In this document: positions 1 through 37,183 of the stretch, in pieces | Layout: every line of letters begins with the position of its first letter | Position numbering within the stretch: the stretch's first letter is position 1 | Virus record (IMG/VR): IMGVR_UViG_3300009418_000045 | Coordinates: 1 to 37,183 of that record | Reading direction: 5' to 3' (one strand) | DNA: 37,183 nucleotides | Source of the DNA: a virus | Notes under the pieces: generated by a model | The model's database searches: none | Told to the model about the DNA's origin: nothing | The model's input: only the letters and a program-made list of their open reading frames with translations | Position numbers and translations under genes: made by a program

Positions 1-1
1 A

Positions 2-169
2 AAAAAGATTTCTTTGCTCCACTCTCTGTTGTATGAACTTTCATACAACTATGAAGATTGCGAAGAACAATTTTCAGAACAAGTCAAGGAACTTCAAGAA
101 GGGCAAGATTTTATTAACAGACTGATTGTATGGCACAAATGGAAACAAGAACAACAGAAAGGAAAGTAA
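2..169 (+). CDS. C-terminal end of an unknown upstream gene (partial)
   Basis: Frame 2 is open from the left edge to a TAA at 167-169 and gives 55 residues. The peptide is hydrophilic and helical, rich in Glu, Gln and Lys, and ends QEQQKGK. No family is recognised. It counts as a real gene tail because its stop overlaps the next starts (TAATGTG at 167-173) and because the Shine-Dalgarno for those starts lies inside its last codons, the usual arrangement in a coupled phage operon. It also shows that the upstream TTG at 126 and ATG at 130 lie inside this gene and are unlikely starts for the genes that follow. Confidence 0.6.
   Translation, partial: KKISLLHSLLYELSYNYEDCEEQFSEQVKELQEGQDFINRLIVWHKWKQEQQKGK
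157..166 (+). promoter_or_regulatory. Shared ribosome binding site for two overlapping frames
   Basis: A purine-rich AGAAAGGAAAG-type Shine-Dalgarno ends a few bases before the overlapping triplets ATG (169-171) and GTG (171-173). The ATG opens the alternative frame and the GTG opens the methyltransferase frame. One ribosome binding site is therefore placed to serve both, and the upstream stop TAA (167-169) touches both starts. This supports moving the methyltransferase start to GTG 171. Confidence 0.55.
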
Positions 170-1461
170 TGTGGATACTACCCAAACAATTACTCACCTC
201 TCACTTTGTGCAGGATACGGAGGCATCGACCTTGGACTTAGAAGCGTTTTGCCAAGCATGCGAGCCATCGCTTATGTGGAGATCGAAGCCTTCCCTTGTG
301 CGAACTTGGTTGCAAAGATGCAAGAAGGTTGGCTGGATGCGGCTCCTATCTGGACAAACCTTAAAACCTTCGATGCACGACCATTTCGTGGACTTGTGGA
401 CATCCTCTCTGGAGGATTCCCATGCCAACCATTCAGTCACGCAGGACAGCGCAAAGGTACAGAAGATCCTCGACACCTGTTCCCAGAAATCGAACGAATT
501 ATCAGAGAGTGTGAACCTAAAATGCTCTTCCTCGAAAATGTCGAAGGGATTATTTCCTCCAAGTACGGAGGAACTGAACAATCGGTTCTCCACCATGTCC
601 TTGGAAGATTGGAATCAATGGGTTACAGAGCAGAGGCAGGTCTATTTAGCGCGGAAGAATGCCTCTATCCGCACAGAAGAAAACGAGTGTTCATCGGTGG
701 CATTTCCAACGCCCAGGAGCAGCGACTACAAGGGAGCAACGAAGAAGTCGGAGGTGACTCACCAGAGATATGTTTCTGGGACAGCGAATCTGCCAGAGAT
801 GATTCAGGAGAAGGAGAACTGGCCGACACCAGACGCAACGAATGCGGGGGACGGAGTACCGTGGGAGAAGTCCAAGAGACTGATGGAGGAGAGACGAGCC
901 AGAGTCAAGGAGGACGTGAAGGCGGGGAAGACAATACAAGGGAGCGGACGGAGTGCCAACCTCGCGATGAGTGTGCAGAAGTGGCCGACACCGAGGGTTC
1001 AGGAACCAGGAAGAACGACGGAGGGTTACGGAAGAGGTCTTCAGGAATTAGTGGAGGGGAAGGATCAGTTGCCAAACTGGGCGACACCGCAAGTAACGGA
1101 TGCGACAAGGGGCAATCAGATAAGAACAGACGAAGAAAAGAAAGAGGCGCTGAAGAAGGGCGGGTGCAAGAATCTGAGGGAGGATGTAGCCAAGTGGATG
1201 ACACCTGTTGCGAGGGATTGGAAGGGAGCACAGGGCAGGAGTGTTACGAGGAACAAACCGCAAGACTTGCCGGCTCAAACAGAGGGGATCAAGCGATCCC
1301 ATCAAGACCTGGAGAACCCCAACACTTCTGGGAAGCCCCAAGGACAGTCGGTGACGAGGAAGTTATCACCGCTATGGGTGGCTCAACTTATGGGTCTGCC
1401 GATGGCAACGTGGTGCGTAATCAACGTATCGATTCACTGCGCGCCCTTGGAAACGGAGTAG
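169..1461 (+). CDS. Overprinted ORF with WPTP repeats, inside the methyltransferase gene
   Basis: A 430-aa frame, +1 relative to the methyltransferase and open over almost all of it. From about residue 143 it reads MSLEDWNQWVTEQRQ, then repeated W/F-x-T-P units (FPTP 703-714, WPTP 820-831, WPTP 982-993, WATP 1078-1089, WMTP 1195-1206), and ends with LSPLWVAQLMGLPM. From memory, phage proteins of this layout (a DW..WVTEQR-like segment, WPTP..RD.KG repeats, a LNPxWVExLMGLP-like end) are common and often loosely labelled as methyltransferases. In the low-complexity zone this frame looks more protein-like than the methyltransferase frame. ATG 169 shares the upstream Shine-Dalgarno; ATG 595 is an alternative start but has no clear site. 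Function is unknown. Passive conservation driven by the other frame is not excluded. Confidence 0.5.
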   Translation: MWILPKQLLTSHFVQDTEASTLDLEAFCQACEPSLMWRSKPSLVRTWLQRCKKVGWMRLLSGQTLKPSMHDHFVDLWTSSLEDSHANHSVTQDSAKVQKILDTCSQKSNELSESVNLKCSSSKMSKGLFPPSTEELNNRFSTMSLEDWNQWVTEQRQVYLARKNASIRTEENECSSVAFPTPRSSDYKGATKKSEVTHQRYVSGTANLPEMIQEKENWPTPDATNAGDGVPWEKSKRLMEERRARVKEDVKAGKTIQGSGRSANLAMSVQKWPTPRVQEPGRTTEGYGRGLQELVEGKDQLPNWATPQVTDATRGNQIRTDEEKKEALKKGGCKNLREDVAKWMTPVARDWKGAQGRSVTRNKPQDLPAQTEGIKRSHQDLENPNTSGKPQGQSVTRKLSPLWVAQLMGLPMATWCVINVSIHCAPLETE

Positions 1462-1526
1462 TCCCTGCAACTGCTGCTAGGGCTTTTATTACACTTATGG
1501 ACAGGTTAGTGGGAAGATTTAGATGA
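171..1526 (+). CDS. dcm: C5-cytosine-specific DNA methyltransferase
   Basis: A 451-aa enzyme expected to move a methyl group from S-adenosylmethionine to cytosine C5 in a short DNA target, probably to protect phage DNA from host restriction. The ordered family motifs are visible: CAGYGG (motif I, SAM binding, near residue 13), GGFPCQPFS with catalytic Cys85 (motif IV), ENVEG at 122-126 (motif VI), RRKRVFIGG at 169-177 (motif VIII) and RALGNGVVP from residue 424 (motif X region). Between VIII and the C-terminal motif lie about 250 residues of Gly/Glu/Asp/Arg-rich low complexity with repeated ADT-like tripeptides, where a target-recognition domain would normally sit. Another long frame covers nearly the whole gene. 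Start GTG 171 is chosen because of the Shine-Dalgarno at 157-166 and the upstream stop at 167-169. The sequence specificity cannot be read. Confidence 0.93.
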   Translation: MDTTQTITHLSLCAGYGGIDLGLRSVLPSMRAIAYVEIEAFPCANLVAKMQEGWLDAAPIWTNLKTFDARPFRGLVDILSGGFPCQPFSHAGQRKGTEDPRHLFPEIERIIRECEPKMLFLENVEGIISSKYGGTEQSVLHHVLGRLESMGYRAEAGLFSAEECLYPHRRKRVFIGGISNAQEQRLQGSNEEVGGDSPEICFWDSESARDDSGEGELADTRRNECGGRSTVGEVQETDGGETSQSQGGREGGEDNTRERTECQPRDECAEVADTEGSGTRKNDGGLRKRSSGISGGEGSVAKLGDTASNGCDKGQSDKNRRRKERGAEEGRVQESEGGCSQVDDTCCEGLEGSTGQECYEEQTARLAGSNRGDQAIPSRPGEPQHFWEAPRTVGDEEVITAMGGSTYGSADGNVVRNQRIDSLRALGNGVVPATAARAFITLMDRLVGRFR

Positions 1527-1540
1527 ACAAGAATAGGTAG

Positions 1541-1570
1541 TTATAGTCAATATACGACATTTAGTATAAT
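1541..1570 (+). promoter_or_regulatory. Putative sigma70-type promoter
   Basis: A perfect -10 hexamer TATAAT at 1565-1570 has a weak -35 candidate TTATAG at 1541-1546 (18-bp spacer). It lies in the only sizeable gap of this plus-strand region. Transcription would begin near 1577, inside the first of two palindromes, and would cover the 153-aa gene and the RusA-like gene. Confidence 0.5.
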
Positions 1571-1574
1571 GTAA

Positions 1575-1611
1575 TGAGTAAAAATACTCAATGTACTGAG
1601 TAAAATACTCA
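1575..1611 (+). promoter_or_regulatory. Two tandem palindromes, candidate repressor operators
   Basis: Two near-identical palindromes: TGAGTA-AAAA-TACTCA (1575-1590) and TGAGTA-AAA-TACTCA (1597-1611), each followed by ATGTA. They begin 4 bp after the TATAAT box, so a bound protein would block initiation at that promoter. A dimeric helix-turn-helix protein is the natural reader, and one is encoded at 36751. That pairing is inference. As RNA they would also form two short hairpins in the 5' leader. Confidence 0.55.
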
Positions 1612-1627
1612 ATGTAAGGAATAGCAA

Positions 1628-2089
1628 ATGAATAACGATGAGTACCGAAAATTTTGGAAAAGATTACTAGGGAGATACCCAGAGTTCAACCCCACCAAGC
1701 AACAGACAGAAGATTGGCACAGGGAACTAAATCACCTCGATAGGGATTTGATTGAGGCTTCCGTCTCGACAATCATAAAGAAGTACACTTCAGGCGTTCC
1801 GAAGTTGCCGTGGATTATCAACACGTACTACTCCATTAAGGAGGATAGGGTAAGGGAGCAATCCTCAGTTCAGGAAAGAAGACTCTGTGATCAATCTTGG
1901 GAGGAGATATTAGAGGAGCGTAGGCAGCACACACAACAGTTGAAAGACACCGACATAAACGACTTGCGCAATGCAGTCGCCACCGTAGTAAAAAAATACA
2001 AGCCCATCATTAAGATGCCGAATGACGGCGACATAGAGACATGGTCACCGTGGCTACGTGCCTCAGTTTGGTGCAATTTGTATGGTTAA
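1628..2089 (+). CDS. Hypothetical protein, possible helicase-loader-like replication factor
   Basis: A 153-aa protein, soluble and mostly helical. The N-terminal part (FWKRLLGRYPEF, then TEDWHRELNHLDRDLIEASV and a GVPKLPWIINTY segment) has the rhythm of small phage proteins such as the G39P-type helicase loader/inhibitor family: a Tyr-Pro near the N-terminus, then Trp, then an acidic helix, then a Pro-rich turn. This is a weak resemblance, not an identification. The C-terminal half is charged and ends in a WSPWLRASVW segment. A Shine-Dalgarno AAGGA at 1616-1620 supports the ATG. Its stop overlaps the start of the RusA-like gene, so the two are probably translated together from the promoter at 1541-1570. 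Confidence 0.75.
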   Translation: MNNDEYRKFWKRLLGRYPEFNPTKQQTEDWHRELNHLDRDLIEASVSTIIKKYTSGVPKLPWIINTYYSIKEDRVREQSSVQERRLCDQSWEEILEERRQHTQQLKDTDINDLRNAVATVVKKYKPIIKMPNDGDIETWSPWLRASVWCNLYG

Positions 2090-2492
2090 TCCTGACATAA
2101 AAATAATAACTAAGATACCATCCGCAGCACTATCGCCGAACAGTCGTAGTCATTGGCGTGTCAAGCATAGGGCAAGTAAATCTGTCAAGAAGGCTACTGC
2201 TGCTGGTGTGCAAATAGCGCTTTTGATTGATGGCAAACCAGAGGGTATTCCTTGGCACAAGGTTGAGTTACAGGCAACGTACTATCACAAGTGCAAGAGG
2301 CGACGTGACCCAGACAACCTCATAGCACTACTAAAGTATCCGATAGACGGCTTGGTCATGGGTGGTTTACTAGTTGACGATGATCAAATCACACTGAAGC
2401 CTGTGCAGAGATTGATTGACAAGGACAACCCTAGATTAGAGATGACTATCAGTCCCTTGTCAGTGGCTGCCAATGTAGAACAGCAACAATAG
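2082..2492 (+). CDS. rusA: RusA-like Holliday-junction endonuclease
   Basis: A 136-aa protein matching the RusA family, small dimeric Mg-dependent enzymes that cut four-way DNA junctions during phage recombination and packaging. Visible features are LSPNSRSHWRVKHR (17-30), a basic KCKRRRDPDN segment with the family acidic pair in RDPDN (75-79), the conserved Lys85, Asp89 in PIDGL, and the acidic cluster VDDDQ (98-102). Length fits the family (about 120-140 aa). The GTG at 2058 is possible, but ATG 2082 overlaps the previous stop (ATGGTTAA) and gives the usual N-terminus. Its 3' end overlaps the minus-strand gene at 2449-2751 by 44 bp, tail to tail. Confidence 0.85.
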   Translation: MVNPDIKIITKIPSAALSPNSRSHWRVKHRASKSVKKATAAGVQIALLIDGKPEGIPWHKVELQATYYHKCKRRRDPDNLIALLKYPIDGLVMGGLLVDDDQITLKPVQRLIDKDNPRLEMTISPLSVAANVEQQQ

Positions 2493-2751
2493 GGATGGCT
2501 ATCACATAGTCGTAAGCGGTTTCCAGTTCCTTATGCCCAGGATTACCTTTCATCGCGCCCGCAACCACGATGTGGTCTGGCTCAACTCGAAGCAATACGC
2601 CATACTGTTCAATGTCTTGAGGCTTTGGCAATTCATGCAATAGGATGTCTGAATTATCTGTGGGTTCACAACTGTCAATCCACCTGACAATCACGACGTT
2701 ACCAACACAATCCTCTAGGCTAGGTCGCTTGTTTACATCTTTATCGTCCAT
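2449..2751 (-). CDS. Small conserved phage protein of unknown function
   Basis: A 100-aa protein, and the last gene of the minus-strand operon. It contains NVVIVRWIDSCEP followed by GVLLRVEPDHIVVAGAM and ends with YVIAIPIVAVLHW. From memory, small phage proteins with the pattern V.V.W.DS ... G.L...D..V.A ... IP...I are common and are predicted to be small beta-barrels; the function is unknown. The longer reading from 2892 is rejected because the ATG at 2751 has a good Shine-Dalgarno (GAAAGG) and because the extension would lie entirely over the phosphoesterase gene. It overlaps the phosphoesterase by 11 nt at its start and the opposing RusA-like gene by 44 nt at its end. Confidence 0.65.
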   Translation of the reverse strand: MDDKDVNKRPSLEDCVGNVVIVRWIDSCEPTDNSDILLHELPKPQDIEQYGVLLRVEPDHIVVAGAMKGNPGHKELETAYDYVIAIPIVAVLHWQPLTRD

Positions 2752-3466
2752 GACTAGTGACCTTTCTTTTCCTCTTGAACTTCGACTTATGGTATTTTTC
2801 ACCACGTGCCATCGGCATAATCTCGTGATAGGGAATGCCGTTGATAACGACCGCCGCCGCCAATATAGGTTTTTTCCTTGCATCTTTACCATAGTTCATT
2901 GCTGGGTGACTTATGTCTACGCCACATCCAACGTCCATTCCGAAGATTCGTTGCCTTGGTCCACAACTCCATTTTACACCAGCAACAGAGTGTACGTGCC
3001 CGATTACTGTGGACATTCCAGAACCCTTTGCAGCATTCAGTGCCGGTTGCATGCCAGTGCACCCCGTGCCGTGAAAATAATGCACATCGTCAATTTCAGT
3101 ATCTCTCTTCCACTTCCACTTTGGCGTGTTCCACACTATCTCGTAGCCTGTAATAAACCTAGCAGGGATATTCACCGATGCAGCCAATCTATAAACCCGT
3201 TCATCGTGGTTGCCAATCATCACCTCTGCTTTTGGAAACGCCTTGCACCACTTACGCACACCCTTGTACGCCTTCTCTGCCTCTCTCGTGACACCGTCTG
3301 CGTCTACGTCCTTCTTCCAAAAACTGATGCAATGGAAATCAATAATGTCACCAATAAATACTACATGGTTACAAGACCATGTATCGTATAAATCCTGAAC
3401 AAAGCGCCTATACCCCACATGGGTAGCAGGCTCATGAATGTCGCCTATCACTAGGACTCGGCTCAT
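2741..3466 (-). CDS. Calcineurin-like metallophosphoesterase
   Basis: A 241-aa protein with all the hallmark metal-binding motifs of the calcineurin-like phosphoesterase superfamily: GDIH at 8-11, GDIID at 39-43, GNHD at 85-88, FHG at 131-133 and GHVH at 156-159. It should be an active two-metal hydrolase, but the substrate (nucleotide, nucleic acid or phosphoprotein) cannot be told. The C-terminus is strongly basic (KSKFKRKRKV). A Shine-Dalgarno AGGGG precedes the ATG, 17 nt after the giant gene ends. Its position at the distal end of the late operon, not among replication genes, is notable. Confidence 0.9.
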   Translation of the reverse strand: MSRVLVIGDIHEPATHVGYRRFVQDLYDTWSCNHVVFIGDIIDFHCISFWKKDVDADGVTREAEKAYKGVRKWCKAFPKAEVMIGNHDERVYRLAASVNIPARFITGYEIVWNTPKWKWKRDTEIDDVHYFHGTGCTGMQPALNAAKGSGMSTVIGHVHSVAGVKWSCGPRQRIFGMDVGCGVDISHPAMNYGKDARKKPILAAAVVINGIPYHEIMPMARGEKYHKSKFKRKRKVTSHGR

Positions 3467-3483
3467 GAAAATACCCCTTTACC

Positions 3484-6400
3484 CTAACGCTCCTTGCCAT
3501 GCTTGCGAATTTGCTCCCATGCATAATCCTCTTCTTCTGTTAGGTCACGCTTCTTGCGAAGTCGTCCGACTGCTTTCTTGACATCTTCATACGATGGGTC
3601 AATCAGTGTTTGTGTTCTCCCTACCTGTTTCTGTGGCATGAGTGTCGGATCGCCAACCATCAGTCTGACAGGTTCAGTCAAATCCCAAATGCCTTCCCAC
3701 AACTTCTCTTCTGCGTCCTCTTCTTCACTCTGTGTTGCGTTGTATATCTTCAAAGTAGATCGCGTGGCATCTGCTATTGGGTCTGCCCACAAGTGGGGAA
3801 GCCCTGGCTCGTAGCCCTCTGGTATCGAGAGTAACCAACTAAAGATGATGCCTGGATACCCAAACCTAGACACTATCTCGTCAGCGGCTTGATACATCGC
3901 ACGTCGTTCTGCCGATTGCTTGTTTTCCTCGTTGACAAAGTATTTCATTTGTTCTTCAATCCAATCTTCGTCTTCATCGTCATCGAACCAGGATACAATT
4001 AGTCTTCGGACTGCTTCAAAACTCAATGTCCACCCAGCAGAGACAGCAACCATTGCGGTGAATCCACCAGCAGCTCGTACCTTTTGCCGCTTAGTTCCGT
4101 GTCGCGTTGCTCTATACAGAGTGTTGCCGGTAACCGATGGATCACTTGAGAATGGGAACAGCATTCTGTACGCAGACCCTCGGACGGCATCCTTGGCATC
4201 AAGCACAGTTGCATCAAGTGGTGAGGAAGAGTTCTGAGTTACACGTATAACACGCTCAGTCTCCGTACCTGCCATCTCAATCAATTCTGCCCCTGAATAC
4301 CCTTGTCTCATTAGACGGCTTCTCACGCCAACGTAGGCTGTCGCAACGATAAGATTATCAAGAGCCTGTAGTGCATGGAGATCGTCTGGCAGCTCTCGCA
4401 TCAACTTGAGCATTTCCTTTGTGACCCTAGATGCGTTTGACCAATTGCCCTGTGCCAAGTACTTTGAGGCTCTTGCCAATGTCTTCGCAATCTTCCTCAT
4501 CCTATTGAAGAACGCTGCCTTGTCTGCAATCTTTGTTGGCTTCTGCTCGAACGACTGTAGTTGTCTACGCATCGCCCCTGAGTTTGCCCTTGCCCATAAG
4601 TAACCGTTCTTGTGAGCCTCTTCCAATACAGCATTGAGATCCGTAAGGCTTGCCTGACCAACAAGAATCTCCTCGACCGACATCTCTAACGATAGGTTGG
4701 AAATGCCACCAAAGTAAATGCGACCGTATGTCCTTGGGTTCAGTGACAGGTACGCTCCCGCTACATTGCCAGCGACAATCATTCCAAGCGTCCCGGCAGT
4801 TCTCTCTACCATGCCAGCACCGTGTAGTATTCTTGCCTCTAGGTCTGCACGTACCTCCGCACCCATGTGCTTATTGATTGCGTCATACACATCTCTATGA
4901 TTGATGATGGAGATGGCATCCCTCGCGGGAATAGCCATATGACCCAACTTCGACATCGCATCCGCATTAGACATAAAGTCTTCAACAAACCCACCAAGGA
5001 TAACAGCACCACTCGTTGCGGTTCTCTCCTTCGTGAAGCCAGCATCGTCCAAGAACTTCGCGGTCATCTCGGATATCTGTAGCCTCTCGGCTGGATTGTT
5101 CTTTATTCTCTCTCTGGAAGTAGGCTCGTAACCAGGAACAAAACGTGGCTCGTATCCATGTATCTCATAAAAAGCACCGAATGCCAGTGGTCGCAATACC
5201 GTCTCTCGATGTGCCTTAGCCCTATCAATCAGACCCCTAACGCCTGCTGGTAACTGGTCTATTACATCACTGACTTCCTGTCGAGTGATACCCTTGATTG
5301 GTGTCACTGTTCTACCATCGTGCGTCTGTATTCCTACACCTTCTCTTACTACATTGCCATCAGCATCTACCTCATCGACAATCTTGTCTAGGGTTTCCTC
5401 GTCAAATGCGTACAACTTCATCGCTTGATCCAAGGTGAGTTGCAATTTCTGACCTCCAAAGGTGGCGTTTATCGTCTGTGTTTCAACTTCAATCTGTGTC
5501 ACGCCAGCCACATCCATGAGTTGGTCAAGGTTGTCAAAGCCGGCTTCTTTCGCTAGGTTGTTTAGCACATCGAACGTGCCACGTATCTGTGACAAGTGTG
5601 CTGCTTCGCCATCAGTCAGTGCATGATGAAGCATATCAGCCACAACAGCCGCATCTTCACGATTGCCAGCCATGACATCTGCAATGATGGACATCGTGTT
5701 TTTAGACAAGGCAAATCTGAGAGGCTTGGAAGGTCTATCTACCTGTGGACCACGTGCGTGTTCAGGTCGAGGTGGCTTCTGCTGAAGTGAATTGATTATC
5801 TTGGCAGCGACTGACGCTAACCGTTCAGCACGTTCGCCACGGGCTAGTTTCCAATCCTCACGTTCCTGCCTGACCAAGGCTATCGCTTCATTCAAACGAC
5901 TTTCAATCTCCGCTGCCTTGGAAATCAAATCCACTACAGATAGTGAGCCTTGCTTGAACATACGCTGTGTACCAGTTTGGTACGCTATGCCACCGAGCAA
6001 GTCAATCAATCTTTGTAATTCTTCACGAGCCTCGCTACCCATCTTGCGTTTCTTCAAACGCTTGATGACTTTCTTCATTCGCCTGGTGGCTACTCGGTAC
6101 TCTTCCTCGGCAGATACCCTTACCACCTTGGCGGCAAGTAACTCAACACGCCTATTCGTGTTTGCACGTGCGAGGCGAATAGCCAACTTGCCCCGTAATC
6201 GCTGTGGCAATTGACCCACCAAAGCAATTGCCGTCTCTCGGATTTTGTCTTTGTTCTCTACTCCAAGTTTCAATCTCTCTAGGCGACGTTCCAGCATCTC
6301 CCGCATCGCCTTCACTCGCATCGTTGTTTGTATTCTCGCTCTCTCTCGCTCGTCTCGAAGTGCCTGCTTCTTCTCCCGGTCACTGAGTTGTCGCTGGACA

Positions 6401-9400
6401 CGAGCACCTGCACTTACACCAGCACGATGACCACGTCTGAATGACGGACGATCACCTATCAGTTCACCTAACCGTTCCTCTGCCTCTCGTCCAAGGATGC
6501 CAACGATAGGTGAATTGACTACCGTGTTGATAGTCTTGGGCAACTTCTTGCGTGAGAATAGGACGGTGTCCTCCATCTCATCTAGAAGAGCGTGACGCTC
6601 TGTCATGTCTTGGTCTAGTGCGAATCTTTCAGAACCGACCGCACTCTTGTATACCTTTACTGTAACTCCCTGTGCCTCAAGATCTCCAACAACATTCTCG
6701 CTGGCATTGGATGGCACGAGCGCTGCTACAACTCCACCCTTACCAAATGGGATTACATCCTGTGGCTTCGATTCCAACCACCGTTGCGGTAGTGCAGTAA
6801 TAGATTTCAATATCTGAGGAAGCATGTTGTCAATGACGGATGTCGCGTCAATATCTGGCTCGGCTATGCCAACAATTGAATCTCTGGTATTCTCATCCAC
6901 ATACCCGACCATTTTTACCATTGCTCCAGAATCGTCGAGGATATCACTCCAAGTTTGGTTTATGCCATCGGGAGTATTGTTTAGTATCCAATCAACGGTA
7001 TGTCGCAAAAGATATTCACCAACATGGTTTCGTATTGCTTTGTTGAAATCAGCCGTTGGATCAGCATCTTTTCCTTCCAAATAATGCTCTAGCATGGTGT
7101 TCATCCACGCAGCATCATCATCGTACCTCAGTCGTATTTCCTCTGACTCCATACGCTGCTTCTCTTCGACAACTCCACGTATTTTTTCTGTGAAGATAAC
7201 CTCGTCTGTCAACAGTGCTGCCAATTGTGAGATATGAAATTGGTTCACTCCATCGTGTGACAAGTCAAATACGACTTCCCCTCCAGACAAGAATTCTGCT
7301 CCTCTAATTGAACCTGCTTGCTCTTGTTCTGCCCTCATTGCGTTAAGCATGTTCTCTGCGGGTGAAAGCAAAGCATCGTGCTCACCATGCACAAGGTCAT
7401 CTGCCGTCCTCTGCGTATAGGCATCTCCAGTAAACACACCGTGTTGCTTGATGACGTTTGGATCGAACACTAGGTATATCTCACCGAAGTTATTGTCTGG
7501 TACTGTAATTCTATCCTTTGCCGTGACACCAATTGAAGGCATCGGGAAACCGCCACCTTCAATAGCCATCTGCAACGCACCTTGGGTTACCATAGAGATA
7601 GCGACCATTCGAGGTGTACCATCTCTACGCTTACGTGACTCCAACGCTATCGTGTCTTCACGGAACACATCAAGTGGAGTAGAACCTTCAGCACCCTCTT
7701 GAGTAATTGGGAAGAACTCTTCTTTTACTTTGTCTCTTAGTGCCTGTTCAAAAGCCACTGCGGAACTTCCAGCTGCTCTACCCTCTGCCCACTCATCCTT
7801 CATGCGGAATGTATCCACAGAGCGTACCTTGTTTCCTGTAGGATTGAGATAGAAAATCTTGCCCTCATACGATCCAGCAAACTGCTGTTTGCGAATAGCA
7901 AATGCCACAGGTTCGTCTTTGTGCATAGCAGTCAGAGGGTCAGGATATGACAGTATGAATAGACGTGTTGACTGTGGGCTTTTCGTCATAAGCCATTTAC
8001 TCAGCAACCTAGACTTGCCACTCTTGAATTGCTTGGCAACCCCATGCTCCAGAGATGTCTCCGTAACCGTTACTTTAGAACCGATAGTCTCTTCTATCAG
8101 GTTGTACAACTCTGGAGAAATTCCAAGGTGTTGCATATCTGTCACACCCGATTCCATGTATTTCTTTTGAGACATACTCTGCACTACAGGTACTTGTAGT
8201 TCGAGGTCTTCATACCCCGGCATGACTGATGTTTCGGGCCTGACTTCTCCACTCTTGTCTACAGGAACACCACCAAATCGTAGTATATCTATCATTTGAC
8301 CATGAGCTAGATCGCCCATGTGTACTCGTGGTACGGATGGTGTAGCGTAGAGAGGTCCGGGGAAGTTAGAGGTAAGAACACGTCGCTTTTCCTCCTGACC
8401 CTTGACACGTGTAACAACTGAGTCGTAGTATTCAGACTCTTCTTCCATCATCACAGATGGGACAGGACCAGTTTTTTCAGAAACATTATTGTAAAGTTTT
8501 GGGTCTAGAGTTTCCAGTACAGGCAACTTCCATACAAACTGTAAAGTCTGAGTCCACTGTTGCCACATTTCATCAGGTGTCTGAGTAAACGCATCGTGTA
8601 CTTTCGCATCACTTAGTGCGTAATAAACATCTCTACCTACGGCTTCCCTAAGTTCGTCGTAGTAACGATTACTCTTGGCGAAGTCAATTACTTTCTGTGC
8701 GAGTTGGGCACGTAACTCAATGACATCTGCGTCTTGTGCAACTATCGCTGGGTCTAGGTTGTTCTGCGCTGCCAAGATGTGAATGATCTGCTGACCAGTA
8801 TCTGTCTCTAAGAATGTGGGGTTTGTTGCATGTTCTAAATCTGCTCCAATTTCGTCAAAGAGTTCATCGGGCATATAGTCCATTGCCTCAGATAAAGCGG
8901 TTCGTTCGCCTATTGAGTATTCAAGTGCAAGGTGATAGAGAAGCCGGCTCAAATTGAGTATCGAATCTGATGGGGTCATGTTCTTGTCACCACCGGGTAA
9001 CACTTCCACTAGACTGCTAGTCCAACGATCTGCCAACGAACTGTCCGTTGGTTCACTTGGCATCCCATACTTCAATAGGTTGTAGTTTTCTAGACCCTTA
9101 CGCTCTTTGTACTCCTCGGTTTCAAAGTAGATTTCACTTGAATTGTGGAATGCCATAGCCACATCCGCTAATTTCGGAACTACTACCTCATCCCAATAAC
9201 CCCGCACAAAGAGTGGGCTGTTCCTCTGAAGCATCGCAACCATAGGGAAGTTTCTTGTAACACTCGTGATTATCTCTATTGCCCCGCCAGCAGGTAATGC
9301 TGTTGGGTTTCTATCGCCACTTTTTACCAACGCTTTCAACTCTTCGCCAATCGCAGTTGCATCTTGGTTCAGTTTGTCTATCGTCTGACCTACCTGTCGT

Positions 9401-12400
9401 CGTGACTCAAGGGCGTTCGCGTTGAACATTGGCAAGCCCTGTTGAACATGATCACGTATCTTGTCTGTTATCGGTAACGCTGCCTGTCTGTCCCATCTAT
9501 CTACACGATTGCGACCCTCTTCTACATACTTCGTTTTATTGATTTCATCTTGGATCTCCTCACGTGTCCCATGCCTCAAGGATTGCTGTAAGCCAATCAA
9601 ATCATATGCAGAGGCTAGATCTTCTCCTGATAGTACCTCACCAGATTGCTTGTTGTAGAAACGTGCAGTGTGTGGAAGTGGTGCTGCCTCGGCTTCTTCA
9701 CGAGTATCCCAACCCTTGCCGACGCTGATTGTATTTCTAACTCTGAAATCAGTCGATAGATAAGAAGATGGTTTGAATATAAAGTTCTTCGCTGATCTGT
9801 ACCCCTTCAAACTATCTGCGATTGGAGTGGACTCTGCGCCTCTTCCACTTGATAATTCAATCCTACGCACCAACGTATCTACCATATCCTCAAACACATC
9901 CAATTCATGGAACGCGGTTTCTCTTGTCAGCGTCTTGCCCTCTCTTGCTAAACGCTGTTCGTATGCTGCCAGTCCAGGTGTACTCCTATCTAGTTTGTTC
10001 CATGCATCGTCAAAGAGTGTTGCAAATGGCCATACTTCATGCTCTCCTGTGTCTGGGTCAATTGGAGTTTTTGACTCTCCTGTCACTTCATCAACTCCCC
10101 TAAGGAAACTAATAATTTCGTGGGCTTTTTTCAGTTGCTCTTCGGTGTACTGTGGTAGTGACTCATTCCCCCATTGAACATTCCCCTGAGATAGTTGTTT
10201 GTGTGCGTTTACTGAGAAACTAGAATACGAGTTGAACAGCATGCCCATGTCCATGAGTTCCACTATCGTCTTTGAAAACTCTCCTATATGAAAGTGATGC
10301 ATAGATGGGAAGTTCCGTGTACCCCTCGCGTTGAGGAACAACTTGTCCAAAGCAAGTTCAAACGCCTCTTGCTTCGTCGCTATCCTTCCTTCTACCGGCT
10401 CTGCTTTGATTTCAAACTCGAAGCCCATACCCTTTGATGGTAGTTGTAGTTTGCCGTTGGCATCTTCCACCAAGACCGATGGGTCTAACTTCTTCGCGTA
10501 CTTGAGAAGCATTGAGTATATGTTGTCGTACAGCCTCGCCCCCTCACCAATATGCTCCACCTTTTCCACTAGTTCGGAAGATGGTATTACCAGTGCAGTG
10601 TGCCTATCGGCTACCGCTTTAGCCAGCATTCGCTTGACTCCCAAGCCTACCCATTCCTTGGATTGCTTGCCCCTTGGGGTGGAAACAAATGGTCCAGGTG
10701 GAACTGCTTCAGCATCATCGTATCTGTCGATAGATTCGGCAAGTGCATCTTCCCATATTTCTCTAACTGTGGGATCTGTGACGAAACCAGTTCTTTCAAT
10801 TGCGGTATCTGCACCATACTCGACAATTGTATTTCTCAGGAAGTCACTCCTGTTCTCCATCCATGTTGCTCGTGCCTCGTCAGTACCCCTCATCTTGATG
10901 TACATCTCGCCAGCAAGGGCTTTCAGTGGTGCATATTCATAGTTCTCGGCATGTTCTTCAGCATCCCACAGTGGATGTTCACGCAAGAGTTTCCAATCCC
11001 CGTTGAACAACAATGGGAATTGATCCTCGCCAACTGACTGTAGTTGTTTCAATACATCCTCGTCATTCATGGCGAGTTCGTAAAAGTGCTCTATGGTTTC
11101 AGCAGTTTCCTGTTCGTAATCCATGTACCCAGTGTCTTCTTCTATTGGTGTGGGTGGGTTTGGGTCACCCGGCAACTGTGGAAGTGCTGAAACAGGTAGT
11201 TCCAATCTGCCTGTATCATATGTCCCATCGTCCACAGATATCTTTGACTCTACACCCCATGCTCCAGGTGTCAGGTTTCGTCTCGTAGTAGACCTGTGTA
11301 AAGGCATACCTTCCGAAAAGGCTGAAGTAAATCGAAAATGAACATCCGCCTCTGGTCCGTAGTAAGAGAGAACTTTCTCAGTTCCCACACCAGCTGTGAT
11401 ACGTTGCGCATGGGGTTGCTGATAGCCCAAATACAAATCGGCTTGTTCAGCATGGGTTTGTGGCGTTTCCCGCAGTGCCTCATCTACCGAACCCATCACT
11501 CGCTCTACAGTTACTGTGGCTTCTCCACCGATACCGTATCTTCCTACGTTCCTTGCCCAGTCACCCTGCAATTCCCATGCATAGAGAAATGTCTTGCCCG
11601 GTTCATCTGCTTCATTGTCTGGCATGATGAATAAACGCTGATGCATAATCTCATCCGCTGCCCCGAAGTGTCCTCCCCTGAACACCCTTGGGTCTCCTGT
11701 AAGAACTTTTTGAAGATACTCTTGGTAAGTCGTGTCTTCGTCGAAGCTGACAATCCTGCCTTGATCATCGGTGAACGTCTCCCCTGGTTCTTCTCCTGGT
11801 TCGGGAGGTTCTAGATCTGCTACCGCTTTAGCCCACTCGTCTTCAGACATGACATCCAATTCATCCTGTGCTCTGTCCCACGAGATGATGATTTGCTCAT
11901 GACCTACCGCAAGTTCGTTGACGAAGTCGGGTACAGCTTGCCATTTGTCACCACTACGGAATCTCGCCTCTTCATTTGTCAGTATTTTCTCAGACAATTT
12001 CACTGGACGAACTGCTTCAATAGCCTCGTCTATGTCAAAGGACTCTTCACCCTTTGTTTCCAAGAACTCTTCTAGTCCAGACCAGAATTGCTCCTGCTCA
12101 TTGACCCCGTTCTTCTCAAGCATCTTGCGTAATTGCTTGGCAGTCATCTTCCGTTGCTCGGACATCTGCATGGCTTCACGTATCTTGGGGAACACGCTAC
12201 CCATCAGTTGAGTCTCTCGTATCGCTTCAACTTCTTTCTTCGTCTTGCGTGACTCAAGTGCACCACTTGTCGCCTTTGTGTAAAGTTCGTACATAGATTG
12301 GTTGTCATACTCAACAACAACAACCTCAAAAGGCTTGGGTTTCCACCCCTCTTTTATTTTGCCTGGTCCATAAAACCCAGTAATCCAATCATTTGGAACG

Positions 12401-15400
12401 AGATAAACAACATCCCCCTTCTTGGGCATATACTGTCGTTCAGGGATGGTTATTGGTTTATCACCCACTGACACGGGCAGGACATTTACTCCAATCCCCG
12501 GCTTCCAACCTTCCTTCATGACGGTGGTTGCTAACTCTAGCCCCTTTCCAGTTTTCCTTGACCTAATGTCAATATGCTGACTGTAACCACTACGGAATTT
12601 TGCTTCTGTCAGCCTTCGTGACTCAAGTGCACCACCAGCATCAAGCCATTTGCCGACTGTCTGCTTGCCAATCTTCTTCTTGGTTAGTACCTCTTCAGTA
12701 CGAACTGCTAATTTTTGTTGTTGCTCTGCCCTGGTGTTGGCTAGGGTTTCGGCAAAATGGTGTAGTTGCCACGCCTGACTTTTTGCGATAGCCACTGCGA
12801 GTCGTTCTCGCTTAGGTGCTGAAAGCCGCCTAATCTTGCCAGCCTTTGTGCGGGGCGTTCGGAGGAGTTGTTCGCGTTCTCTTTTTGTTGGGGCGACTTC
12901 GTCAACAATTTGTCTGTCTTGTTTGTTGAGTCCTGTGTACCACTTGCTTGTTTTCTTGGCATCGTTTTTTACCTCTTTGTTTCTGATGTCCTTGGATGCT
13001 TGTTCTATTGTACCACTAACACCTGCTTTGGCATCTATTATCTTTATATCGGTATCTTGTATCAGTGGACTTAGCCCTCTAGACTGCAATTCTCGCCTTA
13101 TTGATTCCTCACCAGCATTTATGTCTGAACCCTCTACGGGTACGATTGCAAGGTAAGTGCCGTTGGCAACAGGCATGGAATGAAGAACCAATCCATATCT
13201 TCCTGCTGCTATAGCGAGTGCTGATATGTGTGAGAACTCCAACTCCTGTGTCGGGAAGAACATTCCAATGGCAGGCTCACCCTGCCCTGCTGGAACTTCC
13301 TCAACCGCTATGGCATCAGACAAACCCAACATCGAAGCGGAGTACGTTAGGACTTCCTGCATCTTCTCTGACGGTACTCCACCCAAGTAGATGCTCATGG
13401 TTGGAACTAGAACACCGCCCTCTGATGTAAACATTCCGTAGATGAGATCGCCACGCTGTGCAGACCCACCGTACTGGAATGCCCCCATTGATTTTCCTGC
13501 GAACATGTCTGCAACTGAAGTAGTTGCGTTGAACTTCTTGCCAGCGACCATTGCCACACTCTTGTGGTATGGGTAGTGGAACTGGACAAACTTGCCTGTG
13601 CCAGCCTTCACCTGTGCCACTCCAAACATTTCCCGTAGTTCGTTTGAAAAAGTCGGCATTTCTGTTTTGCTTGTTATTGCACTGACATAATCATATGTTG
13701 CTGTACGTAGTTTGCTATATGCAGCAGTAATGTGCTTACGTTGTGTCTCATCCAAATCACTTGCCAACGCCTCACCTAAAGATGCAGTAACTTCGGTTGC
13801 ACCACCAAGTGGTGTGGGTGGCATCAGTCTTGGCTCACCACGAACTGTTGCCTTGGTCAACCCTGCCAACCCCATCTCAGGAGTTAGTTCATCTAGGTTC
13901 ACATACAGCGTTCCATCTGCGTGTTCCTTGACAGGGATGCCGGCTTCTTGCCATTCCTCGAATATCCGAACTAGTTCATCTGAATATGTTCCTGTGTTGT
14001 CTTGACGGTTTGACCACATGACTGCCTGGACTTGCCACGGTGTCCAAGGTGTGTTGATTACATCAGCATCAGCCTCTGTCAATCCACGTTTGTCTACAGT
14101 CTTCCCGTTCAACATCGTTGCTAGTTCGACATGAAGTCTAGATATCATTTCATATACCAATGGGTTGGTGAAGTTCTCACCCTTTATTCCATAGATATTT
14201 CCCATGATGATGTCGTTTGTGGATAGTGGTGTCTCACTGACCATACCCATTGCATACAGGAATGTATTGGCAAAAGACCCTGTCTTGTACCGACCACCCT
14301 CTGCCAACTTGCCTGTCAATGCCTTCTGGACTCCGACCATCTCTTTTGTGGACACAGCGGTAGGTGACGGCACTCCCAGTTTCTGATCCAAGAATATCGA
14401 CACTGCCTTTCTGATATTGTCTGGCACTGGAGTTCGAGGTGATGTGGCAGATACTACATCTGCGAACTGTCTCGCATCAGCCTCTGACATTCCAACGAAT
14501 CTGTTCAGGAAGTCCTCTCCAAAAGTCTCATACCAGAACCGAATGCTCGATGGTAGATTTATGGAGTCATTGAAGAATGTCGCATCCAACGATAGGGAAT
14601 CTACTTTCGCAAAGCCCAGTGCTCTTTCGTACCTTGCAGCTCCCATCGCCTTCTCTGTGTTCTTGATGGCGGTGTCTATGTCGCTCTGTTCAACCTTGGC
14701 ATATGGGATATTGACTGAAGCCTCTCTCGAAGCCTCGGAGTAACTCTTGCCAGCCGAAGTCTTCGCAACCTCACCAGGCTTGTACGGCAACTCCTTGCCA
14801 CCCATGAGTTCCTCTTCGGTAAACTGTGCCTGTATATCTTCTAGTGTGACAGTTGTCAGTGGCTTGCCATACCGTGAATCCCTCTGCCCCTTGATGTCTT
14901 CTTTCGGCTCTTCCTTCTTGCCTCGACCCCGTTTCTTGGGCAACTTCTTGCTTGTCTTCTTATCCTTCTCGCCATCACGTTTACGAGCCTCCAGAGCCCC
15001 TGTAGTCCCTTCTTCCTCTTTAGCCTCAGTAGCCCCATCTTTGCCCAAAGAACGCTCTAGGGCGGAGAGGAGTTTCCCTGTAGACACAGACCGAATTGAT
15101 TCTCCGTGCAACAACTCTCTAACAAAACTCGCGCTGCCTGGTCTAACTGTATATGTCCCAGAACCACCCTCTTCCACCGTACGACCCTCAGCCCGCGCCA
15201 AAGATGTTTGATGCGCTGTCTTCAACAGCGTGTCGTACAACCGCACAGCAGCCTTGGCATTGCGACCCATTAGACCCAATCTTGCGAGGACTCGCAATGG
15301 CTTGTTTGTCGTAGCACCAGCCTCGACACCCTTCTCTATGGAAACCGCCATGCCTTCTAACTCTGCATATGCTTGCATCTCTGCTAAATCTGACTCTGTC

Positions 15401-18024
15401 GCTACAACCTCGTTACCCTCTACGTCTGTGTATCCCGTAAACGTATCAACTGTACCGCCGTCTGTAATGTGCTGTGCAAACGCAACAACGAGATTGTCGT
15501 TGAATGAACCCTCGACACGCATTGCGTACTCGGCAGCACTCCACAGTGCACCTGCATCTCCAACTATTTCTTTCAACTCTTCGTGCAACTCTGGGTTTAC
15601 GTACTGGATGTAGTGCAGGGATTCGTGCAAGCCCCGTGCAATTACATAGGTTGGGTTCATGTCTACCTGTGTTTTCTTTCCACCCTTGCCCTCTCGTGTT
15701 ACAGTAGCCCTATCTTCTAGGTAGATAACACCCGGTGTTTTTGGATCATAAAAAGCGTCTGCCTGTGAGTCGCTCTTGTCAAACCAAACCACCTCGAAGC
15801 CCATACTCTCAAATGTTGTTTGCACTTTTGTCTGCCCAGTAGACTTCTTGCCCCCAGACTTCTTTCGGCCTTTATTCTTTAATGCCTCATCAACTGTATA
15901 AGTATGCCCTACTAGGCCACCTTCTTCCACAACACGAGTGCCAACCACCAGATCCTTCGCAAGAGCCACTTGCAGTGATAGTGTGAGCGCCTTCTCTCTA
16001 GCACCAGCAGCCTTGGCTGCCATTCGTGCAGCACCCTTTTGATCCCCATTGCTTAAAGCCTTTTCGGCTTCCACAAGGAGCGCCTCGGCATACGCAGCCT
16101 CAACCTCCAACTGGCGATTCCATTTTGCTATTTCCTCTACCCGTTCACTTTCTGGTAAGGCTGCAATACGCTCTGCAACTTCTGGTGCTAACTCTTCTAG
16201 TTTTTTGATTGGATCGTAGTTTGCACTGTTCCAAACATCTCTTGCCGCTATCCTTGCTTCAAGCCGGTCACGCATGACCTTCTCGTTCATAACACCAACG
16301 CCCATCATGGCAGGACCAGAGAATCCACCAAGGATAACCCCACTCCAAAATGCCCCTAAGAAATCCGCCTCCCTGTCAGGGTCTAACTCTTGCATGGCAG
16401 TTGTTTGACCATACTCGGCAACAACCTCTGACACGCCTTCCATCGCTAAGTCACCAGCAATTAAAGATGCGTACTTTGCCGAGTTCTTTAACACACCCCT
16501 TGCAATTTCAGGGGCTGTTTTTTGTATAGCCTGACGGCGGAACACTTGACGCATAGACTCCTTAACAGTCTCTTTCATCGTTGTTCCAGGGCCTACCTTG
16601 AAGAACGATTTGCCTATAAACTTGCCAATGCCGAAACCCAACAGGCTTGTTAATCCCTCACTACCTGCCTCCCATGCTCCTGACTGCATGACTATGCGAT
16701 CACGCACCTCATCCGACACTTTGAATTTTGTGTAATCTCCGTACCTCTGGCGTATTATGTTTGTTTGTAATTCAATGAGGTCTATCTCTGCATCAGCACC
16801 AGAACCTCCAAAGAAGTACCCTGCCACCGCACCACTTCCCAACGCTGTACCAGCAATCGCCCACCCAGGAGGTCCGGCAGCAACTGCAATCGTGGTTGCA
16901 ACAGCACCCGCTGCTATCATTGGGGACGAGCCGCCTAACATCTCTCCTTGTTTTTCTAGCCAGGTCTGATCGTCTGGTCTTTCGGCCGCCATCATTCCCG
17001 ATACAAATCCACTCTGCTCGGCTGCCGCAATTTGAATATCTCGAAGGGCTTCTAAACCCTGCTCTCTTAGTACCTCTTCACTCCCCTCGTCATCCAAGCC
17101 CATAAACTGAGCCTTCAAACCCTGCATGGTCTGTATACCACCCCTGTTGAAAGAACTCCAGAACCCTCGGTCGTTCTTCAAGTCCTCTTCTGCCCACTCC
17201 TTGCCTTCCTGAAATGAGCGAACACGTGATTGGAATACGATATCGCCAGGAATGTAGGTGTCAGATGACCAGTCTTCCAATGATTTCGTCTCGTCAAGGG
17301 GGTCGAATTGACGGTCTTCTTGGGGCACGTTGCGTCTTTGCAACCTCTTTGCCAACTCTCCTTTTGCACCCTCTGCACCTTCAAAGTCTTCTGGTCTACC
17401 TCCATTAAAAGGGGCATCCCACTCGTCTCTTGTCAACCCTGTCACCGAACCTGTTTCTGAGTCTATCTCCTGTGGCTCTATTGCCTCATCCGATACCTTG
17501 ACAGAAAACTCTTTATTGCCAAATTTGACGATTTCGTAGCCTCGTTTATTTTCGTCTTTGACCATCTCGTCATATGAATCGTGTCCTGGTGCTTTGACGA
17601 TCAAGCCTTCCAATGGTCCAGCGAAGATTCTTGAGCCCCAATGGCCAGACCCCTCGTCCTTCATAGAATAGCCAGTAAGTTCCATGACATCAGCCGCAGC
17701 GCCGTAGTCGTAGTCGCTAGTCTGTGGCTTGTATGTCTCTTGTTTAGGGCCTCCGAAAGTTGTCAAATCCTGTACCGACAAACTTCCAGTAAATGAGCCA
17801 GGTAACGGTGCACCTGCCATACCCCTCTCGGTTATGTCCTGAGCCTCTAAACCACGAGCCTCTTGAATAGCAAGGCGAGTTTGTTCTACACGAGCAGCCT
17901 CTGCCTCTTGAAGCAGTGCGTCTCTTCGCTGTTCCTCTGCAACTTGAGCAAGTTTTCGCTCTTCTATTCGTCTTTTGACGTGTTCGTAACGAGGGTCTAC
18001 ATTTGTACCGTATTGCATAGGCAT
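3484..18024 (-). CDS. Giant polyvalent virion protein (4846 aa)
   Basis: One uninterrupted frame that fits the phage polyvalent (DarB-like) proteins described by Iyer, Burroughs and Aravind: very large, multi-domain, packaged and injected with DNA. Regions by residue: helical N-terminus; Gly/Ala-rich membrane-like segments near 370-420, 455-480 and 560-590; HExxH metallopeptidase-like motif (HESLH, 800-804); a helical domain around SATSPRTPVPDN near 1195, resembling a domain common in phage giants; a small MTAKQLRKMLEKNGV...WSGLEEFL module near 1960-1990; a GLGVKRMLAKA polyvalent domain from about 2455 that closes with IRDHVQQGLPMF before 2871; a GGFPMPSIGV...FGEIYLVFDP domain from about 3490; a basic helical stretch 3860-4010; and a C-terminal domain with a FPFSSDP motif near 4628 and hydrophobic helices. 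Boundary tags ALEARK (1010), ALESRR (1799), ALESRK (1922), ALESRR (2871), ALESRK (3460) and LFSRKK (3822) recur. The start lies 2 nt after the upstream stop. Confidence 0.9.
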   Translation of the reverse strand: MPMQYGTNVDPRYEHVKRRIEERKLAQVAEEQRRDALLQEAEAARVEQTRLAIQEARGLEAQDITERGMAGAPLPGSFTGSLSVQDLTTFGGPKQETYKPQTSDYDYGAAADVMELTGYSMKDEGSGHWGSRIFAGPLEGLIVKAPGHDSYDEMVKDENKRGYEIVKFGNKEFSVKVSDEAIEPQEIDSETGSVTGLTRDEWDAPFNGGRPEDFEGAEGAKGELAKRLQRRNVPQEDRQFDPLDETKSLEDWSSDTYIPGDIVFQSRVRSFQEGKEWAEEDLKNDRGFWSSFNRGGIQTMQGLKAQFMGLDDEGSEEVLREQGLEALRDIQIAAAEQSGFVSGMMAAERPDDQTWLEKQGEMLGGSSPMIAAGAVATTIAVAAGPPGWAIAGTALGSGAVAGYFFGGSGADAEIDLIELQTNIIRQRYGDYTKFKVSDEVRDRIVMQSGAWEAGSEGLTSLLGFGIGKFIGKSFFKVGPGTTMKETVKESMRQVFRRQAIQKTAPEIARGVLKNSAKYASLIAGDLAMEGVSEVVAEYGQTTAMQELDPDREADFLGAFWSGVILGGFSGPAMMGVGVMNEKVMRDRLEARIAARDVWNSANYDPIKKLEELAPEVAERIAALPESERVEEIAKWNRQLEVEAAYAEALLVEAEKALSNGDQKGAARMAAKAAGAREKALTLSLQVALAKDLVVGTRVVEEGGLVGHTYTVDEALKNKGRKKSGGKKSTGQTKVQTTFESMGFEVVWFDKSDSQADAFYDPKTPGVIYLEDRATVTREGKGGKKTQVDMNPTYVIARGLHESLHYIQYVNPELHEELKEIVGDAGALWSAAEYAMRVEGSFNDNLVVAFAQHITDGGTVDTFTGYTDVEGNEVVATESDLAEMQAYAELEGMAVSIEKGVEAGATTNKPLRVLARLGLMGRNAKAAVRLYDTLLKTAHQTSLARAEGRTVEEGGSGTYTVRPGSASFVRELLHGESIRSVSTGKLLSALERSLGKDGATEAKEEEGTTGALEARKRDGEKDKKTSKKLPKKRGRGKKEEPKEDIKGQRDSRYGKPLTTVTLEDIQAQFTEEELMGGKELPYKPGEVAKTSAGKSYSEASREASVNIPYAKVEQSDIDTAIKNTEKAMGAARYERALGFAKVDSLSLDATFFNDSINLPSSIRFWYETFGEDFLNRFVGMSEADARQFADVVSATSPRTPVPDNIRKAVSIFLDQKLGVPSPTAVSTKEMVGVQKALTGKLAEGGRYKTGSFANTFLYAMGMVSETPLSTNDIIMGNIYGIKGENFTNPLVYEMISRLHVELATMLNGKTVDKRGLTEADADVINTPWTPWQVQAVMWSNRQDNTGTYSDELVRIFEEWQEAGIPVKEHADGTLYVNLDELTPEMGLAGLTKATVRGEPRLMPPTPLGGATEVTASLGEALASDLDETQRKHITAAYSKLRTATYDYVSAITSKTEMPTFSNELREMFGVAQVKAGTGKFVQFHYPYHKSVAMVAGKKFNATTSVADMFAGKSMGAFQYGGSAQRGDLIYGMFTSEGGVLVPTMSIYLGGVPSEKMQEVLTYSASMLGLSDAIAVEEVPAGQGEPAIGMFFPTQELEFSHISALAIAAGRYGLVLHSMPVANGTYLAIVPVEGSDINAGEESIRRELQSRGLSPLIQDTDIKIIDAKAGVSGTIEQASKDIRNKEVKNDAKKTSKWYTGLNKQDRQIVDEVAPTKREREQLLRTPRTKAGKIRRLSAPKRERLAVAIAKSQAWQLHHFAETLANTRAEQQQKLAVRTEEVLTKKKIGKQTVGKWLDAGGALESRRLTEAKFRSGYSQHIDIRSRKTGKGLELATTVMKEGWKPGIGVNVLPVSVGDKPITIPERQYMPKKGDVVYLVPNDWITGFYGPGKIKEGWKPKPFEVVVVEYDNQSMYELYTKATSGALESRKTKKEVEAIRETQLMGSVFPKIREAMQMSEQRKMTAKQLRKMLEKNGVNEQEQFWSGLEEFLETKGEESFDIDEAIEAVRPVKLSEKILTNEEARFRSGDKWQAVPDFVNELAVGHEQIIISWDRAQDELDVMSEDEWAKAVADLEPPEPGEEPGETFTDDQGRIVSFDEDTTYQEYLQKVLTGDPRVFRGGHFGAADEIMHQRLFIMPDNEADEPGKTFLYAWELQGDWARNVGRYGIGGEATVTVERVMGSVDEALRETPQTHAEQADLYLGYQQPHAQRITAGVGTEKVLSYYGPEADVHFRFTSAFSEGMPLHRSTTRRNLTPGAWGVESKISVDDGTYDTGRLELPVSALPQLPGDPNPPTPIEEDTGYMDYEQETAETIEHFYELAMNDEDVLKQLQSVGEDQFPLLFNGDWKLLREHPLWDAEEHAENYEYAPLKALAGEMYIKMRGTDEARATWMENRSDFLRNTIVEYGADTAIERTGFVTDPTVREIWEDALAESIDRYDDAEAVPPGPFVSTPRGKQSKEWVGLGVKRMLAKAVADRHTALVIPSSELVEKVEHIGEGARLYDNIYSMLLKYAKKLDPSVLVEDANGKLQLPSKGMGFEFEIKAEPVEGRIATKQEAFELALDKLFLNARGTRNFPSMHHFHIGEFSKTIVELMDMGMLFNSYSSFSVNAHKQLSQGNVQWGNESLPQYTEEQLKKAHEIISFLRGVDEVTGESKTPIDPDTGEHEVWPFATLFDDAWNKLDRSTPGLAAYEQRLAREGKTLTRETAFHELDVFEDMVDTLVRRIELSSGRGAESTPIADSLKGYRSAKNFIFKPSSYLSTDFRVRNTISVGKGWDTREEAEAAPLPHTARFYNKQSGEVLSGEDLASAYDLIGLQQSLRHGTREEIQDEINKTKYVEEGRNRVDRWDRQAALPITDKIRDHVQQGLPMFNANALESRRQVGQTIDKLNQDATAIGEELKALVKSGDRNPTALPAGGAIEIITSVTRNFPMVAMLQRNSPLFVRGYWDEVVVPKLADVAMAFHNSSEIYFETEEYKERKGLENYNLLKYGMPSEPTDSSLADRWTSSLVEVLPGGDKNMTPSDSILNLSRLLYHLALEYSIGERTALSEAMDYMPDELFDEIGADLEHATNPTFLETDTGQQIIHILAAQNNLDPAIVAQDADVIELRAQLAQKVIDFAKSNRYYDELREAVGRDVYYALSDAKVHDAFTQTPDEMWQQWTQTLQFVWKLPVLETLDPKLYNNVSEKTGPVPSVMMEEESEYYDSVVTRVKGQEEKRRVLTSNFPGPLYATPSVPRVHMGDLAHGQMIDILRFGGVPVDKSGEVRPETSVMPGYEDLELQVPVVQSMSQKKYMESGVTDMQHLGISPELYNLIEETIGSKVTVTETSLEHGVAKQFKSGKSRLLSKWLMTKSPQSTRLFILSYPDPLTAMHKDEPVAFAIRKQQFAGSYEGKIFYLNPTGNKVRSVDTFRMKDEWAEGRAAGSSAVAFEQALRDKVKEEFFPITQEGAEGSTPLDVFREDTIALESRKRRDGTPRMVAISMVTQGALQMAIEGGGFPMPSIGVTAKDRITVPDNNFGEIYLVFDPNVIKQHGVFTGDAYTQRTADDLVHGEHDALLSPAENMLNAMRAEQEQAGSIRGAEFLSGGEVVFDLSHDGVNQFHISQLAALLTDEVIFTEKIRGVVEEKQRMESEEIRLRYDDDAAWMNTMLEHYLEGKDADPTADFNKAIRNHVGEYLLRHTVDWILNNTPDGINQTWSDILDDSGAMVKMVGYVDENTRDSIVGIAEPDIDATSVIDNMLPQILKSITALPQRWLESKPQDVIPFGKGGVVAALVPSNASENVVGDLEAQGVTVKVYKSAVGSERFALDQDMTERHALLDEMEDTVLFSRKKLPKTINTVVNSPIVGILGREAEERLGELIGDRPSFRRGHRAGVSAGARVQRQLSDREKKQALRDERERARIQTTMRVKAMREMLERRLERLKLGVENKDKIRETAIALVGQLPQRLRGKLAIRLARANTNRRVELLAAKVVRVSAEEEYRVATRRMKKVIKRLKKRKMGSEAREELQRLIDLLGGIAYQTGTQRMFKQGSLSVVDLISKAAEIESRLNEAIALVRQEREDWKLARGERAERLASVAAKIINSLQQKPPRPEHARGPQVDRPSKPLRFALSKNTMSIIADVMAGNREDAAVVADMLHHALTDGEAAHLSQIRGTFDVLNNLAKEAGFDNLDQLMDVAGVTQIEVETQTINATFGGQKLQLTLDQAMKLYAFDEETLDKIVDEVDADGNVVREGVGIQTHDGRTVTPIKGITRQEVSDVIDQLPAGVRGLIDRAKAHRETVLRPLAFGAFYEIHGYEPRFVPGYEPTSRERIKNNPAERLQISEMTAKFLDDAGFTKERTATSGAVILGGFVEDFMSNADAMSKLGHMAIPARDAISIINHRDVYDAINKHMGAEVRADLEARILHGAGMVERTAGTLGMIVAGNVAGAYLSLNPRTYGRIYFGGISNLSLEMSVEEILVGQASLTDLNAVLEEAHKNGYLWARANSGAMRRQLQSFEQKPTKIADKAAFFNRMRKIAKTLARASKYLAQGNWSNASRVTKEMLKLMRELPDDLHALQALDNLIVATAYVGVRSRLMRQGYSGAELIEMAGTETERVIRVTQNSSSPLDATVLDAKDAVRGSAYRMLFPFSSDPSVTGNTLYRATRHGTKRQKVRAAGGFTAMVAVSAGWTLSFEAVRRLIVSWFDDDEDEDWIEEQMKYFVNEENKQSAERRAMYQAADEIVSRFGYPGIIFSWLLSIPEGYEPGLPHLWADPIADATRSTLKIYNATQSEEEDAEEKLWEGIWDLTEPVRLMVGDPTLMPQKQVGRTQTLIDPSYEDVKKAVGRLRKKRDLTEEEDYAWEQIRKHGKER

Positions 18025-18026
18025 AT

Positions 18027-19769
18027 TTATTTATCTTCGTCTTTTTTGTCTGCTTCGATTTTGGCCCTTGCTTTCTCAAACATCTCCGGCATCGCATTAT
18101 CTGCCAATACTTTAATCACCGCAAGGTAAAATTCTTTTTCGTCACCAGGTTCTAACCCATCCGCTATTGCAAGCATACTTTCCAACTTAGACAGTAGCAT
18201 CTTCTCATTTTCGATCTGTAATTCCTGTATCAATTTGTCAGCTTCCAAGCGGTCGGGCGACATATTCTCGTCTATCAATTTCATCTGTTCTTTAATCTTC
18301 ATCCTTTCCAGTTCGTCTACTCTTGCTTGATCTGTTGCTTTAACCTTTGCCGCTGCCAATGATTCAGCAGTTCTATCTAATCGTAAATCAAGGGGATCGC
18401 CAAAAGGAGCAGATCCACTACTTGGATCAAACTTAAATCCCGATGTTGTTGGGGCTGGCTGTGGCGTTAGTGGTTGCAACTGAGTACTACCGGGTGGTGG
18501 AGTAAATGCCTGTTGTGTTGGTGATGCTTGTCCAGGAGCCCACGGTACGCCCCCTGGAAGACCCTGTTGCGCAGCCACTTGATACTGCGTTCCTTGAGAA
18601 CTCAATGCAGGGTTTGCCTGTTGGTTTGCCATAAGGACTGCGGGGTTATTAAAAACCTGTGAATATGCTTTCCTTATTGCTACTTCATCTTCCATGTTCA
18701 GCATACCTGTATTCGGATCTATAAAAGAACCTTGCCATCCTAGTTGACGTGACAACCATTCCAAATGCATAACCAGGTTCTCTCTCTCTGATTCCCACGC
18801 ATCGACATCTTGTGGGTTGTTTACTGTGTATCTGTGTTGACCAGTAGCCGTGGGCACTCCTATTGAAAGCATCTCCATCCATGTTCGGTACATATCCACC
18901 CTCCTAGCAGGATTTGTGTATGCCTGACCGGGCGATAGTGACATATCCATGCCAGCCCACGGTTTGAACTGTGTGCCCTTCTTAAAGGAACTCACAGTCG
19001 TTTCAAGACTTCCTAGCGCCTCTCTTAACTGTGGGTCGTTTGAATTTACTTTAAGCCGATTTTCTAATTCAAGATATTGACCGCCAAAGTGCCTCTCAAG
19101 CCCTTGAGCAAACTGCTGTCCCCTATGTGTAGACTGTTCTAACATCGCATCGTTTACAATTTGGAATTTTTTGGCTGCCGCAGCGTGTGCGTCTTTTTCC
19201 TCTAGATATCGCAAATCATACATCTCTGCAAGTGTGCCAATTGGGTCTTTGCTGTACATATCTTTGAACACGGCAGAAAGCATTGGGTTACTGCCATCAT
19301 CGAGCATTCCTAGCCCACTAGTAAATGCACCCTGGTTTTCCTCTATTGACTGTTGTAGTTGTTCTTGTTCCTCTTGGTACTGCACCATTTTTGTACGGTT
19401 CAGGCTTCTCGCCTCTTTGATTGCCATCCACTGCGAGACAGTCAAGTTGTGATATTGTGGGTTACCAAAGTCATCAATGTAGGATATCTTTGGGTCTCCA
19501 TTTGGATGAGCACCTAGCCACATGCCTTCCAGTGCAGCAGGGTCACCTGTTTTGATAGCAGCAATCGTTTCAGCCGCAGTTCTTGGATTGGAACGCATGA
19601 CATCTACACGACCTGCGAGTACTGGATCTACTGTCCATGACTTAGGTACAATCGCAGTCTCTTTACTAGGTTGAGGAGACTCAGCACCCTCGTCTACCAC
19701 CTCTTCAGTTTCATCCACGTCGTTACCCTGAACCCCGTTTGAGATATTGTTCATTTGGTTGTTAATCAT
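18027..19769 (-). CDS. Putative internal virion protein (580 aa)
   Basis: No family recognised. The N-terminus is acidic, followed by a helical body with a Gln/Glu coiled-coil-like stretch (QYQEEQEQLQQSIEEN). A Pro/Gln-rich linker around residues 385-450 is followed by a second helical segment rich in Lys and Glu. The composition fits an internal (ejection) protein or an assembly partner of the giant protein encoded immediately downstream, with 2 nt between stop and start. A GGAG about 10 nt upstream supports the ATG at 19769; a second ATG five codons in is possible. The role is inferred from position only. Confidence 0.7.
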   Translation of the reverse strand: MINNQMNNISNGVQGNDVDETEEVVDEGAESPQPSKETAIVPKSWTVDPVLAGRVDVMRSNPRTAAETIAAIKTGDPAALEGMWLGAHPNGDPKISYIDDFGNPQYHNLTVSQWMAIKEARSLNRTKMVQYQEEQEQLQQSIEENQGAFTSGLGMLDDGSNPMLSAVFKDMYSKDPIGTLAEMYDLRYLEEKDAHAAAAKKFQIVNDAMLEQSTHRGQQFAQGLERHFGGQYLELENRLKVNSNDPQLREALGSLETTVSSFKKGTQFKPWAGMDMSLSPGQAYTNPARRVDMYRTWMEMLSIGVPTATGQHRYTVNNPQDVDAWESERENLVMHLEWLSRQLGWQGSFIDPNTGMLNMEDEVAIRKAYSQVFNNPAVLMANQQANPALSSQGTQYQVAAQQGLPGGVPWAPGQASPTQQAFTPPPGSTQLQPLTPQPAPTTSGFKFDPSSGSAPFGDPLDLRLDRTAESLAAAKVKATDQARVDELERMKIKEQMKLIDENMSPDRLEADKLIQELQIENEKMLLSKLESMLAIADGLEPGDEKEFYLAVIKVLADNAMPEMFEKARAKIEADKKDEDK

Positions 19770-19786
19770 AATTCTAACTCCATTGC

Positions 19787-20164
19787 CTAAAAGCCCATCC
19801 GTTGTGGCGGGGCCTGCTGCGTAGGTTGACCCCCAAAACCAAACCGCCCTGGTCTATTTCCTGCTGCCCAATACTCTAATTCTGCCACTCCAGTAGGTGT
19901 TGTAATTTTTATCTCACCAGGATTAACTATCATTTGACTCAACTTATTTCGCACTTCGAGATCATTTTTCGCTGTTCGATCTTCAATCTTCTTCTGTGCC
20001 GCTTCTGCAGCACGTTGTTCTTTCGCTATTTCATTTTCACGCTTTCTGTTCGCTTCCTCTTCGCCTAAGAACAACGCCTTCTGAGCGTCTGGTGTCTCAG
20101 GAGCAGTCAACAATGTCGTTTTCGCGGCGCTTCCGACAGCGCCTGCTATATCAGCCCAACCCAT
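19787..20164 (-). CDS. Hypothetical helical protein, likely virion-associated
   Basis: A 125-aa protein. The first 15 residues are small and apolar (GWADIAGAVGSAAK), followed by a charged helix of Glu/Lys/Arg/Ala (residues 35-70) and a Gly/Gln/Pro-rich tail ending PPQRMGF. It resembles small phage internal proteins with an amphipathic N-terminus, but no family is recognised. It starts 2 nt after the stop of the 42-aa membrane protein (TAATTATGG), so the two are translationally coupled. Confidence 0.65.
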   Translation of the reverse strand: MGWADIAGAVGSAAKTTLLTAPETPDAQKALFLGEEEANRKRENEIAKEQRAAEAAQKKIEDRTAKNDLEVRNKLSQMIVNPGEIKITTPTGVAELEYWAAGNRPGRFGFGGQPTQQAPPQRMGF

Positions 20165-20166
20165 AA

Positions 20167-20295
20167 TTAACCTCTATTCAAGAATGACTTGATGTAGGAA
20201 CTCATTGCAACGCCCGCCGCAAATGAAACCGCCGCTATCAAGGCTGTCCACCATATAGTACCGAAAAAACCACTTAAACTTGCTAATACCAACAT
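20167..20295 (-). CDS. 42-aa single-span membrane protein
   Basis: A short gene found in the gap between its neighbours. The peptide begins MLVLASLSGFFGTIWW, continues with a strongly hydrophobic stretch (TALIAAVSFAAGVAMSS) and ends with the basic tail YIKSFLNRG. A GGAG Shine-Dalgarno lies 8 nt before the ATG, 1 nt separates it from the upstream stop and 2 nt from the downstream start. The tight packing argues that it is real. It could be a small holin-type or ejection-channel helper. It joins two further membrane proteins upstream as a three-gene membrane cluster. Confidence 0.7.
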   Translation of the reverse strand: MLVLASLSGFFGTIWWTALIAAVSFAAGVAMSSYIKSFLNRG

Positions 20296-20296
20296 G

Positions 20297-20821
20297 TCAA
20301 TAACTCCGTTTCTTTAACTTAGTTCTCGCTGCCTCATACGCTGGGTCACCGCTTCGGCGGGCAGCAGTTGCCTCAGACGGTGTAACTTTTTCATTCTCTA
20401 TCTTCAAATCCATCTCTGCTGAACGCATCGCGCCAGAGGGGATGAACCATCCAATAGCCCAGAAAATTCTCTTTATCAAGTGTCCTATCCCTAGATGCCA
20501 GATTAGAAACACGACACCAAGTATGGAGGCAGCAACAACCACTCGGTTGATTAGGTTTGCCCACCATGGAGTAGCGTCACGCACATTCGGTAACGTCAGG
20601 AATATGTCGTCTGTGTAATCAAGTATATCTTCCTGGTATGCGATGGCTACATCGGCTTCGACCTCGACCACCCCGAAGTCATCTGTTTCTTTGATAACTT
20701 CGAGGTGATCTATTGTCAAGGTAGCAGACTCACGTATCCCCTGAGTATCTGCACCTATACGTTCTACCGACGAGCATCCACCCGCCATTAGAACCAAAAA
20801 GAGAAAGAGCAATCTTGTCAT
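20297..20821 (-). CDS. Predicted lipoprotein with a second membrane span
   Basis: A 174-aa protein. From ATG 20821 it starts MTRLLFLFLVLMAGGCSS, a signal peptide with a lipobox-like site (MAGGC), so Cys17 is probably lipidated. A second span (VVVAASILGVVFLIWHLGIG) lies mid-protein, and the C-terminus is charged and basic (KLKKRSY). The start is moved from 20911 to 20821 because of the lipoprotein signal, a strong GGGGGGAG Shine-Dalgarno and the ATGA overlap with the upstream stop. Possible roles are an outer-membrane spanin-like lysis protein or a host-envelope protein. No classical spanin partner is seen, so the role stays open. Confidence 0.7.
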   Translation of the reverse strand: MTRLLFLFLVLMAGGCSSVERIGADTQGIRESATLTIDHLEVIKETDDFGVVEVEADVAIAYQEDILDYTDDIFLTLPNVRDATPWWANLINRVVVAASILGVVFLIWHLGIGHLIKRIFWAIGWFIPSGAMRSAEMDLKIENEKVTPSEATAARRSGDPAYEAARTKLKKRSY

Positions 20822-21036
20822 CCCACTCCCCCCCTGATGAATAGGCTTAATATTCCTGTCACCATACCAGCAATCCCACCGATGATTGCTGCTTTTGCCT
20901 GTAAAACCCATACACTTTTTTCAATATGTCGCAACCTACTGTCGATGTTCTTGAGTTCATCATCTATTGTATTTAACCTGTGGAGTACGAGGTTCGCATC
21001 CTTTTCCCATGATTCTGATTGTTTGTTTGGTGTCAT
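20818..21036 (-). CDS. XhlA-like small coiled-coil membrane protein
   Basis: A 72-aa protein. A heptad-patterned N-terminal half (LVLHRLNTIDDELKNIDSRL, then RHIEKSVWVL) leads into one C-terminal transmembrane helix (AAIIGGIAGMVTGILSLFI). This layout matches the haemolysin XhlA-type family, often found beside phage lysis genes, and some pinholin-like proteins. The start is set to ATG 21036, which follows the previous stop (TAATATG), rather than the frame opening at 21069. Its stop shares ATGA with the lipoprotein gene. No endolysin is adjacent, so a role in lysis is inference. Confidence 0.65.
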   Translation of the reverse strand: MTPNKQSESWEKDANLVLHRLNTIDDELKNIDSRLRHIEKSVWVLQAKAAIIGGIAGMVTGILSLFIRGGVG

Positions 21037-21037
21037 A

Positions 21038-21850
21038 TTAGAATCCGAAGTTACCCAGTAGATTACCAACGAAGCCCATGCCTACACCTACATTTCTTTC
21101 TGTATGCTCTATGTTTCTCTCTGCCCAACCGCCACGCAATCCTGCACCAATCTGTTCCACGTCCACCCTACGGTTTGCCCAATTTCCTCTTAATTGTGCC
21201 AGCCCTCCTGCGTAGGCAGCTCTATAGTCCGAGCCACCGCCTATACGCCACTGATCCAACTGTGCCATTTGCATGGCTTGGCGATTCGTTGTTTCAGCAA
21301 ATGCCTGAGCATATCCTGTCTCAATTCCCGCCTCAGCCAGCCCTTGTTGCTCTCCTAAAGCACCCATAGACTGTTGACCCCAACTGGTATTAGATAGACC
21401 CTGCATGATGTTTTGTGCCGTCGTCTCCCCACGCATTTGCTCGAACTGTTGCCCTACCCGTTGTAGTGACGCTTGTTTACCCACGCCCAAATACTCCATC
21501 TCCTCTGCTTGATAGCGGGCCATCTCCTCTTTCATCTGCATCGCGCCCGTATCAAAGAAATCTATCAACCCTTGGAACTGAGATTGGTAATCACCGATGG
21601 CCTGCTCTTGCATGCCACCTTCACCAAACAAATCGTCCCATGCCTGATTCCATGGCCCCATGACATATTGTTGTTGCGCAGCAATCTCGTCGCCTATTTC
21701 ATCTCCCCCAAAAAACCCTCCAATAGCACCAAAGATGGCATACTGCATTAACGTGTCGTCGCCGTCAAACAGACTTTTTATTGCAACAAAGAGTAGCGCA
21801 AAGCCTACAACTGGTGCTACTTTTCTAATGATGTGTATAAATCGTTTCAT
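21038..21850 (-). CDS. Putative internal/ejection protein with N-terminal membrane segments
   Basis: A 270-aa protein. The basic N-terminus MKRFIHIIRK is followed by two hydrophobic stretches (VAPVVGFALLFVAIKSLF; YAIFGAIGGFFGG). The rest is helical and rich in Gln, Met, Ala and Gly (for example QQFEQMRGETTAQNIMQGL), ending in a Gly-rich tail. This composition and its place right after the nozzle gene resemble the small internal core proteins of short-tailed phages (the T7 gp14 position), but no sequence family is claimed. ATG 21850 has a GGAT-type site and starts just beyond the upstream stop; the longer frame from 21928 would sit inside the nozzle gene. Confidence 0.65.
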   Translation of the reverse strand: MKRFIHIIRKVAPVVGFALLFVAIKSLFDGDDTLMQYAIFGAIGGFFGGDEIGDEIAAQQQYVMGPWNQAWDDLFGEGGMQEQAIGDYQSQFQGLIDFFDTGAMQMKEEMARYQAEEMEYLGVGKQASLQRVGQQFEQMRGETTAQNIMQGLSNTSWGQQSMGALGEQQGLAEAGIETGYAQAFAETTNRQAMQMAQLDQWRIGGGSDYRAAYAGGLAQLRGNWANRRVDVEQIGAGLRGGWAERNIEHTERNVGVGMGFVGNLLGNFGF

Positions 21851-21858
21851 AGTTATCC

Positions 21859-24800
21859 TCACGATGCTATTACGGAACGGTATGGACCGCCCTGCTCTAT
21901 GCTTGCTGCGATGTCTTCCAACACCCAAGTTGTTCCAGATGCCGATATTTGTATTTGAAAGTCACTCTCTCGTTTGCGTACCCTGAACCGATTGTTACGG
22001 CCAGCCAGTAGCGACCAACTTTGCAATAGCCTCTTTTGTGTATTGTCCTGTTGTGTGTCTACCACGCTTGTGCTTTCTGTAAAGCCTGCTGGCTCTATTT
22101 CTACACTAGCCATTGCTGACTCCGGAACGGTGTCTGTAATTGAAGATGCTATGTATTCAGGTACTGTAGCACCCTGTTCATAAACACCCCAATAATTATC
22201 GTATTGCGGCGGGTCTCCGCCACCTGCAGCAGTTCCACCACGTCTTACTGTGTATGTACCGCCAAAATTCCACTGTCTCCTTGACTCTGTTGCAGCAACA
22301 TCTGACAATGTGTATGTACCACTGACGCTACTCGCGCGCCCGCCCTTGATGAACTCGTTGTTTTCTGCACCAGAGAATACCGGGCAACTTATATACGTTG
22401 ATATGGATGTTCCTGAAGGTGTGGTTGTAGCCTCCCCATCACCATCGTATCGAAGCAGGACCGTGTCAGAACTCAGATCTGGGTCTTCTGCTGTTATTAG
22501 CAATAGACCTTCTGATTGGTTTATATCTATGCCTGCCTTGATTGAACGGAGTATCCCAAGTGCACTACCATTCACATCTGCTATGCCCACTTTCGTCGCG
22601 CTAGTAGATGCAACACCTATAGTCTTGTCAAACTGCAACGTCACTATGTTGCCCGCCGCTCCATCCACCAAGTCTTGCAGGACAAGAGTCTTTCCATCTA
22701 GATTATCAATATCTGTATCGACTACCGACAAGGATGTTGTTCCACGCAACGAGTATCCAATAGATCCAAGTGTTACTGCTGTGCCCCCATCTATTAAATC
22801 AGATGTCGCAGCAGATGTTCCTCCATCAATCGTACTTCTTGTCTCTGTTACAAGTATGTCACCGCTTAATCCAGACAAGGTTTGTGCCATGTCCGCACCG
22901 TACAGTGATAGCGTAGGTCCAGAAACTGTCACCCCTGCGGGTGCTGGAAAATCATGGTTGTCTAGCAACACGTCCAGCTCGGTCATTAAAAGTCTTTCAT
23001 TAGGAAGCCCTGCGTTGATCGGTGACCAGGCAAGCCTGCTCGTGAACACGGTAGAGTTCGCATCTGGGGAGTTGTCTCCGAGTGTTCGCAACGGATCGCT
23101 GTGTGCGTCCCCGTCTGTAGACACCACGCCTGTTGCTGACTGTACCGCGATACGACCGGACTTCATCCCAAACCACAGACCCGCGCGTTCCCCAGTTGTT
23201 GGTTGATATAGGCAATAAGATTTGAGTATGTCCATACGACTGTCTGTCAATGTAAATGTCCACCATGACTGTGTTGGGATATGGTGTTGATAGTGAACCA
23301 TTCCAGTTGGGTCATTTGGTCTATTTACAAACATGAACACTGTTTGCCTCGCTGGGTCAAACGCAAGCCTTAGATCAATTTCTGAAGGGTTGACGGAGGA
23401 GAAGAACCCGTCAAGCCTACCGGTTGTCATACTTTGTCCACGTTGTATGTTGAATTGGTTTGGCTGGATCATATACACGCCATCTGCACCTGCAATGTAG
23501 CAAGACTTCTCAGCACCTTGACACCATGCGTCTGCACCCATCACTCCAACGCCGTTACTCATCTTGATAAACTGTGCACCACTTACCACAGGGTCTGCGG
23601 TTAGGTATGTCAACGTGTTGCGGCTCGCCATCATTAAACCAGATTCACCAAATGGAAACATGGCAACAATAGGTTCACCAAGCAAGCCAAAGTCCGTAGA
23701 TGCGTCTCCTGCCTGTGGACCTGCGGACTGATTCGCCAAATATGACCAATCGTCGGCATCACCTATACGAGACATGAACCAGTTGTTCCTACTTGTTGCT
23801 AGACCCGACAGTACAACTCTGCCTCCAAAGCGTGTTATGAGCGTACATTTGTCATTGGTGGTCGTGTCCTCTGGTAACCCGGCAAACGGCACTGTGTCAC
23901 TTACCTCTGCCCACTCTTCGCACACAGGGGTTGACGCTGCCATGTCTATCTTCAGATAATACTTCCCGTTGACCAGGTAGACATTCGTTCCGAATTGGAT
24001 GCCACGTACGGTGTCGTAATCTGTAATTTGTTGTGCCGCACTCACCGAGCCTCCGCCAAGAAAGTTAGTCTTTACAACATTTGTGAGTGTTGAAGTTACC
24101 GCAGTGTTCCCAACAGAGCCGTTGTTCTCCTGTGTCAGTGTCAACACACCAGTTGCGTCTGCCACTGTTATCTCTCCGTTGTGTCCAGATGTGTGTTCGA
24201 TGCAGTCTTTGAGAGAAGCAGATGCCGCTGTCTTGGTATCAGTACCACCAGTAAAGTCTGGGGTTGTCACGCCTGTAAGTGTCGATGTGACTGTCGTGTT
24301 CCCCGTAGTACCATTTACATCCTGCGTCAGTGTCAATACTCCTGCTGTATCATCTTCCACTGTTATCTTGCCATAGTGAAGAGGCGAGTTATCTTGGTCC
24401 ACAAGGCAGTTATACAGCGAGGTAGCCGTTGCTACGTCTGAGTCACTCTGGTCGAACTCGTTCGCGTTTGTGTTTTCTAAAGCTTTCGCGGTGTATACAA
24501 TCGAAGTTCCATCTGCTGAAACGATTGTTATTGTTTCGTCCTCAGCCACTGTACTGTCAACAAAATTTATTGTTGTCGTCGCCTCTGCATCTGCATACGA
24601 AAACTGGTTGTTTGCCAAGTCTTCCTCTAGTTTTACGGTGTACGTCTTCTCTGTGCCTGTGTCTGATGTCAGTTTAATCGTTTCATCTATGACAGGCAAA
24701 CCGTTAAATGTCACAGTCGCCTCACCCGCGGTGTCCGATGCATACGCGATCGCGTTTGTGTCGCCACTACCGTCAACATAGTACATGTTCCCGCCAGAGA

Positions 24801-25056
24801 CGATGAGCACCTCCTGTACCATCTGTGTGTCTCTGTACACTTCATATGTCAACAGTAACTGTATGTTCTCATCATTTCCTACACCCATATCTGCAATTGC
24901 TTGGAAACCTTGCCGTGTACCTATACGTCTACGGTGTTCCCAATTATCGGATGGCACGACATTCATCGCGGATGTGACAAACCCATCTGCTCCGTGCTGA
25001 TGATTCAGACTGTCGGAGTAACCGTTAATCGGGATGGGTAGTGTTACAGTTGGCAT
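21859..25056 (-). CDS. Tail nozzle-like protein (T7 gp12-type) with repeated insert modules
   Basis: A 1065-aa protein. The start (MPTVTLPIPINGYSDSLN), the RRRIGTRQGFQAIA segment and a run of blade-like beta segments between about 380 and 640 (RFGGRVVLSGLATSRNNWF; WSYLANQSAGP; FPFGESGLMMASRNTLTYL) match phage tail-tip nozzle proteins that fold as beta-propellers. It is longer than the T7 protein (about 800 aa) because of Thr/Val/Asp-rich beta modules: two related copies lie at about 165-345 (TITIVSADGT...GVLTLTQDVNGTTGNT and GVLTLTQENNGSVGNT), and a further similar region at about 780-880. The C-terminal 150 residues are again beta-rich. Fibre stop and nozzle start overlap by 1 nt (TAATG). 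Confidence 0.8.
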   Translation of the reverse strand: MPTVTLPIPINGYSDSLNHQHGADGFVTSAMNVVPSDNWEHRRRIGTRQGFQAIADMGVGNDENIQLLLTYEVYRDTQMVQEVLIVSGGNMYYVDGSGDTNAIAYASDTAGEATVTFNGLPVIDETIKLTSDTGTEKTYTVKLEEDLANNQFSYADAEATTTINFVDSTVAEDETITIVSADGTSIVYTAKALENTNANEFDQSDSDVATATSLYNCLVDQDNSPLHYGKITVEDDTAGVLTLTQDVNGTTGNTTVTSTLTGVTTPDFTGGTDTKTAASASLKDCIEHTSGHNGEITVADATGVLTLTQENNGSVGNTAVTSTLTNVVKTNFLGGGSVSAAQQITDYDTVRGIQFGTNVYLVNGKYYLKIDMAASTPVCEEWAEVSDTVPFAGLPEDTTTNDKCTLITRFGGRVVLSGLATSRNNWFMSRIGDADDWSYLANQSAGPQAGDASTDFGLLGEPIVAMFPFGESGLMMASRNTLTYLTADPVVSGAQFIKMSNGVGVMGADAWCQGAEKSCYIAGADGVYMIQPNQFNIQRGQSMTTGRLDGFFSSVNPSEIDLRLAFDPARQTVFMFVNRPNDPTGMVHYQHHIPTQSWWTFTLTDSRMDILKSYCLYQPTTGERAGLWFGMKSGRIAVQSATGVVSTDGDAHSDPLRTLGDNSPDANSTVFTSRLAWSPINAGLPNERLLMTELDVLLDNHDFPAPAGVTVSGPTLSLYGADMAQTLSGLSGDILVTETRSTIDGGTSAATSDLIDGGTAVTLGSIGYSLRGTTSLSVVDTDIDNLDGKTLVLQDLVDGAAGNIVTLQFDKTIGVASTSATKVGIADVNGSALGILRSIKAGIDINQSEGLLLITAEDPDLSSDTVLLRYDGDGEATTTPSGTSISTYISCPVFSGAENNEFIKGGRASSVSGTYTLSDVAATESRRQWNFGGTYTVRRGGTAAGGGDPPQYDNYWGVYEQGATVPEYIASSITDTVPESAMASVEIEPAGFTESTSVVDTQQDNTQKRLLQSWSLLAGRNNRFRVRKRESDFQIQISASGTTWVLEDIAASIEQGGPYRSVIAS

Positions 25057-26402
25057 TATGATGTAGCGTGTCTTAACCCGTATAGTGTGACTTCGCCACC
25101 AACAGCTTGACTCACACTACCCGGTCCTGTAAAAGAGAAGTTTTTTATGAAAGTTCCGTTTTTTGCTAAGTCGTCGATTGAAGATGTGATAGCTAAACCG
25201 TACCTTTTTTCGAGAACTTTAATCAAATATACGCCATCTGCGTGGTTTTGAGTGCAATCTATTTCTACAAGAAGGTCCGTTTCAGAGTCAGTCAAGTCAG
25301 CCCTTTGTAAGCTGCTGGTGTGTACTACAGTTGCAGCCCCGCCTCGCACACAATTAAAACTTATAGAGAACCCAGAGTAGGGATGGGCTCGAGCGTTCGT
25401 ATTTGAAAACACCATCCTGAATCCACTATAAACATCTGCAAAATCTTCTCTAGACCCCGCGTCGTCGATTGCTAGGTAGACAGTTCCGAAAGCTACACCA
25501 TCAAGGCTCTGATGTCCTAGTAATTCCCACCCATTCTGGCTTACTACAGTTTCCACATAATTGGCGGTGGCGGCTTCTTGACTCCCCGCAGTCGGGTCAG
25601 TCACATTTGTCACCTTTTGTGTACCCGCGTCGATGACCGCGTCGCTGTTGGTTATACCCGCACATGTCACCAAACCAGTCGTCGTGATTGCACCTGTCGA
25701 GTCAATGTTCTTCACCTTGTCGATGTCACCATCCGCATCAACAACAAACACCTCTTCGTCGTTGTTTCTGACCTCGATAACATTGTCTGTGTCGTCTGTG
25801 GTGCTCATGGCACTGATAGACAACTTGCCATACTTAGGCTCTGTGCCATCAGGTGATACAGGTACATCCGTGGACAACAACACGCCACCCGTGGTGCAGT
25901 CTGCATCGTAATCGCCTGACTCAATACCAGTGTTGGTTTGGACATTCCCGTTCGTGTCTATTGTTATCCCATACGCATCGTTCGTCGCATCGTAACCACC
26001 ACTGACATTAACGCCAGCGGATGCTGTAATGTCGCCCGTTTTGTCTATCGAGAGGACAAGGTCTGTACCAGCGCCTGCTTCTTCAATTCCAAACACTGCT
26101 GCATCCTGTCCACTCAGCCCTTTTAGCAAGAACGTAGTGACATCGTTTGCACTACCTGTTCCACCTATAGGCTGATTGGCTGTCGAAGTGTCCTCTTCTA
26201 ATATGTTGGGTATACCGCTTAACACTGGGACATGAAACGGGATTAATTCCCATTCTGTTGTTCCGTCACCAATCTTCAAACCAATCAACTTGTCTGTGTC
26301 TGAAGTGTCATACACAAGGCACACCTCACCCTGTGCTGGCGTAACGGTTGCGCTGTCCCAAGCTGCTTGCGTGTCTTGTCGAAGTTGTATCTGTGTAGCC
26401 AT
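25056..26402 (-). CDS. Tail fibre / receptor-binding protein
   Basis: A 448-aa protein. The first 55 residues (MATQIQLRQDTQAAWDSA, then AQGEVCLVYDT and LKIGDGTTEWELIPF) are the N-terminal collar domain seen in many phage fibres and in major-tropism-determinant proteins. A repetitive beta-rich shaft with many Gly/Asp/Thr follows. KVTNVTDPTA and then a YVE segment form the common shaft-to-tip junction. The last 150 residues form a separate tip, probably the receptor-binding part. Its position between adaptor and nozzle is usual for short-tailed phages. Shine-Dalgarno AGGA lies upstream, 9 nt from the adaptor stop. Confidence 0.85.
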   Translation of the reverse strand: MATQIQLRQDTQAAWDSATVTPAQGEVCLVYDTSDTDKLIGLKIGDGTTEWELIPFHVPVLSGIPNILEEDTSTANQPIGGTGSANDVTTFLLKGLSGQDAAVFGIEEAGAGTDLVLSIDKTGDITASAGVNVSGGYDATNDAYGITIDTNGNVQTNTGIESGDYDADCTTGGVLLSTDVPVSPDGTEPKYGKLSISAMSTTDDTDNVIEVRNNDEEVFVVDADGDIDKVKNIDSTGAITTTGLVTCAGITNSDAVIDAGTQKVTNVTDPTAGSQEAATANYVETVVSQNGWELLGHQSLDGVAFGTVYLAIDDAGSREDFADVYSGFRMVFSNTNARAHPYSGFSISFNCVRGGAATVVHTSSLQRADLTDSETDLLVEIDCTQNHADGVYLIKVLEKRYGLAITSSIDDLAKNGTFIKNFSFTGPGSVSQAVGGEVTLYGLRHATS

Positions 26403-26411
26403 GTGTTATTC

Positions 26412-27341
26412 CTATATGGAGAATAGATCCCAAAAATCAGCGTAATCGGGGCTCTCAGAATTACCAGAAGCCGCCTTTATGCATATCCGTGAACTGCCAT
26501 CACCTTCCTGTGCCACGCCCCAATGGACAAGGTCATTCACGGCATATGTTGTAGATGCGGTCCATGTGCCCATCCATACTATTGTGCTTGCCGCTGGGGC
26601 AGACACCGTGCCTGCTGCGTACGACTGACCCAACCCCCTGAATCCTGCCGCTGGCAATGAACCATAATCTGGTTGGAATGTTCCATCTTTACGGAGTGCC
26701 TGGTCAAGCAAGATGCCACTGTCTACCAGTGCCAGACGTTGCTGGGTAGTTCCGTCTTCCCCGCCTTCCGAAAAGGCACGGATGTACTCAAGTAACAAAG
26801 CCTCGACATACTGTGGTATCGCAGTGTGAGACACACCCAGATTAACTTCATCATCTGTTCCGTCTACGTTGCTGGCATTGTTCAGTGACACCCACTGTGA
26901 CCTGTAACGAATGTTGAATGCCGTAGCATCAGTACTCGAAGGTGTTGGGTATATGTCTAGCCTTGGAGTTGCTACATCGTTTAAGTTATAGAACACCAAT
27001 GTCACAATGTAACTCAACTCAGGCTCAATACCCTCTGTCGAGATTTTCTCAAATGTTGCCGGATCAACGAACTGAAGTGATGCAGACCATGAGTTCTTTG
27101 GTTCGATTGTCAGTATCTCCCCACAGTCAGCCGGCAGTGCTAGGTAGTCCTGGCTAGCCGTACTTGCCACCACGGTAGACGTACGCTCTCGCCATCGCCA
27201 GTTGCGTGACATAAGATGCTCGCCTGCGTTGTTTATGAGTTGCGCTGTGCGTTCGGGCACAGTCATGCCGGGTGCAGTCGATGGATCACCACCAACTGCA
27301 AGTTGAACGTGACTTCTAAGTTGTCCTAACGTCAGTGTCAT
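26412..27341 (-). CDS. Head-tail adaptor with C-terminal carbohydrate-binding-like module
   Basis: A 309-aa protein. The first 230 residues are typical of short-tail adaptors (T7 gp11-like): MTLTLGQLRSHVQLAVG, an LPADCGEILTIE strand, FNIRYRSQW, and a helical IPQYVEALLLEYIRAF segment. The last 55 residues (IVWMGTWTASTTYAVNDLV, then ICIKAAS and FWDLF) carry the W.G.W...T.Y...D.V pattern of small chitin/carbohydrate-binding (CBM5/12-like) modules often attached to phage tail proteins. The portal-bound end should sit at the head and the extra module may project outward. An AAGGA site supports the ATG at 27341. Confidence 0.75.
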   Translation of the reverse strand: MTLTLGQLRSHVQLAVGGDPSTAPGMTVPERTAQLINNAGEHLMSRNWRWRERTSTVVASTASQDYLALPADCGEILTIEPKNSWSASLQFVDPATFEKISTEGIEPELSYIVTLVFYNLNDVATPRLDIYPTPSSTDATAFNIRYRSQWVSLNNASNVDGTDDEVNLGVSHTAIPQYVEALLLEYIRAFSEGGEDGTTQQRLALVDSGILLDQALRKDGTFQPDYGSLPAAGFRGLGQSYAAGTVSAPAASTIVWMGTWTASTTYAVNDLVHWGVAQEGDGSSRICIKAASGNSESPDYADFWDLFSI

Positions 27342-27369
27342 AATTGTTCCTTAGCGGTTTAGAGTAGGA

Positions 27370-27411
27370 GACTCTCCAAAGAGAGTCCCCCGTTCAGAAC
27401 CGTTAGGGTTC
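27370..27411 (-). other. Two adjacent intergenic hairpins
   Basis: Between the decoration-like gene and the adaptor gene are two perfect inverted repeats: GACTCTC-CAAA-GAGAGTC (27370-27387) and GAACC-GTTAG-GGTTC (27397-27411). Neither strand shows a T-run afterwards, so a classical intrinsic terminator is not supported. More likely uses are transcript processing, 3'-end protection of the highly expressed capsid message, or attenuation before the tail genes. This is one of the few real gaps in the late operon. Confidence 0.45.
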
Positions 27412-27413
27412 AA

Positions 27414-27842
27414 TTATGTAGTGCCGTGGTTGTCCAGTTGGAAACCATCAAAAATCACTGTGTGTAGTGACCCATCTGTTCCCGCATCGACCGCTAGACC
27501 TACACAGGCAACGTCGTTACCTGTGAGTTGGACTAGACCGCCACCAGCTTCTCCCATTAGTTGCTTACCAAGGGTCGCCTCTGTAGCACCAGCCTTTGCT
27601 TCTACCTTGCCACTCAGACAACATAATCCTCGCTTGCCGTTTGTAATCGCTTCGAGAGCAATTCCGTAGATACCATGTGTGAAAACAGAAGCAATCGAAA
27701 TGCTTATGTCATCATCAGGTTCTAGAGCTGTGAGCAAACATTGAACGAGATCGCCCTTTGCAATGTCTTCAGAAGCTTTGCCAACAAATGTCTCTTGGGC
27801 AAACCCAATTCCCTGTGTTCCTGCAATACTTGAAAGTTTCAT
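27414..27842 (-). CDS. Capsid decoration-like small beta protein
   Basis: A 142-aa protein. It contains strands with Gly turns (GDLVQCLLTA; FTHGIYGIALEAI; GKRGLCCLSGKVEAKAG; TVIFDGFQL) in the style of DUF2190-like head proteins that form small beta barrels. It lies directly after the major capsid gene, the usual place for head decoration or head-stabilising proteins, and has a strong Shine-Dalgarno (GAAGGAAGG) that suggests high expression. The family assignment is tentative; the head location is well supported by context. Confidence 0.7.
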   Translation of the reverse strand: MKLSSIAGTQGIGFAQETFVGKASEDIAKGDLVQCLLTALEPDDDISISIASVFTHGIYGIALEAITNGKRGLCCLSGKVEAKAGATEATLGKQLMGEAGGGLVQLTGNDVACVGLAVDAGTDGSLHTVIFDGFQLDNHGTT

Positions 27843-27862
27843 AGTAATATCCTTCCTTCAAA

Positions 27863-29170
27863 TTAGCCGGATGTACGTCGAGGAGAAACGATGCCGTGTC
27901 GCAGACGCGAACTAGCAAGGAGATTCCACCACGTGTCCGTGGGTTGAATGTTAGTGAATGGTTGATTTGGATGTCGCATGACATCGTGCTTAACCATGTA
28001 ACGTCGTGAGTGAACGAATGGTGTTAAGTAAGCACCATTGATCCAGTAGTATCGAGCACCTTTGTCGATGGTATCATCAGCAAATTCTGAACCACCAGCA
28101 GTTGTGTTGATGGCAATCTCAGCCGCCTCTTGACGACCTGTCAATGAGTCATCGTGATCCCAAGACCCAACATTGTCGTCCTTGTTGTACAACTCTGCTG
28201 AATCTAGTTGCGATGCATATGTTAGTGGAATACCACTGTATGCAGGCGAACTGTACGCAGCGTCTTGAGATGATACAAGGCGGTCATTTGAGTCTCGCAA
28301 CGCTCGCTTATACTCGTTGATACCACGTCGTGAACAAACAATCTTTTGCTGGTTCATTGATGCGTTCTCAAAGTATTCTGCATTCGTTGAAGGTGGACGG
28401 TAGTCCAATTTCAAGAACATTTCATCAAACGCTGTGATCAAGCCATACACGTTGTGTGTAGTTGATGCCTCACTGTTGTGATACTCTACATATGACTGCG
28501 ATTCTGATGTCGCATTCGCTGCCAAGTCTCGACTGTAGAAAGTAATTTGATTTGACCACTTGCCTTCTTCGTCTGGATCAATACCAGCGATAGTTGACCA
28601 AGCAGCGTCAATTTGCTTACCACGCCACTCACTGTCTACGGAGAATCCGTTTTCAGTAATGAAGCAAGGAATCGAGAATGGAACTTTGCCAGATGCAGAT
28701 TCCATATCTGCTGTAGCGTTCCAAGGTGAAGTCCATAGTGATGCCTCAAGGCCATTGGTTAACGATGTAACCATGCGTTGCTCTTTAGCACGTTTCAGGC
28801 GCTTGTAAGCAACTTTCAATGCGTCTTTAGTCAGACCATCGCCAGCATTCAATTCGACTTCGTGATCAGTCCATGCCAAGTGATCTACAGCAAATCGCCA
28901 ATCAGCGGTCACTGTGTCAAGCACTTGAGGGTTAGACCAAGTAAATGTCTCGTTCGGTTGATAGTACTGGAAGGTCGCACCGTCACTTGTCATCAAGGTT
29001 TCTCGTACATCAGTACCACCTTGAATAGCGCGCTCCTTCCCTTTTACAAGATCACCCCAAAGATACCGTTTTTCAACAGCCTCATTGATGATCGTGTCTG
29101 GACCTGTTAGGTATGCTGGTCCAGTAGCTTCCATGAAATCGCGGAATTTATCCGCAGGTGTGCCAGCCAT
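27863..29170 (-). CDS. Major capsid protein
   Basis: A 435-aa protein. Its size, place (after scaffold, before decoration and adaptor) and composition fit an HK97-fold phage coat protein. Visible features are an N-terminal helix (DKFRDFMEATGPAYL), an E-loop-like region rich in Gly/Thr, a spine-helix candidate (DALKVAYKRLKRAKEQRMV) and a C-terminal HSRRYMVKHDVMRHPNQPF segment. The assignment is contextual because coat proteins diverge strongly. The AAAGGGG site before the ATG is strong, as expected for the most abundant product. Confidence 0.8.
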   Translation of the reverse strand: MAGTPADKFRDFMEATGPAYLTGPDTIINEAVEKRYLWGDLVKGKERAIQGGTDVRETLMTSDGATFQYYQPNETFTWSNPQVLDTVTADWRFAVDHLAWTDHEVELNAGDGLTKDALKVAYKRLKRAKEQRMVTSLTNGLEASLWTSPWNATADMESASGKVPFSIPCFITENGFSVDSEWRGKQIDAAWSTIAGIDPDEEGKWSNQITFYSRDLAANATSESQSYVEYHNSEASTTHNVYGLITAFDEMFLKLDYRPPSTNAEYFENASMNQQKIVCSRRGINEYKRALRDSNDRLVSSQDAAYSSPAYSGIPLTYASQLDSAELYNKDDNVGSWDHDDSLTGRQEAAEIAINTTAGGSEFADDTIDKGARYYWINGAYLTPFVHSRRYMVKHDVMRHPNQPFTNIQPTDTWWNLLASSRLRHGIVSPRRTSG

Positions 29171-29190
29171 GCTGTACCCCTTTCAATAAA

Positions 29191-30126
29191 CTAAGTTTTA
29201 TGCATAGCGGCTTGTTTTGCCTGTTCAACAGATCCACCTGAAAGCAATACTTCCAGTGCCGCATCTTCTCTTGAATCCACATCAGTGGGTCTTTCAAGTC
29301 GAGCGACTCGTGACGGTGGACTAGGTGTTGCCGATTTGCGAGTCTTCGCCTTTGGCTGTCCTAGTACCTCTGTTGCAGCTTGATGCATCAAAGCCTCAAT
29401 GCTTTCAAAAGTTCCCGGCTTCGTCTTTCCTAGTTCAGACATCCTGTTAATCACTGCGTCCTTCTTCTCGTCAGTGATGTCCCATTGTCCTAACACGGAG
29501 TTACTTGCACTTTCAATTTGTGCCCGTACCTCAGACTCTGCCACGCGACGGTTTGCTTCATCCAGTTGCTGCTTCATCTCTGTTAGTTGAAGTTGCATGT
29601 CTCGAATCGGTACAACCGCTTCCTCACCGATTTCGTCGGTAAGTGCGTCCAGTGAGTTGTTGCTCACCTCAGACTCTTCTGCACCTGTTTGTTCAGATAC
29701 TTTCTTATCTTCGGGTGTCTGTTCACCCTGACTAACGAGTTGGTCTTCCAACTCCTTCATCTTCTCTGTATACCCGTCCACGTGTGATTGACGCTTCAAG
29801 GCTGTGTTTGCCCATTGATCCAACATATCCGGATCTTTAGACACCTGGTCTATGATGGACTGTGGAACGCCATCACGTCGCAAGGCTCGGAGCAACCCTT
29901 CCTGCTCATCATCCACGACTTCCTCTTCCGTAGTCGCCTCTGTGAGTATAGGTTCAGGTGTCCTAGTTTGTTCATTATTATCATCTTCAAGGATTTTGTC
30001 AAGTATGGAATCCTCAGTTTCAGCCGAATTAGGCACGGAGACGGCTGGATTAGTTTCCGCCCCCTCACCACTATCTACTGCGGCGGAGTTTGTAGTTGAT
30101 TCGGTGGCTGCCTGTTCGTCTTTCAT
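29191..30126 (-). CDS. Capsid scaffolding protein
   Basis: A 311-aa, highly charged, mostly helical and acidic protein with no obvious globular core: Glu/Asp/Thr-rich N-terminus, a coiled-coil-like centre (RDMQLQLTEMKQQLDEANRR) and a basic C-terminal third (KAKTRKSATPSPPSRVARLE) that would contact the coat protein. This is the usual anatomy of phage scaffold proteins, and its position immediately before the major capsid gene agrees. It should act inside the procapsid and leave before or during packaging. An AAGGGA site precedes the ATG. Confidence 0.8.
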   Translation of the reverse strand: MKDEQAATESTTNSAAVDSGEGAETNPAVSVPNSAETEDSILDKILEDDNNEQTRTPEPILTEATTEEEVVDDEQEGLLRALRRDGVPQSIIDQVSKDPDMLDQWANTALKRQSHVDGYTEKMKELEDQLVSQGEQTPEDKKVSEQTGAEESEVSNNSLDALTDEIGEEAVVPIRDMQLQLTEMKQQLDEANRRVAESEVRAQIESASNSVLGQWDITDEKKDAVINRMSELGKTKPGTFESIEALMHQAATEVLGQPKAKTRKSATPSPPSRVARLERPTDVDSREDAALEVLLSGGSVEQAKQAAMHKT

Positions 30127-30128
30127 AT

Positions 30129-30425
30129 TCAGTCCCTTGAGTATCCATGACGGCTTCTTAGTTCGCGTTCGTGATTCCTTGAGGTTACTATCGGCTTTCC
30201 TTGCCCATTAGTACCACAACCTTCCAGATTTCTTGGCAGGGCGCTGGACACGTATGGATATCCGTGTACCTTTGCAGCCATGCCTGCATCTATCTGACAA
30301 CACGATATTCGACGTAACTTTTCCCCTTCATGCTCAATAACCTCGCCAATAGATGGCACATTAGCCATAGAGTAATGTAACTCTACGGTTTTACCTGTTA
30401 TATCATTGACGAAGTCGTATATCAC
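30129..30425 (-). CDS. FmdB-like small protein without the usual zinc knuckles
   Basis: A 98-aa protein. It starts with IYDFVNDITGKTVELHYSM, then EVIEHEGEKLRRI, and ends GKPIVTSRNHERELRSRHG. From memory, small phage proteins of FmdB type share a YDF/YEY start, a SM..P turn, a C..CG pair and a C-terminal S..H...L...HG box. Here the N-terminal CxxC pairs are missing; only CC (near 42) and one later Cys remain, so zinc binding is doubtful. The GTG start overlaps the portal stop (GTGA). It lies between portal and scaffold; the role is unknown. Confidence 0.6.
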   Translation of the reverse strand: MIYDFVNDITGKTVELHYSMANVPSIGEVIEHEGEKLRRISCCQIDAGMAAKVHGYPYVSSALPRNLEGCGTNGQGKPIVTSRNHERELRSRHGYSRD

Positions 30426-32191
30426 TTTATTACCCTGCCTCCAGGTCTACCTGCTCCTACGCCACGTGTGGCTGAAGAAATCAAGTCTCCTACTGATGTC
30501 GCTGGGCTGACCCCGGTTGACCCAGGCGGCATACCATCTACTGGTCCGGCAGCCTGTGGGGGCGCAGCCTGTGGGGGCGCAGCCCCTCTAGCGTTTATAA
30601 TCTTGCCAAGGTCAGGCATGTTCAATGTGTCACCGATGTTGTCAATGAGTTTGTTCCAGTCAATGAACGGCATCGCGGGAATCATCTGACCCACCTGCAT
30701 GACCAACTGCAAGAGTTCAACGCTACGTTTCTGTTGTAATGCCTCGTCCACTCGTTGCATAGAGTGAGCCTGCACCTTGATGGACATGGCAGCGTAATTG
30801 TCTTCCCTGCCACCCTTCCATTTCAATGTTCTTCCACCCGCTATCTTCAAGCCCTCGTTGCCAAGAGGCATTTCAATCTGGTCATCGTGCCACAGATACC
30901 AGCCCACTGTCCATAGCACCTTGGATGCAGCCTCTGCAAACTGTTGTTGCATCCATGCTACTCGAATGCCGGCTGATGATGCGGCTGTTGTTACTTCTGT
31001 CGCTGTCGTGTCACCGTGGATGTTGCCACGCATGACCTCGGATATCCCGGTCAGACGGTCAAGTCTGTTCTGTGTCATCTCAGCATATGTGATTTGTTGT
31101 GGTGTTACACCGCCAAACTCCATATGCACAACACGGTCTTTGTCTAAGTTCTCGATAGGCACGACAAACAAGTCTGGCTTGTTCGCTATGTCCTGTGCTA
31201 GTTTGGCAGCCCTGGCATCAACACCAACGAGACGGCGATACGCTGCGGCAGAACTTCCCATGCTTTTCAAGTGATGATTCAACTCGCGTATTAGACCATC
31301 TGCCGCCGTCAGCGGTCCAAGTGGATGCTGATCACCAGGAACTGTATAAACTCCGAACATTGTGTATGGACCAGTTGGTGGTCCGTAGTAGGGCTTGGGT
31401 TTTGAGATGACTGACACCTCTCCCTCCGCACCTTCTGCTAGTACGTAAATCGTACCGTTGTGTTTGCCATCTTTAGGATGGTCTTCTGCTTCAAGTTCCG
31501 GGACCCACAACTCTGTGATAAGAACCTCTTCACGGTCAGTTATCTCTCGTCGTTCTCCGTACTTGAACCTAAAGTCATCGTTGCCTGTTCCGGCTGTTAG
31601 TTCTTCGATCACTTCCATGTCGTAGTCATCGTCTTCTTTCGCTCGTTCTTTTAGGTCATCCAAGTCCATTGCGTATGAATGTCCAAGGAATCGTGAGTCC
31701 TCGAAGGAGTCTGCTGCCGGGTCCATGATAAAATGTTCTGGGCTGATACGGTATACACGTGGAGTCGTACCCATATGGTGTGGGTCGATGCGTCTCATTG
31801 AACCTTCTGGCTCACGAGTCACCATCGCAATACCCCATGAGAACAACATGTCCGTGCCTATTCGCTGTAATGTTTGTCGCAGGCTGGAACGTATTGTCCA
31901 CCGATTCATCGCTGCTTCGAGTGTCTCGGCCGTGAATCCATCTGCTATTGGGTCGTCTGCTTCAATCTCTACCCTTGGTGCATCGTACACCAACTTGGGG
32001 AGGATCAGACCAACCATTGAATACGCGAAGTTCTCTGGGTCATTGGACGCTTTGTCCATGCCCCCACTTTCCAGATAGGCAGGTCCAGAGAACCTGTCCA
32101 CCATCTCCTTCCATGATTCAAGGTGCTGGTTACGCCATTGCCTTGCGGTCTTTAGTTCTTCTTTTAGTTTTTTCTCATCAAGTTTTATCAT
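30422..32191 (-). CDS. Portal protein
   Basis: A 589-aa protein and the likely dodecameric DNA gate of the head. The size, the order terminase-portal-scaffold-capsid, an amphipathic start (KLKEELKTARQWRNQHLESW), the central beta-rich wing (VYRISPEHFIMDPAADSF; EVLITELWVPE) and the long helical stem region (RLVGVDARAAKLAQDIAN; NRLDRLTGISEVMRG) fit the family of short-tailed phage portals. The C-terminus is a Pro/Ala/Gly-rich tail with a duplicated APPQA unit. ATG 32191 is preferred to 32206 because it overlaps the previous stop as ATGA. Confidence 0.85.
   Translation of the reverse strand: MIKLDEKKLKEELKTARQWRNQHLESWKEMVDRFSGPAYLESGGMDKASNDPENFAYSMVGLILPKLVYDAPRVEIEADDPIADGFTAETLEAAMNRWTIRSSLRQTLQRIGTDMLFSWGIAMVTREPEGSMRRIDPHHMGTTPRVYRISPEHFIMDPAADSFEDSRFLGHSYAMDLDDLKERAKEDDDYDMEVIEELTAGTGNDDFRFKYGERREITDREEVLITELWVPELEAEDHPKDGKHNGTIYVLAEGAEGEVSVISKPKPYYGPPTGPYTMFGVYTVPGDQHPLGPLTAADGLIRELNHHLKSMGSSAAAYRRLVGVDARAAKLAQDIANKPDLFVVPIENLDKDRVVHMEFGGVTPQQITYAEMTQNRLDRLTGISEVMRGNIHGDTTATEVTTAASSAGIRVAWMQQQFAEAASKVLWTVGWYLWHDDQIEMPLGNEGLKIAGGRTLKWKGGREDNYAAMSIKVQAHSMQRVDEALQQKRSVELLQLVMQVGQMIPAMPFIDWNKLIDNIGDTLNMPDLGKIINARGAAPPQAAPPQAAGPVDGMPPGSTGVSPATSVGDLISSATRGVGAGRPGGRVIK
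30550..30579 (+). repeat. 15-bp tandem duplication in the portal C-terminus
   Basis: Two exact, adjacent copies of CAGCCTGTGGGGGCG inside the portal gene encode the repeated APPQA unit in the flexible tail. The length is a multiple of three, so the frame is kept. This looks like a recent slippage event in a GC-rich linker. Confidence 0.75.
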
Positions 32192-32958
32192 GAACCGCCA
32201 CCCCACTTATCTGATAAGTAGTTATGTGCCTCTGTCACCTCAGCAGTTGTCAGTTGCTTTTTCCAAATAATAACTTCACCGATGCCACCGTGCCAATTCT
32301 TGCCGAGCGTTATCCCATCAAGGTCTTGCACTCCATACGGTACAGAAAAAGTGACACCAATGGCTCCGTTGTAGAACATTCTTACGTCTTGTGTAATTGT
32401 CATATCCTGTACGGTTGTTATAACTGTGTCTGTGTCACCCTCTGTAAAAGTCTCCACCATATCGTCGTTCGCGGTATTTCGACGCGGATCATCGAAGTTA
32501 TCTATTTGTGCTACTACGTTGGGGTTAAATCTTTTGATGACGAAAGTAGCCCCATCATTTCCTTCAGCTTTGAACAACACTTCTGATCCTGACGCTGCCG
32601 AATCCTCCGATACAACTAACGCTATCGAGTACTCTGGGTTAGTTACTAGTGAACCGGTTCCCCCTGTTACTGGCGACCAGTCCACTACAGAGTCAAAGAA
32701 CTTTTCAGCACTCCCGGCTTGATCGAAGTGCATCACCCTGTGACCGTTAAATGCCCCAGACATAGCAGCGAAGTCTGGGTCTACAACGCCAGCGTCGTTC
32801 TCCAAAGTCACTCCTCCGTCAGTCTTATCGTACATCGTCGTTATGTTTTTAGATGATGTCAGCGACTCTGAGGTGTCATACCACACGAACATGTCGTCCA
32901 TCGCAGGCGGCAACACCACAGATGCTGAGTTGTTCTGATTGACAACTGCTAGGTTCAT
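32188..32958 (-). CDS. LamG/concanavalin-like lectin-fold protein
   Basis: A 256-aa beta-rich protein. The ending (GGIGEVIIWKKQLTTAEVTE, then NYLSDKWG) is the typical last strand and capping helix of LamG/concanavalin-A-like jelly-roll domains in phage and marine bacterial proteins. Upstream, MFVWYDTSESLTSSKNIT and HRVMHFDQAG match the start of such domains. It has no signal peptide, so it is likely a virion component such as a carbohydrate-binding head or tail decoration. It sits between the Lys-rich 34-aa gene and the portal, with stop/start overlaps on both sides. Confidence 0.7.
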   Translation of the reverse strand: MNLAVVNQNNSASVVLPPAMDDMFVWYDTSESLTSSKNITTMYDKTDGGVTLENDAGVVDPDFAAMSGAFNGHRVMHFDQAGSAEKFFDSVVDWSPVTGGTGSLVTNPEYSIALVVSEDSAASGSEVLFKAEGNDGATFVIKRFNPNVVAQIDNFDDPRRNTANDDMVETFTEGDTDTVITTVQDMTITQDVRMFYNGAIGVTFSVPYGVQDLDGITLGKNWHGGIGEVIIWKKQLTTAEVTEAHNYLSDKWGGGS

Positions 32959-33062
32959 CAGTATTTTTTCTTAACCTTCTTGCCAGTCTTCTTGGCGTAC
33001 TTCTTTGCAGCCTTCTTCCCTTTGGCAGTGTATGCGAACTTCTTCTTTCCTACCTTTGGCAT
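32958..33062 (-). CDS. 34-aa lysine-rich protein
   Basis: A very short gene found in the gap. It starts MPKVGKKKFAYTAKGKKA and ends KKVKKKY; nearly half the residues are Lys and there are three Tyr. From memory, peptides of this MPKVGKK..YT.KG..AAKK type recur in phage genomes near head genes. A GGGGG Shine-Dalgarno precedes the ATG, and its TGA overlaps the next ATG (TGATG). The charge suggests nucleic-acid or phosphate binding, possibly DNA condensation or packaging. That role is inference. Confidence 0.7.
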   Translation of the reverse strand: MPKVGKKKFAYTAKGKKAAKKYAKKTGKKVKKKY

Positions 33063-33072
33063 GTGTGCCCCC

Positions 33073-33381
33073 TTATGATGCTATCCATGAGACATCGTCA
33101 TCCGCTGTTCCTATGACGTAAAGTTCATCTGGTGACCCAATAGTCACCGTTATTTGCTGTCCTGCTCTTAACTCAAACCCATTTCCAGTTGTTACTGTTG
33201 TGCCACCCACATCTACATGACTACCGATGTAGACAGGGTCTGCATTGGACACCTTCGCCTTGACAGTCATCTCAGATGCGACCAAGTCGAAAGAAGAGCC
33301 AATAACCTCGGCTGATCCAGAAAGATTAAGTTGACCTGTTACTACGTTTTTTGGCTTTACTCGTTCTACTTGTTGTGCCAT
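33073..33381 (-). CDS. Small beta-barrel-like virion protein
   Basis: A 102-aa protein. It is beta-rich with the pattern NADPVYIGSHVDVGGTTVTT, then GFELRAGQQITVTIG and LYVIGTADDD. From memory, small phage head proteins with the sequence N..P.YIG...V....G..L..G......I.....LYVI are common, but their role is not settled. A strong AGGAG site lies upstream. It is located just after the large terminase gene, ahead of the Lys-rich peptide. Confidence 0.65.
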   Translation of the reverse strand: MAQQVERVKPKNVVTGQLNLSGSAEVIGSSFDLVASEMTVKAKVSNADPVYIGSHVDVGGTTVTTGNGFELRAGQQITVTIGSPDELYVIGTADDDVSWIAS

Positions 33382-33427
33382 ATACCTCTCCTATTTATAC
33401 CATATCGGTAGGTTACCCATGTTTACA

Positions 33428-35161
33428 TTAACCTGTCAACTTGTTTTCTGGCATTATTTCATCCATTTTCATTAGTGTCTTTGCAGAGAAGTCTGGCAAT
33501 CCTGTCTCTGGCTCTACACGATCTGCCTCACCGCAGGCTGTTTCAGCCATACGCATAGCCAATGCCATTGCAACAACACGGTCACCATGTGCTTCAATTG
33601 CACCAGACGATTTATCTATCTCTAGTCTCGCTGGTCCTATCCCGCCATTGTCGTACACGACCGTTGTCTCCATCTCGTCTAGTATCTCGCCATCTGGGAT
33701 AATGAGTGTGTCATCTGCGATTGCCCTTGCCAAGTCACCGAACAGTGTTCTCTTTGCCTGCCGGCTCGATGTCCATCCAGGCTTGCCACGCTTCTCTCGG
33801 TATATGCCTGGGTATCTCAAACGCTCTAGGTCGTGATGCATTGCAGCACCAGGACCATTGACCTCCCAACCAATGAGCATCTCAGACCGACCTCTTGCCC
33901 ATGTTCTGCCGGCTTGCACAAGTTCCTTCGCTAGATCATATGGTGAGCAGTGAGGGTCAACGTATGTTGCGACTACCTCTCGACGTTCTACATCCATCAT
34001 GACAGCGGCAGAGTTGTGTCTGCCTGTGCCATAAGCTGGGTCTGCTGCCACTACTAACTTGCTTGCCATCGTTGGTTCTCTGAAGATACGCCACCGACCT
34101 GATGGTGAGTCTATCAGTACATCATCCACCACTTCACAACGTCTAGGCTCATACACCTCACGCCTGCACCTCACGATGTGTGCTAGTGAGAAGAACCCCT
34201 TGCCGGCTGTAGATGGCAATGCCAGCACATTCTCTCTGATATCCACCAAGTCACGTCTTTTGAGTTGATTCTCGAACCAAGGTGACCAATAGTACTTGCG
34301 ACCAGGCTCACCAGTGACTGTGCCATCACTATCCATACGCCACTCCCCACCATGTGACTTGGCTGGATGCCCCTCATAGGTTGTTAGTATTGGCGTTGGT
34401 TGACCCACTGACTCAGCGAGCGGCCACAGTGTACGAGTGAAGTAACTACCTGTCAGGTGTGTACTTACGGCTATTCGACATGGTGTTGTATCTGCTGCTG
34501 ATCGCCAAGCTGCTTCGAGTTTATCCTGTGCTGCTGCCTCATCGAAGATGACTACAGTACGCCTACCACCACGACCGATGTGTTCAGTAGTAGCCTGCCC
34601 TACGATTGAATGACCATCAGGATGTGTGAGCACCATGTGTCTACGGTTCTTCCCTCCTGGCATGATGAGTTCACGTTCGCATGGCAGCAGACACGATGGC
34701 AAGCGTTCAACCATCGAGTCGATTCGAGGGAACAGTGAGTCAAGGTCACCAGCCCTGTCTACTAGGTCTTCTGTACGTGAGCAGATGAGCACTGACCAGC
34801 CGTGGTAGAGCCAGCCCCATAGTGATATGGATAGTAGTAACCATGATGCTCCCATCTCCCGGCTCTTCGCCCAGACGATGTCTTCACCGTTGCGTATGTG
34901 GTCTACAACTTGGTCGATGACTGTACGCTGGCTTGGCCACGGTATGAATGGTTGAGTCGTTACCTCTGATGGTCGTTCCAAGCCATCTTCAGCGACTTCC
35001 TTGATGACCTTAGTCCAGCCACCTGCCATCAGGAATGCGGATGCACTTGACTCGGCGACTGCGCGAACAACAGCCTGCTCCTCTGGAGTGCCGGCTGTCA
35101 TCTCTCTCAATTCGAGCGTGAACTCAAGTGTTGTATCGCTATGTAGTAGTTGTTTCTTCAT
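33428..35161 (-). CDS. terL: Terminase large subunit
   Basis: A 577-aa DNA-packaging motor. Visible parts: an adenine-binding/Q-like region (PFIPWPSQRTVID), a deviant Walker A KSREMGAS at 99-106, a Walker B VVIFDEAA with Asp207-Glu208, and a C-terminal RNase H-like nuclease with VVAADPAYG (Asp374) and later acidic positions including HGDRVVAMALA. Both the ATPase and headful/cos-cutting nuclease halves look intact. ATG 35161 is chosen over 35197: it gives a normal N-terminus and a short 23-nt overlap with the small terminase gene. Confidence 0.93.
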   Translation of the reverse strand: MKKQLLHSDTTLEFTLELREMTAGTPEEQAVVRAVAESSASAFLMAGGWTKVIKEVAEDGLERPSEVTTQPFIPWPSQRTVIDQVVDHIRNGEDIVWAKSREMGASWLLLSISLWGWLYHGWSVLICSRTEDLVDRAGDLDSLFPRIDSMVERLPSCLLPCERELIMPGGKNRRHMVLTHPDGHSIVGQATTEHIGRGGRRTVVIFDEAAAQDKLEAAWRSAADTTPCRIAVSTHLTGSYFTRTLWPLAESVGQPTPILTTYEGHPAKSHGGEWRMDSDGTVTGEPGRKYYWSPWFENQLKRRDLVDIRENVLALPSTAGKGFFSLAHIVRCRREVYEPRRCEVVDDVLIDSPSGRWRIFREPTMASKLVVAADPAYGTGRHNSAAVMMDVERREVVATYVDPHCSPYDLAKELVQAGRTWARGRSEMLIGWEVNGPGAAMHHDLERLRYPGIYREKRGKPGWTSSRQAKRTLFGDLARAIADDTLIIPDGEILDEMETTVVYDNGGIGPARLEIDKSSGAIEAHGDRVVAMALAMRMAETACGEADRVEPETGLPDFSAKTLMKMDEIMPENKLTG

Positions 35162-35573
35162 CAACCGCTGCAGGTAGTGCCAGCATCCTCGCCTCAAGTT
35201 GTCTTACAGCTTCCTGCACCAGTTGTTCATCGACGCTGGCTATCTGTAGTGGTCCGCCTCCGGGTCCGGTGATCTGGGTATGTGATTGTGATTGATACTC
35301 TTTCCTATTGGCTGCGAGCACAAGCCTTGCAGCATTCACTTGAACTGCTGAACCATCCTCTAATCCAAGAGCGATATTTTCGAGTGCGACCTCAATGCGA
35401 TCTACCCTCTCGGCTACTGCATGCTGTTCGTCTAGCTTGAATCCTTCCATCTGCCTCCAGTTGTTCACGGCGGACATGGATACGTTTGCCATGCTTGCTG
35501 CCCTGACTTTGCCATTCATCGGCAAATTCCTCAAATACGCCTGTTGTGCGACCGCTTTGTCTACATTTGTCAT
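35139..35573 (-). CDS. terS: Terminase small subunit
   Basis: A 144-aa DNA-recognition partner of the packaging motor. An N-terminal helix-turn-helix-like region (GKVRAASMANVSMSAVNNWR) binds DNA, the centre (RVDRIEVALENIALGLEDG) would oligomerise, and the acidic Thr-rich tail would contact the large subunit. The gene overlaps the large subunit by 23 nt. An AGGA site 8 nt before ATG 35573 supports the start. The packaging start sequence is often within or close to this gene. Confidence 0.85.
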   Translation of the reverse strand: MTNVDKAVAQQAYLRNLPMNGKVRAASMANVSMSAVNNWRQMEGFKLDEQHAVAERVDRIEVALENIALGLEDGSAVQVNAARLVLAANRKEYQSQSHTQITGPGGGPLQIASVDEQLVQEAVRQLEARMLALPAAVDEETTTT

Positions 35574-35605
35574 ATCTTCATTCCTGTACCTTTAAGAGCG
35601 TATTG

Positions 35606-35740
35606 TTATGGCAAAGCCATGCGTTTGCCATTAGCAAACGGTGTAGCAAAAGTATAGCCTCCACCATCACCATCACCATCACCTATACCAATACAATTAC
35701 CTTCACAATCACAAATACAATAAGAGCGCTTTTTTTCCAC
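35606..35740 (-). CDS. 44-aa Cys/Gly-Asp repeat protein
   Basis: A short gene filling what otherwise appears to be a 187-nt gap. From GTG 35740 (AGGA site just upstream) it reads EKKRSYCICDCEGNC, then IGIGDGDGDGGGYTF, and ends ATPFANGKRMALP. Alternating Cys/Gly codons (TGT or GGT) with Ile/Asp/Glu/Asn follow the hexanucleotide periodicity at 35663-35722. CxCxC plus a later Cys could bind a metal, and Asp-Gly repeats could bind calcium. An alternative start is TTG 35776 (GGAGG, 4-nt spacing), which gives 56 aa and overlaps the previous gene. The tight fit between neighbours supports the call; no homologue is recognised. Confidence 0.5.
   Translation of the reverse strand: MEKKRSYCICDCEGNCIGIGDGDGDGGGYTFATPFANGKRMALP
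35608..35640 (-). promoter_or_regulatory. Two hairpins with a competing alternative stem
   Basis: ATGGC-AAA-GCCAT (35608-35620) is followed at once by CGTTTGC-CATTA-GCAAACG (35622-35640). A third, mutually exclusive stem, TGGCAAA (35609-35615) with TTTGCCA (35624-35630), is also perfect. The structure covers the last codons and stop of the 44-aa gene, 35 nt before the small terminase start. It could be an attenuator, translation switch or terminase/packaging recognition site. Confidence 0.45.
35663..35722 (+). repeat. Ten degenerate hexanucleotide units
   Basis: On the plus strand ten consecutive hexamers each begin ACC or ACA (ACCATC three times, then ACCTAT, ACCAAT, ACAATT, ACCTTC, ACAATC, ACAAAT, ACAATA). 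On the minus strand this is a triplet alternation ending in TGT or GGT, which codes alternating Cys or Gly in the 44-aa protein. The first three units are identical; the rest have diverged while keeping phase. Confidence 0.75.
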
Positions 35741-35760
35741 TTTTTTCCTAACGATATGAT

Positions 35761-35985
35761 CTAATTCTGAATACAAACTACCTCCTCAGTTGTTTCTATC
35801 CATACTTTTGCGCCACAAGGAAGTGGATTGTCTGGACTGTAAATCACCTTTGTATGATTATTGATTATGATTTGCGAACACTTTGAGTTACTCTTGTAAG
35901 TCTTACAAGTAAGTGGTGGCACTCGTTCACCTGTCTTTGCATTACGCTTTATGATGTGCTGATTTACATGTATAACTTGCTTCAT
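35761..35985 (-). CDS. Conserved small phage protein (MKQVIHVNQH type)
   Basis: A 74-aa protein. It starts MKQVIHVNQHIIKRNAKTGE and continues PPLTCKTYKSN, then VIYSPDNPLPCGAKVWIET. From memory, a small family with the pattern QVIHVNQH.IKRN.KTGE ... CGA.VW.ET is widespread in phages of Gram-negative bacteria; the function is not known. The longer frame from 36099 adds an unlikely AT-rich hydrophobic leader, so ATG 35985 is used. No clear Shine-Dalgarno is seen; a TATAAT hexamer lies at 36002-36007 on this strand, giving a short leader. It appears to be the first gene of the leftward operon. Confidence 0.75.
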   Translation of the reverse strand: MKQVIHVNQHIIKRNAKTGERVPPLTCKTYKSNSKCSQIIINNHTKVIYSPDNPLPCGAKVWIETTEEVVCIQN

Positions 35986-36178
35986 ATGAATAACAATAAC
36001 GATTATATCGGAATAATTGTTGTATTTATTGAAATCGTAAACTATTGAGATTATGTCATTTAGCCACATAAAACCATAAACATCCAAAAAAAACCACAAA
36101 CAACCACCAATTTGCTCATGATTTCTGTTACGATTACCGATAAGTATATTAGTGATCTTTATTCAAACAGGAGGAAAC
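35986..36178. promoter_or_regulatory. Divergent intergenic promoter region
   Basis: This 193-nt AT-rich spacer separates the leftward late genes from the rightward small-gene cluster. Leftward, TATAAT (36002-36007, minus strand) is a -10 candidate without a good -35. Rightward, TTTCTG (36122-36127) and TATATT (36145-36150) are 17 bp apart and form a weak promoter candidate. A tract containing only A and C runs from 36084 to 36110. No gene is supported here. Confidence 0.4.
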
Positions 36179-36376
36179 ATGAAAATCACAAAAGACATTT
36201 GCGAAACCAACGGTTGCACAAAAGTTGTAGAGGTTGATTACCTTGGTGCACCACTTTGCATGAAGCATAAGAACGAGATTCAGGATCACAAGTTTGACAA
36301 CGGACGATTCTCAATGGCAGTGGCAGGGTTCAAGGCAAAGCACCCAAGGGCATACGAAACTGGACGGACACAATGA
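36179..36376 (+). CDS. Small Zn-knuckle-like protein
   Basis: A 65-aa protein. CETNGC (C-x4-C) in the first 20 residues and LCMKH (C-x2-H) at about 30 could form a small zinc finger, as in short phage and bacterial host-takeover or regulatory proteins. The rest is basic with KHPRAYETGRTQ at the end. ATG 36179 is chosen over GTG 36152 because of a near-perfect AGGAGG site. Its TGA overlaps the next ATG (ATGA), starting a chain of coupled small genes. Confidence 0.7.
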   Translation: MKITKDICETNGCTKVVEVDYLGAPLCMKHKNEIQDHKFDNGRFSMAVAGFKAKHPRAYETGRTQ

Positions 36377-36513
36377 GTAAACGAAACACTACCTACGTAA
36401 CAAAACCTACAGCAGGCGTATCCGCGGCAGTGCCTTACAGATGCTCACGCAAGCGACGCTCTACCAAAACTGTTAGTCTAAAAGCACAGTTCAAGAAGCG
36501 AGGCAAGAAGTGA
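36373..36513 (+). CDS. 46-aa basic protein
   Basis: A short gene read in the gap. It begins MSKRNTTYVTKPTAG, has CSRKRRSTKTVSLKAQ in the middle and ends FKKRGKK. About one third of the residues are Lys or Arg, suggesting nucleic-acid binding. It starts within the stop of the Zn-knuckle gene (ATGA) and its own TGA overlaps the next GTG (GTGA), which supports it as a real coupled gene. No family is recognised. Confidence 0.6.
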   Translation: MSKRNTTYVTKPTAGVSAAVPYRCSRKRRSTKTVSLKAQFKKRGKK

Positions 36514-36764
36514 ACAGGCATATCAATAAGTTCCATCGTGATATCCGGGACATACATACCCAGGGTGAGGTGGCTGCCCATGAGCCACACGCCCTTTTTA
36601 AGAAAGAAAAGAAGGTGAGCAACTGGAAGCCCATCTCTTTATCATTGTTACTAACTGTAGGGTTCACCCTACTTCACGAGTTCTTGCTAGCAGGAGTGTT
36701 TCTTGCACTGGCAATAGGGCTCACAATTCATGAATATAGGAGTTTGAATCATGAAAACGGATAA
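36510..36764 (+). CDS. Small two-helix membrane protein
   Basis: An 84-aa protein. A hydrophilic N-terminal 45 residues rich in His (RHINKFHRDIRDIHTQ) is followed by two likely membrane helices (PISLSLLLTVGFTLLHEFLL and AGVFLALAIGLTIHEY) and a short charged tail. It uses a GTG start overlapping the previous stop. It may act on the host envelope in early infection, for example in superinfection exclusion or ion flux; this is inference from topology. It overlaps the start of the downstream regulator by 14 nt. Confidence 0.65.
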   Translation: MNRHINKFHRDIRDIHTQGEVAAHEPHALFKKEKKVSNWKPISLSLLLTVGFTLLHEFLLAGVFLALAIGLTIHEYRSLNHENG

Positions 36765-37183
36765 GAACGGTTCTAAAACGGTAACGCCACCCATCTCGCA
36801 CATTCTGAAATCAAAGGGATGGACATGCACAAGGTTGGCAAAGGCAATGGATGTATCGCAACCAACTGCCTCAACGTGGCTTCGAGGAACATGCCTACCA
36901 ATGAGAAAGAGACTGCCACTACTCTCACGTGTAACTGGCACACATCTCTCTAGGCTACAAGCAGCACACAAAGAGGGAACAAAATCTCACAAAAGACGGC
37001 GTACTACAAGCAATGTTGTCTTAGAGAATCTGAAAAGCAATGGTTGTATCAAACCAGATGCTGTTGAAGCAATTGCGATTGAGATGCCAATGTCATTTGA
37101 ACAACTCATGAATGGTGACACACCAGAACTTGATACGCATATGCTAATCTTGAAACTCTCTTGTGCACTTAGTGAATTGAGTC
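36751..37183 (+). CDS. XRE/Cro-type helix-turn-helix regulator (partial at the right edge)
   Basis: The frame is open from ATG 36751 to the window end (144 codons), with AGGAG at 36738-36742. Residues 15-60 form a Cro/CI-like helix-turn-helix: ISHILKSKGWTCTRLAKAMD, then VSQPTASTWLRGTCLP. A basic linker (HKEGTKSHKRRRTTS) leads to a second helical part (VLENLKSNGCIKPDAVEAIA; MPMSFEQLMNG) that may be a second, diverged domain of the same type. It is a good candidate to control the early genes and possibly to read the palindromes at 1575-1611. The C-terminus is missing. Confidence 0.75.
   Translation, partial: MKTDKNGSKTVTPPISHILKSKGWTCTRLAKAMDVSQPTASTWLRGTCLPMRKRLPLLSRVTGTHLSRLQAAHKEGTKSHKRRRTTSNVVLENLKSNGCIKPDAVEAIAIEMPMSFEQLMNGDTPELDTHMLILKLSCALSELS

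Follow-up and report, generated by a model that had tools for sequence, protein, structure and literature searches.

The question raised by this locus is why a single, very large phage protein repeats nearly the same short peptide along its chain, and what such a peptide may be for. The window, that is, the whole stretch of DNA that was analysed, is an IMG/VR viral record of 37,183 bases, and the giant protein encoded in it is devoid of cysteine, as seen from its composition. It is a large, multidomain protein with domains of the phage polyvalent type: it has 4846 aa, a PBECR5 region and a domain, referred to here as domain A, that is common to giants with ART-PolyVal and LPD38 (Table 1). From the lack of cysteine and the position after the tail genes, we infer that the protein is packaged and delivered with the DNA. 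A Pfam search of the giant gave no peptidase match. Neither megablast nor tblastn found a match for it among isolate phages; among viral contigs, the first half of the protein matched solely a contig of 99.9% identity, and nothing was found for the second half. When the window was compared with the near-identical contig L005, six of the ten differences fell within 117 bp (18546-18662), in the ORF 18027-19769.

Table 1. Features of the giant protein gene in the window. Residues refer to the giant protein.
Feature	Position	Strand	Residues	Basis or remark
Giant polyvalent protein, 4846 aa	3484..18024	(-)		ORF and composition
HESLH zincin motif	15613..15627	(-)	800-804	Sequence
Tag 1, ALEARK	14980..14997	(-)	1010-1015	After the zincin-motif region
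21-bp repeat in the linker after tag 1	14934..14954	(-)
DUF7178-like region	14014..14535	(-)	1164-1337	E=3.5e-4, below the Pfam cut-off
19-bp perfect direct repeat, copy 1, over tag 2	12617..12635	(-)
Tag 2, ALESRR	12613..12630	(-)	1799-1804
Small module between tags 2 and 3	12262..12612	(-)		117 aa
19-bp perfect direct repeat, copy 2, over tag 3	12248..12266	(-)		369 bp from copy 1
Tag 3, ALESRK	12244..12261	(-)	1922-1927	26 aa before the start of the domain A match
Domain A, divergent	9424..12183	(-)	1948-2867	Four collinear HMM segments with inserted sequence between them
Tag 4, ALESRR	9397..9414	(-)	2871-2876	4 aa past the end of domain A
Tag 5, ALESRK	7630..7647	(-)	3460-3465	8 aa before the PBECR5 match
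PBECR5 nuclease-like region	7411..7608	(-)	3473-3538	Partial model, E=3.2e-10, above the cut-off
Tag 6, VLFSRK	6547..6564	(-)	3821-3826	FSR form
21-bp repeat at tag 6	6534..6554	(-)		20/21 bp (95%) identical to 14934-14954

All six tag sites of the original prediction were recovered at the residues it had named (1010, 1799, 1922, 2871 and 3460, and 3821/3822 for (V)LFSRKK). ALESR occurs four times in the giant against 0.013 expected from composition, and no 5-mer exceeded three copies in 2000 shuffles and 1000 first-order Markov sequences; the pattern [AILVMF][LFY].SR[KR] is found five times against 0.11 expected. None of the other virion-type ORFs of the window contains a tag-like hexamer.

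Domain A was detected in the window with an HMM built from other giants, at E=9.7e-15 for the whole sequence. The domain is conserved, with EEIQSDW in its core, and is widespread among these giants; the window copy ends in GLPMF at residue 2867, so that tag 4, beginning at residue 2871, does come right after this motif as had been claimed. The predicted structure of the window's own copy is poor (pLDDT 58.7), and the fold predicted for domain A of another giant (L016:10034-11647) is confident, with a mean pLDDT of 85. In the latter model the tags lie in low-confidence ends outside the fold, with pLDDT below about 60; the 15 aa following tags are richer in polar residues. The L016 domain gave no Pfam match, a comparison of domain A with solved structures gave none either (best E 0.086), and in BFVD, at E<=0.001, other phage proteins were the only matches apart from one weak, unnamed entry. 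In Pelagibacter phage HTVC028P (L256, MW273921.1; 12582-15446) domain A stands alone as a 954-aa protein, gp34, which adjoins separate genes for internal proteins; all four proteins checked are free of cysteine.

The positions of the tags were compared with module borders, taken as the ends of local alignments between giants. The average tag copy has 19.9 C-terminal and 17.7 N-terminal alignment ends in its vicinity, whereas a random position has 2.9 and 2.7. A border is touched by 26 of 31 tag copies, compared with 15.3 at random (P<5e-4), a count from which most copies beside the two anchor domains were omitted, with a few domain A ends slipping through the filter. Together with the tags flanking domain A, these figures bear out the placement of tags at module ends, both in the window and in homologues.

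The original prediction had also stated that LFSR-like motifs end similar domains in other phage giants. A first scan with the pattern GQPMFSR led to giants poor in cysteine, with FSR found after various modules, so this statement is confirmed. A search independent of the tag was then based on a domain A alignment, with scan peptides that exclude the tag, and gave a first set of 97 non-redundant long ORFs. FSR was found there 61 times against 31, an enrichment of only two-fold, as many giants have a different tag in its place. When each protein was searched for peptides that recur in it, these private versions emerged: FAPR six times in L125, DHDQ (DHDQSTHG-like) five times in L051, AGD[MI]LK four times in L033, [RL]YS[ND]R four times in L079 and APL[SA]AL three times in L061, and, in further giants, YSLR (four copies), FAGE (four) and [FY]SVD (five); some giants gave no significant recurring peptide in this search. 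FSR is thus one of many versions of the tag, and many giants own a version. The suggested universal linker has to be given up as stated: the linker is private to a lineage. In L051, an ORF beside the tagged giant (L051:2158-5043), which overlaps it in another frame, holds two more copies of DHDQSTHG and is either a separate protein or the product of a frameshift. Phage ct7L0027 (L257, L259; MW202675.1) has its polyvalent modules distributed over adjacent ORFs that bear GGxV-like peptides, one of which (HARGGVAK) lies directly at a C-terminus; seven copies occur in a small ORF nearby, a modest excess.

Within about 25 residues of its end, the ART-PolyVal domain (PF18760) is followed by FAPR in L125, AGDMLK in L033, DHDQSTHG in L051 and YS[ND]R in L079, and the residues past the end of domain A likewise vary by giant. 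In a comparison of the three residues after the aromatic over the nine giants that possess both ends, the tags following domain A and ART scored a BLOSUM value of 6.0 within a giant and -0.99 between giants, which was reached in none of 50,000 permutations. Within giants, a match is also seen between the stretch that precedes domain A and the one at its end (P=5e-4, n=13; P=0.0013 in a cruder version of the comparison over 28 giants), and the terminal 4-mers recur elsewhere in the same giant 18 times against 2.85 and 13 times against 1.78 expected. A second set of 69 non-redundant giants, found separately, held just two usable pairs of domain A and ART ends, and recurrence was therefore tested instead: the four residues at the ART end recur elsewhere in the protein in 15 cases against 2.87 expected (P=4e-7), and those at the end of domain A in 1 against 0.86, a test without power at n=7. 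AGD[MI]LK, DHDQSTHG and APL[SA]AL were found before modules as well. Since the peptides match within a giant and differ between giants, recur from ART ends and lie at borders, the tag, as judged by sequence comparison, belongs to the protein and not to the domain. These results show a tag that is repeated within its giant, is placed at module borders, differs from giant to giant and matches after unrelated domains of one giant.

From these results, an explanation of the tags may be proposed, tentatively and at somewhat less than an even chance: they are lineage-private junction peptides at module ends, probably read by one factor of the phage, which would most likely be a protease. The giant, a cysteine-free polyvalent protein, is probably packaged and ejected, with the tags in flexible sequence outside the folds. 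A peptide that is repeated unchanged at several seams of one giant, and is replaced by another in the next lineage, would be read by one factor, private to that phage. Of the candidate readers, a protease is the likeliest, either the zincin domain that most of these giants carry or a different protease of the phage. It would divide the chain into its working parts within the virion or once ejected, much as viral polyproteins are processed. Of 149 giants, 123 contain HExxH or HExxxH, against 14.6 expected; cysteine makes up 0.04% of the residues of giants compared with 1.1% in other ORFs of the same loci, and 81 of the 149 have none at all. By analogy with viral polyproteins, cutting by a protease of the phage itself would be the mechanism that fits best. 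Against it, tags lie near the C-terminus in L024, in L109 (ORF running off the contig) and in ct7L0027 (modules on separate ORFs), where nothing would be left to release, and HExxH is missing from the tagged ORFs L097 and L061, both of which are complete. Owing to these C-terminal tags, the tagged ORFs without the motif and the split-ORF phages, two other readings, the tag as a seam for recombination and the tag as a handle that is bound, stay in play.

The stronger of these, which we regard as rather unlikely, takes the tag as a short homology for the in-frame insertion, loss or swap of modules among related phages; the peptide would be merely a tolerated linker, and copies would be alike because each new module brings one. 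Tag codons are indeed shared above baseline. In the window, GAGTCACG is invariant across the four ALESR copies and is found nowhere else, and codon identity of the tags is 17/30 against 8.3 expected (P=0.004), so that the codons differ between copies less than had been stated. A perfect 19-bp repeat at tags 2 and 3 encloses the 117-aa module, and an exact repeat of at least 19 bp arose in only 3 of 1000 synonymous shuffles. Over 20 giants, codon sharing of tags is 1.42 times expectation and that of other repeated peptides 1.04-1.09 times, where 1.42 is a ratio without formal test and pairs within one giant are not independent. This pooled excess implies that part of the homogeneity of the tags is due to DNA copying and not to selection. 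A 26-nt repeat in the window (11946-11971 and 12582-12607, 85% identical), coding EARFRSG and EAKFRSG, is possibly the trace of an older tag.

Gains of modules at tags can be seen in individual genomes. In one sister family, PQFQVxExQEAL is present once in L028, L041, L043, L045, L054 and L082, some of which are near-identical contigs, whereas L042 has two copies with a 124-aa module between them, the 42-bp copies being identical at 31 of 42 positions. Relative to L240, an insert of 155 aa in L196 is flanked by RYSLRD on one side and KFSLRD on the other. In a systematic comparison of 17 insertions, however, the repeat at the two borders exceeded the 95% control level in none, and the overall shift (P=0.02) was not convincing, so that the borders are not clearly repeat-like and module gain at tags rests on these individual cases, which do agree with tags being linkers at which modules are gained. 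A further difficulty for the recombination reading comes from L125, L079 and L209, in which codon identity is at expectation (25 against 23.9 for the six identical FAPR of L125) and the peptide is nevertheless the same or nearly so. Such identity of the peptide over codons at expectation points, as far as sequence can tell, to selection on the peptide, which recombination would need in addition. The dismissal of recent DNA duplication in the original prediction thus holds only in part: the above-baseline codons, the 19-bp repeat and the module gained between two tag copies in L042 speak for duplication, and the saturated codons under identical peptides elsewhere against. It is shown in part that tag copies spread at the DNA level, with or between modules, and that elsewhere the peptide is kept past codon saturation.

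Slightly less probable still is the reading of the tag as a handle, bound and not cut by a putative phage-specific partner, such as a scaffold, portal, ejection machinery or chaperone, which would load or thread the giant module by module. It would agree with a tag that is private to the phage and kept as a peptide, with tags near C-termini and on separate ORFs, including the two in the neighbouring ORF of L051, and with a class of proteins nearly free of cysteine, like the injected N4-type virion RNA polymerase (PMC3915230). A weakness is that, in the window and in most other tagged phages, no other ORF of the locus carries the tag.

It is very improbable that the motif is no tag but the conserved, homologous end of certain domain families: domain A often ends in GxPxF and ART in NPDIRF, yet beyond the same domain the residues differ between giants and, within one giant, agree with those at its other seams, three of the tags also precede modules, and as a full explanation it is refuted by the above permutation comparison. 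A site for a host protease cutting at dibasic residues is an equally faint prospect: ALESR[RK] and FSRK do contain adjacent basic residues, but FSVD, FAGE, APLSAL and DHDQSTHG of other giants are not dibasic. The site of an AXE-type prohead protease (ALE|SR) was rejected: FSR-type and most other tags do not fit it, and no such protease was recognised by eye among the virion genes of the window.

Returning to tags as junction peptides read by a phage factor, we may extend this explanation, with a touch more reserve, to the giants as a class: they may be modular polyproteins with a lineage-private junction code and one co-evolving reader, in which new modules receive the local code. If so, tag and reader would decide which modules a phage accepts, and their co-evolution would explain the uptake of new modules without functional loss. 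The recurring private peptide would also provide a rule for parsing giant polyvalent proteins, most parts of which are without annotation, into modules. With sites now named, the processing proposed in 2017 becomes directly testable.

In viral polyproteins, all sites of one virus follow one protease consensus, lie at domain borders and differ between viruses. The tags show the same arrangement, with a consensus that recurs at domain borders and is common within a phage and not between phages; cleavage at the tags of the giants, however, is putative. With the polyvalent proteins that phages and conjugative elements encode (Iyer et al. 2017), the window giant shares its large size, its multidomain make-up, the zincin motif and PBECR5, and relatives carry ART-PolyVal, LPD38 and MuF_C. 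A zincin metallopeptidase domain is common in polyvalent proteins though not obligatory, and their processing by embedded zincins was predicted in the relevant passages of PMC5512222. The words 'FSR', 'linker' and 'boundary' are not found in its text, and its passages on these proteins contain neither junction tags nor their privacy. The same source, in the passage concerned, contrasts the N4 virion RNA polymerase with a protein that undergoes cleavage before it is packaged; polymerases of this type are also very large and cysteine-free (PMC3915230), but their T7-type RNA polymerase domain was not found in the window giant by Pfam. DdrB and DarA of phage P1 are, according to the passages on them in PMC5512222 and PMC12810830, precedents for processed and packaged defence-related virion proteins, though DarA is cut near its N-terminus by the prohead protease and those passages mention no repeated junction peptide.
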